From: Amnibacterium flavum
Lineage (GTDB): Bacteria; Actinomycetota; Actinomycetes; Actinomycetales; Microbacteriaceae
Assembly: GCF_003097495.1 (NCBI RefSeq)
Contig: NZ_QEOP01000002.1
Span: 1,178,001 to 1,242,000 of the forward strand
Direction: 5' to 3'
Length of the DNA: 64,000 bases
The notes beneath the pieces were generated by a model, which was not told the DNA's origin, searched no databases, and saw nothing but the letters and a program-made list of their open reading frames with translations. A program made the position numbers and the translations under genes. This document shows positions 1 through 64,000 of this stretch, one piece after another (the first letter of the stretch is position 1; each line of letters begins with the position of its first letter).

Positions 1-573
1 GTGCTCGGCGGGTTCATCGTCGTCGTGCTCCTCTACCCGTTCTTCGAGGCGTGGGTCACGGGCGACAAGCGGGAGCACCACCTGCTTGACCGCCCCCGCA
101 ACGCTCCGACCCGCACCGCGATCGGTGCGGCCGGTGTCACCTTCTACGCGTCTCTCTGGGCCGCGGCGTCGTCCGACATCATCGCCACGCACTTCAAGAT
201 GGCGATGGAGCACGTCATCCACATCCTGCAGTTCACGACGATCGTGGGTCCGTTCATCGCGTTCTTCATCGCCAAGCGCATCTGCATCGCGCTGCAGAAG
301 AAGGACAGGGAGATCGCCCTCCACGGGTACGAATCCGGACGCATCGTCCGCCTCCCCGGCGGCGAGTACATCGAGGTGCACCAGCAGCTCGACGAGTACG
401 AGCGCTGGAAGCTGCTGAACTTCAACGAGTACCAGCCGCTCATGATCCGCCCCAACGCGGCCGGCAAGATCTCGTCCGCCCAGCGGGTACGAGCGTCGGT
501 CAGCAGGTGGTTCTTCGAGGATCGAATCGAACCGGTCACCAGCAAGGAACTGGAGCGGTCGTCTCACCACTGA
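1..573 (+). CDS. qcrB: Cytochrome bc1 complex cytochrome b subunit, C-terminal part
   Basis: This is the 3' part of the cytochrome b subunit of the bc1 (menaquinol-cytochrome c reductase) complex, a membrane protein that passes quinol electrons towards the aa3 oxidase encoded just downstream. The visible 190 residues hold a hydrophobic helix ending in YPFFEAWVTGD (about 6-22), a second at about 47-64 and a third at about 72-98, then a roughly 90-residue polar cytosolic tail rich in basic and acidic residues. That long tail is typical of actinobacterial QcrB. The b-heme ligands lie upstream of the window, so the GTG at base 1 is internal and the gene is cut by the window edge. Identification rests on the tail, the helix pattern and the linked oxidase genes. 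Confidence 0.88.
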   Translation: MLGGFIVVVLLYPFFEAWVTGDKREHHLLDRPRNAPTRTAIGAAGVTFYASLWAAASSDIIATHFKMAMEHVIHILQFTTIVGPFIAFFIAKRICIALQKKDREIALHGYESGRIVRLPGGEYIEVHQQLDEYERWKLLNFNEYQPLMIRPNAAGKISSAQRVRASVSRWFFEDRIEPVTSKELERSSHH

Positions 574-607
574 CGTGGTGAACTCCGCTTCGACTCCCGC
601 GTTTCGC

Positions 608-1096
608 ATGCTCAGCAAGCGAAGCGCGGGAGTTATTCTTTTCCGCCGGACACCCGGGCTCGAAGTGCTGCTCGGACACATGGGTGGACCGTTCTGGGCC
701 CGGAAACACGAGCGCGCCTGGTCCATTCCCAAGGGTGGCCTCGAGGGCCCGGAGGAACCGTTGCAGGCGGCCCTGCGGGAGTTCGAGGAGGAACTCGGCG
801 TCGCCGTACCGGGGGGCGAACGACTGCCCCTCGGGACCGTGACGCAGTCCGGTGGCAAGACTGTCGAGGCGTGGGCCGTACAGGCCGACCTCGACCCGAC
901 GACCATCGTGCCGGGCACGTTCGAAATGGAGTGGCCGCCGCGCTCAGGACGGACGGCGCTCTTCCCCGAACTCGACAGGGTCGAATGGTTCGCGCTCGAT
1001 GAGGCACGCCGAGTGATGGTCGCCGCCCAGACGGGCTTCCTCGACCGTCTCGCCTCCCTCGCTGAGCCCCAGATGCCGGGCCCGGACGAGGCATGA
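608..1096 (+). CDS. NUDIX hydrolase (MutT-like)
   Basis: A 162-residue NUDIX hydrolase that would cleave a nucleoside diphosphate linked to another moiety; the substrate cannot be told from sequence. The complete Nudix box runs from G43 to V65, with the REFEEELGV core (R57, E58, E61, E62) that binds the catalytic metal. It is preceded by SAGVILFRR, the usual first strand of the fold. I chose ATG 608 because the fold begins immediately after it. Two in-frame GTG codons at 575 and 578, only 1-4 bases after the qcrB stop, are alternatives that would add 11 or 10 residues and suggest translational coupling. No good ribosome-binding site precedes any of them. The stop overlaps the next gene by ATGA. 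Confidence 0.85.
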   Translation: MLSKRSAGVILFRRTPGLEVLLGHMGGPFWARKHERAWSIPKGGLEGPEEPLQAALREFEEELGVAVPGGERLPLGTVTQSGGKTVEAWAVQADLDPTTIVPGTFEMEWPPRSGRTALFPELDRVEWFALDEARRVMVAAQTGFLDRLASLAEPQMPGPDEA

Positions 1097-1911
1097 CAGA
1101 GAACCCGACCGAAGAGGTGGACGCCCCGTTGCGTTCACGCCTGCTCGCCGCCTACGACAGTCAGCTCCGAACCGACGCCGAGACACCCAGCGCCATCGCG
1201 GTGACGCTGCTCGGACCCCTGCGGCTCGTCACGTTCGACGGCGGGCGTGGATTCATCACCTATCCCCATCTCGGTAATCTGGGCGAAGCGGACCTGCGCG
1301 CCCTGGTGCCGGCAGCGCTGGATCATTTCCTCGGAGATCCGGTGGTCACCCGGGTCGAATGGAAGACCCGCGGTCACGACAGGGCGCCCGGCCTGCATCA
1401 CGCGCTGATCGCGAACGGCTTCGTGGCCGATGAGGTCGAGACGATCATGATCGGGGATGCATCCGCTCTGGCAGTCGACGTTCCTCTCCCCGAGGGCGTC
1501 TCTCTTCGGGTGGTCACCGCTGAGGCGGACGTCCGTGCGATGAGCGCCATGCAAGATATGGCATTCGGAGACCCCGTGTCCAAGGAGATGGCAGACGCGA
1601 TCCTCCGACGTCTCGAACGCAACGACGGCATGGAGTTGTGGGTCGCCGAAGCAGACGGGGTGATCGTGTCAGCAGGCCGGCTCGAGCCCGTGCCGTCCTC
1701 GCAGTTCGCGGGCATCTGGGGCGGAGCCACCCTCGAGCAGTGGCGAGGACGCGGCATCTACCGCGCACTGACGTCGGCACGGGCCCACTCGGCCATCGCC
1801 CTCGGAAAGACCCTCATCCACAGCGACTCGTCGCCGTACTCTCGCCCCATCCTGGAACGGTCCGGCCTAACGGCCGTCTCGACGACGACTCCCTATCGCT
1901 GGAGCCGCTGA
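1093..1911 (+). CDS. GNAT family N-acetyltransferase
   Basis: A 272-residue acyl-CoA-dependent N-acetyltransferase of unknown acceptor. The acetyl-CoA-binding motif A is visible as QWRGRGIYRAL (216-226), following a strand reading ELWVAEADGVIVSAGRLE and followed by SPYSRPILERSGL, the usual last helix and strand of the fold. The first 120 or so residues are not clearly GNAT and may be a second degenerate copy, as in double-GNAT proteins. The ATG overlaps the stop of the NUDIX gene (ATGA), so the two are probably translationally coupled. A bidirectional terminator follows within about 10 bases. Confidence 0.82.
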   Translation: MTENPTEEVDAPLRSRLLAAYDSQLRTDAETPSAIAVTLLGPLRLVTFDGGRGFITYPHLGNLGEADLRALVPAALDHFLGDPVVTRVEWKTRGHDRAPGLHHALIANGFVADEVETIMIGDASALAVDVPLPEGVSLRVVTAEADVRAMSAMQDMAFGDPVSKEMADAILRRLERNDGMELWVAEADGVIVSAGRLEPVPSSQFAGIWGGATLEQWRGRGIYRALTSARAHSAIALGKTLIHSDSSPYSRPILERSGLTAVSTTTPYRWSR

Positions 1912-1920
1912 CGAAAGGAA

Positions 1921-1961
1921 GAACGCCGCCTCCGCGACGATTGTCGATGAAGGCGGCGTTC
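1921..1961. terminator. Bidirectional hairpin terminator between GNAT gene and ctaF
   Basis: GAACGCCGCCT (1921-1931) pairs perfectly with AGGCGGCGTTC (1951-1961). The 19-base loop holds an inner CGAC/GTCG stem. It lies between the ends of two convergent genes, so it can stop transcription from both sides. There is no long U-run on either strand. Confidence 0.7.
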
Positions 1962-1982
1962 AGATCCGGGCAATGCCCTGGA

Positions 1983-2405
1983 TCAGCGAGCGAAGTACCC
2001 GCGGTAGTACTCGTAGACCCAACCGGTGATGGCGACCAGGAACAGGCCGAACCCGATGAAGGTGATCCACACACCGACCGCGAGCCCCAGGAAGCCCAGC
2101 GTCGCGGACGCGGCGAGGATGATCGGCCACCAGCTCCAGGGGCTGAAGAAGCCGAGCTCGGGGTCGCCGTCGTCGATGCTGGCGTCGCTGCGGTCCTCGG
2201 GCAGCTCACCGCCCTGCGACTTCCAGCTGCGCTGGATGTAGAAGGCGAGGAACGCGGCGAAGATCGAAGCCAGAGTAAGGCCGACGGTGCCGACCCATTC
2301 GGGCTTGGTCCAGTTGTCATCGGCGAGGGTCCACCATGCGTAGACGACCGCGAGGATCCCGAAGAACAGCGACAGCAGCCAAAAGAGGACGGTGTTTACC
2401 TTCAC
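1983..2405 (-). CDS. ctaF: Cytochrome c oxidase subunit 4 (actinobacterial type)
   Basis: A 140-residue integral membrane subunit of the aa3-type cytochrome c oxidase, of the actinobacterial polypeptide IV family. Four hydrophobic segments are visible (about 6-26, 37-56, 93-110 and 112-132), with a charged loop between the second and third. The protein ends with [10 protein letters not shown], a typical tail of the family. Its GTG start overlaps the ctaD stop as GTGA, showing tight coupling in the ctaC-ctaD-ctaF operon. The role is structural and it binds no redox centre. Confidence 0.9.
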
Positions 2406-4147
2406 TTGACGCTCCCTGATGCGGTGTCGTAGGTGGGCGCGTCAGGTGCATCCTTGGCCGGGCCGATTCCGATGGGGATGCCGGCCTCGGGGTGGTGCAG
2501 GTCGAAGGCCGGGGACTCGGACCGGATGCGCGGGATGGAGGTGAAGTTGTGTCGCGGCGGCGGGCACGATGTCGCCCACTCGAGCGATCGGCCGTAACCC
2601 CACGGGTCGTCGACGGTCACCTTCGGCGCCTTGCGAGCCGTGATCCACACGTTGTAGAGGAACGGCAGCATCGAAGCACCGAGGAGCATGGCGCCCACCG
2701 TGGAGACCTGGTTCATCCACGTGATGTTGTCCTCGGGCTGGTACGTGTAGTACCGACGGGGCATGTTCACCACACCCAGCCAGTGCTGGATGAGGAACGT
2801 CATGTGGAAGCCGATGAAGAGCATCCAGAAGTGGATCTTGCCGAGACGCTCGTTGAGCATCTTGCCGGTCCACTTCGGCCACCAGAAGTAGAAGCCGGCG
2901 AACATCGCGAAGACGACTGTGCCGAACACCACGTAGTGGAAGTGCGCGACGACGAAATAGCTGTCCGAGACGTGGAAGTCGAGAGGCGGCGACGCGAGGA
3001 TCACGCCGGTGAGACCACCGAAGACGAAGGTGATGAGGAAGCCGAGAGTCCACAGCAGTGGAGTCTCGAACGTCACGGACCCGCGCCACATGGTGCCGAC
3101 CCAGTTGAAGATCTTCACACCTGTCGGGACGGCGATGAGCATCGTCATCAAGGCGAAGAACGGCAGCAGCACCGACCCCGTCACGTACATGTGGTGCGCC
3201 CACACGGCCACGGACAGCGCCGCGATGGCGATGGTCGCGTAGATGAGGGTCTTGTATCCGAAGATCGGCTTGCGGCTGAACACCGGGAGGATCTCGGAGA
3301 TGATGCCGAAGAACGGCAGCGCGATGATGTACACCTCGGGGTGACCGAAGAACCAGAACAGGTGCTGCCAGAGGATCGGTCCACCGACGGAGGCGTCGTA
3401 GATGTGAGCGCCGAACACGCGGTCCGCACCGAGCGCGAACAGTGCGACGGCGAGGACCGGGAAGGCCATCAGCACGAGCAGGGCCGTCACCAGGGTGTTC
3501 CAGGTGAAGATCGGCATGCGGAACATCGTCATGCCGGGGGCGCGCATGGTGATGATGGTCGTGATGAAGTTGACCGCACCGAGGATCGTGCTGAAACCGG
3601 TGAGGGCGAGGCCGAAGACCCAGAGGTTGCCGCCGAGGGTTGGCGAGAACGTGCCGTTGGACAGCGGGGCGTAGGCGGTCCAGCCGAAGCTCGCCGCGCC
3701 GTACGGCGTGATGAAGCCGGAGACCGCGACGATGCTGCCGAAGCTGTAGAGCCAGTAGGCGAAGGCGTTGAGCCGCGGGAACGCGACGTCGGGAGCGCCG
3801 ATCTGGAGCGGCATCAGCACGTTCGCGAACCCGGAGAACAGCGGTGTCGCGAACATCAGCAGCATGATCGTGCCGTGCATCGTGAACAGCTGGTTGTACT
3901 GCTCGTTGCTGGCGATCAGGTTGTTGCCGGGCTCGAACAGCTGCGCACGGATGAGGAGCGCGAGCACCCCGCCGACCATGAACCACAGAACCGACGTGAT
4001 CAGGTACAGGTACCCGATGGTCTTGTGGTCGGTGGAGGTGATCCAGCTGACGATGATGTTGCCCTTGCGGGCGACCTTCGTCGAGTTGAAGACAGCGGCC
4101 TGACCGGCCGGCAGACCCGTCTCAGGACGGTTCAGTGTCGAAGTCAT
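2402..4147 (-). CDS. ctaD: Cytochrome c oxidase subunit I
   Basis: A 581-residue catalytic subunit of the aa3 heme-copper oxidase, reducing oxygen to water in the cytoplasmic membrane while pumping protons. The ligands are in place: H91 for the low-spin heme; H269 with the cross-linked Y273 in GHPEVY, then H318 and H319 for CuB; and H402 and H404 in AHFHYV for heme a3 and heme a. I start at ATG 4147 (MTSTLNRPE) because the frame upstream of it only shadows ctaC. It lies 5 bases after ctaC and overlaps ctaF by 4 bases. Length and motifs are normal for the family. Confidence 0.97.
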
Positions 4148-4152
4148 GGCCT

Positions 4153-5058
4153 CTACTCCACTAGCGACGCGGGAGCGTCGGATCCGTCGGGAGCCGTGTT
4201 GCCGGGCTCGTTGAGGTTGCGGTTGAACTCGTCGCCGACACGGCCTTCGAAGCCCTGGTCGCGCAGAGACTCGATGTAGGCCTCGTACTCGTCCTCGGAG
4301 ACGACCTTCACCGTGAACAGCATCTGGGCGTGGTAGTCGCCGCACAGCTCGGCGCACTTGCCCTGGTAGGTGCCCTCGCGGGTCGGGGTGACCGTCATGT
4401 AGTTGGTCTTGCCCGGGATCATGTCCTTCTTGTAAAGGAAGTCGATGACCCAGAACGAGTGGATGACGTCGCGCGACTTGAGCTGGATCTCGATCGACTT
4501 GTTGACCGGGAGGACCAGGACGGGGAGCTTGTCGTAGTCGACGCCGTCGCCCGAGCGGTCGCGAGCCTCTTCCTCGCCCTGCACGCCTTGCGTGTAGACG
4601 TCCTCGTCGAGGTAGTTGAAGTCCCAGGCCCACTGCTTGCCGTACGCCTCGATCGTGACGTCGGGGTTGGGGTCGCGGGCCTCGATGGCCGCCTGGTCAC
4701 GCGCGGTGAACGCGAAGAATCCGAGGACCAGGATCAGCGGCACGACCGTGTAAAAGATCTCGATCGGCATGTTGTAGCGCAGCTGGACGGGAAGGCCGGT
4801 CTGACCGCGACGACGGCGGTACACGATCGCCGCGGCGAGGATGAGTCCCCACGTGATCACACCCACCGCGAGGAGGACGACCCACGAGCCGACCCACAGG
4901 TCCGACACGCGCTGCGTGTGGTTGGTGACCGGCTCCTGATCCTCCTGGAACCCGGGAAGGAAGCCGTGCAGCTGGGCCTGGGTGCACCCCGCCAGCACCA
5001 CTGCCACGGTCGCCGCGAGCGGCACTGCCGCCCATCGGAGTCGACGTCTGGTACGCAC
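4153..5058 (-). CDS. ctaC: Cytochrome c oxidase subunit II (CuA)
   Basis: A 301-residue CuA subunit that takes electrons from cytochrome c (in actinobacteria usually the bc1-bound cytochrome cc) and hands them to subunit I. It has a basic N-terminus, a lipobox LAGC ending at C25 that predicts a lipoprotein, and two membrane helices at about 56-82 and 99-119. The cupredoxin domain carries the CuA ligands H200, C235, E237, C239, H243 and M246 in [14 protein letters not shown]. An acidic insert at about 160-178 is common in high-GC Gram-positives. It is the first gene of the ctaC-ctaD-ctaF operon. Confidence 0.96.
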
Positions 5059-5391
5059 CTAGAACCTCTCGCGAAACAACCTCGGAACAAGCCCCAGTCT
5101 ATATCGCCTGAGGCGAACAGCTTCGTGCATTGAGGGCTGGTGCCAAGGAATTTCTACTTCTTGTAGTCGAGCATGGCCGCACTGCGCCGCACCTTCCGCG
5201 ACCGGGACATGGCTGCGGAGACGCTGACGCTCGCGGATAACTCAGGCGTCTGGTTGCGCGAGTCCGCGGCGAGCATGTCAGGGCACGTTGCACGTGCGGA
5301 AGGGCGCCGCAGAGCCTCGACGCGACCCGCCGACGGCGCTTCGGAACCGGCGACACTCGAATGCCGCGTCGGGTGGGCGCCCCGGAAAGAG
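5059..5391. other. Gene-poor gap upstream of ctaC
   Basis: About 330 bases between the ctaC start and the erpA terminator hold no gene I can support. The ctaC promoter must lie here on the minus strand, and TATAGA at about 5099-5104 is a possible -10 element without a convincing -35 partner. A 40-codon minus-strand frame (5154-5276) ends in the stretch MLDYKK but has no ribosome-binding site and no recognised family. Confidence 0.4.
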
Positions 5392-5419
5392 CTGTCGCGC
5401 CGCGGAGGCGGCGCGACAG
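5392..5419 (-). terminator. Terminator downstream of erpA
   Basis: CTGTCGCGCCGC (5392-5403) and GCGGCGCGACAG (5408-5419) form a perfect 12-bp stem around a 4-base loop, 6 bases beyond the erpA stop. Read on the minus strand it is followed by CTCTTTCC, a weak pyrimidine tract. It probably ends the erpA transcript. Confidence 0.8.
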
Positions 5420-5425
5420 GGTGAC

Positions 5426-5791
5426 TCAGTGGAAGCTGTCCCCGCAGGCGCAGCTGCCGGCTGCGTTGGGGTTGTCGATCGTGAAGCCCTGCTTCTGGAT
5501 GGTGTCCTCGAAGTCGATCGAGGCACCATCGAGGTACGGGACGCTCATGCGGTCGACGACAACCTCGACGCCGTCGAAGTCGCGCGTCGTGTCGCCCTCG
5601 AGGAGGCGCTCGTCGAAGTAGAGCTGGTAGATGAGACCGGAGCAGCCACCGGGCTGGACTGCGACGCGGAGACGGAGGTCGTCGCGTCCTTCCTGCTCGA
5701 GGAGGCTCTTGACTTTGCCGGCTGCGGTGTCGGTGAGGCCGACACCGTGGGTGTCGATCGCAGGCTTCTCGCTGAGGCTGACGTCGGTCAT
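5426..5791 (-). CDS. erpA: Iron-sulfur cluster insertion protein, A-type carrier (HesB/IscA family)
   Basis: A 121-residue A-type iron-sulfur carrier that delivers Fe-S clusters to apoproteins. The three invariant cysteines are present: C50 in PGGCSGL and C114 and C116 in SCACGDSF at the C-terminus. The strand LRLRVAV and the motif VVVDRMSVPYLDG are standard for the family. It lies in the same orientation as the dipeptidase gene 93 bases upstream and just beyond the oxidase genes, a setting that fits supply of Fe-S centres to respiration, although that link is inferred. Confidence 0.93.
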   Translation of the reverse strand: MTDVSLSEKPAIDTHGVGLTDTAAGKVKSLLEQEGRDDLRLRVAVQPGGCSGLIYQLYFDERLLEGDTTRDFDGVEVVVDRMSVPYLDGASIDFEDTIQKQGFTIDNPNAAGSCACGDSFH

Positions 5792-5884
5792 CTCGTGGTC
5801 CCTTCCGAGGGGCTGCCCGGAAGCTTCCGGCGCCGCTTGTGTGACGAGTCTACTTTCTTCCGGCCACTCCGGGGCGGTGGCCTC

Positions 5885-7324
5885 TCAGCTTCCGCCGGCG
5901 AGTCGGTGGAGCAGGAGAGCTTCGCCGGTGATGGCCCGCTTCAGCACCCCGAGATGCTGGGACTCGTTGGGCGAGTGGGCGCGGGTGTCGGGGTCCTCCA
6001 CTCCGGTGACGAGGATCTGCGCGTCGGGAAAGGTCTCGACCAGCTGGGCGATGAACGGGATGGAACCGCCGATGCCCTGCTCCACGGTCTCCGCCCCCCA
6101 CCCGTCGGCGAGAGCGCGGGACGCGAGTCGGAACGCGGCGGAGCCGGTGTCGACGAGGAACGGGTCGCCCGCGTCGATGTCATCGAAGGCGAGATGCGCT
6201 CCGAAGGGCGCGTTCTTCTCGAGGTGGGATCGGAGCGCGACGAGAGCGTCGGCAGCGCGTTGGCCCGGCGCGATGCGTGCGCTGATCCGGACGCGGATCT
6301 GCGGACTGAGCGTGTTCGACGCGTTGCGCACGGTCGGCGCATCGATGCCGGTGACGGTGATGGCGGGGCGGAACCACATCTGGCTGTAGAGGTCGCCGCC
6401 GCCGAGCGGTTCGACTCCATCGAGGAGGGCGGCCTCCTCCCGGAAGAGCTCCGGCTTGTAGTGGGGGGCGTCGATGGCGGAGTAGCTGGTGAGCCCGTCG
6501 ACGGCGACGGTTCCGTCCTCGTTCCAGAGCGTGGAGAGGAGCCGGATCGTGGCGAGCATCGCGTCGGGCGCGGCTCCCCCGAACATGCCGGAGTGCGAGG
6601 CGTGGTCCAGGGTGGAGACGGTCAGGACGAAGGTGACGTTGCCGCGCAGGCTGACGGTGAGGGCCGGCGTCGCCGTGTCCCAGTTGTCGGAGTCGGCGAC
6701 GACGATGACATCGGCGGCCAGGGTGTCGCGGTGGGTGGCGAGGAAGTTGCCGAACGACCGCGACCCGAACTCCTCCTCGCCTTCGACGAAGAGGACGACG
6801 CCGAGGTCGAAGTCGTCTCCGTGAACCTGGTTCAGGGCGCGCAGGGCGGCGATATGCGTCATGACGCCCGCTTTGTCGTCGGAGGCCCCGCGGCCGTACA
6901 GCCGATCCCCCCGCACGGTCGGCTCGAACGGCGGGGACTGCCAGAGCGCCTCGTCACCCTCGGGCTGCACATCGTGATGCGCGTAGAGGAGGACGGTCGG
7001 CGCGCCGCCCCGTGCGGGCCTGCGGGCGAGGACGGCCGGCTGGCCGAGGGCGTCCTCGCCGGGCGTGACGGCGACGCGTTCGATCGACACCGATTCGAAG
7101 ACTCCGGTCGATTCGGCGAGAGCCGCGATCGCTGTCGCACTGGTCGCGACGTGCTCGGGATCGAACCCATCCCAGGACACCGACGGGATGCGCACGAGGC
7201 GGGCGAGATCGGCGACACTGCCCGAGAAATCGGCGGCGATGGTGTCGACGAGACGGGCCTCCGTCTCGTCAGCCGGGTGCGCGGCACTGCCGACGGAGGA
7301 CGGATCGGACGGCGTGGTCGTCAT
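5885..7324 (-). CDS. M20 family dipeptidase / metallopeptidase
   Basis: A 479-residue zinc peptidase of the M20 dipeptidase type, acting on dipeptides or short peptides in the cytoplasm. The metal-site motifs are AHHDVQPEG (H116, D118), GRGASDDKAG (D149/D150) and EGEEEFGS (E183-E185). A dimerisation lid domain lies between about 230 and 340 and begins with a histidine-containing HSGMFGG segment. The catalytic domain resumes at the C-terminus, with a HSPNE motif near residue 455. Length is normal for the family. It is divergent from the DUF3043 gene, with a 39-base gap that must hold both starts. Confidence 0.9.
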   Translation of the reverse strand: MTTTPSDPSSVGSAAHPADETEARLVDTIAADFSGSVADLARLVRIPSVSWDGFDPEHVATSATAIAALAESTGVFESVSIERVAVTPGEDALGQPAVLARRPARGGAPTVLLYAHHDVQPEGDEALWQSPPFEPTVRGDRLYGRGASDDKAGVMTHIAALRALNQVHGDDFDLGVVLFVEGEEEFGSRSFGNFLATHRDTLAADVIVVADSDNWDTATPALTVSLRGNVTFVLTVSTLDHASHSGMFGGAAPDAMLATIRLLSTLWNEDGTVAVDGLTSYSAIDAPHYKPELFREEAALLDGVEPLGGGDLYSQMWFRPAITVTGIDAPTVRNASNTLSPQIRVRISARIAPGQRAADALVALRSHLEKNAPFGAHLAFDDIDAGDPFLVDTGSAAFRLASRALADGWGAETVEQGIGGSIPFIAQLVETFPDAQILVTGVEDPDTRAHSPNESQHLGVLKRAITGEALLLHRLAGGS

Positions 7325-7363
7325 TGGCTTATCCTATTCGTGACGAGATTCACGAGGTTCACT

Positions 7364-7966
7364 GTGGCCAAGCAGCCCCCCAGCACGACACCGTCGACCA
7401 CGACGGCCCAGCCCACGACCCCTGTCACTGACGACGAGGTCTCCGGAGCCGTCGGCAAGGGACGCCCGACGCCCACACGCAGCGAGCGCGAGGCCGCGAA
7501 TCGGCGCCCGCTGGTCCCGACCGATCGTCGGCTCGCCGCCAAGGAGGCCCGCGCCAAGTCGGCAGCCCTCCGCGAGCGCGCACGGCTCGGTATGGCGGCC
7601 GGTGAGGACCGCTACCTCCCCACCCGCGACAAAGGCGTCCAGCGCAAATTCGTCCGCGACTGGGTCGACGCGCGCTGGGGCATCGGGGAGTTCCTGATCC
7701 CGATCATGGGTGTCGTGCTCGTACTGAGCCTCATCCCCGATCCGTACATCCAGACCTACACGATCTTCGCGCTGTGGGGATTCTTCGTGCTCGCCGTCAT
7801 CGACGTCGTGATCCTCGGATTCATCCTCCAGCGCAAGCTGACCGCCAAGTTCGGTGAGGGCCGCGTCGAGCGCGGTTTCCGCTGGTACGCGGCGATGCGG
7901 GCGCTTCAGCTGCGCGCTCTGCGCCTGCCGAAGCCGCAGGTCAAGCGCCGCCAGTACCCCAGCTGA
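7364..7966 (+). CDS. DUF3043 domain membrane protein
   Basis: A 200-residue protein of the DUF3043 family, found throughout actinobacteria and of unknown function. The first 50 residues are low-complexity (T, P, S rich). A basic stretch follows at about 50-100, with the conserved segment YLPTRDKGVQRKFVRDWVDAR. Two membrane helices at about 110-126 and 132-154 and a basic tail end the protein. I start at GTG 7364, which has GAGG five bases upstream; the frame is open far upstream but only as a shadow of the dipeptidase gene. Confidence 0.85.
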   Translation: MAKQPPSTTPSTTTAQPTTPVTDDEVSGAVGKGRPTPTRSEREAANRRPLVPTDRRLAAKEARAKSAALRERARLGMAAGEDRYLPTRDKGVQRKFVRDWVDARWGIGEFLIPIMGVVLVLSLIPDPYIQTYTIFALWGFFVLAVIDVVILGFILQRKLTAKFGEGRVERGFRWYAAMRALQLRALRLPKPQVKRRQYPS

Positions 7967-8031
7967 CCCGGCGGAACCACCGCCGGGTTCGCGGGTGGCC
8001 CGCCGCGAGGAGTTCGGCGACCGACTCCGGC

Positions 8032-9099
8032 TCAGTGCGAGCGACGGATGCGGGCGAGGCCGCGATTGATGCTGTGCGCCCAGAACGGACCGCGGTAGAG
8101 GAAGCCGGTGTAGCCCTGCACCAGGGTGGCGCCGGCGTCGAGGCGGCGCTGCACGTCGGCTGCGGTCTCCACTCCCCCGACGGAGATGATGCAGAAGTCG
8201 GCGGGAACACTTGCGCGGAGCAGTCGGAGGACCTCGATCGATCTCGCGGCGAGGGGGCGACCTGAGAGACCGCCTGCTCCGGCGGCCTCCACGACGGCCT
8301 CGGGGGTACGGAGTCCGGAACGGCCGATGGTGGTGTTGGTGGCGATGACGCCGTCGAGTCCGGACGAGACGGCGAATGCGCCCAGTTCACGCGCATCCTC
8401 GTCGGTGACATCCGGCGAGATCTTGACCAGCAGCGGCACCGACCCGGCTTCGCTGCGCACGGCGTCGATGACCGGCTGAAGCCGATCGAGATCGTGCAGG
8501 GCGCGCAACCCGGGGGTGTTGGGCGAGCTGATGTTGATCACCAAATAGTCGGCGTACGACGCGAGCAGGCGTGCGCTCTCGTGGTAATCGGCGGCGGCGG
8601 CATCGAGGTCGACGACCCGGCTCTTGCCGATGTTGACGCCGATGACGGGACGGTGGGATCGGCGACGGGCGACGCGCAGTTCGCCGGACGCCGCTTTCGC
8701 GCCGGCGTTGTTGAAGCCCATGCGGTTGATGACGGCGCGGTCGGCGATGAGGCGGAACAGTCGCGGCTGCGGATTGCCCGGCTGCTCGAGCGCGGTGATC
8801 GTGCCGACCTCGACGTGACCGAATCCCAGCTGGCCGAGACCTCTGATGATCCGAGCCTCTTTGTCGAACCCCGCTGCGAGACCGAACGGCGACGGGAACG
8901 ACAGACCCAGGGCCCGCGTGGCGAGAACCGGGTCGGGGCGGGTGAACCGCGACACGACGGAACCGATTCCGAGAATGGGGAGCAGGCGGATGGCGTGATA
9001 CGCGAAGCCGTGGGCGCGCTCGGGATCCATTCGCGCGAAGACCAGGCGGAAGAAGACCTCGTACGGTGTCGGTCGGCGGCGACCGGCCGGCGCGCTCAG
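8032..9099 (-). CDS. pyrD: Quinone-dependent dihydroorotate dehydrogenase (class 2)
   Basis: The membrane-associated FMN enzyme that oxidises dihydroorotate to orotate in pyrimidine synthesis and passes electrons to quinone. Visible motifs are [40 protein letters not shown] with the class 2 catalytic serine, VKISPD, ATNTT and [10 protein letters not shown]. The family begins with a short amphipathic segment, here [19 protein letters not shown], but no ATG, GTG or TTG precedes it in frame. I therefore propose a CTG start at 9099 that overlaps the nrdR stop as CTGA. The next canonical start is ATG 9030, which would remove the first 23 residues, including most of the quinone-side helix. The product is certain and the start is not. 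Confidence 0.88.
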
Positions 9100-9611
9100 G
9101 ACGGCTCGCCGGTGGTCTGGTGAGCGGACTCGGGCTCGTGAGTGTGCGGACGTTCGCGCTCCTGCTCGTTCTCGACGCGGAGCAGCGTGATCGCCTCCTC
9201 GAAGTCGTCGAGGGACTCGAAGCCCTGATAGACGCTGGCGAACCGCAGGTAGGCGACCTCGTCGAGCTCTCGTAGCGGAGGGAGGATCGACAGGCCGATG
9301 TCGTTCGCGTCGACCTGCGATGCGCCGGTCGCCCGGATGGCCTCCTCGACCTTCTGAGCGAGCATGGCCAGATCGGTGTCGGTCACGGGCCGACCCTGGC
9401 ATGCCTTGCGCACCCCGGATACGACCTTGTCCCGACTGAACGGCTCGAGCACGCCGTTGCGCTTGATGACGTTGAGACTCGCCGTCTCGGTGGTGCTGAA
9501 GCGTCTGCCGCACTCGGGGCACTGGCGTCGGCGGCGGATCGACAGACCGTCGTCGCTCACGCGGGAGTCGACAACTCTGGTGTCGGCGTTGCGGCAGAAG
9601 GGGCAGTGCAT
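9096..9611 (-). CDS. nrdR: Transcriptional repressor NrdR
   Basis: A 171-residue nucleotide-sensing repressor of ribonucleotide reductase operons. The N-terminal zinc ribbon has C3, C6, C31 and C34, followed by the conserved RRFSTTE and then an ATP-cone domain at about 49-139, starting [16 protein letters not shown], that binds ATP or dATP. The last 30 residues are an acidic and histidine-rich tail. It lies 49 bases downstream of hisD and overlaps the proposed pyrD start. No ribonucleotide reductase gene is in the window, so its targets are elsewhere. Confidence 0.95.
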
Positions 9612-9660
9612 GGTGAGTAAAGACTACGGCGTCGGGCCCGCCCGAGGGCCCTCGTCCGCC

Positions 9661-10965
9661 CTAGGAGAACCGGGCGGCGACGGCCTCGCCGTGCGCAGGC
9701 AGCCCCTCCGCCTCGGCGAGCGTCACGATGCGGTCGGCGACCTCGTGCAGGGCGGGCCGGTCGTACTTGACGACCTGCTGCGAGCGCAGGAATGTGTGGG
9801 CCCCGAGCGCTGATGAGAAGCGTGACGCTCCCCCGGTCGGCAGCACGTGATTCGATCCGGCGAGGTAGTCCCCGAGGCTGACGGGCGACGACTCCCCGAC
9901 GAAGACGGCGCCCGCGTTCTCGATCAGCTCGAGAGTCGCCTCGGGATCCGCGGTCACCAGTTCGAGGTGCTCGGGTCCGTACGCGTTGCTGAACGCAGCC
10001 CCGGCGCCCAGGTCGTCGACCAGGACGACTGCGGACTGCACTCCGGTGAGTGCGATCTCGACTCGGCCTGCGGCAGCCGTGGCGGCGACCAGGCCCGGAA
10101 GTGCGGCCTGGACGGCATCCGCCAGCTCCTCCGAGTCGGTCACGAGGATCGCCGCGGCGAGCTCGTCGTGCTCCGCCTGGCTGATGAGGTCGTGAGCGAC
10201 GAGGCGCGGATCGGCGGAGCGATCGGCGAGGACGAGGATCTCCGTCGGTCCGGCCTCGGAGTCGATTCCGACCCGTCCGGCGACCAGGCGCTTGGCCGCA
10301 GCGACGAAGACGTTGCCGGGACCCGTGATGACATCCACGGGGTCGAGGCCGAGATCGGGGACTCCGTAGGCGAGCGCCCCGATCGCGCCGGCCCCGCCGA
10401 TGGCGTAGACCTCGTCGATGCCGAGCAGTCCTGCGGCTCCGAGCACGACAGGGTGCACGCTCCCGCCGAAGGCCTTCTGCGGCGGCGAGACGAGGGCGAT
10501 GGAGCCGACGCCGGCGACCTGCGCGGGAACGACGTTCATGACGACGCTCGACGGGTACACGGCTTTGCCGCCCGGTACGTAGAGACCCACGCGGGAGACG
10601 GGGACGAACCGCTGACGGACCTCGGCGCCGTCCGCGACCACGGTGACAGTGGGGCCCGGGACCTGCGCCCGGCTGCCTTCGCGCACCCGTTCGATCGCAG
10701 CCTCGAGAGCGGTGCGCACCCCCGGATCGAGGGCGGCGACGGCAGCCGCGATGTCCTCCGAGCTCACTCGCAGCGACTCGGGACGGATCCCGTCGAACCG
10801 CTCGGCCTGATCGAGCAGGGCGGCACTGCCGCGCACGCGGACCTCGTCGATGAGGCTCGCGGCGGACTTCGCCGCCGAGGCGGGGTCGACCTGCGCGCGG
10901 GGGACGAGGGCGAGCAGCTCGGCGCGGGTCGTCGCTTGCCCGCGGAGATCGAGGAGGTGCATCAT
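9661..10965 (-). CDS. hisD: Histidinol dehydrogenase
   Basis: A 434-residue zinc- and NAD-dependent enzyme catalysing the last two oxidations of histidine synthesis, from L-histidinol to L-histidine. Characteristic segments are VPGGKAVYPSSVVMN, GPGNVFVAAAKR, DSEAGPTEILVLAD, QAEHDELA and YGPEHLEL, followed by GSNHVLPTGG with a zinc-site histidine. Two in-frame ATG codons at 10965 and 10962 make either start possible. No other his gene is adjacent, so it is separated from the rest of the pathway, although nrdR and pyrD follow in the same direction. Confidence 0.95.
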   Translation of the reverse strand: MMHLLDLRGQATTRAELLALVPRAQVDPASAAKSAASLIDEVRVRGSAALLDQAERFDGIRPESLRVSSEDIAAAVAALDPGVRTALEAAIERVREGSRAQVPGPTVTVVADGAEVRQRFVPVSRVGLYVPGGKAVYPSSVVMNVVPAQVAGVGSIALVSPPQKAFGGSVHPVVLGAAGLLGIDEVYAIGGAGAIGALAYGVPDLGLDPVDVITGPGNVFVAAAKRLVAGRVGIDSEAGPTEILVLADRSADPRLVAHDLISQAEHDELAAAILVTDSEELADAVQAALPGLVAATAAAGRVEIALTGVQSAVVLVDDLGAGAAFSNAYGPEHLELVTADPEATLELIENAGAVFVGESSPVSLGDYLAGSNHVLPTGGASRFSSALGAHTFLRSQQVVKYDRPALHEVADRIVTLAEAEGLPAHGEAVAARFS

Positions 10966-11073
10966 GGCGCCGCCAGTCTACTGAAGCCCGGGTGAGCGCC
11001 TTTCGGCACGGGAGCGACGGGGACGGCGTCGCGCGGAATAGGGCACCCGCCTGTCGGGGTTGAATGAGGGCAG

Positions 11074-11574
11074 ATGGATGAGACATTCGCCGCTGACGAC
11101 GTCGCGGCATTCAAGCAGGCGTTCCGCCGTCATGCGGCCGGGGTCGCGATCGTGACCGCTCGCGACACGGACGGCACTCCCGTCGGATTCACGGCGACCT
11201 CGCTCGCCTCCCTCGCCGCCGTTCCTCCGCTGGCCACCTTCAACATGGCGCGGATCGCGAGCGCCTGGCATGCGATCGAGAACACGGACTACGTCGCGAT
11301 CCACATCCTCGGCGCCGGCGACCGTCACCTCGCGCGCAAGCTCGCCGCCGAGGCGTCGGAGCGATTCGTCGGAGACCATTGGTACGAGGGCCCCCACGGT
11401 CTGCCGATCCTGCGCGACGTGACCGCGTTCCTCGTCGGCCGCATCGTCGAACGCGTCCCCGTCGCGAACAACGCGATCATCGCCGTCCAGATCGAACAGG
11501 GCGGTCTGGGCGAGGAGGACGTGCCTCTGCTCTACCACGAGCGCTCCTACCACGCCCCGCGACCGCTCGACTGA
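11074..11574 (+). CDS. Flavin reductase family protein
   Basis: A 166-residue FMN-binding split-barrel protein of the flavin reductase family, which uses NAD(P)H to reduce flavin for partner monooxygenases. The family signature FRRHAAGVAIVTARD (14-28) and the substrate-side segment GFTATSLASLAAVPPLATFNMAR are visible, with NNAIIAVQIEQ and YHERSYH near the C-terminus. ATG 11074 has GAGGGCAG just upstream. No partner monooxygenase is nearby, so its physiological role is unknown. It is divergent from hisD, with a 108-base shared promoter region. Confidence 0.85.
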   Translation: MDETFAADDVAAFKQAFRRHAAGVAIVTARDTDGTPVGFTATSLASLAAVPPLATFNMARIASAWHAIENTDYVAIHILGAGDRHLARKLAAEASERFVGDHWYEGPHGLPILRDVTAFLVGRIVERVPVANNAIIAVQIEQGGLGEEDVPLLYHERSYHAPRPLD

Positions 11575-11646
11575 ACTTCCGGCCCGCTGAGTCGCCCGGT
11601 GCAGGCAGTCGCGGCGCTCTGACCGCCTGAAGCGGGCAGCTCGGCG

Positions 11647-11991
11647 TCAGGCTGCTTTGACGATCCTCGCGATCGCCTTGCCGAGCGTCCAGATGACCGG
11701 GATCGAGACGGCGAGCACGGCGACGACGTTCGGCCGGAAGACGGCACCCTCGGGGCCGCCGACGTAGGCACCGACGGGGATCGAGAGCCCGCCCCCTCCC
11801 CCGCCTTCTCCCTCGCCGACCTCGGAATCGTCGCCGCCGCTGCTTCCACTCCCGCTTCCGCCGCCGAATCCGTAGCTGACCAGGGCGACCGGGATGAGTT
11901 CGTGGCCGTCGACCGACTCCTTCGGCCCGTAGCTCAGTGAGACGCCGTTATTCTTCAGGCTCTCCGCCAACTTCTCCGCGAGGTTCGTCAT
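11647..11991 (-). CDS. GerW / YtfJ family sporulation-like protein
   Basis: A 114-residue protein resembling the GerW (YtfJ) family. The N-terminal helix LAEKLAESLKNNG, the segment PVALVSYGFGGG and the strand GGLSIPVGAY match the family. A glycine- and serine-rich linker at about 68-92 separates the halves, and a hydrophobic helix at about 88-112 could anchor it in the membrane. In Bacillus GerW is a germination protein, but the family is widespread in non-sporulating actinobacteria, so no sporulation role should be assumed. It is convergent with the flavin reductase gene and 100 bases downstream of dnaE. Confidence 0.75.
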   Translation of the reverse strand: MTNLAEKLAESLKNNGVSLSYGPKESVDGHELIPVALVSYGFGGGSGSGSSGGDDSEVGEGEGGGGGGLSIPVGAYVGGPEGAVFRPNVVAVLAVSIPVIWTLGKAIARIVKAA

Positions 11992-12091
11992 GCCGACGAC
12001 GGTACGCGCGTCAGGTCGACAGCGGAATGCCCGCGCGCCGGAGATCCGGCCGCGCCCATCGGACGGGTCGGATAAGGCAGCGGGATCCGGG

Positions 12092-15000
12092 TCAGCCCAG
12101 GCAGCCGGGACCGAGCAGGGTCTTGAGCTCGCCGTAGAGATCGGCGGTCACATCGACCGTGTACGGGATCTCGAAGACGCGCGCTGTCTGCCCCTTGGTG
12201 AGCTGGAGCCGCACCTCGGTGCTGCCCGCATGCCTGATGAGCACATCGCCGAGCGCCTTGACCGTGTCGGTCGTCGCCCTCGCGTCGGGCAGAGTGAGGG
12301 TGAGCGGTCCGCCCGGGCCTCGCTGGCCGACGTCGGGCGTGAACACGCTGTACGCGTGCAGGTTGACGCTGTCCTCGCGCTGACTGATCCGGCCGCGCAC
12401 GACCACCACGGTGTCGGTCGCCAGGGCGGGCGCGAACTCCTGGTACGCCTTGCCCATGAACATGACCGTCATCGTTCCGCCGAAGTCCTCGACCTCGACC
12501 TGTCCGTACTGGTTGCCGGACTTGCGGGCGATGCGATGCTGAACCTCGGTCAGCAGACCGGCGATCGTGACGGTCTCGCCGTCGGCGATCGACTCCGACA
12601 CCAGCAGGTCCGCGATGTTGTTGGTCGCGTGCTTGGCGAGCTCGAGCTCGAGTCCCGCGAGCGGGTGGTCGGAGACGTAGAGGCCGAGCATCTCCCGTTC
12701 GAAGGCGAGCTTCTCGCGCTTCTGCCATTCGGGGCGGTCGGGCACCTTGTCGGGCTCGTCCTCGAACTCGAACATCCCGCCGAACAGGTCGACCTGACCG
12801 TTGGCCTCGTTGCGCTTGATCGACACTGCGGCCTCGACCGCGGACTCGTGGATCTCGAGCAGCGCGCGCCGGGTGGCTCCGAGCGAGTCGAACGCGCCCG
12901 CCTTGATGAGCGATTCGACGGTGCGCTTGTTCGCGACAGCGATGGGGACCTTGCGGAGGAAGTCGTGGAAGGACGTGAAGCGTCCCTTCTCGTCACGGGC
13001 CTGGCGGATCAGCTCGACGACGTTGAAGCCCACATTGCGGACCGCGCCGAGACCGAAGCGGATGTCGTCGCCGACGGCGGCGAAGAAGCCGATCGATTCG
13101 TTCACGTCGGGCGGGAGCACCTGGATCTTCATGCGCCGGCACTCGTTGAGGTAGATCGCGAGCTTGTCGCGAGCGTCGCCGACGCTCGTGAGCAGCGCGG
13201 CCATGTACTCGGCCGGGTAGTGCGCCTTCAGGTAGGCGGTCCAGTAGCTGACGACGCCGTAGGCGGCGGAGTGCGCCTTGTTGAAGGCGTAGTCCGAGAA
13301 CGGGAGCAGGATGTCCCACAGCGTCTTGACCGCGGCGTCGGAGTATCCGCGCTCGTTCATGCCCGCCTTGAAGCCGGCGAACTGCTTGTCCAGCTCGGAC
13401 TTCTTCTTCTTGCCCATCGCGCGGCGCAGCAGGTCGGCCTGGCCGAGCGAGTAGCCCGCGAGTTTCTGCGCGATCGACATGACCTGCTCCTGATACACGA
13501 TCAGGCCGTAGGTGGTGCCGAGGACGTCGTCGAGGGGTTCGGCGAGTTCGGGGTGGATCGGGGTGATCTCCTGGATGCCGTTCTTGCGCAGCGCGTAGTT
13601 CGTGTGCGAGTTCGCGCCCATGGGGCCCGGCCGGTACAGGGCGCCGACCGCGGAGATGTCCTCGAAGTTGTCGGGCTTCATCAGTCGCAGCAGGGCCCGC
13701 ATGGGCCCGCCGTCGAACTGGAAGACCCCGAGCGTGTCTCCGCGCGCGAGGAGCTGGTAGGTCTCGACGTCATCGAGCTCGAGCTCTTCGAGCACCGGCT
13801 TGTGTCCGCGGTTGACGGAGATGTTGTCGAGGGCGTCGTCGATGATCGTCAGGTTGCGGAGCCCGAGGAAGTCCATCTTGATCAGGCCGAGCGACTCGCA
13901 GGCCGGATAGTCGAACTGCGTGACGATCTGGCCGTCCTGCTCGCGCTTCATGATGGGGATGATGTCGAGCAGCGGCTCGCTCGACATGATCACGCCCGCC
14001 GCGTGCACACCCCATTGGCGCTTGAGGTTCTCGAGTCCGAGTGCCGTGTCGAACACGGTCCGCGCCTCGGCGTCGGTGTCGAGGATGGCGCGGAAGTCGG
14101 CGGCCTCCTTGTAGCGCTCGTGCGCCTTGTCGACGATGCCGGTGAGCGGGATGTCCTTGCCCATGATGCCGGGGGGCATCGCCTTGGTGAGCTTCTCCCC
14201 CATGCCGAACGGGAAGCCGAGCACACGGGAGCTGTCCTTGAGAGCCTGCTTGGCCTTGATGGTGCCGTAGGTGACGATCTGGGCGACGCGGTCGTCACCG
14301 TACTTCTCGGTCACGTAGCGGATGACCTCGCCGCGACGTCGTTCGTCGAAGTCCACATCGAAGTCGGGCATGGAGACGCGGTCGGGATTGAGGAACCGCT
14401 CGAAGATGAGGCCGTGCCGGAGCGGGTCGAGGTCGGTGATCTTCATCGCGTAGGCGACCATCGATCCGGCTCCCGAACCACGGCCGGGGCCGACGCGGAT
14501 GCCGTTGCGCTTGCTCCAGTTGATGAAGTCGGCGACGACGAGGAAGTAGCCGGGGAATCCCATCTGCAGGATGACCTGGGTCTCGTACTCCGCGCGTGCG
14601 CGGACCTCGGAGGAGATGCCGTCGGGGTAGCGGTAGTGCAGCCCTTCCTCGACCTCCTTGATCAGCCAGCTGTCCTCGGTCTCGCCCTCGGGCACCGGGA
14701 AGCGGGGCATGTAGTTCGCCTCGGTGTCGAACTTGACCTCGCACCGCTCCGCGATGGCGAGGGTGTTGTCGCACGCCTCGGGGTGGTCACGGAAGATCTG
14801 GCGCATCTCCGCGGCGGACTTGAGGTAGAACTCGTCGGCGTCGAACTTGAATCGGTTCGGGTCGTCGAGCGTCGTGCCGGACTGAACGCACAGCAGGGCG
14901 GCGTGCGAGGTCGAGTCGTGAGCGTGCGTGTAGTGGAGGTCGTTGGTCGCGACGAGCGGCAGGTCGAGCTCCTTGGCGAGACGGATCAGGTCGCTCATGA

Positions 15001-15604
15001 TGCGCCGCTCGATGCCGAGCCCGTGATCCATGATCTCGGCGTAGAAGTTCTCCTTGCCGAAGATGTCGCGGAAGTCGGAAGCGGCCTTCTTGGCTTCCTC
15101 GTACTGGCCGAGACGGAGCCGGGTCTGCACCTCCCCGCTCGGGCAGCCCGTCGTCGCGATGAGGCCGTCGGAATACTGGCTGAGCAGCTCGCGGTCCATG
15201 CGGGGCTTGAAGTAGTAGCCCTCGAGGGAGGCCCGCGAGCTGAGGCGGAACAGGTTGTGCATGCCCTGCGTCGACGACGACAGGAGGGTCATGTGGGTGT
15301 ACGAGCCGGCGCCGGACACGTCGTCGCCTCCGCCGTCGCCCCAGCGCACGCGTGTCTTGTCACTGCGGTGCGTTCCGGGGGTGAGGTAGGCCTCCGTACC
15401 GATGATGGGCTTGATTCCGGCGGCCGTCGCGGTCTTCCAGAAGTCGTAGGCACCGAACACATTGCCGTGGTCGGTGACGGCGATCGCCGGCATGCCCTTC
15501 TCGACCGCCGCCTCGATGAGGGGGCCGACGCGCGCTGCGCCGTCGAGCATGGAGTATTCGCTGTGCACGTGCAGGTGCACGAAGGAGTCGCTGGAGGTTG
15601 CCAA
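12092..15604 (-). CDS. dnaE: DNA polymerase III subunit alpha (DnaE1 type)
   Basis: An 1170-residue replicative polymerase catalytic subunit. The N-terminal PHP domain starts with HLHVHSEYSML, whose histidines bind metal. In the C-family polymerase core, GRGSGAGS is followed by the catalytic aspartates D416 and D418 in MPDFDVDFDERRR. The fingers and helix-hairpin-helix region follow, then an OB fold at about 990-1070. The C-terminus is a short tau-binding tail. I used TTG 15604, the only start that keeps the PHP motif near the N-terminus. Length is typical of actinobacterial DnaE1 and longer than the DnaE2/ImuC type. Confidence 0.97.
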   Translation of the reverse strand: MATSSDSFVHLHVHSEYSMLDGAARVGPLIEAAVEKGMPAIAVTDHGNVFGAYDFWKTATAAGIKPIIGTEAYLTPGTHRSDKTRVRWGDGGGDDVSGAGSYTHMTLLSSSTQGMHNLFRLSSRASLEGYYFKPRMDRELLSQYSDGLIATTGCPSGEVQTRLRLGQYEEAKKAASDFRDIFGKENFYAEIMDHGLGIERRIMSDLIRLAKELDLPLVATNDLHYTHAHDSTSHAALLCVQSGTTLDDPNRFKFDADEFYLKSAAEMRQIFRDHPEACDNTLAIAERCEVKFDTEANYMPRFPVPEGETEDSWLIKEVEEGLHYRYPDGISSEVRARAEYETQVILQMGFPGYFLVVADFINWSKRNGIRVGPGRGSGAGSMVAYAMKITDLDPLRHGLIFERFLNPDRVSMPDFDVDFDERRRGEVIRYVTEKYGDDRVAQIVTYGTIKAKQALKDSSRVLGFPFGMGEKLTKAMPPGIMGKDIPLTGIVDKAHERYKEAADFRAILDTDAEARTVFDTALGLENLKRQWGVHAAGVIMSSEPLLDIIPIMKREQDGQIVTQFDYPACESLGLIKMDFLGLRNLTIIDDALDNISVNRGHKPVLEELELDDVETYQLLARGDTLGVFQFDGGPMRALLRLMKPDNFEDISAVGALYRPGPMGANSHTNYALRKNGIQEITPIHPELAEPLDDVLGTTYGLIVYQEQVMSIAQKLAGYSLGQADLLRRAMGKKKKSELDKQFAGFKAGMNERGYSDAAVKTLWDILLPFSDYAFNKAHSAAYGVVSYWTAYLKAHYPAEYMAALLTSVGDARDKLAIYLNECRRMKIQVLPPDVNESIGFFAAVGDDIRFGLGAVRNVGFNVVELIRQARDEKGRFTSFHDFLRKVPIAVANKRTVESLIKAGAFDSLGATRRALLEIHESAVEAAVSIKRNEANGQVDLFGGMFEFEDEPDKVPDRPEWQKREKLAFEREMLGLYVSDHPLAGLELELAKHATNNIADLLVSESIADGETVTIAGLLTEVQHRIARKSGNQYGQVEVEDFGGTMTVMFMGKAYQEFAPALATDTVVVVRGRISQREDSVNLHAYSVFTPDVGQRGPGGPLTLTLPDARATTDTVKALGDVLIRHAGSTEVRLQLTKGQTARVFEIPYTVDVTADLYGELKTLLGPGCLG

Positions 15605-15691
15605 CTGTCGCTTTCTACAGACTCACGCCGGGAGCGCGCCCGTCGGGATCGGACGGCGAGGATTTCGGGTGGACATCGAGTCTAAGTCGGC

Positions 15692-16285
15692 TCACGAGCC
15701 GCCGGTCGGATCTCGGAGCTCGAGTCGCATGAGCACGCGCGGGAATCCATCGAGCACCGACGTGGTGTCGGCGGCCTTCTCGAATCCGGCGGATTCGAAC
15801 AGCTTGCGAGTACCGACGTAGGCCATGGTCAGGTCGACTCTCTCGCCCTTGTTGTCGACCGGATACCCCTCGACGGCGGGCGCCCCGTTGCGTCGTGCGA
15901 AGTCGATCGCGCCGCTCAGCAGAGCCCGCGCGATGCCCCGGCCGCGGTTGCCCGCTCGGGTTCGGAAGCACCAGATGGTCCAGACGTCGAGGTCGTCGAC
16001 GTGCGGGATCTTGCGACTCCTGGCGAAACTGTTCAGCTCACGGCGGGGTGCGACGCCCGCCCATCCGACGGGCGTGTCGCCTTCGTATGCCAGAACTCCC
16101 GGCGCGACGGCACGATCGCACAACTTCTCGACCAGGCGGCCCCGGTCGGGGCCTGTGAGCGCGTTGTTCTCAGCGGAGGGGATGCGGTAGCTGAGGCACC
16201 AGCACACGTTGGCGCCGGGGTGCCTCGGCCCGATGATCTGACGGACGTCATCGAAGACCGCCGCGGGGCGCACGTCGAACGACAT
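15692..16285 (-). CDS. GNAT family N-acetyltransferase
   Basis: A 197-residue acetyltransferase-fold protein. The CoA-binding loop is TRAGNRGRGIARALLSGAIDFAR, and the last strand and helix read GTRKLFESAGFEKAADT. An internal CWCLSYR segment near residue 27 and GPDRGRLVEKL recur in a group of actinobacterial GNAT proteins of unknown substrate. ATG 16285 starts directly at the first strand; an ATG at 16315 would add ten residues and neither has a well-placed ribosome-binding site. It lies between rluD and dnaE in the same direction, without functional relation that I can see. Confidence 0.8.
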   Translation of the reverse strand: MSFDVRPAAVFDDVRQIIGPRHPGANVCWCLSYRIPSAENNALTGPDRGRLVEKLCDRAVAPGVLAYEGDTPVGWAGVAPRRELNSFARSRKIPHVDDLDVWTIWCFRTRAGNRGRGIARALLSGAIDFARRNGAPAVEGYPVDNKGERVDLTMAYVGTRKLFESAGFEKAADTTSVLDGFPRVLMRLELRDPTGGS

Positions 16286-16341
16286 GCCTCCCAGCCTGCC
16301 GCCGACCTCCGACATCCGCCAGGGGCGACGAGTGCGTCCGG

Positions 16342-17265
16342 TCAGTCGGCTTCGAGCACGTCGAGCGCGTGGCGCAGGTCGGCGGGGTAGGTGCTCTCGA
16401 ACTGCACCCACTCCCCCGTCGAAGGGTGGCGGAAACCGAGGCGCATGGCGTGCAGCCACTGCCGGGTGAGACCGAGCCGCGCCGAGAGGGCGGTATCGGC
16501 CCCGTACATCGCGTCGCCCACGCACGGGTGGCGCTGGGCGGCCATGTGCACCCGGATCTGGTGGGTGCGTCCGGTCTCGAGGGTGACCTCGAGCAGCGTG
16601 GCCGCACGGAACGCCTCGAGCGTCTCGTAGTGGGTGACCGACGGCTTGCCGTCTGCGGTCACGGCGAACTTCCAATCGGAGCGGGGATGCCGACCGATCG
16701 AAGCGTCGATGGTTCCGGCGAACGGATCGGGATGCCCCTGGACCACGGCGTGGTAGATCTTGTCGACCTCGCGCTCCTTGAAGGCGCGCTTGAGAGCCGT
16801 GTAGGCGGTCTCGCTCTTGGCGACGACCATCAGCCCGCTGGTGCCGGCATCGAGGCGGTGCACGATCCCGGCGCGCTCCGCAGCACCCGAGGTGCTGATC
16901 CGGAACCCCGCACCGGCAAGCGCCCCGAGCACGGTGGGTCCGGTCCAGCCGGGAGACGGATGGGCCGCCACCCCGACGGGCTTGTCGACGACGACGATGT
17001 CATCGTCGTCGTACACGATGCCGAGGTCGGGCACCACGACCGGGACGATCGTCGGCTCGGACTTCTCCTGCCACTCCACCTCGAGCCATGAACCGGCGCG
17101 CAGTCGATCGGACTTGCCGAGCGTGCGCCCGTCCATCGACACCCCGCCCGACTCGGCGATCTCGGCGGCCATCGTGCGGGAGAAGCCGAGGAGTTTGGCG
17201 AGAGCGGCGTCGACGCGTGAATCGTCGAGGCCGTCGGGGACCGGAAGGCTGCGTGACTGGCTCAT
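16342..17265 (-). CDS. rluD: RluA/RluD-family 23S rRNA pseudouridine synthase
   Basis: A 307-residue pseudouridine synthase. An S4 RNA-binding domain occupies about residues 15-65 ([28 protein letters not shown]), and the catalytic domain carries D139 in [27 protein letters not shown] and [10 protein letters not shown] are standard family segments. The S4 plus RluA architecture indicates an RluD-type enzyme acting on 23S rRNA helix 69, but the exact target is inferred. It follows lspA by 11 bases, the common lspA-rluD arrangement. Confidence 0.92.
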
Positions 17266-17276
17266 GGGGGTGCGGC

Positions 17277-17936
17277 TCAGACCGAGCCGGAGGCCCCCGT
17301 GTCGCCGGTGCGCGGAGCCGGCTCGGGGCTGATCGGGCCGCCATCGGCATCCGACGGCGCGGACGCCCTGCGGCGGGCGATGCTGCGGGTGCCGTCGAGG
17401 CTGACGCCACGCAGGGTCAGGATGATGAACAGACCCATGCTCGAGACGATCGCGACGTCGGCGAGGTTGAAGATCGCCGGGAACATCCAGATGTTGATGA
17501 AGTCGACGACGTGTCCGAGTCCGAAGCCGGGTTCACGGAACAGACGGTCGAAGAGGTTGCCGAGCGTGCCTCCGAGGAGGAGCCCGAACAGCGTCGCCCA
17601 GGCGATGGAGCGGATCCTGCGGGCGAACCAGACGATGAACACCGCAACGGACGCGGCGATGATCGAGAAGATCCAGGTGGAGCCGCTCGCAAGCGAGAAC
17701 GCGGCACCGGAGTTGCGGACGAACTGGAATCGCAGGATCTCGCCCAGCACGTCGACGGAGGCACCGGGGGTGAGGTTGGCGACGACCCAGACCTTGGCGA
17801 GCTGGTCGAGAGCGAAGACGCCCACCGCGACGAGGAAGAGGAGGATCAGCGCTCGCGCGCTGACCCCTCCCCGCTTCGACCCGGGGGTCGAGCTCTCGTC
17901 GGGGCGGGCGTCGTCGGCCTGGTCAGGACTGACCAA
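17277..17936 (-). CDS. lspA: Lipoprotein signal peptidase II
   Basis: A 219-residue membrane aspartic protease that removes the signal peptide of prolipoproteins such as CtaC. Four hydrophobic helices follow a polar N-terminal extension of about 25 residues. The catalytic aspartates are D145 in GHVVDFIN and D160 in FNLADVAI, with N75 in [10 protein letters not shown]. The C-terminal 45 residues are a charged cytosolic tail. Its start overlaps the 3' end of wag31 by 14 bases, and rluD follows 11 bases later. Confidence 0.94.
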
Positions 17937-18603
17937 AAGCCTGGAAGCTCGGGGGCTGACTCACGTTGAGGTTGCCGTAATTGCCGGTGTTCACGATGTT
18001 CGTCGAGTCGAGCTCGCGGAGCTGCCCCTCGATGTAGCCCTTGAGCTTCTGGCGGTATTCGCGCTCGAAGCTGCGCAGCTCGTCGATGCGGTGCTCGAGG
18101 AGCGCTCGCTCCTGGTCGAGACCGGAGATCTGCGAACGCTGCTTGGCCTCGGCCTCCGCCACGACACGGGCTGCGGTCGCGTGCCCCTCTGCGATGAGCG
18201 CGTCGCGCTTCTCGATGCCCTCGCGCACGTGCTCCTCGTGGAGGCGGCGGGCGAGCTGCAGCAGGTTGTTGGTGTTCGTCGGATCGATCGAGCTGGCGTC
18301 GACCGTGGACGACGGGTACGGGAGCGACCCGGTCTGCTGAACGGGAGCGGGCTGAGGCGCCGCCACCTGCTCGGGCGCCGGGGCGGCTGCCGCGGGAGCC
18401 GAGTTGCCGCTGCGCTGCAGCTCGGCGATGCGGGACTCGCTCGCGATCAGTCGCTGGCGGAGATCTTCGTTCTCCTGCCCGAGACGGCGCAGCTCGACGA
18501 CGACCTCGTCGAGGAAGTCATCGACCTCGTCCTGGTCGTAGCCCTCGCGGAATTTGGTCGGCTGGAATCGCTTGTTGACGACGTCTTCCGGCGTGAGCGC
18601 CAT
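17923..18603 (-). CDS. wag31: DivIVA/Wag31 polar growth protein
   Basis: A 226-residue coiled-coil scaffold that marks curved membrane at poles and septa and organises wall synthesis in actinobacteria. The N-terminal DivIVA domain reads MALTPEDVVNKRFQPTKF and GYDQDEVDDFLDEV. A proline-, alanine- and glutamine-rich linker lies at about 82-115 and a long charged coiled coil at about 125-205. ATG 18603 has AGAAGGTGG upstream. Wag31 is a known PknA/PknB substrate in mycobacteria, and a PknB-type kinase gene lies at 40.2 kb. Confidence 0.95.
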   Translation of the reverse strand: MALTPEDVVNKRFQPTKFREGYDQDEVDDFLDEVVVELRRLGQENEDLRQRLIASESRIAELQRSGNSAPAAAAPAPEQVAAPQPAPVQQTGSLPYPSSTVDASSIDPTNTNNLLQLARRLHEEHVREGIEKRDALIAEGHATAARVVAEAEAKQRSQISGLDQERALLEHRIDELRSFEREYRQKLKGYIEGQLRELDSTNIVNTGNYGNLNVSQPPSFQAFGQS

Positions 18604-18727
18604 GTCTTTGCCACCTTCTAAAGAACTCGGGAATGTCAGAACTTCGCTCAACGGTATCGCGCCACGAGGTTTCCCACCTGGACCGGGCGCGTGCGTTTCG
18701 CTCTCTCGGAACAGGATAGCGAGCCGG

Positions 18728-19036
18728 TCAGCCGATTCGGGTAGCGACGTACATTCCGACGATGACGAGGAGCATCGTGATGCTCCAGCCGAAGTCGAGT
18801 GCGACGGGACCGACGCGCAGCGGCGGGATGATCCTGCGGAAGAAACGGATCGGCGGATCCGTGAGCGTGTAGACCACTTCGGCGACCACGAGGAGGAATC
18901 CACGGGGCCGCCAGTTGCGGGAGAACGATTGGACGAGATCGAGAGCGAACCGCGCCCACATCACGAAGAAGTAGGCCAGGAACGCCAGATAGAGAACGAG
19001 TCCGACGATCGCCAGAGGGGTCAACGAGGCGGTCAC
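18728..19036 (-). CDS. YggT family membrane protein
   Basis: A 102-residue YggT-family integral membrane protein, commonly found between sepF and divIVA in the ylm gene group of Gram-positive bacteria. Two helices are visible (about 8-30 and 82-98), with the conserved loop YTLTDPPIRFFRRIIPPLRVG between them. I start at GTG 19036, because the sequence before it (TTG 19048) adds only four atypical residues. Its role in division or osmotic stress is not settled. Confidence 0.88.
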   Translation of the reverse strand: MTASLTPLAIVGLVLYLAFLAYFFVMWARFALDLVQSFSRNWRPRGFLLVVAEVVYTLTDPPIRFFRRIIPPLRVGPVALDFGWSITMLLVIVGMYVATRIG

Positions 19037-19109
19037 GGGTCTATCCAATCAGACGGCACGACGGCGAAGATCGGCGCACGCTCAGGGGCGTGCGCCGGAC
19101 GACGCTTCG

Positions 19110-19577
19110 TCAGTGACCGAACGACGCTTCGATATCACCCTCGACCGACTCGCCCGACACGGCGACGTGCGCGGGAGAGAGCAGGAAGACCTTGTTGGTG
19201 ACTCGTTCGATCTTGCCGTAGAGGCCCTGCGACAGGCCGCTGGCGAAGTCGATCAGACGGCGTGCGTCCGCCTCGGACATCTGCGAGAGATTGATGATGA
19301 CGGGAACACCATCGCGGAAGCTCTCGGCGATCACCTGGGCGTCCTTGTACTGACGCGGGTGGACTGTGAGGATCTCGTTCATCTCAGCGGGCGGCGGGAC
19401 GGCGACGACGCGCGACTGGCGCTTGGGCAGAGCAGTGACCGTGGCGCGCTGCGTGCTGGCGGGCGCGGGCTGGTGCTGCGCGGGGGCTGCGGGCGCCTCC
19501 GTCTGCTGCTCTTCGTACTCGTAGTCTTCGTCGGCGAGACCGAGGTAGACCATGGTCTTTCGGATGGGATTGGACAT
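19110..19577 (-). CDS. sepF: Cell division protein SepF
   Basis: A 155-residue FtsZ-binding membrane anchor that replaces FtsA in actinobacteria. The N-terminal [21 protein letters not shown] fits the amphipathic membrane-binding helix, a low-complexity E, A, P and Q linker spans about 22-55, and the globular domain follows with [19 protein letters not shown] and the glycine-containing dimer segment [16 protein letters not shown]. It sits between yggS and yggT downstream of ftsZ, the standard order. Confidence 0.95.
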
Positions 19578-19610
19578 TCAGGACCTCCGGGGTGGCTTCA
19601 GGGTTCGACA

Positions 19611-20300
19611 TTAGGCCCCCCTCGTCCGCTCGCCCGTGATTGCCGTTCCGATCCTTAGGTGTGTCGCACCCGCCGAAACGGCCTGCTCGAAATCCCCTGA
19701 CATGCCCGCCGAGATCGCACTCGCGGTTGGAGCGGCCCGCATCACCCGCTCCGACAGCTCTCGAAGCCGGGCGTAGGACCTGGCCGGGTCCTCTTCGAGC
19801 GGCGGAACGGCCATCACGCCTTTCAGTCTCATGCCCGGCGCGGCCTGGATGGACTCGACCAGTTCGTCCAGACCGGAGGGCGCCACTCCCCCTCGAGCCG
19901 GATCGTCCGTCAGATTGATCTGCGCGAAGACGCCCACGTCGAGGTCGTCGGATGCGAGCGCGTCCACCAGGCTGATCCTGTCGACCGAGTGGATGACACT
20001 CGCGTACTCGCGGACCGCACGGGCCTTCTTGCTCTGGAGCTGGCCGACGAAATGCCAGCGGATGTCCCCCGGCAGGGCCGCGGCCTTCTCCTTTGCCTCC
20101 TGGTGCCGGCTCTCCCCGAAGTCGCGCACGCCGAGCGAGTAAAGGTCCTCGAGGAGCTCGACCGGCTGGAACTTCGTCACGACGACCGTCGTGATCTCGC
20201 TCGCATCGCGACCGGCGGCGTCGGCGGCGCGCTCGACGCGCTCCGCGATCGACGCGATGCGCACGGCGAGGGGCCCGGTGTCCCGGGTGACGCCGATCAT
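19611..20300 (-). CDS. YggS family pyridoxal phosphate-binding protein
   Basis: A 229-residue single-domain PLP-binding protein of the YggS/PLPBP family, which buffers pyridoxal phosphate and has no known catalytic reaction. The PLP lysine is K43 in VVVTKFQP. GESRHQEAKEKA, WHFVGQLQSKKAR and ISAGMSGDFEQAV are hallmark segments. The ATG at 20300 is 31 bases after ftsZ. Its position between ftsZ and sepF is conserved in Gram-positive bacteria. Confidence 0.93.
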   Translation of the reverse strand: MIGVTRDTGPLAVRIASIAERVERAADAAGRDASEITTVVVTKFQPVELLEDLYSLGVRDFGESRHQEAKEKAAALPGDIRWHFVGQLQSKKARAVREYASVIHSVDRISLVDALASDDLDVGVFAQINLTDDPARGGVAPSGLDELVESIQAAPGMRLKGVMAVPPLEEDPARSYARLRELSERVMRAAPTASAISAGMSGDFEQAVSAGATHLRIGTAITGERTRGA

Positions 20301-20331
20301 GCGCGGTAGCCAGTCATTCGATGAGAGCCGA

Positions 20332-21495
20332 TCACTTGAGGAAGTCGGGGATGTCCAGGTCGTCGTCGTCGTCGTAATCGGCTTCGAAGTCCGTCGTCTG
20401 GGTGAGGGTCGTCGTCTCGGCGACGACCGCCCATTCCTGCGAGCCGGTCGCGCCATCGACGGCGGCCGCGGTCGCCACGCCGCCCGTCGTCGGCGCAGCG
20501 GCGTCGACGAAGTTGGTGCGCCGGCCCTCGCGGGAGGCGTTCGGCTCCCCGCCGTCGAAACCTGCGGCGATGACGGTCACGCGGACCTCGTCGCCGAGCG
20601 TGTCGTCGATGACGGCACCGAAGATGATGTTCGCCTCGGGGTGGACGGCCTCCTGCACGAGCTTGGCCGCGTCGTTGATCTCGAAGATTCCGAGGTTCGA
20701 TCCGCCCTGGATGCTGAGCAGCACTCCGTGCGCACCGTCGATGCTGGCCTCGAGCAGGGGGGATGCGACCGCGAGCTCCGCGGCCTTGATGGCGCGGTCG
20801 GCGCCCCGGGCCGAACCGATGCCCATCAGCGCCGAGCCCGCGCCCTGCATGACGGACTTCACGTCGGCGAAGTCGAGGTTGATGAGGCCGGGGGTCGTGA
20901 TGAGGTCGGTGATGCCCTGGACACCGGCGAGGAGCACCTGGTCGGCGGTCTGGAAGGCCTCCATGATGCTGATGCCGCGGTCGCTGATCTCGAGGAGACG
21001 ATCGTTGGGGACGACGATGAGTGTGTCGACCTCGTTCTTCAGGGCGTCGACACCGCGCTCGGCCTGCGACTGGCGGCGCTTGCCCTCGAAGGCGAACGGC
21101 TTGGTGACCACACCGATGGTGAGCGCGCCGATCGACTTCGCGATGCGCGCGACGACGGGTGCACCACCGGTTCCGGTTCCGCCGCCCTCGCCCGCGGTCA
21201 CGAAGACCATGTCGGCGCCCGCGAGCGCCTCCTCGATCTCCTCCGCGTGGTCTTCCGCCGCGCGGCGGCCGACCTCGGGGTCGGCTCCGGCGCCGAGGCC
21301 GCGAGTCAGCTCGCGGCCGACATCGAGCTTCACGTCTGCGTCGCTCAGCAGAAGCGCCTGGGCGTCGGTGTTGATCGCGACGAACTCGACACCGCGCAGC
21401 CCGAGTTCGATCATGCGATTCACGGCGTTCACGCCGCCGCCACCGACGCCGACGACCTTGATCACGGCCAGGTAGTTCTGGTTGTTGGACATCAC
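20332..21495 (-). CDS. ftsZ: Cell division protein FtsZ
   Basis: A 387-residue tubulin-like GTPase that forms the division ring. The GTP-binding loop is [12 protein letters not shown], the tubulin signature [12 protein letters not shown] (102-113), and the catalytic T7 loop [12 protein letters not shown]. The spacer after about residue 320 is low-complexity, and the acidic conserved tail [12 protein letters not shown] recruits SepF and other partners. GTG 21495 and ATG 21492 are adjacent; CAGGAG lies 8 bases before the GTG and 11 before the ATG. A 299-base gap separates it from ftsQ, so it probably has its own promoter. Confidence 0.98.
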
Positions 21496-21794
21496 GTCTT
21501 CTGCTCCTGGAAACTCTAAAGTTCGAGTTGAGGGTTAAAGTTATGCGCGGTATGCATTTCTTCTGTGCCGACCGTACGCGGGTGGAGCACCTCTGTCAGC
21601 AGGCGCGCCGCGTGTCGGACTTCTCACCTGAGCCTGCACCCATCCGCTGACAGGAAGGTTCGGGCAGAGGTTGAAGCGCCGTCATGGTCGCCGTAGATCA
21701 AGTACGCAAGCTTGCCGTAGCCGTTGCGGCCGTGATCACCGACTCGGCATGGTTCGGCGACAGCTGGGCCGCGCGGGCCCGAGACGGCTGCGGA
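21496..21794. other. ftsQ-ftsZ intergenic region
   Basis: No gene is visible. On the minus strand the 60 bases before ftsZ are unusually A/T-rich for this genome (ATAACTTTAAC at about 21535-21545), which marks a probable ftsZ promoter or leader. Further up, CTGTCAGC (21593-21600) and GCTGACAG (21646-21653) form 8-bp inverted arms with an inner GCAGGC/GCCTGC pair, so the leader or the ftsQ trailer may fold. Confidence 0.45.
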
Positions 21795-22796
21795 TCAGCG
21801 GATGATTCCGACGCCGGGCGACGAGACGTCGTATTCCGTGACATCGGTGGGGTGCTGCGCGAGCAGACGGGTCAGGTGCTGGGCCTTCCTCGCCGAATCC
21901 GCCGCGTCGCCCCAGACGACCTTCTGGCCGGTCGTCAGACCCAGGGTGACGTCGTCGACCGTCTTCGCCGAGATCGAGTCCACCTGGGCCAGCAGCTCGG
22001 CGGGGAGCGCCACCAGGACCGAGGCCGCCGCCGTGAACGGGACCGAGGAGAAATCGCCGCTCGGCAGGTCGATCAGCGGATAGCCCGGGATGCGCTCGGC
22101 CGCCGACTCGACCGTGACACCCGCGGAGTCGACGAGGTCGAAGCCGCTCGCGGTCTGGACAACGCCGACGGGGGTCCGCTCGACGATCCGGACGAGGAGG
22201 GTGCCCGGGGGCCTGCTCTCCGTCACGTAGCTCTGGATGAGGGGGAAGCCCTTCAACTCGGTCTCGACCTCGGAGAAGTCCACGAGCGGCAGCGGGGTGC
22301 CCATCTGGTCGTCGAGTGCGGCGACGATGTCCGCGGGAGGGATCCGCGAGGCTCCCTCGACCGTGATCTCCCGCAGCGCGAACAGCGGCGAGAACGCGCC
22401 CAGCGCGACGACCCCCGCCAGCGATCCGATCACGGCGACCGAGACGAGCAGGGTGATGCGTGCACGCCGCTGTCGGGTCGTGAAGCGGCGGACCTCGGCC
22501 TTCTCGCCTCGCTTGCGGAGCCGGCGCGCTCGACGCAGGTCGCGGCGCGCGCTCCGCTCGGCGGAGGCTGCGATCCTCGCGGTCTCGCGCGCGGACGCGA
22601 CGTCGGACCTCGGCGATGCCTCTCGTGCGCGGGGCGTGTGAGCATCGGGAGGGGTCGGGCGACCTGCACCTGGTCGTGCACCCGTCAGGCGCCCTCCTGC
22701 GCCGCCTGACGGCGTACGGGAGCCGGCTGCGGGTCGGCCCCCGGTCTGGCCGCCGTCATGACCACCCGGCCGCTCGAATCCGGCGGGGCGCTTCAC
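21795..22796 (-). CDS. ftsQ: Cell division protein FtsQ/DivIB
   Basis: A 333-residue bitopic divisome protein linking early and late assembly. The first 110 residues are cytosolic, proline- and glycine-rich and then strongly basic. One membrane helix follows (about 114-135), then the POTRA domain starting [16 protein letters not shown] and the beta domain ending in VGIIR. GTG 22796 overlaps the murC stop as GTGA, which fixes the start better than any internal codon. The long basic cytosolic part is common in actinobacteria. Confidence 0.93.
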
Positions 22797-24226
22797 GCGG
22801 CACGACCTCCCGGGTCGTCGCCGTCGGGACCGGTGCCCGTCTCGAGCGCATCGAGCAGCTGCGGGACGATCCGATAGACCGATCCGCAGCTGAGGGTCAT
22901 GACGATGTCGCCGTCGCGGGCGATCTCGGCGACGCGGTCCGCGGCGGTCTGCCAGTCGGGTAGGAAGTCGACCCTGGTCTGGTCGACGAACTCCGCACTG
23001 ACGAGCGCCCCGCTCACCCCGGGTACGGGATCCTCGCGCGCACCGTCGACGTCGAGGACGATCGTGTGGTCGGCGAGCTCCTCGTAGACGCTCGCGAACT
23101 GGGGCGACATGAGCTGGGTGCGGCTGAACAGGTGCGGCTGGTGGACGGCGATGACCCGCCCGCCACCGACGACGCTGCGCGCGGTGGCGAGAGCGGCGGC
23201 GGCTTCCGAGGGGTGATGCGCGTAGTCGTCGAAGACCCGCACTCCCCGCCGCTCGCCCTTGAACTCGAATCGGCGCTTGGTCCCGCCGAACGCGGACAGT
23301 GCCCGCGCCACGGCAACGGGGTCGTGTCCGAGGCCGACGAGCACGGCGAACGCTCCGGTGGCGTTGATGGCGTTGTGCCGGCCCGCGACGCCGATGCTCA
23401 CGGGATAGTCGGCCCCGTTCCAGGAGACGACGAAGCTCACCGTCTCGCGTGCGTCGATCGAGTGCACGCGCACATCGGCCTCCGCGCTCTCGCCGAACGT
23501 GAAGAGGTTCTTGTTCTGGATCAGCTCGCGGATGCGCTGGGTGCCCGAGTCGTCGGATGAGAGCACCACGAGCTCGGATGCGCGATCGGCGAAGATCCCG
23601 AAAGCCGCATCGAAGGCTCCGATGCTGCCGTAGTGGTCGAGATGATCCGAGTCGACGTTCGTGATGAGGGCGATGGCGGTGTCGTAGAGCAGGAACGACC
23701 CGTCGGACTCGTCCGCCTCGATGACGAACAGGTCGCTCGCCCCCGTGGCGGCGCTCGTGCCGACTTTGGAGATGACGCCGCCGTTGACGAAGCTCGGCTG
23801 GGCGTCGAGCTCGAGGAGAGCGGTGATGATCATGCCCGCCGAGGTGGTCTTGCCGTGGGCTCCGGCGACCGAGACGACCCGCTTGCCCAGCGTCAGCCAC
23901 TTGAGCGCTTGGGATCGGTGCAGGACCGGGATGCCTGCGGCGCGTGCGGCGACGTACTCGGGGTTGTCCTCCCAGAGCGCGCTCGTGACGACGAGGGTGT
24001 CGGCGCCCTCGATGTTCGCTGCGTCGTGCCCGACGCTGATGCGGGCGCCGAGGTCGCGCAGAGGCTGCAGGTAGGGGCCCTCGTCACGGTCGGAACCGGA
24101 GACGGTGTAACCGGCCTCGAGGAACATGCGGGCGATGCCGCTCATTCCGGATCCGCCGATTCCGACGAAGTGGACGGCTCCGGGATCGGCGGGCAGGACG
24201 AGTGAGAGGTCGGGCTTGATCGGCAC
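22793..24226 (-). CDS. murC: UDP-N-acetylmuramate--L-alanine ligase
   Basis: A 477-residue ATP-dependent ligase adding L-alanine to UDP-MurNAc, the first amino acid of the peptide stem. GIGGSGMSG (22-30) binds the UDP part, and [11 protein letters not shown] (121-131) is the P-loop. [11 protein letters not shown]-type residues appear as [10 protein letters not shown], and [11 protein letters not shown] precedes the C-terminal domain. It is 5 bases after murG and overlaps ftsQ by 4 bases. Length is normal. Confidence 0.97.
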
Positions 24227-24231
24227 GGGCT

Positions 24232-25329
24232 CTACCCTAGGCTCCGCCGGGAGGCGGATCCCGCGAGTGCTTCCTCGAGCAGGTCGGCGGTGCGGTCGGC
24301 GCCGTCGAGCACACCGTGTGCGGCCGACGCGACGGCCATGGCGTCGATGCGCTGACGGTCGGCCAGGAGCGGGATCAGGTCCCGCCGGACCTGGCCCGGA
24401 AGGAACGAGGCGTCCTCGACGAGCACTGCTCCCCCGGATCCGACGACGCCGCGCGCGTTGAAGCGCTGCTCGCCGTTGCCGACCGGATAGGGCACGTAGA
24501 CGGCGGGGACGCCGAGCGCTGTCAGCTCGCTCACCGTGGCCGCACCCGCCCGCGACACGGCGAAATCGGCGGCGGCGAGGGCCAGATCCATGCGGTCGCA
24601 GTACTCCAGCATGCGGTAGTCGGCCAGGTGGGGATCGGAGACCTCCGCGCGACCGCCGACGATGTGCAGGATCGACCAGCCGGCGGCGAGGATGTCGGGC
24701 GCGGACTCGAGGATCGTCGCGTTGATGCGCCGGGCACCGAGCGAGCCTCCCGTGACGAGCAGAACAGGACGATCGGGGTCGAGACCGAAGAAGCTCAGGG
24801 CCTCGGGACGCATCGAGGATCGATCGAGGGTCTCGATCTCGCGCCGGAGCGGCATGCCGACGACGCGGGCGCCTCGCAGCGGGGTCCCCGCGAATGCGAC
24901 GCCGACCGAATCGGTCAGCCGGGCGCCGAGTCGGTTGGCGAGACCCGGCCGGGCATTCGCCTCGTGCAGCGCGAGAGGCAGTCGCGCCCGCTTGGCCGCG
25001 AGGTAGGCCGGGGCGGCCGCGTACCCGCCGAAACCGGCGACGACATCGACGCCGCGCTCGGTGAGGGTCCGGGTGAGTTCGCGCACTGTCTGATTGAAGG
25101 CCGGGCCGAAGCGCAACGCCGCGAGATCGGGACGCCGAGGGAACGGCAATCGCGGGATGGGCACCAGCTCGTACCCGCGCTCGGGCACCAGTCGGGCTTC
25201 GAGACCCTCTCGGGTGCCGAGGACGAGCACCTCGTCACCCGGTGCGCGACGGCGCAGCGTGTCGGCGACGGCGAGCAGCGGATTGACGTGGCCGGCCGTC
25301 CCACCGCCGGCCAGCAGCCATACCGTCAC
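24232..25329 (-). CDS. murG: UDP-GlcNAc:lipid I N-acetylglucosaminyltransferase
   Basis: A 365-residue GT-B glycosyltransferase that turns lipid I into lipid II on the inner membrane face. [13 protein letters not shown] (8-20) is the N-terminal G-loop, [10 protein letters not shown] at about 192-201 the second, and [22 protein letters not shown] contains the UDP-GlcNAc site. GTG 25329 overlaps the ftsW stop as GTGA, which settles the start. Confidence 0.96.
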
Positions 25330-26891
25330 GAGACGGGCCGCGCGGCGCGCCCCGGCCGGACGCGAGGGTTCGCGGGCACGTGGTCGAGGAGCGCGGAACC
25401 CGGCACTCGGGCGAAGGACAGGGCGACTCCGATCGCCAGCATCGACACGATGAGCGCCGTGCCTCCGGAGGATATGAGCGGGAGTGGGACGCCGAGGACG
25501 GGGAAGACGCCCAGGATGACTCCGATGTTGACGAGGGCTTGGGACACGATCCAGGTTCCCACGGCGGCGACCGTGATCCGCCCCATGCCCCCGGGCGCCG
25601 ACTGACTGACGATGCGGGTGAACACGACGGCGAGGACGACGAAGAGGATGAGGACGGTGACAGCGCCCACGAGACCGAGCTCCTCCCCCACCACCGCGAA
25701 GATGAAGTCGTTGTCCGCCTCGGGCAGCCACGACCATTTGGCCTTCGAATTGCCGAGTCCGACACCGAACACACCGCCGGCCGCGAGAGCCCACGTGCCG
25801 TGGGTGATCTGCCAGCACGCGTTCGCGTAGTCCTGGCTGCACCCGCTGAGCCAGGACTGGATCCGCTCGGACCGCGAGGCGCTGGTGAGCGAGAACGCGA
25901 TGGCGAGCGGTGCGGCGATGACGAGCACCAGGCCGAGCTGACGCAGAGGCACCCCGCCGAAGAAGAGCGCCGCCAGCACGATGGTGGCGAGGATGATCGC
26001 GGTTCCGAGGTCGCCTCCGCGGAGGACGAGGACGATGGGGATCGCCGACACGATGAGGGCGGGGACGAGAACCCTCCGCCAGTCGGAGAGGCTCCCGCGC
26101 CGGTCCGCGAGGAACTTGCCGAGCCACAGCGCGAGCGCGAGCTTCGAGAACTCCGACGGCTGCACGTTGACGAAGCCGAGGTCGAGCCAGTTCCGGTTCC
26201 CGCCGTACTCGTAGCCGAGCCCGGTGAAGACGAGCAGCTGGCCGGCGACCGCGCCGACGAGCACGATCACCGAGAGCCGCGGCCACCAGCGCGCGGGGAT
26301 GATCGAGATCGCCAGCATCGCCGGAAGGGCGAGCACCGCGGCGCCGCCCTGAGTGAGGAAGTCGGCGAAGGCGCTGTTGCCGTTCGCGAACGACTCCACC
26401 GATGACGACGAGAGCACCATGACGAGGCCGAAGGCCACGAGGAAGAGGGTGATGCCGAGAAGCAGGAAGTAGTTGGCGCCCTCGGAGACGAAGGCCTTGC
26501 CGAGCACGAAGCGGGCGGCGAGGCCGCGGTTCTCGGGCCCGTCGGTCGCGGCCGCCGTCAGAGTCGGCCGGCGGAAGCCGGATCGGAGCAGTCCGGCGCG
26601 CGGGGAACGGACCGGGGCGTCCGCGGTGCCGACCTCCGCCGTCGCGCGGGCGTCCGCCGGGCGATCCCGCTGAGTCTGCTGGGGAGCGGGCGTCCGCCGG
26701 GGACTAGGAGTCCGCTGGGCGGGACGGGTCGTCGGGGTTCGCTGCGCCGGAGGCGTCGGCTGAGGCGTCGGAGTCTTCTGGGCTGCCGCCGTCTTCGGGA
26801 CCGCCGGCGCCTTCTTCGATACCGGCTTCTGGGTCGCGGGAGCCGCCGGCCTCGTCACGGTCGGACGGCGCACCGGTGTCACTTCGGTCAT
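25326..26891 (-). CDS. ftsW: Septal peptidoglycan polymerase FtsW (SEDS family)
   Basis: A 521-residue SEDS glycosyltransferase that polymerises lipid II at the septum together with FtsI. About ten helices start near residue 141. Conserved segments are NWLDLGFVNVQPSEFSK, RGGDLGTAII, and PLPLISSGGTALI near the C-terminus. The first 120 residues are disordered, rich in P, T, A and R, and the first 62 overlap the end of murD. ATG 26891 is my choice. GTG 26507 (VLGKAFVSEG) is the only start free of the overlap and would give a compact protein, but it would leave some 200 non-coding bases. Confidence 0.92.
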   Translation of the reverse strand: MTEVTPVRRPTVTRPAAPATQKPVSKKAPAVPKTAAAQKTPTPQPTPPAQRTPTTRPAQRTPSPRRTPAPQQTQRDRPADARATAEVGTADAPVRSPRAGLLRSGFRRPTLTAAATDGPENRGLAARFVLGKAFVSEGANYFLLLGITLFLVAFGLVMVLSSSSVESFANGNSAFADFLTQGGAAVLALPAMLAISIIPARWWPRLSVIVLVGAVAGQLLVFTGLGYEYGGNRNWLDLGFVNVQPSEFSKLALALWLGKFLADRRGSLSDWRRVLVPALIVSAIPIVLVLRGGDLGTAIILATIVLAALFFGGVPLRQLGLVLVIAAPLAIAFSLTSASRSERIQSWLSGCSQDYANACWQITHGTWALAAGGVFGVGLGNSKAKWSWLPEADNDFIFAVVGEELGLVGAVTVLILFVVLAVVFTRIVSQSAPGGMGRITVAAVGTWIVSQALVNIGVILGVFPVLGVPLPLISSGGTALIVSMLAIGVALSFARVPGSALLDHVPANPRVRPGRAARPVS

Positions 26892-28383
26892 CGGGTCCCC
26901 CTTCCGGCGTTTCGCTGAGCAGTGCCGACACGGCGGCGGCGAATGCGCGGCCGCGGTCGGCGTAATCGGTGAACTGGTCCATGGATGCCGCCGCAGGGGC
27001 GAGGAGGACCACGTCGCCGGGCCGGGCGGCCTCAGCGGCCATGCGCACAGCAGCCTGCATGACCTCCTCAGTCTCACTCGGGACCACTTCGAACAGGGGA
27101 AGCTCGGGCGCGTGTCGGCCGAACGCCGAGACGACCTCCTGCCGATCGGCACCGATGACGATGGCCGCGCGCAGCTTCGAGGCGCGGCGCTCGACGAGGT
27201 CGGCGATCGGCACGCCCTTGAGCAGTCCCCCGACGACCCAGACGATCGAGCCGAACGCCCCGAGGGACGCGTCGGCGGCGTGCGGGTTCGTGGCCTTCGA
27301 GTCGTCGATCCAGAGCACCCCGTCGCGGTCGGCGACGACCTCGATGCGGTGCGGATCGAGCCGGTACTCCCGCAGGGCGGCACGGATCGAGGCGATCGAC
27401 ACCCCGGCGGCTCGGGCGAGCGCCGATGCAGCGAGGATGTTGGCGACGACGTGGGGCGCGGCGAGGCCGCGCTCGCGCAGCTCGCCGACGGTGGCGATCT
27501 CGAGGGCGGAATCACGGCGCTCGGCGAGGAACGCGCGGTCGACGAGGATGCCGTCGACGACGCCGAAGTCGCTGGGCCCGGGGACGTCAAGCCCGAAGCC
27601 GACGGCTCGCGCGCCGTCGATCACCTCGGCGTCCTCGACGAGGTGCATGGTCGCCTCATCCGCCCGGTTGTAGACGCAGGCGATGCGGGTGTTCTCGTAC
27701 ACCTTGCCTTTGGCCAGTCGATAGGCCTCGGCGGAGCCGTGCCAGTCGAGGTGGTCGTCGGCGATGTTCAGACACACGCTCGCGAGCGGCGAGACGCCGC
27801 GCATCCAGTGCAGCTGGTAGCTGGAGAGCTCGACGACGAGAGCGTCGAACCCCTCGGGGTCGCGGATGGCGTCGAGGACCGGGACGCCGATGTTGCCGCA
27901 CGCGGCGACCCGCAGCCCCTCGGCTCGCAGCATCGCCGCGGTGAGTCCCGTGGTCGTGGTCTTGCCGTTCGTACCGGTGACGCTGATCCATTCGGCCGGC
28001 GCGCCGACCTTGTCGCGCAGCCGCCAGGCGAGCTCGATGTCGCCCCAGATCGGCACGCCCGCCTGGGCCGCCCAGACGAGCAGCGGGTGGTCGGGGTGGT
28101 AGCCGGGTGAGACGACGACGAGCTCCGGGACGAACGCCTCGAGCCGTTCGAGCCCGAGCGACCCGTCGGGGTCGAGGAGCAGCGTTCCGCCGATCACCTC
28201 GAGCAGCTGCGTGCGCTCGGGAGAGGCGGACTCCGCGATCACGAGGACCGACGCGCCCAGTTCGACGAGCGTGTCGGCGACCGAGAAGCCGGTCATGCCG
28301 AGTCCGAGCACGGCGGTGCGCAGTCCCGACCAGTCGTGGTGCCAGCTCGTGAGGGAGTCGGGCCGGACGTCGGGACGCGGCAT
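26704..28383 (-). CDS. murD: UDP-N-acetylmuramoyl-L-alanine--D-glutamate ligase
   Basis: A 559-residue ligase that adds D-glutamate to the stem peptide. The N-terminal domain starts at about residue 20 with TAVLGLGMTGFSV, and the P-loop is TGTNGKTTTTG (136-146). SSYQLHWM, WIDDSKATNPHAADASL and the C-terminal LLAPAAASMDQF are typical. The catalytic fold ends near residue 489. The last 70 residues are an acidic, G-, D-, P- and S-rich tail not found in well-studied MurD proteins, and most of it lies in the 188-base overlap with ftsW. The start ATG shares one base with the mraY stop. Confidence 0.94.
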   Translation of the reverse strand: MPRPDVRPDSLTSWHHDWSGLRTAVLGLGMTGFSVADTLVELGASVLVIAESASPERTQLLEVIGGTLLLDPDGSLGLERLEAFVPELVVVSPGYHPDHPLLVWAAQAGVPIWGDIELAWRLRDKVGAPAEWISVTGTNGKTTTTGLTAAMLRAEGLRVAACGNIGVPVLDAIRDPEGFDALVVELSSYQLHWMRGVSPLASVCLNIADDHLDWHGSAEAYRLAKGKVYENTRIACVYNRADEATMHLVEDAEVIDGARAVGFGLDVPGPSDFGVVDGILVDRAFLAERRDSALEIATVGELRERGLAAPHVVANILAASALARAAGVSIASIRAALREYRLDPHRIEVVADRDGVLWIDDSKATNPHAADASLGAFGSIVWVVGGLLKGVPIADLVERRASKLRAAIVIGADRQEVVSAFGRHAPELPLFEVVPSETEEVMQAAVRMAAEAARPGDVVLLAPAAASMDQFTDYADRGRAFAAAVSALLSETPEGGPDDRSDTGAPSDRDEAGGSRDPEAGIEEGAGGPEDGGSPEDSDASADASGAANPDDPSRPADS

Positions 28384-29480
28384 CAGCGGCTCAGCCACTC
28401 GAGGTAGAACGAGCCGACGCCGGCGGCGACGAACAGTCCGCCGATGATCCAGAACCGCACGACGACCGTCACCTCCGCCCACCCCTTCAGCTCGAAGTGG
28501 TGATGCAGTGGGCTCATCAGGAATATCCGTTTGCCGTGCGTGATCTTGAAGTACGCCCGCTGCAGGATCACCGACCCGGTGACGATCACGAAGAGTCCGC
28601 CGATCAGCACGAGGAGCAGCTCCGTGCGGCTCAGCACAGCGAGCGACGCGATGGCGCCGCCGAGGGCGAGGGAGCCGGTGTCGCCGAGGAAGATCTGCGC
28701 AGGCGAGGTGTTCCACCAGAGGAATCCGATGAGCGCGCCGACGATCGCGGTCGCGACGATCGCCAGGTCGAGCGGGTCGCGCACGTAGTACGCCTTGTAG
28801 GCCACGTCGGGATCGAGGGCGCTGGAGAACGCGAACTGGTTGTTCTGCCAGAAGCCGATGATGACGTAGGCGCCGATCGAGAAGATCGAGGCGCCCGTCG
28901 CCAGACCGTCGAGACCGTCGGCGACGTTCACCCCGTTCGACGAGCTCGTCACGATGCCCGCGATCCAGATGATGTAGACGATGATGCCCGCGACGGCGCC
29001 GAAGATCATCACGAAGTCGAAGCGGGTGTCGCGGAAGAGCGAGATCGCGGTAGTCGCCGGCGTCAGCCCGTCCTTCGACGGGAACTGGAGCGCGAGCAGA
29101 GCGAACGCCGTCGCGACGATGACCTGGCCGAGGATCTTCGCCCAGCCGCCGAGCCCCAGGCTGCGCTGGTTGCGGGTCTTGAGGTAGTCGTCGAGGAAGC
29201 CGACGGCCCCGAGGCCGACCATCATGAACAGCACCAGCAGGGCCGAGATCTGGATCGGCTCCTCGCTCGTTAGTGTGCCCGTGAAGTAGCCGACTATGGT
29301 CGCCGCGATCACCACGAGCCCGCCCATGGTGGGGGTTCCGTGCTTGGCGTGGTGGCTGACCGGGCCGTCCTCACGAATGAACTGCCCCCACTCGATCCGC
29401 TTGAAGAGACGGATGAAGACGGGAGTCAGCAGGAGCGAGAAGGCGAGGGAGACGGCGCCGGCGGTCAGAAGTGCTTGCAC
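28383..29480 (-). CDS. mraY: Phospho-N-acetylmuramoyl-pentapeptide transferase
   Basis: A 365-residue polytopic membrane enzyme that moves phospho-MurNAc-pentapeptide onto undecaprenyl phosphate to make lipid I. About ten helices are visible. The active-site aspartates D97 and D98 lie in [14 protein letters not shown], the third in [15 protein letters not shown], and the histidine motif is [11 protein letters not shown]. It overlaps murF by 16 bases upstream and murD by one base downstream. Confidence 0.97.
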
Positions 29481-30886
29481 GCGACCAGCTCCCCCAATCG
29501 ATCACCGAGGAACCGGAGTCCTGCGGAGTTGGACGACTTCACGAGCACGAGGTCTCCGGACCGCAGGCTCGACTCCAGTCTGTCGTACGCCTCGTCGGCC
29601 GTTGCGTACCACTCGGACTCGCCGTCCCAGGATCCCTCGAGCTCAGCCGCCATGTGGATGCGCTTAGCGCCCTCTCCGACGACGATCAGCTGGCCGATGT
29701 TGAGCCGGACGACGAGGCGTCCGATGCTGTCGTGCTCCTCCGCCGACAGGTCGCCGAGCTCGCTCATCTCGCCGAGGACGGCGACGGTGCGCTTGGCTTC
29801 GGGGGCGAGCACGGCGAGGGTCTTCAGTGCGGCCGCCATCGAATCGGGGCTGGCGTTGTACGCGTCGTTGATGACGACGGTGTCGAGGCCGGGCAGCACC
29901 TCCATGCGCCACCGCTCGGCCCGTGTCACGCTCTCGAGCGCCTCGACGATCGTGTCAAGGGGCACCCCCAGGGTCAGCGAGGCCGCCGCGGCCGCGAGGG
30001 CGTTCGTGACGTGATGCTCGCCGAGCACCGAGAAGTGCACGTCGCGAGGCGTCTCGCCCGGCGCGTGCAGTGTGAATCGGGTGCCGGTCGAATCGACGCT
30101 CACGTCGCTCGCTCGCACGTCCGCCTGCGGTCCACGGCCGAACCACAGCACCTTCGCCGCGGTGGACTCGGCCATTCCGGCCACGCGGAAATCATCGGCG
30201 TTGAGGACGGCGGTGTCGTCCGGCAGCAGGTCGGCGACCATCTCGGTCTTCGCGATCAGAGTCGACTCGATCCCACCGAACTCCCCGGCGTGGGCGAGGC
30301 CGACCGTGAGGACGATGCCGACGTCGGGGCGCGCCATCCCGACGAGCCGGCGGATCTCGCCGATCCCGCTCGCTCCCATCTCGGCGACGAGGAACTCGGT
30401 CTCCCAGGTCAGCTTGAGCATGGTCAGCGGAGCACCGACCTCGTTGTTGAACGATTCGCGAGGGGCGATGGTCTCCGCTCGACGGCTGAGGATCTCGCGC
30501 AGCAGGTTCTTCGTCGTCGTCTTGCCGTTCGAGCCCGTGACGGCGACGATCCGCAGCACGCCCGCGGCGCGGACGCGCCGCACGACCTCGGCGGCGAGCA
30601 GTCCGAGAGCTACCGTCGCGTCGTCGACCACGATCTGGGTGACCGAGAGCTCGAGCGGGCGCTCGACGATGAGGAGAGCGGCCCCGCGCTCGATCGCGGA
30701 TGGGGCGAAGAGGTGGCCGTCGGTGGTCTCGCCGTGGCGTGCGACGAAGACTCCCCCCGGGCCGATCTCGCGCGAGTCGGTCTCGACCGCTCCGCTCACC
30801 ACGTCGCTGGGGGCTGCGTCACCGTCGCCGAGGAGCAGACGCCCGCCGACCGCTTCGGCGATCTCCGTGAAACTGAGCGCGATCAC
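29465..30886 (-). CDS. murF: UDP-MurNAc-tripeptide--D-Ala-D-Ala ligase
   Basis: A 473-residue ligase completing the pentapeptide stem. The P-loop is [12 protein letters not shown] (116-127). [11 protein letters not shown] and [13 protein letters not shown] are signature segments of MurF, and TKNLL after the P-loop separates it from MurE. The C-terminal domain ends about 12 residues after [10 protein letters not shown]. It starts 4 bases inside the end of murE and runs 16 bases into mraY. Confidence 0.96.
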
Positions 30887-32436
30887 TCGTCGTCCCCGCC
30901 CCAGCCCGCCTCGCGGAGGGCCAGTCGTGCGTCGTCTCGTGCCGAGTAGGGGTGCTTCACTCCGGAGATCTCCTGGTAGTCCTCGTGTCCGGGACCCGCG
31001 TAGAGGATCGTGTCCCCGGGGCCGGCGAGTGCGATCGCCTGACGCAGCGCCTGGCGCGGGTCGGCGATCTCGTGGATGTCGCGCTCGGGTACGGCGCGAC
31101 GGCCCGCCTCGACGAGGGTACGGCGGATCTCCGCCGGGTCCTCGAAGCGGGGATGGAAGTCGGTGACGACGACGATGTCGGCTCCGCGGGCTGCGATCGC
31201 GCCCATGTCGTCGCGCTTGGTCTTGTCACGGTCGCCGTCGGCGCCGAAGACCATGATGAGCCGCCCCGGCGTGAGCGGTCGGAGCGCGTCGAGGGTGTTG
31301 AGGAAGGCATCGGGGGTGTGCCCGTAGTCGATGTAGACCGTGGGTCCGCTCTCCCCGGACACGCGTTCCGCGCGACCGGGGATGTAGACATCGATGCCGC
31401 CGTCGCGGTCGAGGACGTGCTGGATGGCCTCGGGCTCGAATCCCGCCTCGACGAGCATGGTCAGCGCGAGGCCTGCGTTCGCCGCCATGAACCAGCCGAA
31501 GAGCGGGACCCGGGTCGCGATCGACACTCCCCCGGGCCCGGTGAGCGTGAAATCGGTGCGGAGTCGGTGCTCATCGGTGACCTCGATGCGCCAGTCGGCG
31601 TCGATGCCCGCTCCGGTGGCGACCGTGGTGACGGGGATCCTGCTCTCATCCGCCAGCCGGCGGCCCCATTCGCCGTCGACCGTGACGACGGCCTTGCGCG
31701 CCCGATCGGGATCGAAGAGCGCGCGCTTGGCCTCGAAGTAGGTCTCCATGTCGGCGTAGTCGTCGAGGTGGTCGTGACTGAGGTTGGTGAAGCCGACGAC
31801 ATCGAAGACGAGACCGTTGACCCGGCCGCGGCTGACCGCCTGCGCCGAGACCTCGATCGCGGCGGCGCGGACCGCGCTCTCGCGCATCCGGGCGAGGAGG
31901 GCGTGCAGCTCGCTCGCCTCGGGCGTGGTGAGCGAGGCGACGACGGTCGAGTCGCCGACGCGACGTTCGGCGGTCGAGCTGAGTCCCGCGCTGACACCCA
32001 GCTGGTGCAGGACCGCTTCGAGCAGGTAGACGACGCTCGTCTTGCCGTTGGTTCCGGTGACCGCGAACAGCTGCGGCGGGCGGTCGCCGGTGCGGTAGAC
32101 CCACGCAGCGACATCGCCGAGTGCCGCACGCGGGTCGGGGGTGATGAGAACCGGCAGTCCGCTGCCCTCGGCGATCCCGGCACCGACCTCGTCGGTCAGA
32201 ACGGCCAGGGCACCCGCCTCGCGGGCCTGCTGGGCGAAACGGGCGCCGTGCGCGTTCGCACCCGGGAGCCCGATGTAGAGGTCGCCGTCGGCGACGTCGC
32301 GTGAGTCGACGGTGACCCCGGCCACCTCGATCGACTCGAGATCGCCGCGCGTCTCCAGCGCGAAGGTGCGGGCGAGCTCGGCCAGCGAGCGGGGAACCGG
32401 ATGTTCTGGGCGGAGCGTGGAATGCGCCAAGACCAT
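30883..32436 (-). CDS. murE: UDP-MurNAc-tripeptide synthetase (non-meso-DAP type motif)
   Basis: A 517-residue ligase that adds the third stem-peptide residue. The P-loop is TGTNGKTSVVY (127-137). FTNLSHDHLDDY and the carbamylated-lysine segment FEAKRAL are present, and DYGHTPDAF opens the C-terminal domain. The motif that selects meso-diaminopimelate, DNPR in that position, reads FHPR here (427-430). The preceding KRPLMG-type motif reads KRDDMG. Substitution at this site suits an enzyme using another diamino acid, as expected for B-type peptidoglycan of Microbacteriaceae, but which one is unknown. It lies 85 bases after ftsI. Confidence 0.95.
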   Translation of the reverse strand: MVLAHSTLRPEHPVPRSLAELARTFALETRGDLESIEVAGVTVDSRDVADGDLYIGLPGANAHGARFAQQAREAGALAVLTDEVGAGIAEGSGLPVLITPDPRAALGDVAAWVYRTGDRPPQLFAVTGTNGKTSVVYLLEAVLHQLGVSAGLSSTAERRVGDSTVVASLTTPEASELHALLARMRESAVRAAAIEVSAQAVSRGRVNGLVFDVVGFTNLSHDHLDDYADMETYFEAKRALFDPDRARKAVVTVDGEWGRRLADESRIPVTTVATGAGIDADWRIEVTDEHRLRTDFTLTGPGGVSIATRVPLFGWFMAANAGLALTMLVEAGFEPEAIQHVLDRDGGIDVYIPGRAERVSGESGPTVYIDYGHTPDAFLNTLDALRPLTPGRLIMVFGADGDRDKTKRDDMGAIAARGADIVVVTDFHPRFEDPAEIRRTLVEAGRRAVPERDIHEIADPRQALRQAIALAGPGDTILYAGPGHEDYQEISGVKHPYSARDDARLALREAGWGGDDE

Positions 32437-32521
32437 CCCCTGTCCTCGTGATCGTGTGTCTGTCCGTCGACCTGCGACGTCTGCCAGCGTATTCGCGGCA
32501 TGCGGCGCCCGCCTGTACGGA

Positions 32522-34291
32522 TCAGAAGTTGGTCGGCAGGTCTGGTGAGAGCGATCCGGACGGCACGACCCGGTGGTCCTTAAGGACCTGGGTCATCACG
32601 TCACGGAAGATCGGCGCGGTCGCAGCCGATGTATTCATATTAACGGGGCCGGAGAGGTTCACCGAGACCACGTACTGCGGATCGTCGGCCGGCGCCATGC
32701 CCGCCATCGAGACGAGGTAGCTCTTGCTGTACCCGCCGTTGCCGTCGGGCTGCTGGGCCGTACCGGTCTTCATGGCGACCCGGTAGCCGGGGATCGAGAC
32801 CTTGCTGGCCAGCCATCCCTTGGTGGCCACGTTCTCGAGCATGTCGACGGTGCTGCGCGCGGCGGAAGGCGAGATCACCTGGGTCCCCTCGCTCGAGGGC
32901 ACGTCCGTCATGGTCCCATCGGGGAGACGGCATCCGGCCACGAGGGAGACGGGCATCCGCACCCCTCCGTTGGCGATGGTCTGGTAGATGCTGGCCATCT
33001 GCACCGCCGTGACGGTGATGCCCTGGCCGAACATCGAGGCGAGGTTGGTCTGGGGGTCCCAGTCGGGCACCCCGTCCTCGTCCCAGTCGTCGCCGAGGTA
33101 GCCGGTCTCCTCGGCGCCGAAGTCGACCTCGGTGCGCTCACCGAGTCCGAACTTCTTCATGTAGTCGTAGCGCTGGTCCGCCGTCATCAGGAGACCGAGT
33201 TGGGACATGCCCGTGTTGCTCGACTCCTTCAGGACACCGGTGGTCGTGAGGTTCCAGGTGCCGTGCGACTCGCTGTCGTTCACGTCGGCCCCGTCGGCGG
33301 TGGTGAACCGGTAAGGCGCGGTCACGTGGGTGCCCGTGTCGATGAGACCCGCATCGAGCAGGGAGGCGGTCGTCAGGGTCTTGAAGGTCGACCCCGGCTC
33401 GAACGGTGCGGTGAACGCCCTCGACCCGAGGGCGGAGATGTCGGTGTTGACCGTCGCGTCGACATCATTGGGATCGACCGTCGGGTAGTCGGCGACGGCG
33501 ACGAGCCTGCCCGTCTTGACCTCCTGGACGACGACGACGCCCCACTTGGCCCCGTACTCCTGCGCGTACTTGGCGAGGGTCTGCTGCACGTACCACTGCA
33601 GGTCGCTCTCGATGGTGAGCACCAGGTCGTTGCCGTTCTGCGCCTGCTTGGTCGTGACCGTGCTGCCCGGGATGCGGACGCCGTCCTCGCTGCGCTCGTA
33701 CACCTCGCTGCCGTCGACGCCCGCGAGGCAGGAGTCCTCGGAGAGCTCAACGCCGGCCTGCGGCTCGTTGGCGGATCCGACGAACCCGATCAGGTTCCCG
33801 GCGACCGCGCCGTTCGGGTAGGTGCGGGCGGGCTGCGAGCTGTAGTACAGCCACGGGATCTCGAGGGCCCGGATCTTCTCGAACGCGTCGACGTCGACCT
33901 TCTTGCCGAGGTAGAGGTAGTCCGATTCGGGGTCGGCGGCGACGGCGTCGCGGATCGACTTCACGATGTCCGCGGCGGGAACCCCGAGGTAAGGCGACAG
34001 CTTCTCCGCCGCGATCTCGGGGGTGATCGCCGATTCGACGGCGGTCTTGGGCGATGCGGTGATGTCGTAGCGCAGGACGCTGTCGGCGAGAACTACCCCG
34101 GTCGAGTCGAAGATGTCGCCGCGCATGCCGAGGATCTCCTCGGGGATCGAGCGCTTATCGACAGCCTGGGAGTTGAGCGTCTCCGCGCGCACGACCTGGA
34201 TGTCGATGAGGCGCACAACGAACACCGAGACGAGTGCGAGCACGAGCACGGCTGCCAGGGCGAGCCGGCCCCGAGCGGTCCGTCGTGTCAC
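32522..34291 (-). CDS. ftsI: Septal transpeptidase, class B penicillin-binding protein (FtsI/PBP3)
   Basis: A 589-residue class B PBP that crosslinks septal peptidoglycan with FtsW. A short cytosolic end precedes a membrane helix (about 9-28), and the pedestal domain spans about 45-220. The transpeptidase carries S301-T-F-K304 (active serine), S357-S-N359 and K508-T-G510. A loop at about 401-411, DDWDEDGVPDW, has the alternating aspartates of a calcium-binding loop and is unusual for this family. The gene lies 14 bases after the ftsL-like gene. Confidence 0.95.
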   Translation of the reverse strand: MTRRTARGRLALAAVLVLALVSVFVVRLIDIQVVRAETLNSQAVDKRSIPEEILGMRGDIFDSTGVVLADSVLRYDITASPKTAVESAITPEIAAEKLSPYLGVPAADIVKSIRDAVAADPESDYLYLGKKVDVDAFEKIRALEIPWLYYSSQPARTYPNGAVAGNLIGFVGSANEPQAGVELSEDSCLAGVDGSEVYERSEDGVRIPGSTVTTKQAQNGNDLVLTIESDLQWYVQQTLAKYAQEYGAKWGVVVVQEVKTGRLVAVADYPTVDPNDVDATVNTDISALGSRAFTAPFEPGSTFKTLTTASLLDAGLIDTGTHVTAPYRFTTADGADVNDSESHGTWNLTTTGVLKESSNTGMSQLGLLMTADQRYDYMKKFGLGERTEVDFGAEETGYLGDDWDEDGVPDWDPQTNLASMFGQGITVTAVQMASIYQTIANGGVRMPVSLVAGCRLPDGTMTDVPSSEGTQVISPSAARSTVDMLENVATKGWLASKVSIPGYRVAMKTGTAQQPDGNGGYSKSYLVSMAGMAPADDPQYVVSVNLSGPVNMNTSAATAPIFRDVMTQVLKDHRVVPSGSLSPDLPTNF

Positions 34292-34305
34292 TTGGACTCC
34301 AGAGA

Positions 34306-34938
34306 TCAGCGGGTGGTGGGGGCCGGGACGCGGCCATCCGACGCTAACGGCGCATCGGTGGTTTCCCCTGTAGCCGCCCCCGGCGTTGCGCCGGTCGACG
34401 CCTCGGGCGCGACCGAGGCCGTCGGAGCGGTCTCCGCCGTCTCGGCGGGCGGCAGCTGGGTGACGAGCGGCACGCCCGCGAGCAGCTGGTTGGCGACCTT
34501 CGAACCGGCGGTGCCCAGAACACCGGCGCCACCGGCGGCCGCGGTGGGCGATCCGATGACGGCACCGTCGGACATGCGGAGCCAGACCGGGTTGGCGTTC
34601 TGCACCATCCCGAGCGCCTCGGCGTTGACGGCGAGGTTCTGCGGCGAGGAGAGACGACCGAGGTCCTCGCCGAGGAGCTGCACGGCCCGCGCCTGCTCCT
34701 TCTGGGTGACCTCGAGGCGGTCGATCGTGTAGGCGCCGTCGGAGAGCGCGATGCTCAGGGCGAGCTGCGACAGCATCAGACCGCCGAGGCTCGCGACCAC
34801 GACGATCGCATAGGCGACCTTCGGGCGCGCACGGCGCTGGCTGCGATTCGCGACGACCTCGATCGACGGTTCGGGGGCCGTCCTGCGAGGGATGCGGAGA
34901 GGTTGGATGGGCAGGGTTGCGGTAGCCAGGTTGCTCAT
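34306..34938 (-). CDS. ftsL: FtsL-like bitopic division protein
   Basis: A 210-residue protein called FtsL from its position between rsmH and ftsI and its layout, since FtsL is too variable for sequence alone. A basic cytosolic segment (about 1-40, ending NRSQRRARPK) precedes one membrane helix (about 41-65). A heptad-like segment follows (IDRLEVTQKEQARAVQLLGEDLGRL), which would pair with a DivIC/FtsB partner. The final 75 residues are a low-complexity A, T, E and P tail outside the membrane. It overlaps rsmH by 4 bases. Confidence 0.8.
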   Translation of the reverse strand: MSNLATATLPIQPLRIPRRTAPEPSIEVVANRSQRRARPKVAYAIVVVASLGGLMLSQLALSIALSDGAYTIDRLEVTQKEQARAVQLLGEDLGRLSSPQNLAVNAEALGMVQNANPVWLRMSDGAVIGSPTAAAGGAGVLGTAGSKVANQLLAGVPLVTQLPPAETAETAPTASVAPEASTGATPGAATGETTDAPLASDGRVPAPTTR

Positions 34939-35933
34939 GGTGCGCTTCCTGAGGTGGTGCCTCGTCGGGTGGCGGATGTTGCAGGTGCGGGACGCAGGCG
35001 TTCGGCCGCTCGCAGTCTCACGGGTGTTGCTCTCGGGTTCTCGGTGATCTCCTCATCGGAGGCTCGACCGGCACCCTTGACGAGCAGGCGCAGTTCGGGG
35101 CTGTGCTCGGGAAGCTCGACAGGAAGACCCTGAGGGGCGGTCGACGACGCGCGACGCTGCAGTTCGCGCTTGACGAGCCGATCCTCGAGGGACTGGTAGG
35201 AGAGGACGACGATACGTCCTCCGACGCGCAATGAGTCGACCGCCACGGGGAGAGCCGCGGACAGGGCGTCGAGTTCGCCGTTGACGGCGATGCGCAGGGC
35301 TTGGAAGACCCGCTTGGCCGGGTGGCCGACGCGGGACAATGCAGCCGGAGTGGCTGCCTGAATGATGTCGACGAGCTGGGCCGATCGAAGGATCGGCGCC
35401 GAGTCCCTCGCCTGCACGATCCGCTTCGCGTAGCGGGGAGCGAGGCGCTCCTCGCCGAACTCGGAGAAGATGCGACGCAGGTCGGCCTCACTCCACTCGT
35501 TCACGATCGTCGCGGCGGTGAGGGCGCGGGTGCTGTCCATCCGCATGTCGAGCGGCGCGTCGCGGGAGTACGCGAAGCCCCGCTCGGTCAGGTCCAGCTG
35601 CAGCGATGACACGCCCAGGTCGAGGAGGATCCCGTCGACCCCCTGCGGGGCGCGCTCGCGGACGACGTCGCCGATCTCGTCGTAGACCGCGTGGACCGGC
35701 TGGAGTCGATCGCCGAACTCCTTCAGGCGCTCGCCGGCGATGGCCAGCGCCTGAGGGTCGCGGTCGATGCCGATCACGGTCAGTCCCGGGAAGCGTTCGA
35801 GCAGGGCACCCGTGTGCCCGCCCATGCCGAGGGTGCCGTCGACGACGATGGCGCCCTCGTGGTCGATGGCGGGGGCGAGCAGCTCGATGCTGCGTTCGAG
35901 GAGGACGGGGGTGTGAAGTGAGGAGAAGTCCAT
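34935..35933 (-). CDS. rsmH: 16S rRNA (cytosine-1402-N4)-methyltransferase
   Basis: A 332-residue SAM-dependent methyltransferase (MraW) modifying C1402 of 16S rRNA. The SAM-binding segment is VDGTLGMGGHTGALL (31-45). GILLDLGVSSLQLD, RGFAYSRDAPLDMRMD and VLSYQSLEDRLVK are signature segments. It begins with the usual LHTPVLLERSIELL. It is the second gene of the dcw run, 108 bases after mraZ. Confidence 0.97.
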   Translation of the reverse strand: MDFSSLHTPVLLERSIELLAPAIDHEGAIVVDGTLGMGGHTGALLERFPGLTVIGIDRDPQALAIAGERLKEFGDRLQPVHAVYDEIGDVVRERAPQGVDGILLDLGVSSLQLDLTERGFAYSRDAPLDMRMDSTRALTAATIVNEWSEADLRRIFSEFGEERLAPRYAKRIVQARDSAPILRSAQLVDIIQAATPAALSRVGHPAKRVFQALRIAVNGELDALSAALPVAVDSLRVGGRIVVLSYQSLEDRLVKRELQRRASSTAPQGLPVELPEHSPELRLLVKGAGRASDEEITENPRATPVRLRAAERLRPAPATSATRRGTTSGSAP

Positions 35934-36041
35934 GGCGGCCGGAGACTAGCCGATCCTGCCGCCCGATCCCCATCCGTGTCGCGACCTGCCTCCGGGGAAG
36001 TGGAGTCAGGGCGGCGAACGGCTGGGAGTCGCACGTCAGGA

Positions 36042-36482
36042 TCAGAAGAGGTCCGGGATCACCTCCCCGGCCGCTGTCGCGAAATCGTCCTCGGTGGAGG
36101 ACACGTAGTCGTTCCACGCCTCCGCGTCCCAGATCTCGGCGTGGTTTCCCGCTCCGATGACGACGAGTTCGCGTTCGAGACCCGCGTAGCCGCGCAGGGC
36201 GGCGGGAACGGTCACCCGGCGCTGGCGGTCAGGGGTCTCGGCATGGGCGGCCGAGAGCAGCAGGCGCATGAAGTCCCGCGTCTGCTTGTTGTTTCCGGTC
36301 GCGCTCGCCCGCATGCGCTGGTGGACCGCGTCGAACTCGGCGGCGCTGTACACGTACAAGCAGCGGTCCTGCCCACGGGTGAGGACGATGCCGTGCTCGA
36401 AGTCCTCGGCGAACTTGGCCGGCAGGATCAGCCGGCCCTTCTCGTCGAGCTTGGGCGTGTAGGTGCCGAGCAAGGTGGCCAC
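36042..36482 (-). CDS. mraZ: Transcriptional regulator MraZ
   Basis: A 146-residue double AbrB/SpoVT-fold DNA-binding protein that represses the dcw cluster and often itself. The first half has [19 protein letters not shown], and the second has [27 protein letters not shown] start at GTG 36482 because AAGGGG lies 8 bases before it and the family begins right at LGTYTP; GTG 36491 has its only ribosome-binding site directly abutting. Three operator-like boxes lie 38-64 bases upstream. Confidence 0.94.
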
Positions 36483-36519
36483 GGGCGGCACCCCTTCCCT
36501 CGGTCGCCTTGGAAACTAG

Positions 36520-36546
36520 CTCCACTTTACTCCACTACGCACCACC
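36520..36546 (-). promoter_or_regulatory. Triple MraZ operator at the dcw promoter
   Basis: Read on the minus strand, GGTGGTG (36540-36546), AGTGGAG (36530-36536) and AGTGGAG (36520-36526) repeat at exactly 10-base spacing, with TAA between the last two. Direct GTGG-type boxes at about one helical turn are the known target pattern of the ring-shaped MraZ protein encoded 38 bases downstream. The first box is a poorer match. Confidence 0.75.
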
Positions 36547-36681
36547 GAACAACGAGCGACGAGCGAATAGGGACCGTGTCGTGACCGTGCGACTCCCCCG
36601 GATCGCCGGGATTCCGGGCGCGAAGGCGAAGTGGTGGGCAGTGGAGGGGAACTCCGCCGGGAGAGCGGCGCAGGGCGCACG

Positions 36682-36713
36682 AAAAAGGGGCCGGCCCGAA
36701 GGCCGACCCCTTT
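36682..36713 (-). terminator. Intrinsic terminator after the DUF3040 gene
   Basis: On the minus strand AAAGGGGTCGGCC, a TTCG tetraloop and GGCCGGCCCCTTTTT form a 13-bp stem with one mismatch and a T-run, 15 bases beyond the DUF3040 stop. It is the cleanest classical terminator in the window and insulates the mraZ promoter. Confidence 0.9.
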
Positions 36714-36727
36714 GCGAAGACGCGTTT

Positions 36728-37099
36728 CTAGCTGTTGCCGCCCTGGCGGCGCTCCCAGCGGTCGTTCATGCGGTCCATGAAGCCCGACTTGGCGGGACGC
36801 TTGCCCGAGGGGCGGGAAGTGGAGCGTCCGGCGGGCCGACGCGGCGACCCCAGAGCGACGAGCGCTCCGGCGAACATGACCACAAAGCCGAGGACGCCGA
36901 TGAGGGGCTGTCGGAAGACGACTCCCAGGACGAGGACCGCGACACCTGCGAGGCCGATGAGCACACCCGACACGAGCCAGGTGTAACTGCGACGACCCTG
37001 CTGAACCCGGGCGACGGACGCCACGAACTCGGCGTCGTTCTGGTAGAGACTGCGCTCCATCTCGTCGAGCAGGCGCTGTTCTTGCTCAGAGAGCGGCAT
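36728..37099 (-). CDS. DUF3040 domain membrane protein
   Basis: A 123-residue DUF3040 protein, an actinobacterial family of unknown function usually placed just upstream of mraZ. The N-terminus MPLSEQEQRLLDEMERSLYQND is the family signature. Two membrane helices follow (about 45-65 and 67-85), then a basic, proline-rich tail. I use ATG 37099, because AAGGAG lies 7 bases before it and only one base before the ATG at 37105. Confidence 0.9.
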   Translation of the reverse strand: MPLSEQEQRLLDEMERSLYQNDAEFVASVARVQQGRRSYTWLVSGVLIGLAGVAVLVLGVVFRQPLIGVLGFVVMFAGALVALGSPRRPAGRSTSRPSGKRPAKSGFMDRMNDRWERRQGGNS

Positions 37100-37237
37100 G
37101 TCCATACTCCTTCCCGCTTGCTATGCGGTTCAACAGGCACCGCACGGCGGGTCCCGTTTCCGGGAATGCTGAGGGCCTGATTCCGGCCCGGTATCGAGCC
37201 ACAGTGTAGTCGCCTCGAACCTGGCTAGGCTAGCGCT

Positions 37238-38350
37238 GTGGTCCAGGGTTCGAGACTTGTCGATCTGGTGCAATCGAAGCTCGATCTGTTGATCGACGAC
37301 CGCACCGCAATTCTGACCTCGCTCGCCCCGGAGGTCGGCCCGTTGGGCGTCTTTTCAAAGGGCTTTCTCAGTGGCGGCAAGAGGTTCAGAGCACTGTTCT
37401 GCTTCTGGGGCTGGCAGGCCGTGCACATCCCCGATTTCGGCGCCACCGACGAGGAGACGCGGGAGACGCTCGACACGGTCGTGACCGCCGCGAGCGCGCT
37501 CGAGCTGTTCCATGCGGCCGCCCTCGTCCACGACGACATCATCGACCGTTCGGACACCCGCAGGGGGCGCCCGTCCGCCCATCGGGAGTTCGAGCGGGTC
37601 CACGACGAGAGCGGCTACATCGGCAACGCCGCGAGCTTCGGCGAAGGGGCGGCGATCCTGCTCGGCGACCTCCTCCTGACCTGGAGCGACGACCTGATGA
37701 ACGACGGCCTCAGGCGTGTGCCCGACCGCTCGAACGCCTCGGCCGCTCGCCGGGAGTACGAGACCATGCGGCTCGAGGTCACGGCGGGCCAGTACCTCGA
37801 CCTGGTCGAGGAACGCGCCTGGGCGACCGTCAGCGACTCGGAGGCGCTCGAACGGGCGGAGCGCGTCGTGCTCTACAAGTCGGCCAAGTACTCGGTCGAG
37901 GCCCCTCTCGTGATCGGAGCGGCGATGGCCGGCGCCGATGAGGCGCAGGTGACCGCGCTGCGCGACTTCGGCATCCCGCTCGGCACGGCGTTCCAGCTGC
38001 GCGACGACCTGCTCGGCGTCTTCGGCGACCCGGCCGTCACCGGCAAGCCGAGCGGTGACGACCTCCGGGAGGGCAAGCGCACCGTGCTCGTGCTGCTCGC
38101 CCGGGCGAACGTGACCCCGGCCGCCCGCACGCTCATGGACGATCTGCTCGGGGATCCCGATCTCAGCGGCGACCAGGTCGAACTGCTGCAGTCCACCATC
38201 CGTCAGTCCGGAGCCGTCGAACGCGTCGAGCGGATGATCGACGACAACGTGCGCCTCGCCCGCGCGGCCCTCGAGTCGGCTCCACTGGCCCCCGCCGCCG
38301 TCGCGGAGCTGTCACGGCTCATCGCCACGGTGACGGAGCGGAGCGCCTAG
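37238..38350 (+). CDS. Polyprenyl (geranylgeranyl-type) diphosphate synthase
   Basis: A 370-residue trans-prenyl diphosphate synthase that condenses isopentenyl diphosphate with an allylic diphosphate. GGKRFR (46-51) binds diphosphate. The first aspartate motif is DDIID (99-103), in LVHDDIIDRSDTRRG. The second is RDDLLGVFGD (255-264), followed by GDDLREGKRT. The sequence is closest in style to IdsA-type geranylgeranyl synthases feeding menaquinone and carotenoid pathways, but chain length cannot be fixed by eye. It is divergent from the DUF3040 gene and convergent with the next gene. Confidence 0.88.
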   Translation: MVQGSRLVDLVQSKLDLLIDDRTAILTSLAPEVGPLGVFSKGFLSGGKRFRALFCFWGWQAVHIPDFGATDEETRETLDTVVTAASALELFHAAALVHDDIIDRSDTRRGRPSAHREFERVHDESGYIGNAASFGEGAAILLGDLLLTWSDDLMNDGLRRVPDRSNASAARREYETMRLEVTAGQYLDLVEERAWATVSDSEALERAERVVLYKSAKYSVEAPLVIGAAMAGADEAQVTALRDFGIPLGTAFQLRDDLLGVFGDPAVTGKPSGDDLREGKRTVLVLLARANVTPAARTLMDDLLGDPDLSGDQVELLQSTIRQSGAVERVERMIDDNVRLARAALESAPLAPAAVAELSRLIATVTERSA

Positions 38351-38363
38351 CCCCGACCGGGGT

Positions 38364-38702
38364 TCAGGCCAGGGCCTGGGCGACGCGCCTCACCTCGGCT
38401 TTGCGGCCGGCCCGCAGCGCGTCGATCGGGCTCGCGTCGAGACTCTCCTCGGGAGAGAGCAGCCAGTCCACCGCCTCGTCGTCCGAGAAGCCGTTGTCGG
38501 CGAGAAGGATGATCGTGCCGCGCAGATCGCCGAGCGGACCGTCGGCGTCGACGAAGTCGACCGGTACGCGGAGTGCACCGTCGACGCGGAGGGCGATCAG
38601 ATGACGCTCTTCGATCATTCGTCGGACTTTGCCGACAGGGAGCCCGAATCGCTCGGCGAGTTCGGGAAGGGACAGCCATTCACGGGCACTGGATGCGCTC
38701 AC
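38364..38702 (-). CDS. Rv2175c-like DNA-binding protein
   Basis: A 112-residue winged-helix protein of the mycobacterial Rv2175c type. The helix-turn-helix reads WLSLPELAERFGLPVGKVRRMIEE-like at residues 9-30, and a C-terminal domain contains LADNGFSDDEAVDWLLSPEESL. Rv2175c is a DNA-binding substrate of the kinase PknL in Mycobacterium tuberculosis; a PASTA kinase gene lies 1.5 kb away, but no link is shown here. The gene is convergent with the prenyl synthase, 13 bases apart. Confidence 0.85.
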   Translation of the reverse strand: MSASSAREWLSLPELAERFGLPVGKVRRMIEERHLIALRVDGALRVPVDFVDADGPLGDLRGTIILLADNGFSDDEAVDWLLSPEESLDASPIDALRAGRKAEVRRVAQALA

Positions 38703-38759
38703 CGCTCAAGGATGCCAGGTCGCGGCCCGACGCGCATCGGAGGCCGTCTCCCACCCATC

Positions 38760-38943
38760 ACCAATGTTACGTTTGTGTTAACTCAAATCACATCAGCCAC
38801 GTTGATTGACTCGTTAACTGTTGTGTGACAGCGTGAGGAACGTTCCGGGGGACGGGACGCCGCTCGATGTCTTCTCGAGCGGTCCAGGGCGTGGAGAACC
38901 ACGCAGCACCTGTCCGAACAGATCCGGACGCAACAGGGGAATC
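38760..38943 (+). promoter_or_regulatory. A/T-rich promoter region and folded 5' leader of the LysM gene
   Basis: The stretch 38763-38820 is strikingly A/T-rich. It holds GTTACG (38766) and GTTAAC (38777) at an 11-base period, plus a second GTTAACT at 38813. Three hairpins follow in the leader: CCGCTCGA/TCGAGCGG (38860-38882, 8 bp), GCGTGG/CCACGC (38889-38904, 6 bp) and GTCCG/CGGAC (about 38912-38929). AGGGGAATC then precedes the start codon. I see no match to the conserved core of the cyclic di-AMP riboswitch. Confidence 0.5.
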
Positions 38944-40113
38944 ATGAGCTCGACCGACCGAATCACCGACGCCGCAGTCACCCGACGGGGCCGCCACGCG
39001 GCCGGCCGGGAACGCGGCGCGTTCGCTCGCAGTCTGTTCGGTGCGGTTCCGGTCGTCCTCGTCGGATCGCTCGCCCTCAGCCTGGGCGTGGCCCCCTCCG
39101 AGGGTTCCGGCCGTCGGGCGGAGCGCGACCGGCAGACGCCGTCGCCCGACTCCGGCAACGGCGAGACCGGCACCCTCGACTTCGCCGCGGCGGACGGCGA
39201 CGCCTCCCCCGCCGAAGTCGCCGTCGGTGCGGACCTCGGCGCGACCGCGCCCGCCCAGACCATGGCCCCGTTCGAGTACGCCGTCATGGAAGGCGACACG
39301 ATCAGCGAGATCGCCGGCCGCTACGGCCTCTCGACCGCGTCCGTGCTGGCGCTCAACGGCCTCAGCTGGAAGTCGCTCATCTTCCCCGGCCAGATCCTCA
39401 GCCTCAACGCCTCGGCCTCTCCCGCGCTCCCGGTCGATGCACCCCTGACGCGCTACACGATCGCCGAAGGCGACACCATCAGCGGCATCGCCGCCTCGAA
39501 CTCGCTCGACACGGAATCGGTCCTGTCGGCCAACGGTCTGGGTCGCGACAGCATCATCTTCCCCGGGCAGACGATCGTCCTGCCGCAGGTGCGCGGCTCC
39601 GCCAGTGCCCTCGATGCGACCCCCGTCGCCTCCGTGACGCCGATCGCGAGCACGCCCGTCGCCGAGACCGGCCCGGTCGCTCCGGTGACGCCGCTCGGCT
39701 CGAGCATCGGACTCACCGAGGAGATGCTCTCCAACGCGCGCAGCATCGTCGCGATCGGCCGCGAGCTCGGAGTCGGCGACCGCGGCATCGTCGTCGCACT
39801 CGCGGCCGCGATGCAGGAGTCGACACTGCGCAACCTCGACTGGGGCCACCTCGACTCTCTCGGGCTGTTCCAGCAGCGCCCGAGCACCGGGTGGGGAACG
39901 CGCGAGCAGATCCTCGACACCGACTACTCCATCCGCACCTTCTTCACGGGCATCCACACCGAGGACGTCACCGTCCGCGGACTGCTCGACATCGACGGGT
40001 GGGAGGACATGTCCGTCACCCAGGCCGCCCAGGCCGTCCAGATCTCCGCGTACCCTGACGCCTATGCGAAGTGGGAGTCCGACGCCTGGTCCTGGCTCGC
40101 CGTCATCGGCTGA
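38944..40113 (+). CDS. LysM-domain secreted peptidoglycan-acting protein
   Basis: A 389-residue exported or membrane-anchored wall protein. A basic N-terminus and hydrophobic segment (about 31-50) act as signal or anchor. Two LysM domains (about 110-154 and 170-214) share EGDTIS at the start and IFPGQ at the end and bind glycan strands. A P-, V- and T-rich linker leads to a C-terminal domain (about 257-389) with AAAMQESTLRNLDWGHLDSLGLFQQRPS, a lysozyme-like module common in actinobacterial wall enzymes; E292 is the likely catalytic acid. ATG 38944 has AGGGGAATC upstream. It reads towards the PASTA kinase gene. Confidence 0.87.
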   Translation: MSSTDRITDAAVTRRGRHAAGRERGAFARSLFGAVPVVLVGSLALSLGVAPSEGSGRRAERDRQTPSPDSGNGETGTLDFAAADGDASPAEVAVGADLGATAPAQTMAPFEYAVMEGDTISEIAGRYGLSTASVLALNGLSWKSLIFPGQILSLNASASPALPVDAPLTRYTIAEGDTISGIAASNSLDTESVLSANGLGRDSIIFPGQTIVLPQVRGSASALDATPVASVTPIASTPVAETGPVAPVTPLGSSIGLTEEMLSNARSIVAIGRELGVGDRGIVVALAAAMQESTLRNLDWGHLDSLGLFQQRPSTGWGTREQILDTDYSIRTFFTGIHTEDVTVRGLLDIDGWEDMSVTQAAQAVQISAYPDAYAKWESDAWSWLAVIG

Positions 40114-40218
40114 TCCGATGGGTGCTCTTGCCGTGAAAGCCCCCCGCGGGGGAGCAATTCTTCGGCGCGCCGCACCCCCCTCCCCCTGCCCGACACCCAC
40201 CCTTCGTAAACTCGACAG

Positions 40219-42183
<1,965 letters not shown>

Positions 42184-42202
42184 GCCCCCTCCACCCCGGG
42201 TT

Positions 42203-42303
42203 GCACCGATCAGGACCGGTTTCACCGATCAGGAGAAATCGCGGTTTCGTCCTGATCCGTGCAGAAATCCTCCTGATCCGTGCAGATCTCCTGATCCGTG
42301 CAG
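42203..42303. repeat. Left repeat cluster (family TCCTGATCCGTGCAG)
   Basis: Two inverted copies, GCACCGATCAGGA (42203-42215) and CACCGATCAGGA (42223-42234), are followed by three exact direct copies of TCCTGATCCGTGCAG at 42250, 42271 and 42289. The direct copies are 21 and 18 bases apart, so all lie in one reading frame. They encode an LHGSG-type tail of the endonuclease-like pseudogene on the minus strand. Spacers are only a few bases, so this is not a CRISPR array. Confidence 0.95.
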
Positions 42304-43163
42304 CGCGGCGAGGATGGCCGGGACGACGAGCGAGTCCCACGACTGCATCACCTGGGCGTAGGTGAACCTCAGCACCCGATAGCCGCGAGCAGCGAAGAGC
42401 GCGTCGCGATCCCGATCCCGAACGAACTGCTCGGCCGTCGCGTGCTGCGTTCCATCGCATTCGATGACCAGCCTGTCTCCGATGACGATGTCGGCCCGGT
42501 ACTTGCCGATGGGGAGCTGGATCACCGGTTCGAGGCCCATGCGCTGCAGTCGGAGACGAACGATGCTCTCGAGCGGGCTCTCGGCGCCCCGCACACTCAA
42601 CCCCGCGATGTCTCCTGAGGCGCCGGCGCAGAACCGAACGAGCATCCGGTAGAACGCGTCGTCGAGGTGCCCCTCCGACCCGGGCGTCTTCATCCGGGCC
42701 GCGTCGATGGCGGCCACCGACCACTCCTCACCAACGCACAAGACCATCTGCTGGAGGGCATCGACGAGCCCGACCCGAAAGCGCTGATGGCCGACACGCC
42801 TGTCCCTCCAGTGCAGGTGGACGCCGGGTTCGGCCCCCGCCGGAACATGCCTGCTCGCGTTAGTGCTGGACCGGAGGCGTGAGCTGTTCGGCTCGAGAGC
42901 GACATGCAGGCCTGCCTGCTGAGGGACGGGCAGCCCGTAGGACTCGGCGGCGGAGCAGCACCCCAGCATCCCGCCTACTCGCACTGCCCTTATCGCAGGA
43001 CCGGGAAGCGAAGGATCCACGTACAGCCGATACGTGGACGGATGAGCTCGCCGCTGTGCAGCATGGCGGCGATCTGGTGCCGAGTGAACCCGACGACCAG
43101 CAGGTCTTGGATGTGGGCGACGCCGTTGAGCATGCTCATTCGGCGGGCGATGGGGGTTGTCAT
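42229..43163 (-). pseudogene. Frameshifted AbiEi/DUF559 endonuclease-like gene
   Basis: The N-terminal part (start ATG 43163) encodes an AbiEi-like winged-helix segment, RRMSMLNGVAHIQDLLVVGF then RHQIAAMLHSGELIRPRIG. The rest continues in another frame with YVDPSLPGPAIRAVRVGG, then LGCCSAAESYGLPVP and a DUF559 (Vsr-like PD-(D/E)XK fold) domain with SPLESIVRLRLQRMG, YRADIVIGDRLVIECDGTQH and RVLRFTYAQV. Restoring one G on the gene strand at about 43024 (TGG TAC instead of TGTAC) joins them. The catalytic D and ExDG residues are kept, so the loss is recent or a sequencing error. The C-terminal tail and stop lie inside the left repeat cluster. Confidence 0.88.
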
Positions 43164-43270
43164 GCCCGGAAGGCTGGCATCGGCCCATCCGGCGTCATGT
43201 CCTCACATCGAGGTCGGTGGATGGATCTCGAAGTTTCCTGCCTGTGGCGGGGATGCGCCGGTGAGGAGAT

Positions 43271-43356
43271 CTGCACCGATCAGGACTGTTTCTGCACGGA
43301 TCAGGACCGAAATGTCTTTCGGTCCTGATCCGTGCGACGAGGCCTGATCCGTGCAG
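43271..43356. repeat. Right repeat cluster (family TCCTGATCCGTGCAG)
   Basis: Inverted copies CTGCACCGATCAGGA (43271-43285) and CTGCACGGATCAGGA (43292-43306) are followed by direct copies TCCTGATCCGTGC (43323-43335) and CCTGATCCGTGCAG (43343-43356). The middle pair extends to a perfect 19-bp inverted repeat, GCACGGATCAGGACCGAAA at 43294-43312 against 43317-43335, with loop TGTC. The order inverted-then-direct is the same as in the left cluster. Confidence 0.95.
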
Positions 43357-43380
43357 ACGGGGCGGATGCGAAGCCCCGGG

Positions 43381-44748
43381 TCAGGCGCTCAGTTCCTCGG
43401 CGACCAGGAAGGCCAGTTCGAGCGACTGCATGTGATTGAGGCGGGGGTCGCAGAGCGACTCGTAGCGGGTCGCGAGGGTGGCCTCGTCGATGTGCTCGGA
43501 GCCGCCCAGGCACTCGGTCACGTCGTCGCCGGTCAGCTCCACGTGGATGCCTCCCGGGTGGGTCCCCGCGGCACGGTGCGACTCGAAGAACCCCTTGACC
43601 TCGTCGACGATGTCGTCGAAGCGCCGGGTCTTGTAACCGGTCGGAGTCGTCACGCCGTTGCCGTGCATGGGATCGGTGACCCAGAGCGGTGTCGCGTCGA
43701 GCGTCTTGATGTGCTCGAGCAGCGGGGGCAGCGCATCGCGGATCTTGCCGGCGCCCATGCGGGTGATGAAGGTCAGACGACCCGGCTCGCGATCGGGATC
43801 GAGCTTGTCGATCAGCCGTTCCATGTCATCGGTCGTCGTGGAGGGACCGAGCTTCACCCCGATGGGGTTGCGGATCCGGGAGAAGTAATCGACGTGCGCG
43901 CCGTCGAGATCGCGGGTGCGCTCGCCGATCCAGAGGAAGTGCGCCGAGGTCGCGACAGGGGTGCCGTTGCGCGAATCGATGCGGGTCAGGGGACGCTCGT
44001 AGTCCATCAGCAGGCCCTCGTGGCCGGTGTAGAACTCGACGCGCTTCAGCTCGTCGAAGTCGGCGCCGGCGGCCTCCATGAAGCGGATGGCGCGGTCGAT
44101 CTCCTTCGCGAGGCCCTCGTACATGGCGTTCGCGGGGTTGCGGGCGAAGCCCTGGTTCCAGCTGTGCACCTCTTTGAGGCTCGCGAAACCGCCCTGGGTG
44201 AACGCGCGGACCAGGTTCAGTGTCGACGCGGCCGTGTGGTACCCCTGCACGAGGCGTGCGGGATCCGGGGTGCGGCTCTCGGCGGTGAAGTCGTATCCGT
44301 TCACCACGTCTCCGCGGTAGGCGGGCAGAGTCACGTCACCGCGGGTCTCGGTGTCACTCGAGCGCGGCTTGGCGAACTGCCCGGCCATGCGACCCATCTT
44401 CACGACCGGCATGGATGCGCCGTAGGTGAGCACGACGGCCATCTGCAGAAGGGTCTTCACGCGGGCGCGGATCTGATCGGCGGTGGCGCCGGCGAACGTC
44501 TCGGCGCAGTCGCCGCCCTGGAGGAGGAAGGCCTCGCCCCGGGCCGCCTTGGCGAGCCGGTCGCGCAGCTGATCGACCTCGCCTGCGAAGACGAGCGGAG
44601 GAAGTTTCGCCAGCTCGTTCGAGGCGGCAGCCACGGCCGCGGTGTCGGTCCAGGTCGGCTGCTGCTTGATGTCGAGGGTCCGCCAATAGTCGAGGCCGGC
44701 CAGAACGTCAGGACTGGCGGACACGACGGTCTCGGTGGGGTCGACCAC
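43381..44748 (-). CDS. Class II 3-deoxy-7-phosphoheptulonate (DAHP) synthase
   Basis: A 455-residue metal enzyme catalysing the first step of the shikimate pathway, condensing phosphoenolpyruvate and erythrose 4-phosphate. It belongs to the plant-like class II: QGGDCAETF (77-85, with metal ligand C81), MPVVKMGRMAGQFAKPRS, ATSAHFLWIGERTR, FITRMGAGKI and DPMHGNG are all present. N-terminal elements used for aromatic amino-acid control in Mycobacterium seem present. It begins with GTG 44748. It is alone between the repeat cassette and the acyltransferase gene. Confidence 0.95.
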   Translation of the reverse strand: MVDPTETVVSASPDVLAGLDYWRTLDIKQQPTWTDTAAVAAASNELAKLPPLVFAGEVDQLRDRLAKAARGEAFLLQGGDCAETFAGATADQIRARVKTLLQMAVVLTYGASMPVVKMGRMAGQFAKPRSSDTETRGDVTLPAYRGDVVNGYDFTAESRTPDPARLVQGYHTAASTLNLVRAFTQGGFASLKEVHSWNQGFARNPANAMYEGLAKEIDRAIRFMEAAGADFDELKRVEFYTGHEGLLMDYERPLTRIDSRNGTPVATSAHFLWIGERTRDLDGAHVDYFSRIRNPIGVKLGPSTTTDDMERLIDKLDPDREPGRLTFITRMGAGKIRDALPPLLEHIKTLDATPLWVTDPMHGNGVTTPTGYKTRRFDDIVDEVKGFFESHRAAGTHPGGIHVELTGDDVTECLGGSEHIDEATLATRYESLCDPRLNHMQSLELAFLVAEELSA

Positions 44749-44855
44749 GAGCGGGACTTCCTTGCTGTTGGTGTGCGGCGGTACAGGTTGGTTGCGGCGG
44801 CCCGTTCGGACCCGGTCGCGGTGACCGGATCGTGCGGGCCTGGATGATGCGGGCC

Positions 44856-45551
44856 TCAGCGTGCCGCAGGTACGCGGGCGCTCTTAACCGAAGACGCATA
44901 CGCGTCGACGTATTCCTGCCCACTCAACCGGGCGAGCTCGTACATGATCTCGTCGGTGATGGAGCGGAGGATGAAGCGGTCGCCCTCAAGACCCGCAAAA
45001 CGTGAGAAATCTAGCGGTTCGCCGATCACGATGCCAACCCGGCGCACCTTCGGGATCTTCGATCCGACGGGCATCGCCTTCTCCGTGTCGACCATCGCGA
45101 CCGGGATGACGGGCACATGCCCCTCCACGATCATGCGTGCGATGCCGGTGCGGCCGCGGTACAGACGGCCGTCGTGGCTGCGCGTGCCCTCGGGGTAGAT
45201 GCCGAGCAGTTCGCCTCGTCGCAGCACGGCGAGACCGCTGTTGAGAGCCGCCTCCGACGCCTTGCCGCCCGACCGGTCGATCGGCAGCTGGCCGGTCGAG
45301 AGCATGAAGGCGCGGGTCGCCCAGCCTTTGATGCCCTTGCCGGTGAAGTACTCGGCTTTGGCGAGGAACGAGATGCGCCGATCGAGCTCGGCGGGGAGGA
45401 TCACCGAGTCGATGAAGGAGAGGTGGTTGCTCGCGAGGATCGCGGCGCCCTTCTTCGGCACGTTCTCACGACCGGTCACCCACGGGCGGAAGGTGCGTCG
45501 CAGGAACGGGCCGATCACGATCGACTTCAGAACCCAGTAGTAAAAACGCAC
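44856..45551 (-). CDS. 1-acyl-sn-glycerol-3-phosphate acyltransferase family protein (PlsC-like)
   Basis: A 231-residue membrane-associated acyltransferase acting on lysophospholipid. The catalytic NHLSFIDS gives H43 and D48 of the HX4D motif, and EGTR (123-126) binds the glycerol phosphate. FLAKAEYF and VIPVAMVDTEKAMPVG are usual blocks of the family. I start at GTG 45551, because upstream sequence in frame shadows the glucokinase gene. DAHP synthase, acyltransferase and glucokinase follow one another in this direction, but no common pathway is evident. Confidence 0.88.
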   Translation of the reverse strand: MRFYYWVLKSIVIGPFLRRTFRPWVTGRENVPKKGAAILASNHLSFIDSVILPAELDRRISFLAKAEYFTGKGIKGWATRAFMLSTGQLPIDRSGGKASEAALNSGLAVLRRGELLGIYPEGTRSHDGRLYRGRTGIARMIVEGHVPVIPVAMVDTEKAMPVGSKIPKVRRVGIVIGEPLDFSRFAGLEGDRFILRSITDEIMYELARLSGQEYVDAYASSVKSARVPAAR

Positions 45552-45585
45552 GCGTGTTCCCGCCTCCTTCGGCCAGGCCCTCAGC

Positions 45586-46590
45586 CTAGGCGGTCGCCGG
45601 ATCGCCGGCGGAGCCGTGCGCGGAGAACGCGTTCGGGTCGCCCGGTGTCGGGAAGTGGTGTCGGGCCAGGTCGGCAGCGCCGACGACGCCCGCGTCGTTG
45701 ACGAGCTCTGCGATCCGGAACTCGGGTTCGGGGTGGTAGCCGCGGGCCGGGAGCGCCTCGAGGAACGAGGCGCGGATCGGTCCGAGGAGCGACTCGCCTG
45801 CCTGCGCGACACCGCCGCCGATGACGAACATCTGCGGATCCAGGACGGCCGCGAGGCTCGCGCACGCCTCGCCGAGGTGGCGGCCGAGACGTCGCAGCGC
45901 GACGAGCGCACCCGGATCGTCCTGCGAGATGAGGTCGGCGACGTCGTGGCCCGACAGGATGCCGCCGCTCCGTGTGCGGGCCTCGGCGAGCGCGAGGCCC
46001 ACTCCCCCGGCATCGGCGACCTCGCCCGCCATGCGGAGGAGGGCGCGGCCCGATCCGTACTGCTCGATGCATCCGCGCGCACCGCATCCGCACGGCAGCC
46101 CGCCGGGCACCACGCGCAGGTGGCCGAGCTCGGCCGCTGCGCCGAAGCCGCCGCGGAAGAGGGTGTCGTCGTGCACGATGGCGCCGCCGACGCCCGTGCC
46201 GATGGTCAGCATCACCATGTCGCTCACGAGACGCGCGGCGCCGAAGCGGAACTCGGCCCACCCTGCGGCGTTGGCGTCGTTCTCGATGACGATCGGGAGG
46301 GCGAGGCGGGCCTCGAGCTTCTCCCGGATCGGCTCGTGCCGCCACGGGAGGTTGGGCGTGTAGTACACGGTCGACTGGGCGGCGTCGATGAATCCGGGGA
46401 TCGCGACGCCGACAGCGGCGATCGGGCCGTCACCCGCGAGATCCTGGACCATCTGGACGATGGTCGTCTCGAGGAGCTCCGTGTCGCCGACGGGTGTTGC
46501 GACCCTGCGCTCGTCGACGATCGTCCCGAGCTCGTCGACGACGGCCCCCGCGATCTTGGTTCCGCCCACATCAATGCCGATTGCATGCAC
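45586..46590 (-). CDS. ROK family glucokinase
   Basis: A 334-residue ROK sugar kinase, probably ATP- or polyphosphate-dependent glucokinase. The phosphate loop is GIDVGGTKIAG (5-15), catalytic D105 lies in ENDANAAG, and the zinc motif has H157 and C167, C169 and C174 in GGLPCGCGARGC. No DNA-binding domain precedes it, so it is a kinase and not a ROK repressor. It is divergent from the acyl-CoA ligase gene. Confidence 0.9.
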   Translation of the reverse strand: MHAIGIDVGGTKIAGAVVDELGTIVDERRVATPVGDTELLETTIVQMVQDLAGDGPIAAVGVAIPGFIDAAQSTVYYTPNLPWRHEPIREKLEARLALPIVIENDANAAGWAEFRFGAARLVSDMVMLTIGTGVGGAIVHDDTLFRGGFGAAAELGHLRVVPGGLPCGCGARGCIEQYGSGRALLRMAGEVADAGGVGLALAEARTRSGGILSGHDVADLISQDDPGALVALRRLGRHLGEACASLAAVLDPQMFVIGGGVAQAGESLLGPIRASFLEALPARGYHPEPEFRIAELVNDAGVVGAADLARHHFPTPGDPNAFSAHGSAGDPATA

Positions 46591-46668
46591 CCGAAGAGCC
46601 TAGCCCCGCGTTCACAGGGGTCGAACAGCTAGAATGCTCTGACATCGTCCGGTATCGAAGGAGCTGCC

Positions 46669-48498
46669 GTGAAGCAGATCGACGCACCCGTAATCGTCCC
46701 GGCAACGCCTGACGCCAACGCGACAGACCTCTTGCTCGAGAGGGTCGCCGCAACCCCCGATGCACCGCTGTTCGCTCTTCAGCGCGGTGATCAATGGGTC
46801 GATGTCTCGGCCCGGGAGTTCCTCGACCAGGTCAGAGCCCTCGCCAAGGGATTCATCGCCGCGGGCATCGAGCCCGGCGACAAGATCGGGCTGATGGCCC
46901 GCACCCGCTACGAGTGGACTCTCATCGACTTCGCCGCCTGGTTCGCCGGCGCGGTGCTCGTGCCCATCTACGAGACGTCGTCGCCGTCGCAGGTCCACTG
47001 GAACCTCAATGACTCGGGTGCCATCGCCGTCATCCTCGAAGGCCCCGACCACTTCGCCCGTTTCGACGAGGTCCACCCCGATCTGCCCGACGTGCGCAAC
47101 GTGTGGCAGATCGACCGCGGGGATCTCGACAAGATCGCGGCGTCGGGCGGCGAGGTCAGTGACGAGCTCCTCGAGCAGCGTCGCACGATCGCCGGCGAAT
47201 CCGATCTGGCCACGATCATCTACACGTCCGGCACGACGGGCAAGCCGAAGGGCTGCGTGCTCACCCACGAGAACTTCGTCGAGCTGTGCCGCAACACGCA
47301 GAAGGCGATCCCCGAGGTCATCCGCCCCGGATCGTCGACCCTTCTCTTCATCCCGATCGCCCACATCTTCGCGCGCTTCATCGCGGTGCTCAGCGTGTAC
47401 GGCGGGGTCCGCGTCGGCCACCAGCCCGACACGAGCCTGCTCCTGCCCTCGCTGGGCAGCTTCAAGCCGACGTTCCTGCTCGCCGTCCCCCGCGTGTTCG
47501 AGAAGGTCTACAACTCGTCCGAGCAGAAGGCGGCGGCGGGCGGGCGCGGCAAGATCTTCGCCCGCGCGGTCGACGCGGCGATCGCGCACTCGAAGGCGCT
47601 CGACGCCGGCAGGGTTCCGCTGGGTCTGAAGCTGCAGTTCGCCGTGTTCGACAAGCTCGTGTACAGCAAGCTGCGCGCTGCCCTGGGTGGACGCGTCACC
47701 TACGCGGTGTCGGGTTCGGCGCCGCTCGGCGAGCGTCTCGGTCACTTCTATCGCAGCCTGGGCGTCGTTATCCTCGAAGGCTACGGCCTGACCGAGACGA
47801 CCGCGCCGATGACGGTGAACCGTCCGTCGAAGTACAAGATCGGCACCGTCGGCCCCGCGCTGCCCGGTGTCTCCATCCGCATCGCCGACGACGGGGAGAT
47901 CGAGACCAAGGGCATCAACCTGTTCCGCGAGTACTGGAAGAACCCCGAGGCGACCGCCGACGCGTTCGACGGCGACTGGTTCAAGACCGGTGACATCGGC
48001 GAGTTCGACACCGACGGATACCTCCGCATCACGGGACGCAAGAAGGAGCTCATCGTGACGGCCGGCGGCAAGAACGTATCGCCGGCCGCCCTCGAGGATC
48101 CGATGCGCGCCAACCCGATCGTCGGGCAGGTCGTGGTCGTCGGCGACCAGAAGCCGTTCATCTCGGCGCTCGTCACGCTCGACACCGAGATGCTGCCGAC
48201 CTGGCTCAAGAACAACGGGCACGACGCGACGCTGACGCTCGAGCAGGCCGTCACCCACCCGGCTGTCATCGCCGAGGTTCAGCGAGCGGTCGACTTGGCG
48301 AACACTCGGGTCTCGCGGGCGGAGTCGATCCGCAAGTTCGAGATCATCCCGGTCGAGTTCACCGAGGCGAGCGGGCACCTGACCCCGAAGCTCAGCATCA
48401 AGCGCAACGTCATCCTCAAGGACTTCGCGGACGTCATCGAGGGCATGTACGCCCCCGGGTCCTCCCCCGAAACCCGAGGGGTGACCCTCGTCCACTGA
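46669..48498 (+). CDS. Long-chain fatty acid--CoA ligase (AMP-binding)
   Basis: A 609-residue acyl-adenylate-forming ligase that activates fatty acids to acyl-CoA. The ATP loop is YTSGTTGKPKG (185-195), followed by TLLFIPIAHIFARF. YGLTETTAP is motif A5, GDWFKTGDIGEFDTDGYLRITGRKKELIVT-type residues form the hinge, and the C-terminal domain ends after LTPKLSIKRNVI. It resembles the actinobacterial FadD15-like group. ATG or GTG at 46669 starts MKQIDAPV. A weak hairpin follows the stop. Confidence 0.93.
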   Translation: MKQIDAPVIVPATPDANATDLLLERVAATPDAPLFALQRGDQWVDVSAREFLDQVRALAKGFIAAGIEPGDKIGLMARTRYEWTLIDFAAWFAGAVLVPIYETSSPSQVHWNLNDSGAIAVILEGPDHFARFDEVHPDLPDVRNVWQIDRGDLDKIAASGGEVSDELLEQRRTIAGESDLATIIYTSGTTGKPKGCVLTHENFVELCRNTQKAIPEVIRPGSSTLLFIPIAHIFARFIAVLSVYGGVRVGHQPDTSLLLPSLGSFKPTFLLAVPRVFEKVYNSSEQKAAAGGRGKIFARAVDAAIAHSKALDAGRVPLGLKLQFAVFDKLVYSKLRAALGGRVTYAVSGSAPLGERLGHFYRSLGVVILEGYGLTETTAPMTVNRPSKYKIGTVGPALPGVSIRIADDGEIETKGINLFREYWKNPEATADAFDGDWFKTGDIGEFDTDGYLRITGRKKELIVTAGGKNVSPAALEDPMRANPIVGQVVVVGDQKPFISALVTLDTEMLPTWLKNNGHDATLTLEQAVTHPAVIAEVQRAVDLANTRVSRAESIRKFEIIPVEFTEASGHLTPKLSIKRNVILKDFADVIEGMYAPGSSPETRGVTLVH

Positions 48499-48585
48499 GG
48501 GGCCCACCTCCGCCTGATCTGGGAGTACCCGACGCGCCCCCACCGGACGCATCGCCCACGCTTGCGCGATGGGCCCCGGCGGGTA

Positions 48586-48605
48586 CGCACGCCGGAACGT
48601 GGGCG
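48586..48605. repeat. Left flanking copy of the CGCACGCCGCAACGT repeat
   Basis: CGCACGCCGGAACGTGGGCG at this position differs at two bases from the composite unit CGCACGCCGCAACGTGCGCG assembled from the copies on the other side of the neighbouring membrane-protein gene. It ends 4 bases from that gene's stop codon. Confidence 0.6.
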
Positions 48606-48609
48606 GTGG

Positions 48610-49257
48610 TCAGCGAAGTAAGACGAGGAACATCCGATCGATCTCTTCCGGATTCAGCAGAAGAGTGATCGCGTCGGCTTTGCCCACGGACCCCGGGAAG
48701 TTATAGCGCGCGAACTTCCCTGTGGGGTCGTAGGAAGATTTGGGGACCTCGATCGAAGATCGCTCGATGACCTCGGCGAGGTGACGCGCGAGATCTTCGT
48801 CGATCGTTTGGCCCCGCGCGCTTCGCAACGAGAAAACCGCTCTCAGTCGCGGAGAACCGAAACGCAAGAGCATTCCGTTCGTGCGGTTACTCCGAGCCGG
48901 TAGGTATTCGACCTTCGCCCAGTCCAGTTCGCTCATCGGTACGACCCGACGGCCGGTTCGGAACTCCGAGGTATCGAAGTTCGCCCATGGCTGCGGCACC
49001 AGCCATTTCAGGATCACGGTCGCCAGCGCGGCGAGGACTACCACGACGAGCGGAACAGCGATCAATCCTGACGGGAACCCGCTTGCCCGGGCGACCGCCG
49101 ACCCCAACTGGAAGATGACGTAGGGAAGCATGAGCACGCCGACCCCCGAATAAGCCAGCCACCCCGTGAACCACCGATACCGGCCGAGGCGAACCCAGCC
49201 GTGCGGGAACTCGTCGGCTGCGACGCCGGGAGTGCTGGTCGGGTCCTCGGCCTCCAT
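48610..49257 (-). CDS. Hypothetical two-helix membrane protein
   Basis: I do not recognise this 215-residue protein. A polar N-terminus is followed by two membrane helices (about 33-56 and 64-86). A soluble C-terminal part begins NFDTSEFRTGRRVVPMSELDWAKVEYLP and contains strands such as GMLLRFGSPRLRAVFSL, which could be a PH-like or bPH2-like fold, although that is a guess. By eye the gene is less GC-rich than its neighbours and uses A- and T-ending codons more freely. It is bracketed on both sides by copies of one short repeat family. Both points suggest horizontal arrival. Confidence 0.7.
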   Translation of the reverse strand: MEAEDPTSTPGVAADEFPHGWVRLGRYRWFTGWLAYSGVGVLMLPYVIFQLGSAVARASGFPSGLIAVPLVVVVLAALATVILKWLVPQPWANFDTSEFRTGRRVVPMSELDWAKVEYLPARSNRTNGMLLRFGSPRLRAVFSLRSARGQTIDEDLARHLAEVIERSSIEVPKSSYDPTGKFARYNFPGSVGKADAITLLLNPEEIDRMFLVLLR

Positions 49258-49324
49258 GGCCCGACACTCTCGAAGTCACCTGTGAGCTGGCTTCACGTGG
49301 TGAGTACGCATGTTCCAGGCTGAT

Positions 49325-49430
49325 GCGCACGCCGCAACGTACGTCTGGGGCCGGATTCTCCGGGCGTGGGCTGGGCGGGCCGCCCCCTGCGCGCACGTTG
49401 CGGCGTGCGGGGCCGGCCGCAACGTGCGCG
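49325..49430. repeat. Right flanking repeat cluster (CGCACGCCGCAACGT family)
   Basis: GCACGCCGCAACGT (49327-49340) occurs again inverted as ACGTTGCGGCGTGC (49395-49408). CGCGCACGTTGCGG (49390-49403) is in turn repeated inverted as CCGCAACGTGCGCG (49417-49430). The last pair can form a 14-bp stem with a 13-base loop. The cluster lies in the 207-base gap between the membrane-protein gene and def. Confidence 0.85.
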
Positions 49431-49464
49431 TTCGCCCGGAACGCCCTACCGAGGTCGGCCTGGG

Positions 49465-49956
49465 TCAGAACCAGGTCGAGGTGCGGATCTGCTTCATGGC
49501 CGCCCGGCGGCTGTCCTTGTCGAGGCGGTCCAGATAGAGCTTGCCGTCGAGGTGGTCGACCTCGTGCTGCAGCGCCTGGGCCATCAGCCCGGACCCCTCG
49601 ATCTCGACCTCGTTGCCGTCGAGGTCGATGCCGCGCGCCCGCGCATGCGGGTACCGCAGAACCGGGTACCAGAGATCGGGAACCGACAGGCAGCCCTCGT
49701 CGACCAGTTCGGGCTCTCCGGTCAGCTCGACGATCTCGGGATTGATCAGGTAGCCGATCACCCCGTCGACGTTGTAGCTGAACGCGCGCAGATTCACACC
49801 GATCTGCGACGCCGCGACACCGGCCCGGCCCGGCAGTGCCACCGAGTCGACGAGATCCTGCACGACCGACCGAACACGATCGTCGATCTCGACCACGGGA
49901 TCCGACACCGTCTTCAGCACCGGATCACCGAAGATCCGGATCGGCCGCTCAGGCAC
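49465..49956 (-). CDS. def: Peptide deformylase
   Basis: A 163-residue metalloenzyme removing the formyl group from nascent N-terminal methionine. Motif 1 is GVAASQIGV (46-54), motif 2 is EGCLSVP with metal ligand C89, and motif 3 is QHEVDHLDG with H131, E132 and H135. Motif 1 reads AASQ where GLAAPQ is usual, an actinobacterial variant. GTG 49956 overlaps the stop of the MinD-like gene by 8 bases and gives the normal family length, so it is preferred to the longer open frame. Confidence 0.95.
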   Translation of the reverse strand: MPERPIRIFGDPVLKTVSDPVVEIDDRVRSVVQDLVDSVALPGRAGVAASQIGVNLRAFSYNVDGVIGYLINPEIVELTGEPELVDEGCLSVPDLWYPVLRYPHARARGIDLDGNEVEIEGSGLMAQALQHEVDHLDGKLYLDRLDKDSRRAAMKQIRTSTWF

Positions 49957-51520
49957 CTCGGCGCGTGGGCAGCCCGTCAACGACGAGTGCTGCGAGCTGA
50001 CGTGCGGCGTCCTTGGTGCCCGGCTTGAGGTCCTTGTACGAGACGACGGAGCCCGCGGCGAGGATCGGGTCGTACGGGATGCGGACGATGGCGCGGACAC
50101 GCGACTTGAAGTGCGCCTCGATCTCGTCCAGCTTGACGAGATTGGTGCCCTGAGTCGCGGTGTTGAGAGCCACGATCGCATTGCGCACGAGATCACCGTA
50201 CCCGTTCGCCTCGAGCCAGGTCAGCGTCTCGGACGCGAGACGCGCCTCGTCGACACTGCCGCCGGACACGATGACGACCGAATCGGCGCGCTGCAGGGTC
50301 GCCCGCATCACCGAGTGGACGATGCCCGTGCCGCAGTCGGTGAGCATGATCGAGTAGAAGCGGGCGGCCAGATCGGCGACCACGTTGTAGTCGTTCTCGT
50401 CGAACGCCTCGCTGAGCAGCGGGTCGGTGTCGGAGGCGAGGATGTCGAGGCGGGTCTCATCGCGCGAGACGAGCGAGCTGAAGTCGGTGAACCCGTTGAC
50501 GCTCGCGGCGCGGTGGACCACGTCGCGGACGGTCGCGCGGGTCTGCTTGTTCACGCGCTCGGACAGCGTGCCGCGGTCGGGGTTCGCGTCGACCGCGATG
50601 ATGCGGTCCTCGCGCGTCGTGGCCAGCGCCATTCCCATCAGGGCCGTGATCGTCGTCTTGCCGACGCCTCCCTTGCGTGTGAGCACCGGCACGAAACGCG
50701 TGCCGCCCTCGAACGCCTTCTGGATGCGCGTGTCGAGCTCCTTGCGCGCACGCTCGGCCGGCGAGTCGCCGAGGTTGACGCCGCCGAAGGTGACGCCGTA
50801 GACGAACTTGTTCCAGCCGCCCGTGGGCCGGGGCCGGGTCTTCTTGCTCTGGTCGATGAGGCGGTCGGCCGTCAGCATCGCCGACGACTCGGGGCCCTCG
50901 TCGTGCGCGCCGCGCATGCGGTCGCGACGGGAGACGCTCGTGCCCCCGGCAGGCGTCAGCGGTTCGACCCGCGACGCGTCGCCGGACTGCGGGACGCGCG
51001 GCATCTCGCCGGTGTTCCACAGGCTGTCGCTTCGGCGGGTCGTCTCGGCGGGGGTGCTGCGCGGGATCTCTCCCGTGGCGAGACGCGAGAGCTCGCTCGG
51101 CGACCAGCGCGGGTAGTCGTTCGTGGTGCCGGGGACGTGACCGCCGAGGATCGCGTCGTAGGCGCTGCCCGTACGGGTGCGCGGAAGCTCGCTGCGCGTC
51201 GGCGTGGTCGGCGCCGGGGTGCTCTCGCCGGAGGTCTCGCCGAGGCGGATCTCACCGGTCAACGTGCTGGGCAGCAACGACGGCGGCACGGCCACGTCGT
51301 CGATGCGGACAGCGGCCTCGTCCTCGGGGATCTCGTTCTGGATCGGGGGCAGGTCGATGTTGATGGTCAGACTCTCGGGCAGACCGGTCGCGAGCCGCTC
51401 ACCGGGCTCGTCGAGGAGTTCCGCGTTGAAACGGTGCTCGAGGGACTCGTTCAGATCGACGAACGTCTTGTCAGTGTCGAGCACCCGGCTTGTCTCGTCG
51501 GGAGTTTTGCGCTTGCTCAT
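49949..51520 (-). CDS. MinD/ParA-like ATPase with long disordered N-terminus
   Basis: A 523-residue P-loop ATPase of the deviant-Walker type. The ATPase part starts at about residue 245, with RKGGVGKTT around 282-290 (Walker lysine K288), DANPDRGTLSERV for the switch region and LTDCGTGIVHSVM. The first 240 residues are disordered, with runs such as TGEIRLGETSGESTPAP and repeated TGEIP/TGEMP-like short motifs. Such architecture is seen in actinobacterial ATPases near secretion or cell-pole functions, but no secretion gene is nearby, so the role is unknown. ATG 51520 starts MSKRKTPDE. Confidence 0.82.
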   Translation of the reverse strand: MSKRKTPDETSRVLDTDKTFVDLNESLEHRFNAELLDEPGERLATGLPESLTINIDLPPIQNEIPEDEAAVRIDDVAVPPSLLPSTLTGEIRLGETSGESTPAPTTPTRSELPRTRTGSAYDAILGGHVPGTTNDYPRWSPSELSRLATGEIPRSTPAETTRRSDSLWNTGEMPRVPQSGDASRVEPLTPAGGTSVSRRDRMRGAHDEGPESSAMLTADRLIDQSKKTRPRPTGGWNKFVYGVTFGGVNLGDSPAERARKELDTRIQKAFEGGTRFVPVLTRKGGVGKTTITALMGMALATTREDRIIAVDANPDRGTLSERVNKQTRATVRDVVHRAASVNGFTDFSSLVSRDETRLDILASDTDPLLSEAFDENDYNVVADLAARFYSIMLTDCGTGIVHSVMRATLQRADSVVIVSGGSVDEARLASETLTWLEANGYGDLVRNAIVALNTATQGTNLVKLDEIEAHFKSRVRAIVRIPYDPILAAGSVVSYKDLKPGTKDAARQLAALVVDGLPTRRGA

Positions 51521-51579
51521 GAGCACAGCCTTTCGCCACCTGTCGCCCGAAGACCGGGAGACTCCGTTCAACATTAGGA

Positions 51580-51612
51580 GCGGTGCGCCTCGAATCCGGG
51601 GAGGCGCACCGC
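51580..51612 (-). terminator. Terminator downstream of pyc
   Basis: GCGGTGCGCCTC (51580-51591) and GAGGCGCACCGC (51601-51612) form a perfect 12-bp stem with a 9-base loop, 6 bases beyond the pyc stop. There is no T-run. It lies in the 98-base gap before the MinD-like gene, which therefore needs its own promoter. Confidence 0.65.
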
Positions 51613-51618
51613 GCCGTG

Positions 51619-54600
51619 TCAGGCGATCTCGACGAGAAGATCTCCGGCTTCGACCTGCTGGGTGGTTCCGATGGCTGCGCGCTTGACCGTGCCCGCGACG
51701 GGCGACGTGATCGCCGCCTCCATCTTCATCGCCTCGATGGTGGCGACGGTCTGACCGGCTGCGACCGCCTCCCCCGCGGCGACCTTGAGAGTCACCACTC
51801 CGGAGAACGGCGCGGGGATCTGGCCGGGTTGCGAGCTGTCGGCCTTCTCCGCTGCCTTGATGTCGACGTCGATCGCGTTGTCGCGGATCGCGACAGGACG
51901 CAGCTGACCGTTGAGCGTCGTCATGACGCTGCGCATGCCGCGCTCGTCGGGCTCGCTGATCGCCTCGATGCCGACGAACAGCTGAACGCCCCGAGCGATC
52001 TTGACCGTGTGCTCGATGCCCGGCTGAAGGCCGTAGAGGTAGTCGGCCGTGTCGACGACGGACAGGTCGCCGTACTGCTCGCGGACCTGTTCGTAGATCT
52101 TGGTCGGGCCGGGGAACAGCAGCCTGTTGAGCGCCGCGCGCCGGGTGGCGCTGTCGGCATCGAGTGCCTTCGTGTCGGCCTCGGAGAGGTCCTCGACGGA
52201 GATGTCGACCGTGCGGCCCGCCAGAACCTTGGTGCGGAACGGCTCGGGCCAGCCGCCCGGCAGGTCGCCGAGCTCGCCGGCCATGAAGCCGATGACCGAC
52301 TCGGGGATGTCGAACGCGGCGGGGTTGCGCTCGAACTCGGCGGGGTCGGCCCCGACTGCGGCGAGCTGGAGGGCGAGATCGCCGACCACCTTCGACGAGG
52401 GGGTGACCTTCGGGATGCGTCCGAGGATACGGTTCGCGGCGGCGTACAGGTCCTCGATGAGCTCGAATCGGTCGGCCAGGCCCAGCGCGATCGCCTGCTG
52501 GCGCAGGTTGGAGAGCTGACCGCCCGGGATCTCGTGCTTGTAGACGCGTCCGGTGGGCCCCGGCAGACCCGACTCGAAGGGCCGGTACCGGGCGCGGACG
52601 GCCTCCCAGTAGGGCTCGAAGTCGGAGACGGCCTGCAGCGAGAGTCCGGTGTCGCGATCCGTGTGGGCGAGGGCCGCGACGAGGGCGGACGCCGATACCT
52701 GACTGGTCGTGCCCGCCATCGCGGCGCTGGCGACGTCCACCGCGTCGACGCCGGCCGCGCTCGCGGCGAGGATGGTGGCGAGCTGGCCGCCCGCCGTGTC
52801 GTGCGTGTGGAGGTGCACGGGCAGGTCGAACCGTTCGCGGAGCGCCGTGACGAGCTTGGCCGCGGCGAACGGGCGCAGCAGACCTGCCATGTCCTTGATG
52901 GCGAGGACGTGCGCTCCCGCGTCGACGATGCGTTCGGCGAGACCGAGGTAGTAGTCGAGCGTGTAGAGGTCCTCGGCGGGGTCGAGCAGGTCGGCTGTGT
53001 AGCAGAGGGCGACTTCGGCGACCGCGGTGCCGGTGGCGCGCACCGAGTCGATCGCGGGGCGCATCTGCTCGACGTCGTTGAGCGCGTCGAAGATCCGGAA
53101 GATGTCGACCCCCGTGTCGGCCGCCTCGCGGACGAAGGCGTCGGTCACCTTCGTCGGGTACGGGGTGTAGCCGACCGTGTTGCGGCCGCGCAGGAGCATC
53201 TGCAGAGCGATGTTGGGAACGGCCTCGCGGAGAGCGGCGAGACGGTCCCACGGGTCCTCGCCGAGGAAGCGGAGCGCGACGTCGTAGGTCGCGCCGCCCC
53301 ACGCCTCGATGGAGAGCAGCTCGGGCATGAGTCGCGCTTCGTACGGGGCGACGGCCACGAGGTCGCGCGTGCGCACCCGAGTCGCGAGCAGCGACTGGTG
53401 AGCGTCGCGGAACGTGGTGTCGGTGACCGCGAGTCGGGTCTGCGCGCGCAGATCGGCGGCGAAGCCCTCCGGCCCGAGCTCGAGCAGTCGCTGACGCGAA
53501 CCGGCCGGAGCCGGCACGGACAGGTCGGCGGCGGGAAGCTTGGCGACGGGGTCGGGTCCCGGAGGACGTTCCCCGTTCGGCTGGTTGACCGTCACATCGG
53601 CCAGCCAGGTGAGGATCTTGGTGCCGCGGTCCTTAGACCGCTGCGTGTGCACGAGCTGCGGGCGCTCTTCGATGAACTGCGTGCTCAGATCGCCGGCGAT
53701 GAACTCGGGGTCCTCGAGCACGGCCTGCAGGAACGGGATGTTGGTCGTCACGCCCCGGATGCGGAACTCGGCCAGGGCACGCCGCGCACGGGCGACCGCC
53801 GCCGGGAAGTCGCGCGCACGGCAGGTGAGCTTGGCGAGCATCGAGTCGAAGTGCGGGCTGATCTGCGCGCCCTGCGCCACGGTGCCGCCGTCGAGGCGGA
53901 CGCCCGCGCCGCCCGGGGAGCGGTAGGTGGTGATCTTGCCGGTGTCGGGACGGAACCCCTGCGACGGGTCCTCGGTGGTGATGCGGCACTGGAGCGCGGC
54001 GCCGTGGAGGCGGATCCGGTCCTGGGTGAGGCCGAGCTGTTCGAGGGTCTCGCCCGCGGCGATGCGCATCTGCGACTGGACGAGGTCGACGTCGGTGACC
54101 TCCTCGGTCACGGTGTGCTCGACCTGGATGCGCGGGTTCATCTCGATGAAGACGTGCTGTCCCGCCCGCTCCCCCGCCGTGTCGACGAGGAACTCGACCG
54201 TTCCCGCGTTGACGTATCCCACGGACTTCGCGAACGCGATGGCGTCGCGATGCAGGGCCTCGCGGAGCTCGTCGCTGATGTTCGGGGCCGGAGCGATCTC
54301 GACGACCTTCTGGTGACGGCGCTGGACCGAGCAGTCCCGCTCGAACAGGTGAACAGTGCCGCCTGCGGCGTCGGCGAGGATCTGGACCTCGATGTGACGG
54401 GGGCGCACGACGGCCTGCTCGAGGAACATCGTCGGGTCGCCGAATGCACTGTCGGCCTCGCGCATCGCGGCCTCGAGCGCGCTCTTCAGGTCGCCGGCGG
54501 CGTCGACCCGGCGCATGCCGCGTCCACCGCCACCGGCGACGGCCTTCGCGAAGATCGGGAAGCCGACCTCTTCGGCGGCGGCGAGCAGCTCGTCGATGTC

Positions 54601-55017
54601 CTTGCTCGGCTTCGACGACTTTAGCACGGGTACGCCGGCGGCGATCGCCTGCTCCTTGGCGGTGACCTTGTTGCCGGCCGCGCGGAGCACGGAGGCGGGA
54701 GGTCCGATGAAGGTGATGCCCGCAGCCGCAGCGGCCTCGGCCAGCTCGGGGTTCTCGCTGAGGAAGCCGTACCCGGGGTAGATGGCGTCGGCGCCCGACT
54801 CCTTCGCGACCCGCACGATCTCGGCGACGTCGAGATAGGCGCGGACCGGATGACCGATCTCGCCGATCTGGTAGGCCTCGTCGGCCTTCAGCCGATGCAT
54901 CGAGTTCCGGTCCTCGAACGGGAAGACGGCGACCGTCTTCGCACCCAGTTCGTAGGCGGCTCGGAACGCACGGATCGCGATCTCCCCGCGGTTGGCCACA
55001 AGGATCTTCTTGAACAA
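51619..55017 (-). CDS. pyc: Pyruvate carboxylase
   Basis: A 1132-residue biotin enzyme making oxaloacetate from pyruvate, bicarbonate and ATP, replenishing the TCA cycle. The biotin carboxylase domain fills about 1-450 (KILVANRGEIAIRAFRAA, AVAGGGGRGM), the carboxyltransferase domain about 525-800 starts DTTFRDAHQSLLATRVR, and the biotin lysine is K1098 in EAMKME near the C-terminus. I start at TTG 55017 (FKKILVANRG) because GAAAGG lies 6 bases before it. GTG 55023 directly abuts that site, and ATG 55047 lacks one. Confidence 0.96.
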   Translation of the reverse strand: MFKKILVANRGEIAIRAFRAAYELGAKTVAVFPFEDRNSMHRLKADEAYQIGEIGHPVRAYLDVAEIVRVAKESGADAIYPGYGFLSENPELAEAAAAAGITFIGPPASVLRAAGNKVTAKEQAIAAGVPVLKSSKPSKDIDELLAAAEEVGFPIFAKAVAGGGGRGMRRVDAAGDLKSALEAAMREADSAFGDPTMFLEQAVVRPRHIEVQILADAAGGTVHLFERDCSVQRRHQKVVEIAPAPNISDELREALHRDAIAFAKSVGYVNAGTVEFLVDTAGERAGQHVFIEMNPRIQVEHTVTEEVTDVDLVQSQMRIAAGETLEQLGLTQDRIRLHGAALQCRITTEDPSQGFRPDTGKITTYRSPGGAGVRLDGGTVAQGAQISPHFDSMLAKLTCRARDFPAAVARARRALAEFRIRGVTTNIPFLQAVLEDPEFIAGDLSTQFIEERPQLVHTQRSKDRGTKILTWLADVTVNQPNGERPPGPDPVAKLPAADLSVPAPAGSRQRLLELGPEGFAADLRAQTRLAVTDTTFRDAHQSLLATRVRTRDLVAVAPYEARLMPELLSIEAWGGATYDVALRFLGEDPWDRLAALREAVPNIALQMLLRGRNTVGYTPYPTKVTDAFVREAADTGVDIFRIFDALNDVEQMRPAIDSVRATGTAVAEVALCYTADLLDPAEDLYTLDYYLGLAERIVDAGAHVLAIKDMAGLLRPFAAAKLVTALRERFDLPVHLHTHDTAGGQLATILAASAAGVDAVDVASAAMAGTTSQVSASALVAALAHTDRDTGLSLQAVSDFEPYWEAVRARYRPFESGLPGPTGRVYKHEIPGGQLSNLRQQAIALGLADRFELIEDLYAAANRILGRIPKVTPSSKVVGDLALQLAAVGADPAEFERNPAAFDIPESVIGFMAGELGDLPGGWPEPFRTKVLAGRTVDISVEDLSEADTKALDADSATRRAALNRLLFPGPTKIYEQVREQYGDLSVVDTADYLYGLQPGIEHTVKIARGVQLFVGIEAISEPDERGMRSVMTTLNGQLRPVAIRDNAIDVDIKAAEKADSSQPGQIPAPFSGVVTLKVAAGEAVAAGQTVATIEAMKMEAAITSPVAGTVKRAAIGTTQQVEAGDLLVEIA

Positions 55018-55115
55018 CGGCACCCTTTCGCCAGGCGAACGCTTCATGAGGAGCGCACGCGCCGCGCTCGTGTCATTTTTAGGTTCTCCCAGACTACTGG
55101 CGGTAGCCTGGGGCT

Positions 55116-55940
55116 GTGCATGTGCTGAGTGTCAGCTCCCTGAAGGGAGGGGTCGGAAAGACGACCGTAACGCTGGGGCTCGCTTCAGCGGCCTTCGCGA
55201 AGGGCCTCAGTACCCTCGTGGTGGATCTCGATCCGCAGTCCGACGTCTCCACCGGGATGGATATCCAGGTGCAGGGCCACCTCAATGTGGCCGACGTCCT
55301 CACCTCGCCGAAGGAGAAGATCGTGCGCGCCGCGATCGCTCCCAGCGGGTGGACACGCGGCCGCAGCGGCAAGATCGACGTCATGGTCGGCAGCCCGTCT
55401 GCCATCAACTTCGACGGCCCCCACCCGAGCATCCGCGACATCTGGAAGCTCGAAGAGGCTCTCGCCGGTGTCGAGCAGGACTACGAGCTCGTCCTCATCG
55501 ACTGCGCCCCCTCGCTCAACGCCCTGACGCGCACCGCGTGGGCCGCGAGCGACCGCGTCGCCGTCGTCACCGAGCCCGGCCTGTTCTCCGTCGCCGCCGC
55601 CGACCGCGCTCTCCGGGCGATCGAGGAGATCCGTCGTGGTCTCTCCCCTCGTCTCCAGCCCCTCGGCATCATCGTGAACCGTGCGCGCGTCCAGTCCCTC
55701 GAGCACCAGTTCCGCATCAAGGAGCTGCGCGACATGTTCGGGCCGCTCGTGCTGTCACCGCAGCTGCCCGAGCGCACGTCGCTCCAGCAGGCCCAGGGAG
55801 CTGCGAAGCCGCTGCACATCTGGCCGGGCGAGAGCGCTCAGGAGATGGCTCGCATGTTCGATCAGCTCCTCGAGCGCGTGATGCGCACCGGCCGGGTCGG
55901 CGAGTACGCCGAGCTCACGGCCAAGGCCACGCGCCACTGA
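55116..55940 (+). CDS. ParA family ATPase (orphan)
   Basis: A 274-residue deviant-Walker ATPase. KGGVGKTT (10-17, with signature lysine K10 and Walker lysine K15), DLDPQSDVSTG, IDCAPSLNALTRTAWAASD and IIVNRARVQSLEHQFRIKEL are the standard ParA motifs. No parB gene or visible parS site is adjacent, so it is not the chromosome segregation pair. It may position another cargo. It is divergent from pyc, with a 98-base gap. Confidence 0.88.
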   Translation: MHVLSVSSLKGGVGKTTVTLGLASAAFAKGLSTLVVDLDPQSDVSTGMDIQVQGHLNVADVLTSPKEKIVRAAIAPSGWTRGRSGKIDVMVGSPSAINFDGPHPSIRDIWKLEEALAGVEQDYELVLIDCAPSLNALTRTAWAASDRVAVVTEPGLFSVAAADRALRAIEEIRRGLSPRLQPLGIIVNRARVQSLEHQFRIKELRDMFGPLVLSPQLPERTSLQQAQGAAKPLHIWPGESAQEMARMFDQLLERVMRTGRVGEYAELTAKATRH

Positions 55941-55984
55941 CCTCGCCGCGGTGACGATCCGGGCCGCGGCGCCGAATCTCCACT

Positions 55985-56037
55985 GAGGCGCACCCGCACC
56001 GAGGCGCACCTTCTCTGAGGCGCCCTCACTGCGGCGC
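55985..56037. repeat. Short 16-base-period tandem repeat
   Basis: GAGGCGC recurs at 55985, 56001 and 56017, an exact 16-base period, with a diverged copy GCGGCGC at 56031. The first two copies read GAGGCGCACC. The same 10-mer forms the arms of the pyc terminator at 51.6 kb. It lies in the 123-base gap between convergent parA and the cyclase gene and may act as a transcription block. Confidence 0.6.
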
Positions 56038-56063
56038 GGCTCGGCGCAGCACCGTCGAGCGCG

Positions 56064-56975
56064 TCACCCGATCGTGGCGAACGCCCGCACCGGGAAGGTG
56101 CCGAAGTCCTCGACCCGGGGCGGCACCGCGGTGAAGGCCGCTCCGCGCGGCGGCACCCCGGCGAGCCCGGTCAGGTGTTCGACGATCGGAGTACCGGCGG
56201 CGAGCAGAAGCGTGTGCGCCGGTCTCGCTCCCCCGGACTCCGGCGACATGTCGTCGATGTTGATCGAGTCGATGCCCACGAGTCCGACGCCGTGTTCGAC
56301 GAGGTAGCGCGCACCGGCCTCGGTGAGGAACGGGGCGGACGCGCTGTACGCGGGTGTCCCGAAGTGACGATCCCAACCGGTGTGCAGCAGGACGGCGGCT
56401 CCGGTGACGTCGCGGTCGTAGAACACCTCGGCGGGGATGCCGCGTGTCGATGAGTCGACGAGGCGGACGAGCTCGGCGCGCACGGAGACGATCCGCTCCA
56501 GGGCCAGCCCGGCCAGGTCGTGACCGTCGGCATAGCGGTGGAAGGGCGTGTCGAGGTAGGTGCCCGTGTTGGCGACCATGTCGATGCGCGGGATCGCGAA
56601 CTCGGTGCCGGCGGCGTAGACACTGCGCGACGCCTCGCGTGTGAGGTGGGGTGAGATGCGCGGGACCGGCATGCCCGGCATGGTGAGGAGACCGTCGACG
56701 ATGGTGTGACTGAGGTCGATGTAGCGCGGCCCGTCCGGTGCGGGCGCGGAAGCGACCATCCCCCGACTGCCGGTGTGCGCTTCCTCGACCAGCTCGAAAC
56801 CGGTGAGCTCGACGGATTCGACGAGGGCGAGACCGAGATGACGGACGAGCAGTTCGCCGACCGTGCGCTCGTCGACGTCGGCGGACGGGACGTCGAGGCG
56901 GAACCCCTCTGCCGTGAGTCCGCCCCCATTGACGAACTGGATGCGGGCATCGAACACGGCGCGGTACTCGGTCAC
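56064..56975 (-). CDS. Cyclase (kynurenine formamidase-like) family protein with N-terminal add-on domain
   Basis: A 303-residue protein. Residues 83-303 form the cyclase/arylformamidase fold, with IDLSHTIVDGL (H90), FHRYADG and LLHTGWDRHFG. The usual metal motif HXGTHXDXPXH reads NTGTYLDTPFH (136-146), so two of its three histidines are replaced by N and Y, and the metal chemistry may differ. Residues 1-72 form a separate small domain (FVNGGGLTAEGFRLDVP) that I cannot assign. No tryptophan catabolic genes are nearby, so no pathway can be given. Confidence 0.8.
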   Translation of the reverse strand: MTEYRAVFDARIQFVNGGGLTAEGFRLDVPSADVDERTVGELLVRHLGLALVESVELTGFELVEEAHTGSRGMVASAPAPDGPRYIDLSHTIVDGLLTMPGMPVPRISPHLTREASRSVYAAGTEFAIPRIDMVANTGTYLDTPFHRYADGHDLAGLALERIVSVRAELVRLVDSSTRGIPAEVFYDRDVTGAAVLLHTGWDRHFGTPAYSASAPFLTEAGARYLVEHGVGLVGIDSINIDDMSPESGGARPAHTLLLAAGTPIVEHLTGLAGVPPRGAAFTAVPPRVEDFGTFPVRAFATIG

Positions 56976-57092
56976 GTCTCGAGACTCGCAGATGGGCGAT
57001 GCGATCGCACGTCAGTTCCGGTCACGACTGCACGATCCTGTGCCAGCGGGTCGGACCCGCAGGCCGGTCCCGCGGGTTGGAACGGGTGGGTG

Positions 57093-57638
57093 TCAGCCGG
57101 CGGCGCGAGCGGCGCGGCGCAGCGCGAGCTCGTCGGCCGGGTCGCTGGCCTGGTGGTCGAGCTCGACGAGGCTCGATTCGACCTCGCGCAGGACCTTGCC
57201 CACCGCGATGCCGAAGACTCCCTGGCCGCGGCTGACCAGGTCGATGACCTCGTCGTTCGAGGTGCAGAGGTAGACGCTGGCGCCGTCGCTCATCAGCGTG
57301 GTCTGGGCCAGGTCGTTGACGCCGGCCTCCCGGAGCTGGTTCACGGCGGTGCGGATCTGCTGGAGTGAGATGCCGGTGTCGAGGAGGCGCTTCACGAGCT
57401 TGAGCACGAGGATGTCGCGGAAACCGTACAGTCGCTGCGAACCGGAACCGGCTGCGCCGCGGACGGTGGGCTCGACGAGACCCGTGCGGGCCCAGTAGTC
57501 GAGCTGACGGTAGCTGATGCCGGCGGCACGGGCGGCGACGGTGCCGCGGTAGCCGTCATTGCCGTCGAGATCTGGCATGCCGTCGGTGAAAAGCAGCCCG
57601 AGGTCGTAGCGGTCCTCGCTACGGCTGATTTCACTCAT
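57093..57638 (-). CDS. MerR family transcriptional regulator
   Basis: A 181-residue MerR-like regulator. The winged helix-turn-helix reads [28 protein letters not shown], followed by SQRLYGFRDILVLKLVKRLLDTGISLQQIRTAV. Residues 120-181 have no recognisable ligand pocket and contain LCTSNDEVIDLVSRGQGVFGIAVGKV. This pair of MerR genes upstream of garA is conserved in actinobacteria. It follows ftsR by 124 bases in the same direction. Confidence 0.88.
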   Translation of the reverse strand: MSEISRSEDRYDLGLLFTDGMPDLDGNDGYRGTVAARAAGISYRQLDYWARTGLVEPTVRGAAGSGSQRLYGFRDILVLKLVKRLLDTGISLQQIRTAVNQLREAGVNDLAQTTLMSDGASVYLCTSNDEVIDLVSRGQGVFGIAVGKVLREVESSLVELDHQASDPADELALRRAARAAG

Positions 57639-57762
57639 TTGGTGGGCTGCCTTCCTGGCTGCAATGAAGTCTTGCTCGACTCCTCAAAGGTAGCGAGCAG
57701 AGGTGCCCCGGGCAACGACATCCGGGTTATGGGCTCCGGCGTGTCGCGCCGGTCGACGGGCA

Positions 57763-58467
57763 TCAGCCGCTGATCTTGCCGATGGCTGCACGCAGCAGGC
57801 TCGTGCGGACGACCTCGAGGTGCGTGGCCAGGTCGAGGGCCTGTTCGACACCCCGAGCACGGCTGCCCGGTTCGCGGCGGCGCAGCACCGGCTGGACGGC
57901 GCTCTCGAGGAGTCCGGCTTCGCGGTCCGCGGCTGTGCGGAGCGAGCGCAGATGACGCGGTTCGATTCCGACGGTCCCGAGCTCGACCAGGGCTTTCAGC
58001 ACCCCGAGAGTCTCGTCGGAGTGCACCTCTGCTGGGGGGACGAGCGAGGCGCTGATCGCATCGTCGAGCAGGCCGGGGGTCGCGCCGGCCTCGCGGATGA
58101 GCTCTTCGCGGCTGTACCGGTGCTCCTCGACGAGCATGCTGCCGTCGGCGGATCCTCGCCCGGGCCACGAGGGCGAGCGGCCGGCGTCGAGATCGGCGAG
58201 GTAGCCGCGGATCACCTTGAGCGGAAGGTACTGGTCTCGCTGCAGGGTGAGGATGAGACGCAGGCGCTCGAGGTCGTGGGTGGAGAACTTGCGGTACCCC
58301 GACTCGGTGCGGGCGGGCGACAGCAGCCGCTCGTCCTCGAGGAAGCGCACCTTCGACGAGGTGAGATCGGGGAATTCCGGCTTGAGCTTGGCCAGCACCT
58401 GGCCGATGTTGAGCAGAGTCACCGCAGCAGTAGGTGCCCTTAGATCGCGGGCGGGAAGAGCCGACAT
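57763..58467 (-). CDS. ftsR: MerR-type regulator FtsR
   Basis: A 234-residue MerR-like regulator matching FtsR, which activates ftsZ transcription in Corynebacterium glutamicum. The DNA-binding part contains NIGQVLAKLKPEFPDLTSSKVRFLEDE and YRKFSTHDLERLRLILTLQRDQYLPLKVIRGYL. A linker and a helical C-terminal domain (HLRSLRTAADREAGLLE) follow. The garA stop lies 2 bases upstream of its ATG, so the two are co-transcribed. ftsZ at 20-21 kb is its expected target. Confidence 0.88.
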   Translation of the reverse strand: MSALPARDLRAPTAAVTLLNIGQVLAKLKPEFPDLTSSKVRFLEDERLLSPARTESGYRKFSTHDLERLRLILTLQRDQYLPLKVIRGYLADLDAGRSPSWPGRGSADGSMLVEEHRYSREELIREAGATPGLLDDAISASLVPPAEVHSDETLGVLKALVELGTVGIEPRHLRSLRTAADREAGLLESAVQPVLRRREPGSRARGVEQALDLATHLEVVRTSLLRAAIGKISG

Positions 58468-58468
58468 G

Positions 58469-58981
58469 TCAGCGCGCCGCCGAGTAGGCCAGGTCGTGGC
58501 GGGAGGCGTAGAAGGTGAGTCGGAACTTGCCGACCTGCACTTCTGCTCCGTCGCTCAACAAGGCTGTGTCGATACGGACACCGTCGTAATAGGTGCCGTT
58601 GAGGGAGCCGAGGTCCTTGACCTCGAAGGCGGTGCCGTGGCGCACGAATTGAGCGTGCTTGCGCGAGACCGTGACGTCGTCGAGGAAGATGTCGGCGCTC
58701 GGGTGACGACCGGCGGTCGTCTCGTCCGCGTCGAGGAGGAATCGCGCGCCGCTGTTGGGCCCGCGACGCACCACGAGAAGCGCCGAACCGGAGGGAAGGG
58801 CGGCGATGGCCGCCTGCTCCTCCGCGCCGGAGCGCTGGTCGAGGGCGTTGACCTCGCTGATGAAGTCATCCCCAAAGGATGCCGTCGTGTCGGCGTTCAG
58901 GTGGGAATCCCGGCCACCGGCCGATGGCTCCCTGGACGCGTCACGGCGCACGCTTCCGCGCTCGCCTCGATCGTTCGCCAT
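58469..58981 (-). CDS. garA: FHA domain regulator, GarA/OdhI homolog
   Basis: A 170-residue forkhead-associated protein. In relatives GarA/OdhI inhibits 2-oxoglutarate dehydrogenase and affects glutamate metabolism until phosphorylated by PknB or PknG. The FHA domain (about 66-155) has the phosphothreonine pocket R92 in GRHPSADI, S107-R-K-H and N128 in LGSLNGTYYDG. The N-terminal phosphorylation segment, ETTSVF in GarA, reads DTTASF (31-36) with T32 and T33, followed by DDFISEVNAL. ATG 58981 has GAGGAGG six bases upstream. Confidence 0.92.
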   Translation of the reverse strand: MANDRGERGSVRRDASREPSAGGRDSHLNADTTASFGDDFISEVNALDQRSGAEEQAAIAALPSGSALLVVRRGPNSGARFLLDADETTAGRHPSADIFLDDVTVSRKHAQFVRHGTAFEVKDLGSLNGTYYDGVRIDTALLSDGAEVQVGKFRLTFYASRHDLAYSAAR

Positions 58982-58991
58982 ACCGGCCTCC

Positions 58992-59630
58992 TCAGCTGCC
59001 CACACTATCGGATGAGCGTCGCGACGCGCCCGTCGTTTCGCGCACGATGCGCGCGGTCTCCCGTGCGTACACGATCCCCGCCCACCAGTAAAGGAAACCG
59101 CCCCACAGGGCGAAGGCCCAACCGATCGGCGTCGCAACGGGATCGACGAACGGGACGGCCTGGGCTAGCACGATGAGGGGAAGGGCGTAGAACAGGCAGA
59201 ACGTCGCGACTTTGCCCAGATGATGGACGGGCAGCGGCCCGTATCCATGGTTGGCGAGCACGACGCCGAGCACGATCAGCATGACATCGCGTCCCACGAT
59301 CACGACGACGAGCCACCAGGGCACGACCTCGCGGACGGCGAGACCGACGAGCGCGGCGACGATGTACAGCCGGTCGGCCGCGGGGTCGAGCAGCTGGCCG
59401 AGCCGCGTGATCTGGTGCAGACGACGGGCGAGCCAGCCGTCGAGGTAGTCGGTGATGCTCGAGAAGACCAGCACCAGCAGGGCGGCCACATCCTGCCCGG
59501 TGAGGATGAAGTAGAGGAAGACGGGGACCAGCAGCAGCCGGACGAAGCTCAGGAGATTGGGCACGTTGATGATCTGGGTGCCCACCTGCTGGGGGTCGGC
59601 GGATCCCGTCTCGGTTCCGTCCCTGCTCAT
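58992..59630 (-). CDS. CDP-alcohol phosphatidyltransferase family protein (PgsA-like)
   Basis: A 212-residue membrane enzyme transferring a phosphatidyl group from CDP-diacylglycerol to an alcohol. The full motif D-x2-D-G-x2-A-R-x8-G-x3-D-x3-D is present as D61, D64, G65, A68, R69, G78, D82 and D86. Several hydrophobic helices follow. The probable product is phosphatidylglycerol phosphate or cardiolipin, since NVPNLLSFVRLLLVPVF is common in PgsA-like proteins, but the acceptor alcohol is not fixed by sequence. It is 10 bases upstream of garA. Confidence 0.88.
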   Translation of the reverse strand: MSRDGTETGSADPQQVGTQIINVPNLLSFVRLLLVPVFLYFILTGQDVAALLVLVFSSITDYLDGWLARRLHQITRLGQLLDPAADRLYIVAALVGLAVREVVPWWLVVVIVGRDVMLIVLGVVLANHGYGPLPVHHLGKVATFCLFYALPLIVLAQAVPFVDPVATPIGWAFALWGGFLYWWAGIVYARETARIVRETTGASRRSSDSVGS

Positions 59631-59753
59631 CGCGGGAAGTCTATCGATGACGTGTCCATCAGATGCGCCATGTCGCGCTCCGCGAGCTGGATCCGGGTGC
59701 GCGCAGGCCCGACGGCGCTGTCGGTTGTCGGCGGGGTGGGCGATGATCGATCC

Positions 59754-60812
59754 ATGCACCGCAGCATCGTGCCGCCCTATCTGCTCGCCCGCATCGCAGA
59801 GAACGCGGGCGACCGGGCCATGCCCGCCGCGGCGCGTGCAGCCCAGCGGGCCCTCCTGAGCGACGGACCGGTGCGCCTCGCGGGCGCTCGGGCACCGCGT
59901 TACGCCGACTTCGGCCGGGGCGGGGCCGCGGCGTCGGGCCCGCAGCGCACGATCCACGACGCCGAGTCGACCGAGACGGTGCCCGGTGTCGTCGTCCGCC
60001 GCGAGGCGGACCCGGCGACCGGTGATCCCGCGGCGGACGAGGCCTACGACGGGCTCGGCGCCACCTACGCGCTCTTCGCATCCGCCTACGGTCGCGACAG
60101 CATCGACGGCAACGGGCTGGCGCTCGACGCGACCGTCCACTACGGCGACGAGTACGACAACGCGTTCTGGGACGGCGAGCGGATGGTGTTCGGCGACGGC
60201 GATGGCGAGATCTTCCGCCGGTTCACGGTCTCGCTGTCGGTGATCGGGCACGAGCTCGCGCACGGTGTGACGCAGTTCAGCGCGGACCTGCCCTATCAGG
60301 GCCAATCGGGGGCGCTCAACGAGTCGGTGTCGGACGTGTTCGGGTCGCTCGTCGAGCAGCACTCCCGGCAGCAGACCGCTGCCGAGGCGTCCTGGCTCAT
60401 CGGCGAGGGGCTCTTCACCGATGCGGTGGAGGGCAGAGCGCTGCGCTCGATGAGCGCCCCCGGCACGGCCTACGACGACGATGTGCTCGGCCGTGATCCC
60501 CAACCGGCGCACATGGACTTCTTCGTCGACACGCTCGAGGACAACGGCGGCGTGCACATCAACTCCGGCATCCCGAATCGCGCGTTCCACCTGGCGGCGA
60601 CCGCGATCGGCGGCTTCGCCTGGGAGGGCGCCGGAGCCGTCTGGTACGACACCCTCACGCGCGGATCGATCAGCGGCGAGACGGATTTCGACTCGTTCGC
60701 CGCGGCGACAGTCCGTGTCGCCCGCGCACGGTGGGGCCGACGGGCCTCGCAGAGCGAGGCGGTCGTCGACGCCTGGCGCACGGTCGGCGTCGAGCCGGAG
60801 GCGGCGCGATGA
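59754..60812 (+). CDS. Protealysin-like M4 metallopeptidase
   Basis: A 352-residue thermolysin-family zinc protease of the protealysin group. H166-E167-x2-H170 in VIGHELAHGVTQF and E190 in ALNESVSDVFGS bind zinc, and H268 in NGGVHINSGIPN is the second catalytic histidine. No signal peptide precedes it. The short propeptide (about 1-50) has the protealysin-type PPL element as VPPYLL (6-11), near the first methionine. It overlaps the emfourin-like gene as ATGA, so enzyme and inhibitor are coupled. Protealysins are known in cytosolic or released forms in Serratia. Confidence 0.93.
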   Translation: MHRSIVPPYLLARIAENAGDRAMPAAARAAQRALLSDGPVRLAGARAPRYADFGRGGAAASGPQRTIHDAESTETVPGVVVRREADPATGDPAADEAYDGLGATYALFASAYGRDSIDGNGLALDATVHYGDEYDNAFWDGERMVFGDGDGEIFRRFTVSLSVIGHELAHGVTQFSADLPYQGQSGALNESVSDVFGSLVEQHSRQQTAAEASWLIGEGLFTDAVEGRALRSMSAPGTAYDDDVLGRDPQPAHMDFFVDTLEDNGGVHINSGIPNRAFHLAATAIGGFAWEGAGAVWYDTLTRGSISGETDFDSFAAATVRVARARWGRRASQSEAVVDAWRTVGVEPEAAR

Positions 60813-61063
60813 CCACGGTCGTCGTCCACATCGTGCGCAGTGGCGGGGTGACGGCGATCCGACGCGAATGGACCGTCAGCGTCGATGCGGCCGAGTGGGC
60901 TCGCCTGCTCGACGACTGCCCTGCCGAGTCCGCCGCCGAGACCGCCTCGCGCGACCGGTACGTCTGGCGCGTAACCGATGAGAGCCGCGAGGTCGTCATC
61001 CCCGATTCGGCTCTCGCCGGCGACTGGCGGGCCCTCGTCGACCGCGCCCGCCACGGCGTCTGA
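60809..61063 (+). CDS. Emfourin-like protealysin inhibitor
   Basis: An 84-residue protein with the emfourin (M4in) pattern: an initial strand VVVHIVRSGGVTAIRREWTV, a middle helix and RYVWRV, and a C-terminal VVIPDSAL element and helix. Emfourins bind the active site of protealysin-type M4 proteases. The ATG overlaps the protease stop as ATGA, the arrangement known for protealysin operons. Identification rests on this linkage and the N-terminal strand-glycine-glycine pattern, since the family is small. Confidence 0.85.
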   Translation: MTTVVVHIVRSGGVTAIRREWTVSVDAAEWARLLDDCPAESAAETASRDRYVWRVTDESREVVIPDSALAGDWRALVDRARHGV

Positions 61064-61081
61064 GCCGCGCGCTCCCCGTCC

Positions 61082-61179
61082 GCACGGGTTCAGGATCGGT
61101 GGCGCTTCTCGACGGCGGTTCCGTCCCGATCCGCGCCAAAGAAGTTCTGATGTCCGCGCAGATGTCCTGAACCGCGCAG
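61082..61179. repeat. Degenerate solo cluster of the TCCTGATCCGTGCAG family
   Basis: GCACGGGTTCAGGA (61082-61095) is an inverted, diverged copy. Then come TCCCGATCCGCGCCA (61124-61138), TTCTGATGTCCGCGCAG (61145-61161, with two extra bases) and TCCTGAACCGCGCAG (61165-61179, two mismatches to the 15-base unit). The inverted-then-direct order matches the clusters at 42.2 and 43.3 kb, but no endonuclease gene is present. It lies between the convergent emfourin and NUDIX genes. Confidence 0.7.
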
Positions 61180-61201
61180 ACAGCCCCGCGGGACGAGGGC
61201 C

Positions 61202-62113
61202 TCAGTCGTCCTCGTCGAGCAGCTGCCAGAGACGGGACGGAGAGAGGATGCCCGCGCCCCTGCGCTGCGCCTCGGCGGCGAGGGCGCGGTCGGCGGTGAC
61301 GAGAACGGCGTCGGGTGCTGGCTCGCCTCCGAGATAGTCGAGGATCGCGCTGTCGCCGTCGGCGTGTGCGCGCTCGACGACCACATCGGGAGCATCGGGA
61401 GCGGCGCCGCGCGCGTCGCCCTCGAGCATGAGCCGGATCTGCGGCCACCACCGCTCGTGGGGCAGGCCCAGGTCGGCGGCCGGAAGGCCGCGCCGCGCGA
61501 GGAGCTGCAGCCGAGCGGCGAGACGTTCGGCCGCGGCAGGACGATCGCGCCACCATCCATCGGGGCGCGCGCCGACGACGTTCGCGGCGTCGACGACGAG
61601 GACCGGTCGAGCGCCGAGCGCGGGGCGCAGCGACGGCCACGCTGCACCGAACGACGGATGCAGCGGGAGGTCGGCCACCCGGGCGGGCGGGACCCAGTCG
61701 AGCGCTTCGCTCTCGGCATCGCCGATGACGGGTCGGAACACCGAATCGACCCGGGCGACGACGGTCGTGTAGCTCCAGACGCCGAGGTCGAGCACGCTCG
61801 TGAACGAGACCTTCAGCGCTTCGGCGGGCACACTCGCCTCTTCGACGGACTCGCGGATCGCGCCGTCGATCGCCGATTCGCCCTCGTGCCGGGCTCCGCC
61901 GGGGAGCCCCCACGTCCCACCGAAATGACTGAAGCCGGCCCTGTGCTGCAGGAGCACCCCGCTCGGCGACGTCACCAGCAGCCCGGCTGCGCCGAACCTC
62001 CCCCAGAATCTGCGGCCGTCGGGCAGGTCGACCCACTCGTCGCCGGAGCCGAGGGGACGGCGCGGGAGCGGAGGACGACCGGGAGATGCGGCAGCGTCGA
62101 ATTGGGGGTCCAT
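61202..62113 (-). CDS. NUDIX hydrolase fused to a NYN/PIN-like nuclease domain
   Basis: A 303-residue two-domain protein. Residues 35-160 are a NUDIX domain whose box runs G73 to V95 with R87, E88, E91 and E92, although the usual glycine near the end is S94. Residues 168-300 look like a NYN/PIN-type nuclease: VLVVDAANVVG gives D175, ERAHADGDSAILDY an acidic pair and VLVTADRAL D275, in the order expected for a metal-dependent RNase. The pairing suggests action on RNA ends or caps, which is an inference. It is convergent with the emfourin gene and divergent from the S4 gene. Confidence 0.85.
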   Translation of the reverse strand: MDPQFDAAASPGRPPLPRRPLGSGDEWVDLPDGRRFWGRFGAAGLLVTSPSGVLLQHRAGFSHFGGTWGLPGGARHEGESAIDGAIRESVEEASVPAEALKVSFTSVLDLGVWSYTTVVARVDSVFRPVIGDAESEALDWVPPARVADLPLHPSFGAAWPSLRPALGARPVLVVDAANVVGARPDGWWRDRPAAAERLAARLQLLARRGLPAADLGLPHERWWPQIRLMLEGDARGAAPDAPDVVVERAHADGDSAILDYLGGEPAPDAVLVTADRALAAEAQRRGAGILSPSRLWQLLDEDD

Positions 62114-62195
62114 GACTCCTCCTCGTCGGCGGCGCGGTGCCCGGACCGGCGCGCGATGCGCACGCCTCCCGGATGCAGACGTCTAGTCTTCCACC

Positions 62196-62597
62196 ATGCC
62201 GCAGGACCCTTCGAACAGACCGGGCACCGGCGCCCCGACGACGGCCCGTGTGGACAGCTGGCTGTGGGCGGTGCGACTCGTCAAGACACGTGCGGCCGCC
62301 ACCGCGGCCTGCCGGGCGGGCCACGTCCGGGTGCGCGGAGAGCGCGCCAAGGCGGCAGCGCCGGTGCGCATCGGCGACGAGGTGCGGATCAGGATGGACG
62401 GCCGAGAACGGATCGTGGTCGTGCAGCGCATCGTCGCCAAACGGGTGAGCGCGGTCGTCGCGGCGGACTGCCTGACGGATCTGACCCCGCCTCCCCCGCC
62501 GAAAGTCGAGTCCCCCCTCGAGGTCATCCGTGATCGAGGCGCGGGCCGCCCCACCAAACGCGAGAGGCGCGACATCGAGAAGTTCCGCGGGTACTGA
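62196..62597 (+). CDS. S4-domain RNA-binding protein (Hsp15-like)
   Basis: A 133-residue basic protein with an N-terminal S4 domain: RVDSWLWAVRLVKTRAAATAACRAGHVRV, then GERAKAAAPVRIGDEVRIR. Its layout matches the Hsp15/HslR family, which rescues stalled 50S subunits with attached peptidyl-tRNA. The C-terminal PPPPPKVES stretch and basic GRPTKRERRDIEKFRGY end are typical. ATG 62196 starts a polar 12-residue extension. Confidence 0.88.
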   Translation: MPQDPSNRPGTGAPTTARVDSWLWAVRLVKTRAAATAACRAGHVRVRGERAKAAAPVRIGDEVRIRMDGRERIVVVQRIVAKRVSAVVAADCLTDLTPPPPPKVESPLEVIRDRGAGRPTKRERRDIEKFRGY

Positions 62598-62606
62598 CGA
62601 GCGAGC

Positions 62607-62629
62607 ACCTGCCCGGAACGCCGGCAGGT
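62607..62629. terminator. Bidirectional hairpin between S4 gene and prpC
   Basis: ACCTGCC (62607-62613) and GGCAGGT (62623-62629) form a 7-bp stem with a 9-base loop in the 51-base gap between convergent genes. No T-run is present. Confidence 0.55.
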
Positions 62630-62648
62630 CGGATCGGCCGGCGAGCGG

Positions 62649-63764
62649 TCAGACCTCGCGCTCGTCGGGCCCCACGTACTCGGAGAGGGGCCTGATGAGG
62701 GCGTTCGCCTCGAGCTGCTCCATGATGTGCGCGGTCCAGCCCGTGATCCGGGCGGCGACGAAGAGAGGCGTGAACAGCTCGGTCTCGAAACCCATGAGCG
62801 CGTAGGCCGGGCCGCTCGGGTAGTCGAGGTTCGGCTTGATCTGCTTGCGGTCCTCCATCGCCGACTCGAGTCGCGTGTAGAGGTCGGCGAGATCGGCCCT
62901 GTCGTAGTGCTCGACGAGGGTGTCGAGCGCCGTCTTCATCGTCGGGACCCGCGAATCGCCGTTCTTGTAGACGCGGTGGCCGAATCCCATGATCTTGCGC
63001 TTCTCCGCGAGCGCGGAATCGAGCCATTCCTCCGCTCTGTCGGCCTCGCCGATCTCGTCGAAGACGTGCATGACCGCCTCGTTGGCACCGCCGTGCAGCG
63101 GCCCCTTGAGCGCCCCGATGGCGCCGGTCACCGCCGAGTAGAGGTCGGCCAGCGTCGAGGTGATGACCCGGGCCGCGAAGGTGGAGGCGTTGAACGAGTG
63201 CTCGGCGTAGAGCACCATCGACACCCGGAACGCGTCGACGACGACCGCCGGCGGCACCTCGCCGAATGTCATCCACAGGAAATTGCTCGAATAATCGAGA
63301 TCGTCACGCGGCGCGATCGGCTGCTGACCCCTTCGGCGGCGCTGGATGGACGCCACGACGGTCGGGATCCGGGCGAAGAGGGCGATCGCGCGCTGCTCGT
63401 TGAGAGTCCGGTCGATGTCGCCGCCCTTCTCGAGCAGGGTCGGGTCGAGCGTGCCGAGGGCGCTGACGGCGGTGCGCACGAGGTCCATCGGGTGCGCGGT
63501 GACCGGCAGGGTGTCGAGGACTGCGACGATGCGGTCGTCGAGAGGGCGCAGCGAGCGCTCGAGCGCAACGAAGCCCGCCAGCTCGTCGGGGTTCGGGAGC
63601 TCGCCGTGCCAGAGCAGCCAGGCGACCTCCTCGAACGAGGCGCGTTCGGCCAGCTGCTGGACGGGATAGCCGCGGTAGAGCAGCGAGTTCGTCTCGGGAT
63701 TCACCTTCGAGATCGCGGTGCTGTCGACGACGACACCGGCCAATCCCTTGCGGATCTCAGTCAT
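62649..63764 (-). CDS. prpC: 2-methylcitrate synthase / citrate synthase
   Basis: A 371-residue citrate synthase-fold enzyme of the methylcitrate cycle, condensing propionyl-CoA (and often acetyl-CoA) with oxaloacetate. H189 in AEHSFNAST, H224 in GPLHGGANEAV and H263 in MGFGHRVYKNGDSR are the active-site histidines. The length is that of the short PrpC type. The start ATG overlaps the stop of the prpB-like gene by 4 bases (ATGA), which favours PrpC over the housekeeping citrate synthase. AGGAAAGG lies upstream. Confidence 0.92.
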   Translation of the reverse strand: MTEIRKGLAGVVVDSTAISKVNPETNSLLYRGYPVQQLAERASFEEVAWLLWHGELPNPDELAGFVALERSLRPLDDRIVAVLDTLPVTAHPMDLVRTAVSALGTLDPTLLEKGGDIDRTLNEQRAIALFARIPTVVASIQRRRRGQQPIAPRDDLDYSSNFLWMTFGEVPPAVVVDAFRVSMVLYAEHSFNASTFAARVITSTLADLYSAVTGAIGALKGPLHGGANEAVMHVFDEIGEADRAEEWLDSALAEKRKIMGFGHRVYKNGDSRVPTMKTALDTLVEHYDRADLADLYTRLESAMEDRKQIKPNLDYPSGPAYALMGFETELFTPLFVAARITGWTAHIMEQLEANALIRPLSEYVGPDEREV

Positions 63765-64000
63765 GCCGATTCCTTTCCTGAGGTATCGGACTGCGGGGCG
63801 GCATCGCCCGGAAGACCGGTGGGTTCGAGCGTGAAGTCGAAGATGTCGGCGTCGAAGGCGGTGTAACCCTCGTAGTCGAGCAGGTCGTAGAGCTCGGCCC
63901 TCGTCTGCATCGCGGGCACCTGACTCGCCAGGCTGCCCTCGGCCAGGAGAGCATCGAGCGCCCGGTCGGCGGCCCCCATCGCCAGACGGAGAAGCGAGAC
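63761..64000 (-). CDS. prpB: Methylisocitrate lyase, C-terminal part
   Basis: Only the last 79 residues fall in the window. The frame enters at base 64000 as VSLLRLAMGAADRALDALLAEG and continues with RAELYDLLDYEGYTAFDADIFDF, typical of the C-terminus of PrpB, which cleaves 2-methylisocitrate to succinate and pyruvate. The final 20 residues are a polar extension. The catalytic KKCGH motif lies outside the window. It is coupled to prpC, giving the usual prp gene order. Confidence 0.88.
   Translation of the reverse strand, partial: VSLLRLAMGAADRALDALLAEGSLASQVPAMQTRAELYDLLDYEGYTAFDADIFDFTLEPTGLPGDAAPQSDTSGKESA

Follow-up and report, generated by a model that had tools for sequence, protein, structure and literature searches.

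Palindrome-bracketed DUF559 genes suggest an undescribed family of nuclease-linked mobile repeats

Palindromic repeats and enzymes described so far

The closest described systems are the REPtrons, in which tnpA_REP genes, usually single-copy and bordered by palindromes, have REPs in immediate proximity while most REPs are found genome-wide (available text of PMC8266576). Inverted REP doublets, the REPINs, form hairpins (PMC3116915, text available in part). REPs lie mainly downstream of genes, RAYT genes are flanked by GTAG repeats or long inverted repeats, and CGTC-tagged REPs apparently have no dedicated transposase, as far as the accessible part of PMC3733652 goes.

The locus analysed here lies at 42.2-43.4 kb of the window, by which we mean the whole 64-kb stretch of DNA, and carries a DUF559 gene between repeats that we call class B. 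It shares with REPtrons a chromosomal gene bordered by palindromes and present once or a few times per genome, numerous dispersed inverted units of the bordering palindrome near gene 3' ends, co-variation of enzyme and repeat, and a genome (G003) that keeps the repeats without a gene of the class B clade. The differences are a DUF559 nuclease with a winged helix here as against an HUH Y1 transposase there, a class B consensus without GTAG, and an actinobacterial host. Because the genomic logic is common but the enzyme unrelated, we do not file the locus as a REPtron, and a strict REP/RAYT assignment was rejected, the window genome having no match to PF01797 (Y1 transposase). MITEs are short non-autonomous elements with inverted ends whose parent transposon carries a gene. 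The present elements are likewise short, with inverted ends and a gene-carrying parent copy; however, each parent end is here a whole palindrome, there is no known transposase, and no clear target-site duplication was seen at the one site that could be aligned.

A search of the PDB with the DUF559 profile returned two structures at E < 0.01, namely 3hrl, an endonuclease-like protein (E 1.1e-9), and 3r3p, a mobile intron protein (E 0.001) which we take to be I-Bth0305I, a Vsr-like EDxHD homing endonuclease. The nuclease domain is thus related to that of the EDxHD/Vsr homing endonucleases, but the DUF559 genes studied here are intergenic and palindrome-bracketed and were not seen inside an intron or intein. 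These homing enzymes are treated as a class in the available text of PMC12350094. The N-terminal winged helix recalls the AbiEi antitoxin, reported in the accessible part of PMC7319586 to bind inverted repeats, whereas the DUF559 protein is fused to a nuclease domain; no gene for the AbiEii nucleotidyltransferase toxin was noticed among the cassette neighbours read by eye. The CGTC-tagged REPs are also short palindromes, and 6 of 12 aligned class B copies start with CGTC, a tag absent from the ends of the other repeat classes examined. Units, stems and length differ between the two, and no dedicated enzyme is reported for those REPs in the portion of PMC3733652 available.

The cassette and the class B repeat

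The first-pass annotation had described 15-bp repeats, five copies to the left and four to the right of an AbiEi-winged-helix/DUF559 gene. All nine are present and far exceed chance: TCCTGATCCGTGCAG has 13 matches in the window at up to three mismatches, nine of them in the segment, against a mean of 2.96 and a maximum of 7 in 100 shuffles (0/100 reach 13), and a tenth, decayed unit lies at ~43254 in the right element. The copies are, however, not free units as first supposed, since each side of the gene is a single ~102-bp palindromic element of five units in a fixed frame (unit starts at 0-, 19-, 49-50+, 70-71+ and 88-89+, or the reverse complement), and the two elements are mutually inverted, the left forward and the right reverse. 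The PASTA kinase and DUF559 genes converge on the left element, which separates their 3' ends (Table 1). Neighbouring genes were called with a script using open reading frames and GC3 and named by eye, except for three named by Pfam.

Table 1. Features of the cassette and related repeats in the window
Feature	Position	Strand	Basis
Left repeat units (starts)	42201-, 42220-, 42250+, 42271+, 42289+		TCCTGATCCGTGCAG matches
Right repeat units (starts)	43271-, 43292-, 43323+, 43342+		TCCTGATCCGTGCAG matches
Left palindromic element, class B, units --+++	42200..42304	+	model R1 E 4.8e-28; among the model's 12 copies
Right palindromic element, one end unit decayed	43252..43359	-	model R1 E 2.9e-25; among the model's 12 copies
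DUF559 gene: AbiEi-like winged helix and Vsr/EDxHD-type nuclease; frameshifted near 43020	42301..43163	-	Pfam, two-frame tblastn, placement of the start codon; AbiEi-like part from intact relatives
PASTA-domain Ser/Thr kinase, pknB-type; left neighbour, insertion-site marker	40219..42183	+	Pfam
Class II DAHP synthase ("aroG" here); right neighbour, insertion-site marker	43381..44748	-	Pfam
Solo class B element, decayed	61078..61179	+	model R1 43.3 bits, E 7.9e-11
Solo class A hairpin, decayed	11589..11642	.	two inverted units, 3 mismatches each; read by eye

Folded class B copies are very stable (z -3.3 to -9.7, 11 folds). A structured RNA was rejected as the main reading, single copies pairing in different registers; the consensus fold has a double change in 1 of 26 pairs, and the five matches returned by an Rfam search were weak, since each concerned a microRNA family and fell short of its gathering score.

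The bracketed gene belongs to DUF559 (PF04480, Pfam E 6.6e-12), as first read, but the copy in the window assembly is frameshifted: residues 1-46 and 48-288 of an intact relative in genome G005 are matched in different frames (tblastn), and the gene is therefore broken. Intact copies occur in relatives, where the AbiEi-like N-terminal part is seen; the class B protein N-terminus matches the PADLOC AbiEi model with a best E of 2.5e-7, and Pfam AbiEi_4 gives E 2.9e-5, slightly under its cut-off. Across 28 aligned rows, two of which are the same protein, E199, D225, E235, D237, D250, R253 and D254 are invariant and H241 occurs in at least 90%, a pattern of acidic residues plus H241 that predicts an EDxHD/Vsr-type nuclease. 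Of 296 genomes sampled across the phylum, 120 carry DUF559. With one DUF559 protein as query, a search of 72,556 plasmid records (E 1e-10) gave nothing and one of 50,697 phage records (E 1e-5) gave a single match.

Class B units are widely dispersed, the window genome holding 72 at up to two mismatches versus 3 for the reversed control pattern. Model R1, which uses sequence only and was built from 12 copies including both from the cassette, finds 14 places at E < 1e-20 in that genome, among them its 12 source copies. A two-end pattern searched in 84,980 species recovered 63 stretches. Naasia (Microbacteriaceae) accounts for 57, and the remaining six are single matches in other bacteria; 46 of the 63 clusters read span 98-102 bp, with variable inner units (the pattern admitted ~88-117). 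The palindromes are dispersed mainly between genes, as judged for 28 solos; 15 of these separate two convergent genes, and 18 are no more than 40 bp away from the 3' end of a gene.

Eight of the nine Naasia genomes (G000 to G008) have matches to model R1. Those with a GATCAGG/GGATCC-clade DUF559 gene (G000, G001, G002, G004 and G005) have 36-95 matches with both strands counted, and those without one have 32 (G003), 7 (G006, 68% complete), 2 (G008, both at one place) and none (G007). Since G003 keeps 32 matches without a DUF559 gene of that clade, class B elements seem able to persist after its loss. In the window genome, class B has probably ceased to spread because its DUF559 gene is broken there.

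The elements also vary in build. In Naasia sp. SYSU D00948 (L145, 5767-6190), 15 class B units of alternating orientation fill 423 bp, apparently as tandem elements, and a copy in the window genome (L018, 3031-3150; C2:522229-522350) has six units, one ~19-bp unit being repeated. A central core, GACACGCCG / CGGCGTGTC, is shared by class B elements across genera whose end motifs differ; it is held by L209, L210, L212 and L214 and by the Naasia elements of G001, G003 and G004.

Orthologous sites and DUF559 loci elsewhere

At the convergent pknB-aroG pair, the element-DUF559-element arrangement occurs in two of the nine Naasia genomes, only G000 and G005, and is flipped between them so that the gene faces pknB in one and aroG in the other. 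The other seven have neither the DUF559 gene nor a class B element there. Our initial view of this as a bare empty site was corrected, since other hairpins occupy several of the cassette-less gaps (by eye, in G001, G003, G004 and G006, with an apparent ordinary terminator in G008). The suggestion that relatives might lack the segment with a clean junction was accordingly borne out as to the absence, although several of the gaps are not bare and no exact junction was found; at one aligned element-less site there is no clear target-site duplication, the flanks being too diverged for an exact junction. Upstream of ispG, a class B solo is present in G000 and missing from G005, which has the same upstream gene; in the remaining genomes the element is missing, the gene upstream is read as a different one, and other hairpins are present in several (by eye). 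On the downstream side of ispG an element is found in G003, G004 and G005 and not in G000. Cassettes of the class B clade occupy three distinct Naasia sites.

One cassette, L191 of G002, beside a pyrR-like gene, has a glycosyltransferase-like gene that separates the DUF559 gene from the far element. In G001 (L187) a similar gene lies outside the cassette, possibly reflecting cargo or rearrangement (both by eye).

In Naasia the top-scoring DUF559 genes are bracketed by the class B repeat, and in the flanks read for the 30 best DUF559 relatives drawn from 398 Microbacteriaceae genomes, matching palindromes likewise stand on either side of the gene, their motifs varying with the lineage. An exact-arm test, in which a shared 9-mer arm and its complement 45-140 bp further on must occur in both flanks, was positive for 22 of these 30 relatives (5 of them from Naasia) and for 0 of 600 shuffled locus trials. 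Among Naasia DUF559 loci (30 of 33 matches, the three left out being in G002) it was again positive for 22/30, versus 3 of 1001 control windows that were shorter, with 510 bases a side against 1100 and 640 for the DUF559 flanks; one of the three positive controls is the window cassette itself and another (L100) has a further DUF559 relative.

An alignment test, comparing flank with flank in equal windows at a threshold of 45, was positive for 26/30 loci in Naasia, 19/28 in other Microbacteriaceae and 12/28 in other Actinomycetota (L240 and L258 left out), compared with 8 of 458 controls; L225, which is short, was left out of the test. Most control windows were taken from Naasia loci, and six stretches of other bacteria supplied the rest; two of the eight positive controls (L092, L129) overlap DUF559 genes. 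The mismatched-pair null of this test has its 99% point at 61, above the threshold, because the loci of one genus share repeats, so that the 458 genomic windows form the better control. Outside the family, 16/28 loci are negative by alignment, some positives stand barely above the threshold and may not be palindromes (e.g. L252, L276), and the exact-arm test is positive for 3/30 (L264, L267 and L272), with equal left and right spans. The further Microbacteriaceae loci L278-L281 scored 0/4 by exact arms and 2/4 by alignment. Extension to short DUF559 proteins (<200 aa) was dropped after 2 of 14 loci proved positive, one of them through a C-rich run. Flank-to-flank scores of 63-134 with quite different sequences were noted for L267, L272, L253, L257 and L254-L256, from other families of the phylum.

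The association is also visible from the side of the repeats. A reverse scan of 702,674 bases, mostly from Naasia, gave eight intervals of 650-1500 bp with matching palindromes, six of which hold a DUF559 relative by tblastn; these six comprise L100 and L123, fetched only for a class B element elsewhere in the locus, L129 and L143, found via the cassette's own ends, and L284 and L285, fetched as known cassettes. Conversely, 6 of the 8 DUF559 genes in the scanned sequence lie inside such intervals, the strict test missing the window cassette and L092. At most loci the two bracketing copies are inverted, and at L227, L230 and L231 they are clearly direct. At L163 (G003) and L166 (G001) the cassette ends have grown into arrays of one and the same hairpin unit, from more than 150 up to ~480 bases a side.

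These results support the earlier proposal of a gene-plus-repeat cassette, most other DUF559 loci examined being bracketed by different repeats, and they answer its question of whether the clusters are tied to DUF559 rather than merely scattered: the repeats are dispersed, yet one Naasia clade of the gene is bracketed by class B. A restriction of the association to class B was dropped because other DUF559 genes have repeats of their own.

The window genome encodes three PF04480 genes, all three positive by the exact-arm test, and correspondingly three families (classes A, B and C), each consisting of one nuclease gene and dispersed hairpins. The class A repeat is a 56-bp hairpin, GAGTTGCCCAGTTC ... 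GAACTGGGCAACTC, whose cassette lies ~5 kb left of the window between glpK-like and trpD-like genes and has an open gene of 297 aa; the class A pattern has 66 matches in the genome versus 9 for the control, and reading 15 loci gave 16 solo hairpins, with none in L298. Class C has units CGCTCAGCAGG and a cassette at C1:1035642-1036792; counted by pattern alone, it has 129 matches versus 46 for the control. DUF559 lineages each have different repeats, and enzyme and repeat co-vary. On a tree of 73 proteins (L167, which is short, left out), repeat labels assigned by eye as the three classes plus 'other' are explained by 4 changes, where shuffled labels take 31.7 on average, with one change for class A, one for class C and two for class B. 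Repeat similarity rises with protein identity across the 39 cassettes that have exact arms on both sides when the N-side element of one is compared with the C-side element of another (Spearman 0.443, to which near-copies add; 0/2000 permutations as high).

Readings of the nuclease-palindrome pairs

Given this bracketing, dispersal, co-variation and presence or absence at orthologous sites, we consider it likely that the 42.2-43.4 kb segment is a member of a widespread class in which a DUF559 nuclease gene sits between its own palindromes and the repeat is copied in trans. The AbiEi-like winged helix would bind the inverted units, and the C-terminal Vsr/EDxHD-type domain would nick or cut at or beside the cognate palindrome, perhaps where replication forks leave it extruded or single-stranded. 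The ~50-110-bp palindrome would then be copied in trans to further intergenic positions by repair or strand transfer. The bracketing pair would keep the gene and its substrate together and, from time to time, relocate or invert the gene. The comparison with REP-RAYT drawn at first pass is borne out in its genomic logic, and we infer the remainder, namely that the nuclease binds, cuts or spreads the repeats and so drives their mobility.

The palindromes could instead be bidirectional terminators or insulators spread by ordinary recombination, with DUF559 as insulated cargo whose nuclease is inactive on the repeats. The convergent-gene and 3'-end positions of the solos and the very stable folds would suit such a role, as would the unrelated hairpins that related species have in the pknB-aroG gap and upstream of ispG. 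We nevertheless regard this as unlikely, since it leaves unexplained why the same repeat is so frequent on both sides of DUF559, why repeat similarity tracks nuclease identity and why DUF559 is found in six of eight bracketed intervals; transcription termination may be a side effect of the palindromes.

Two further readings make the enzyme central in other ways. A defence or toxin-antitoxin-type gene related to AbiEi might regulate itself through inverted repeats in its promoter, the downstream and dispersed copies being secondary. The AbiEi model matches of intact relatives and the binding of inverted repeats reported for the antitoxin (available text of PMC7319586) point that way, but a closely similar copy also stands behind the gene, solo copies are many and, by eye, none of the cassettes read showed a partner gene, which together make autoregulation very improbable. 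We give still less credence to a homing-type cassette, in which the nuclease would cut cassette-less sites, repair would copy in the whole element-gene-element unit and solos would be remnants after gene loss. The profile match to 3r3p and the three different Naasia sites of class B clade cassettes are consistent with homing; against it, cassettes are few relative to the many solos, and these are mostly uniform at ~56 or ~102 bp rather than scars of varied length.

Returning to copying of the repeat in trans, we lean, on balance, towards a broader proposal: that an unrecognised class of mobile palindromic repeats, which arose independently of REP/RAYT, has its dedicated enzymes in the winged-helix DUF559 nucleases of Microbacteriaceae and probably other Actinomycetota as well. 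In this class many divergent enzyme-repeat pairs would co-diversify, several per genome, and a 50-110-bp hairpin would be spread in trans by a nuclease and not by an HUH or DDE transposase. Searches of the open-access PMC literature turned up no earlier description of DUF559-linked repeats, and the data above point to mobile repeats of a nuclease-linked family so far undescribed. Cognate palindromes offer a testable role for DUF559, a large family whose function is unknown, and the link would account for a class of intergenic hairpins. The differing motifs of the natural pairs also provide a panel for recognition experiments and possible site-specific tools.

The window contains, in addition, a big imperfect palindrome at 49307-49428 with 37-nt arms that are 76% complementary. 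By eye it resembles hairpins at L019 and upstream of ispG in G008, and it perhaps represents a further repeat family.
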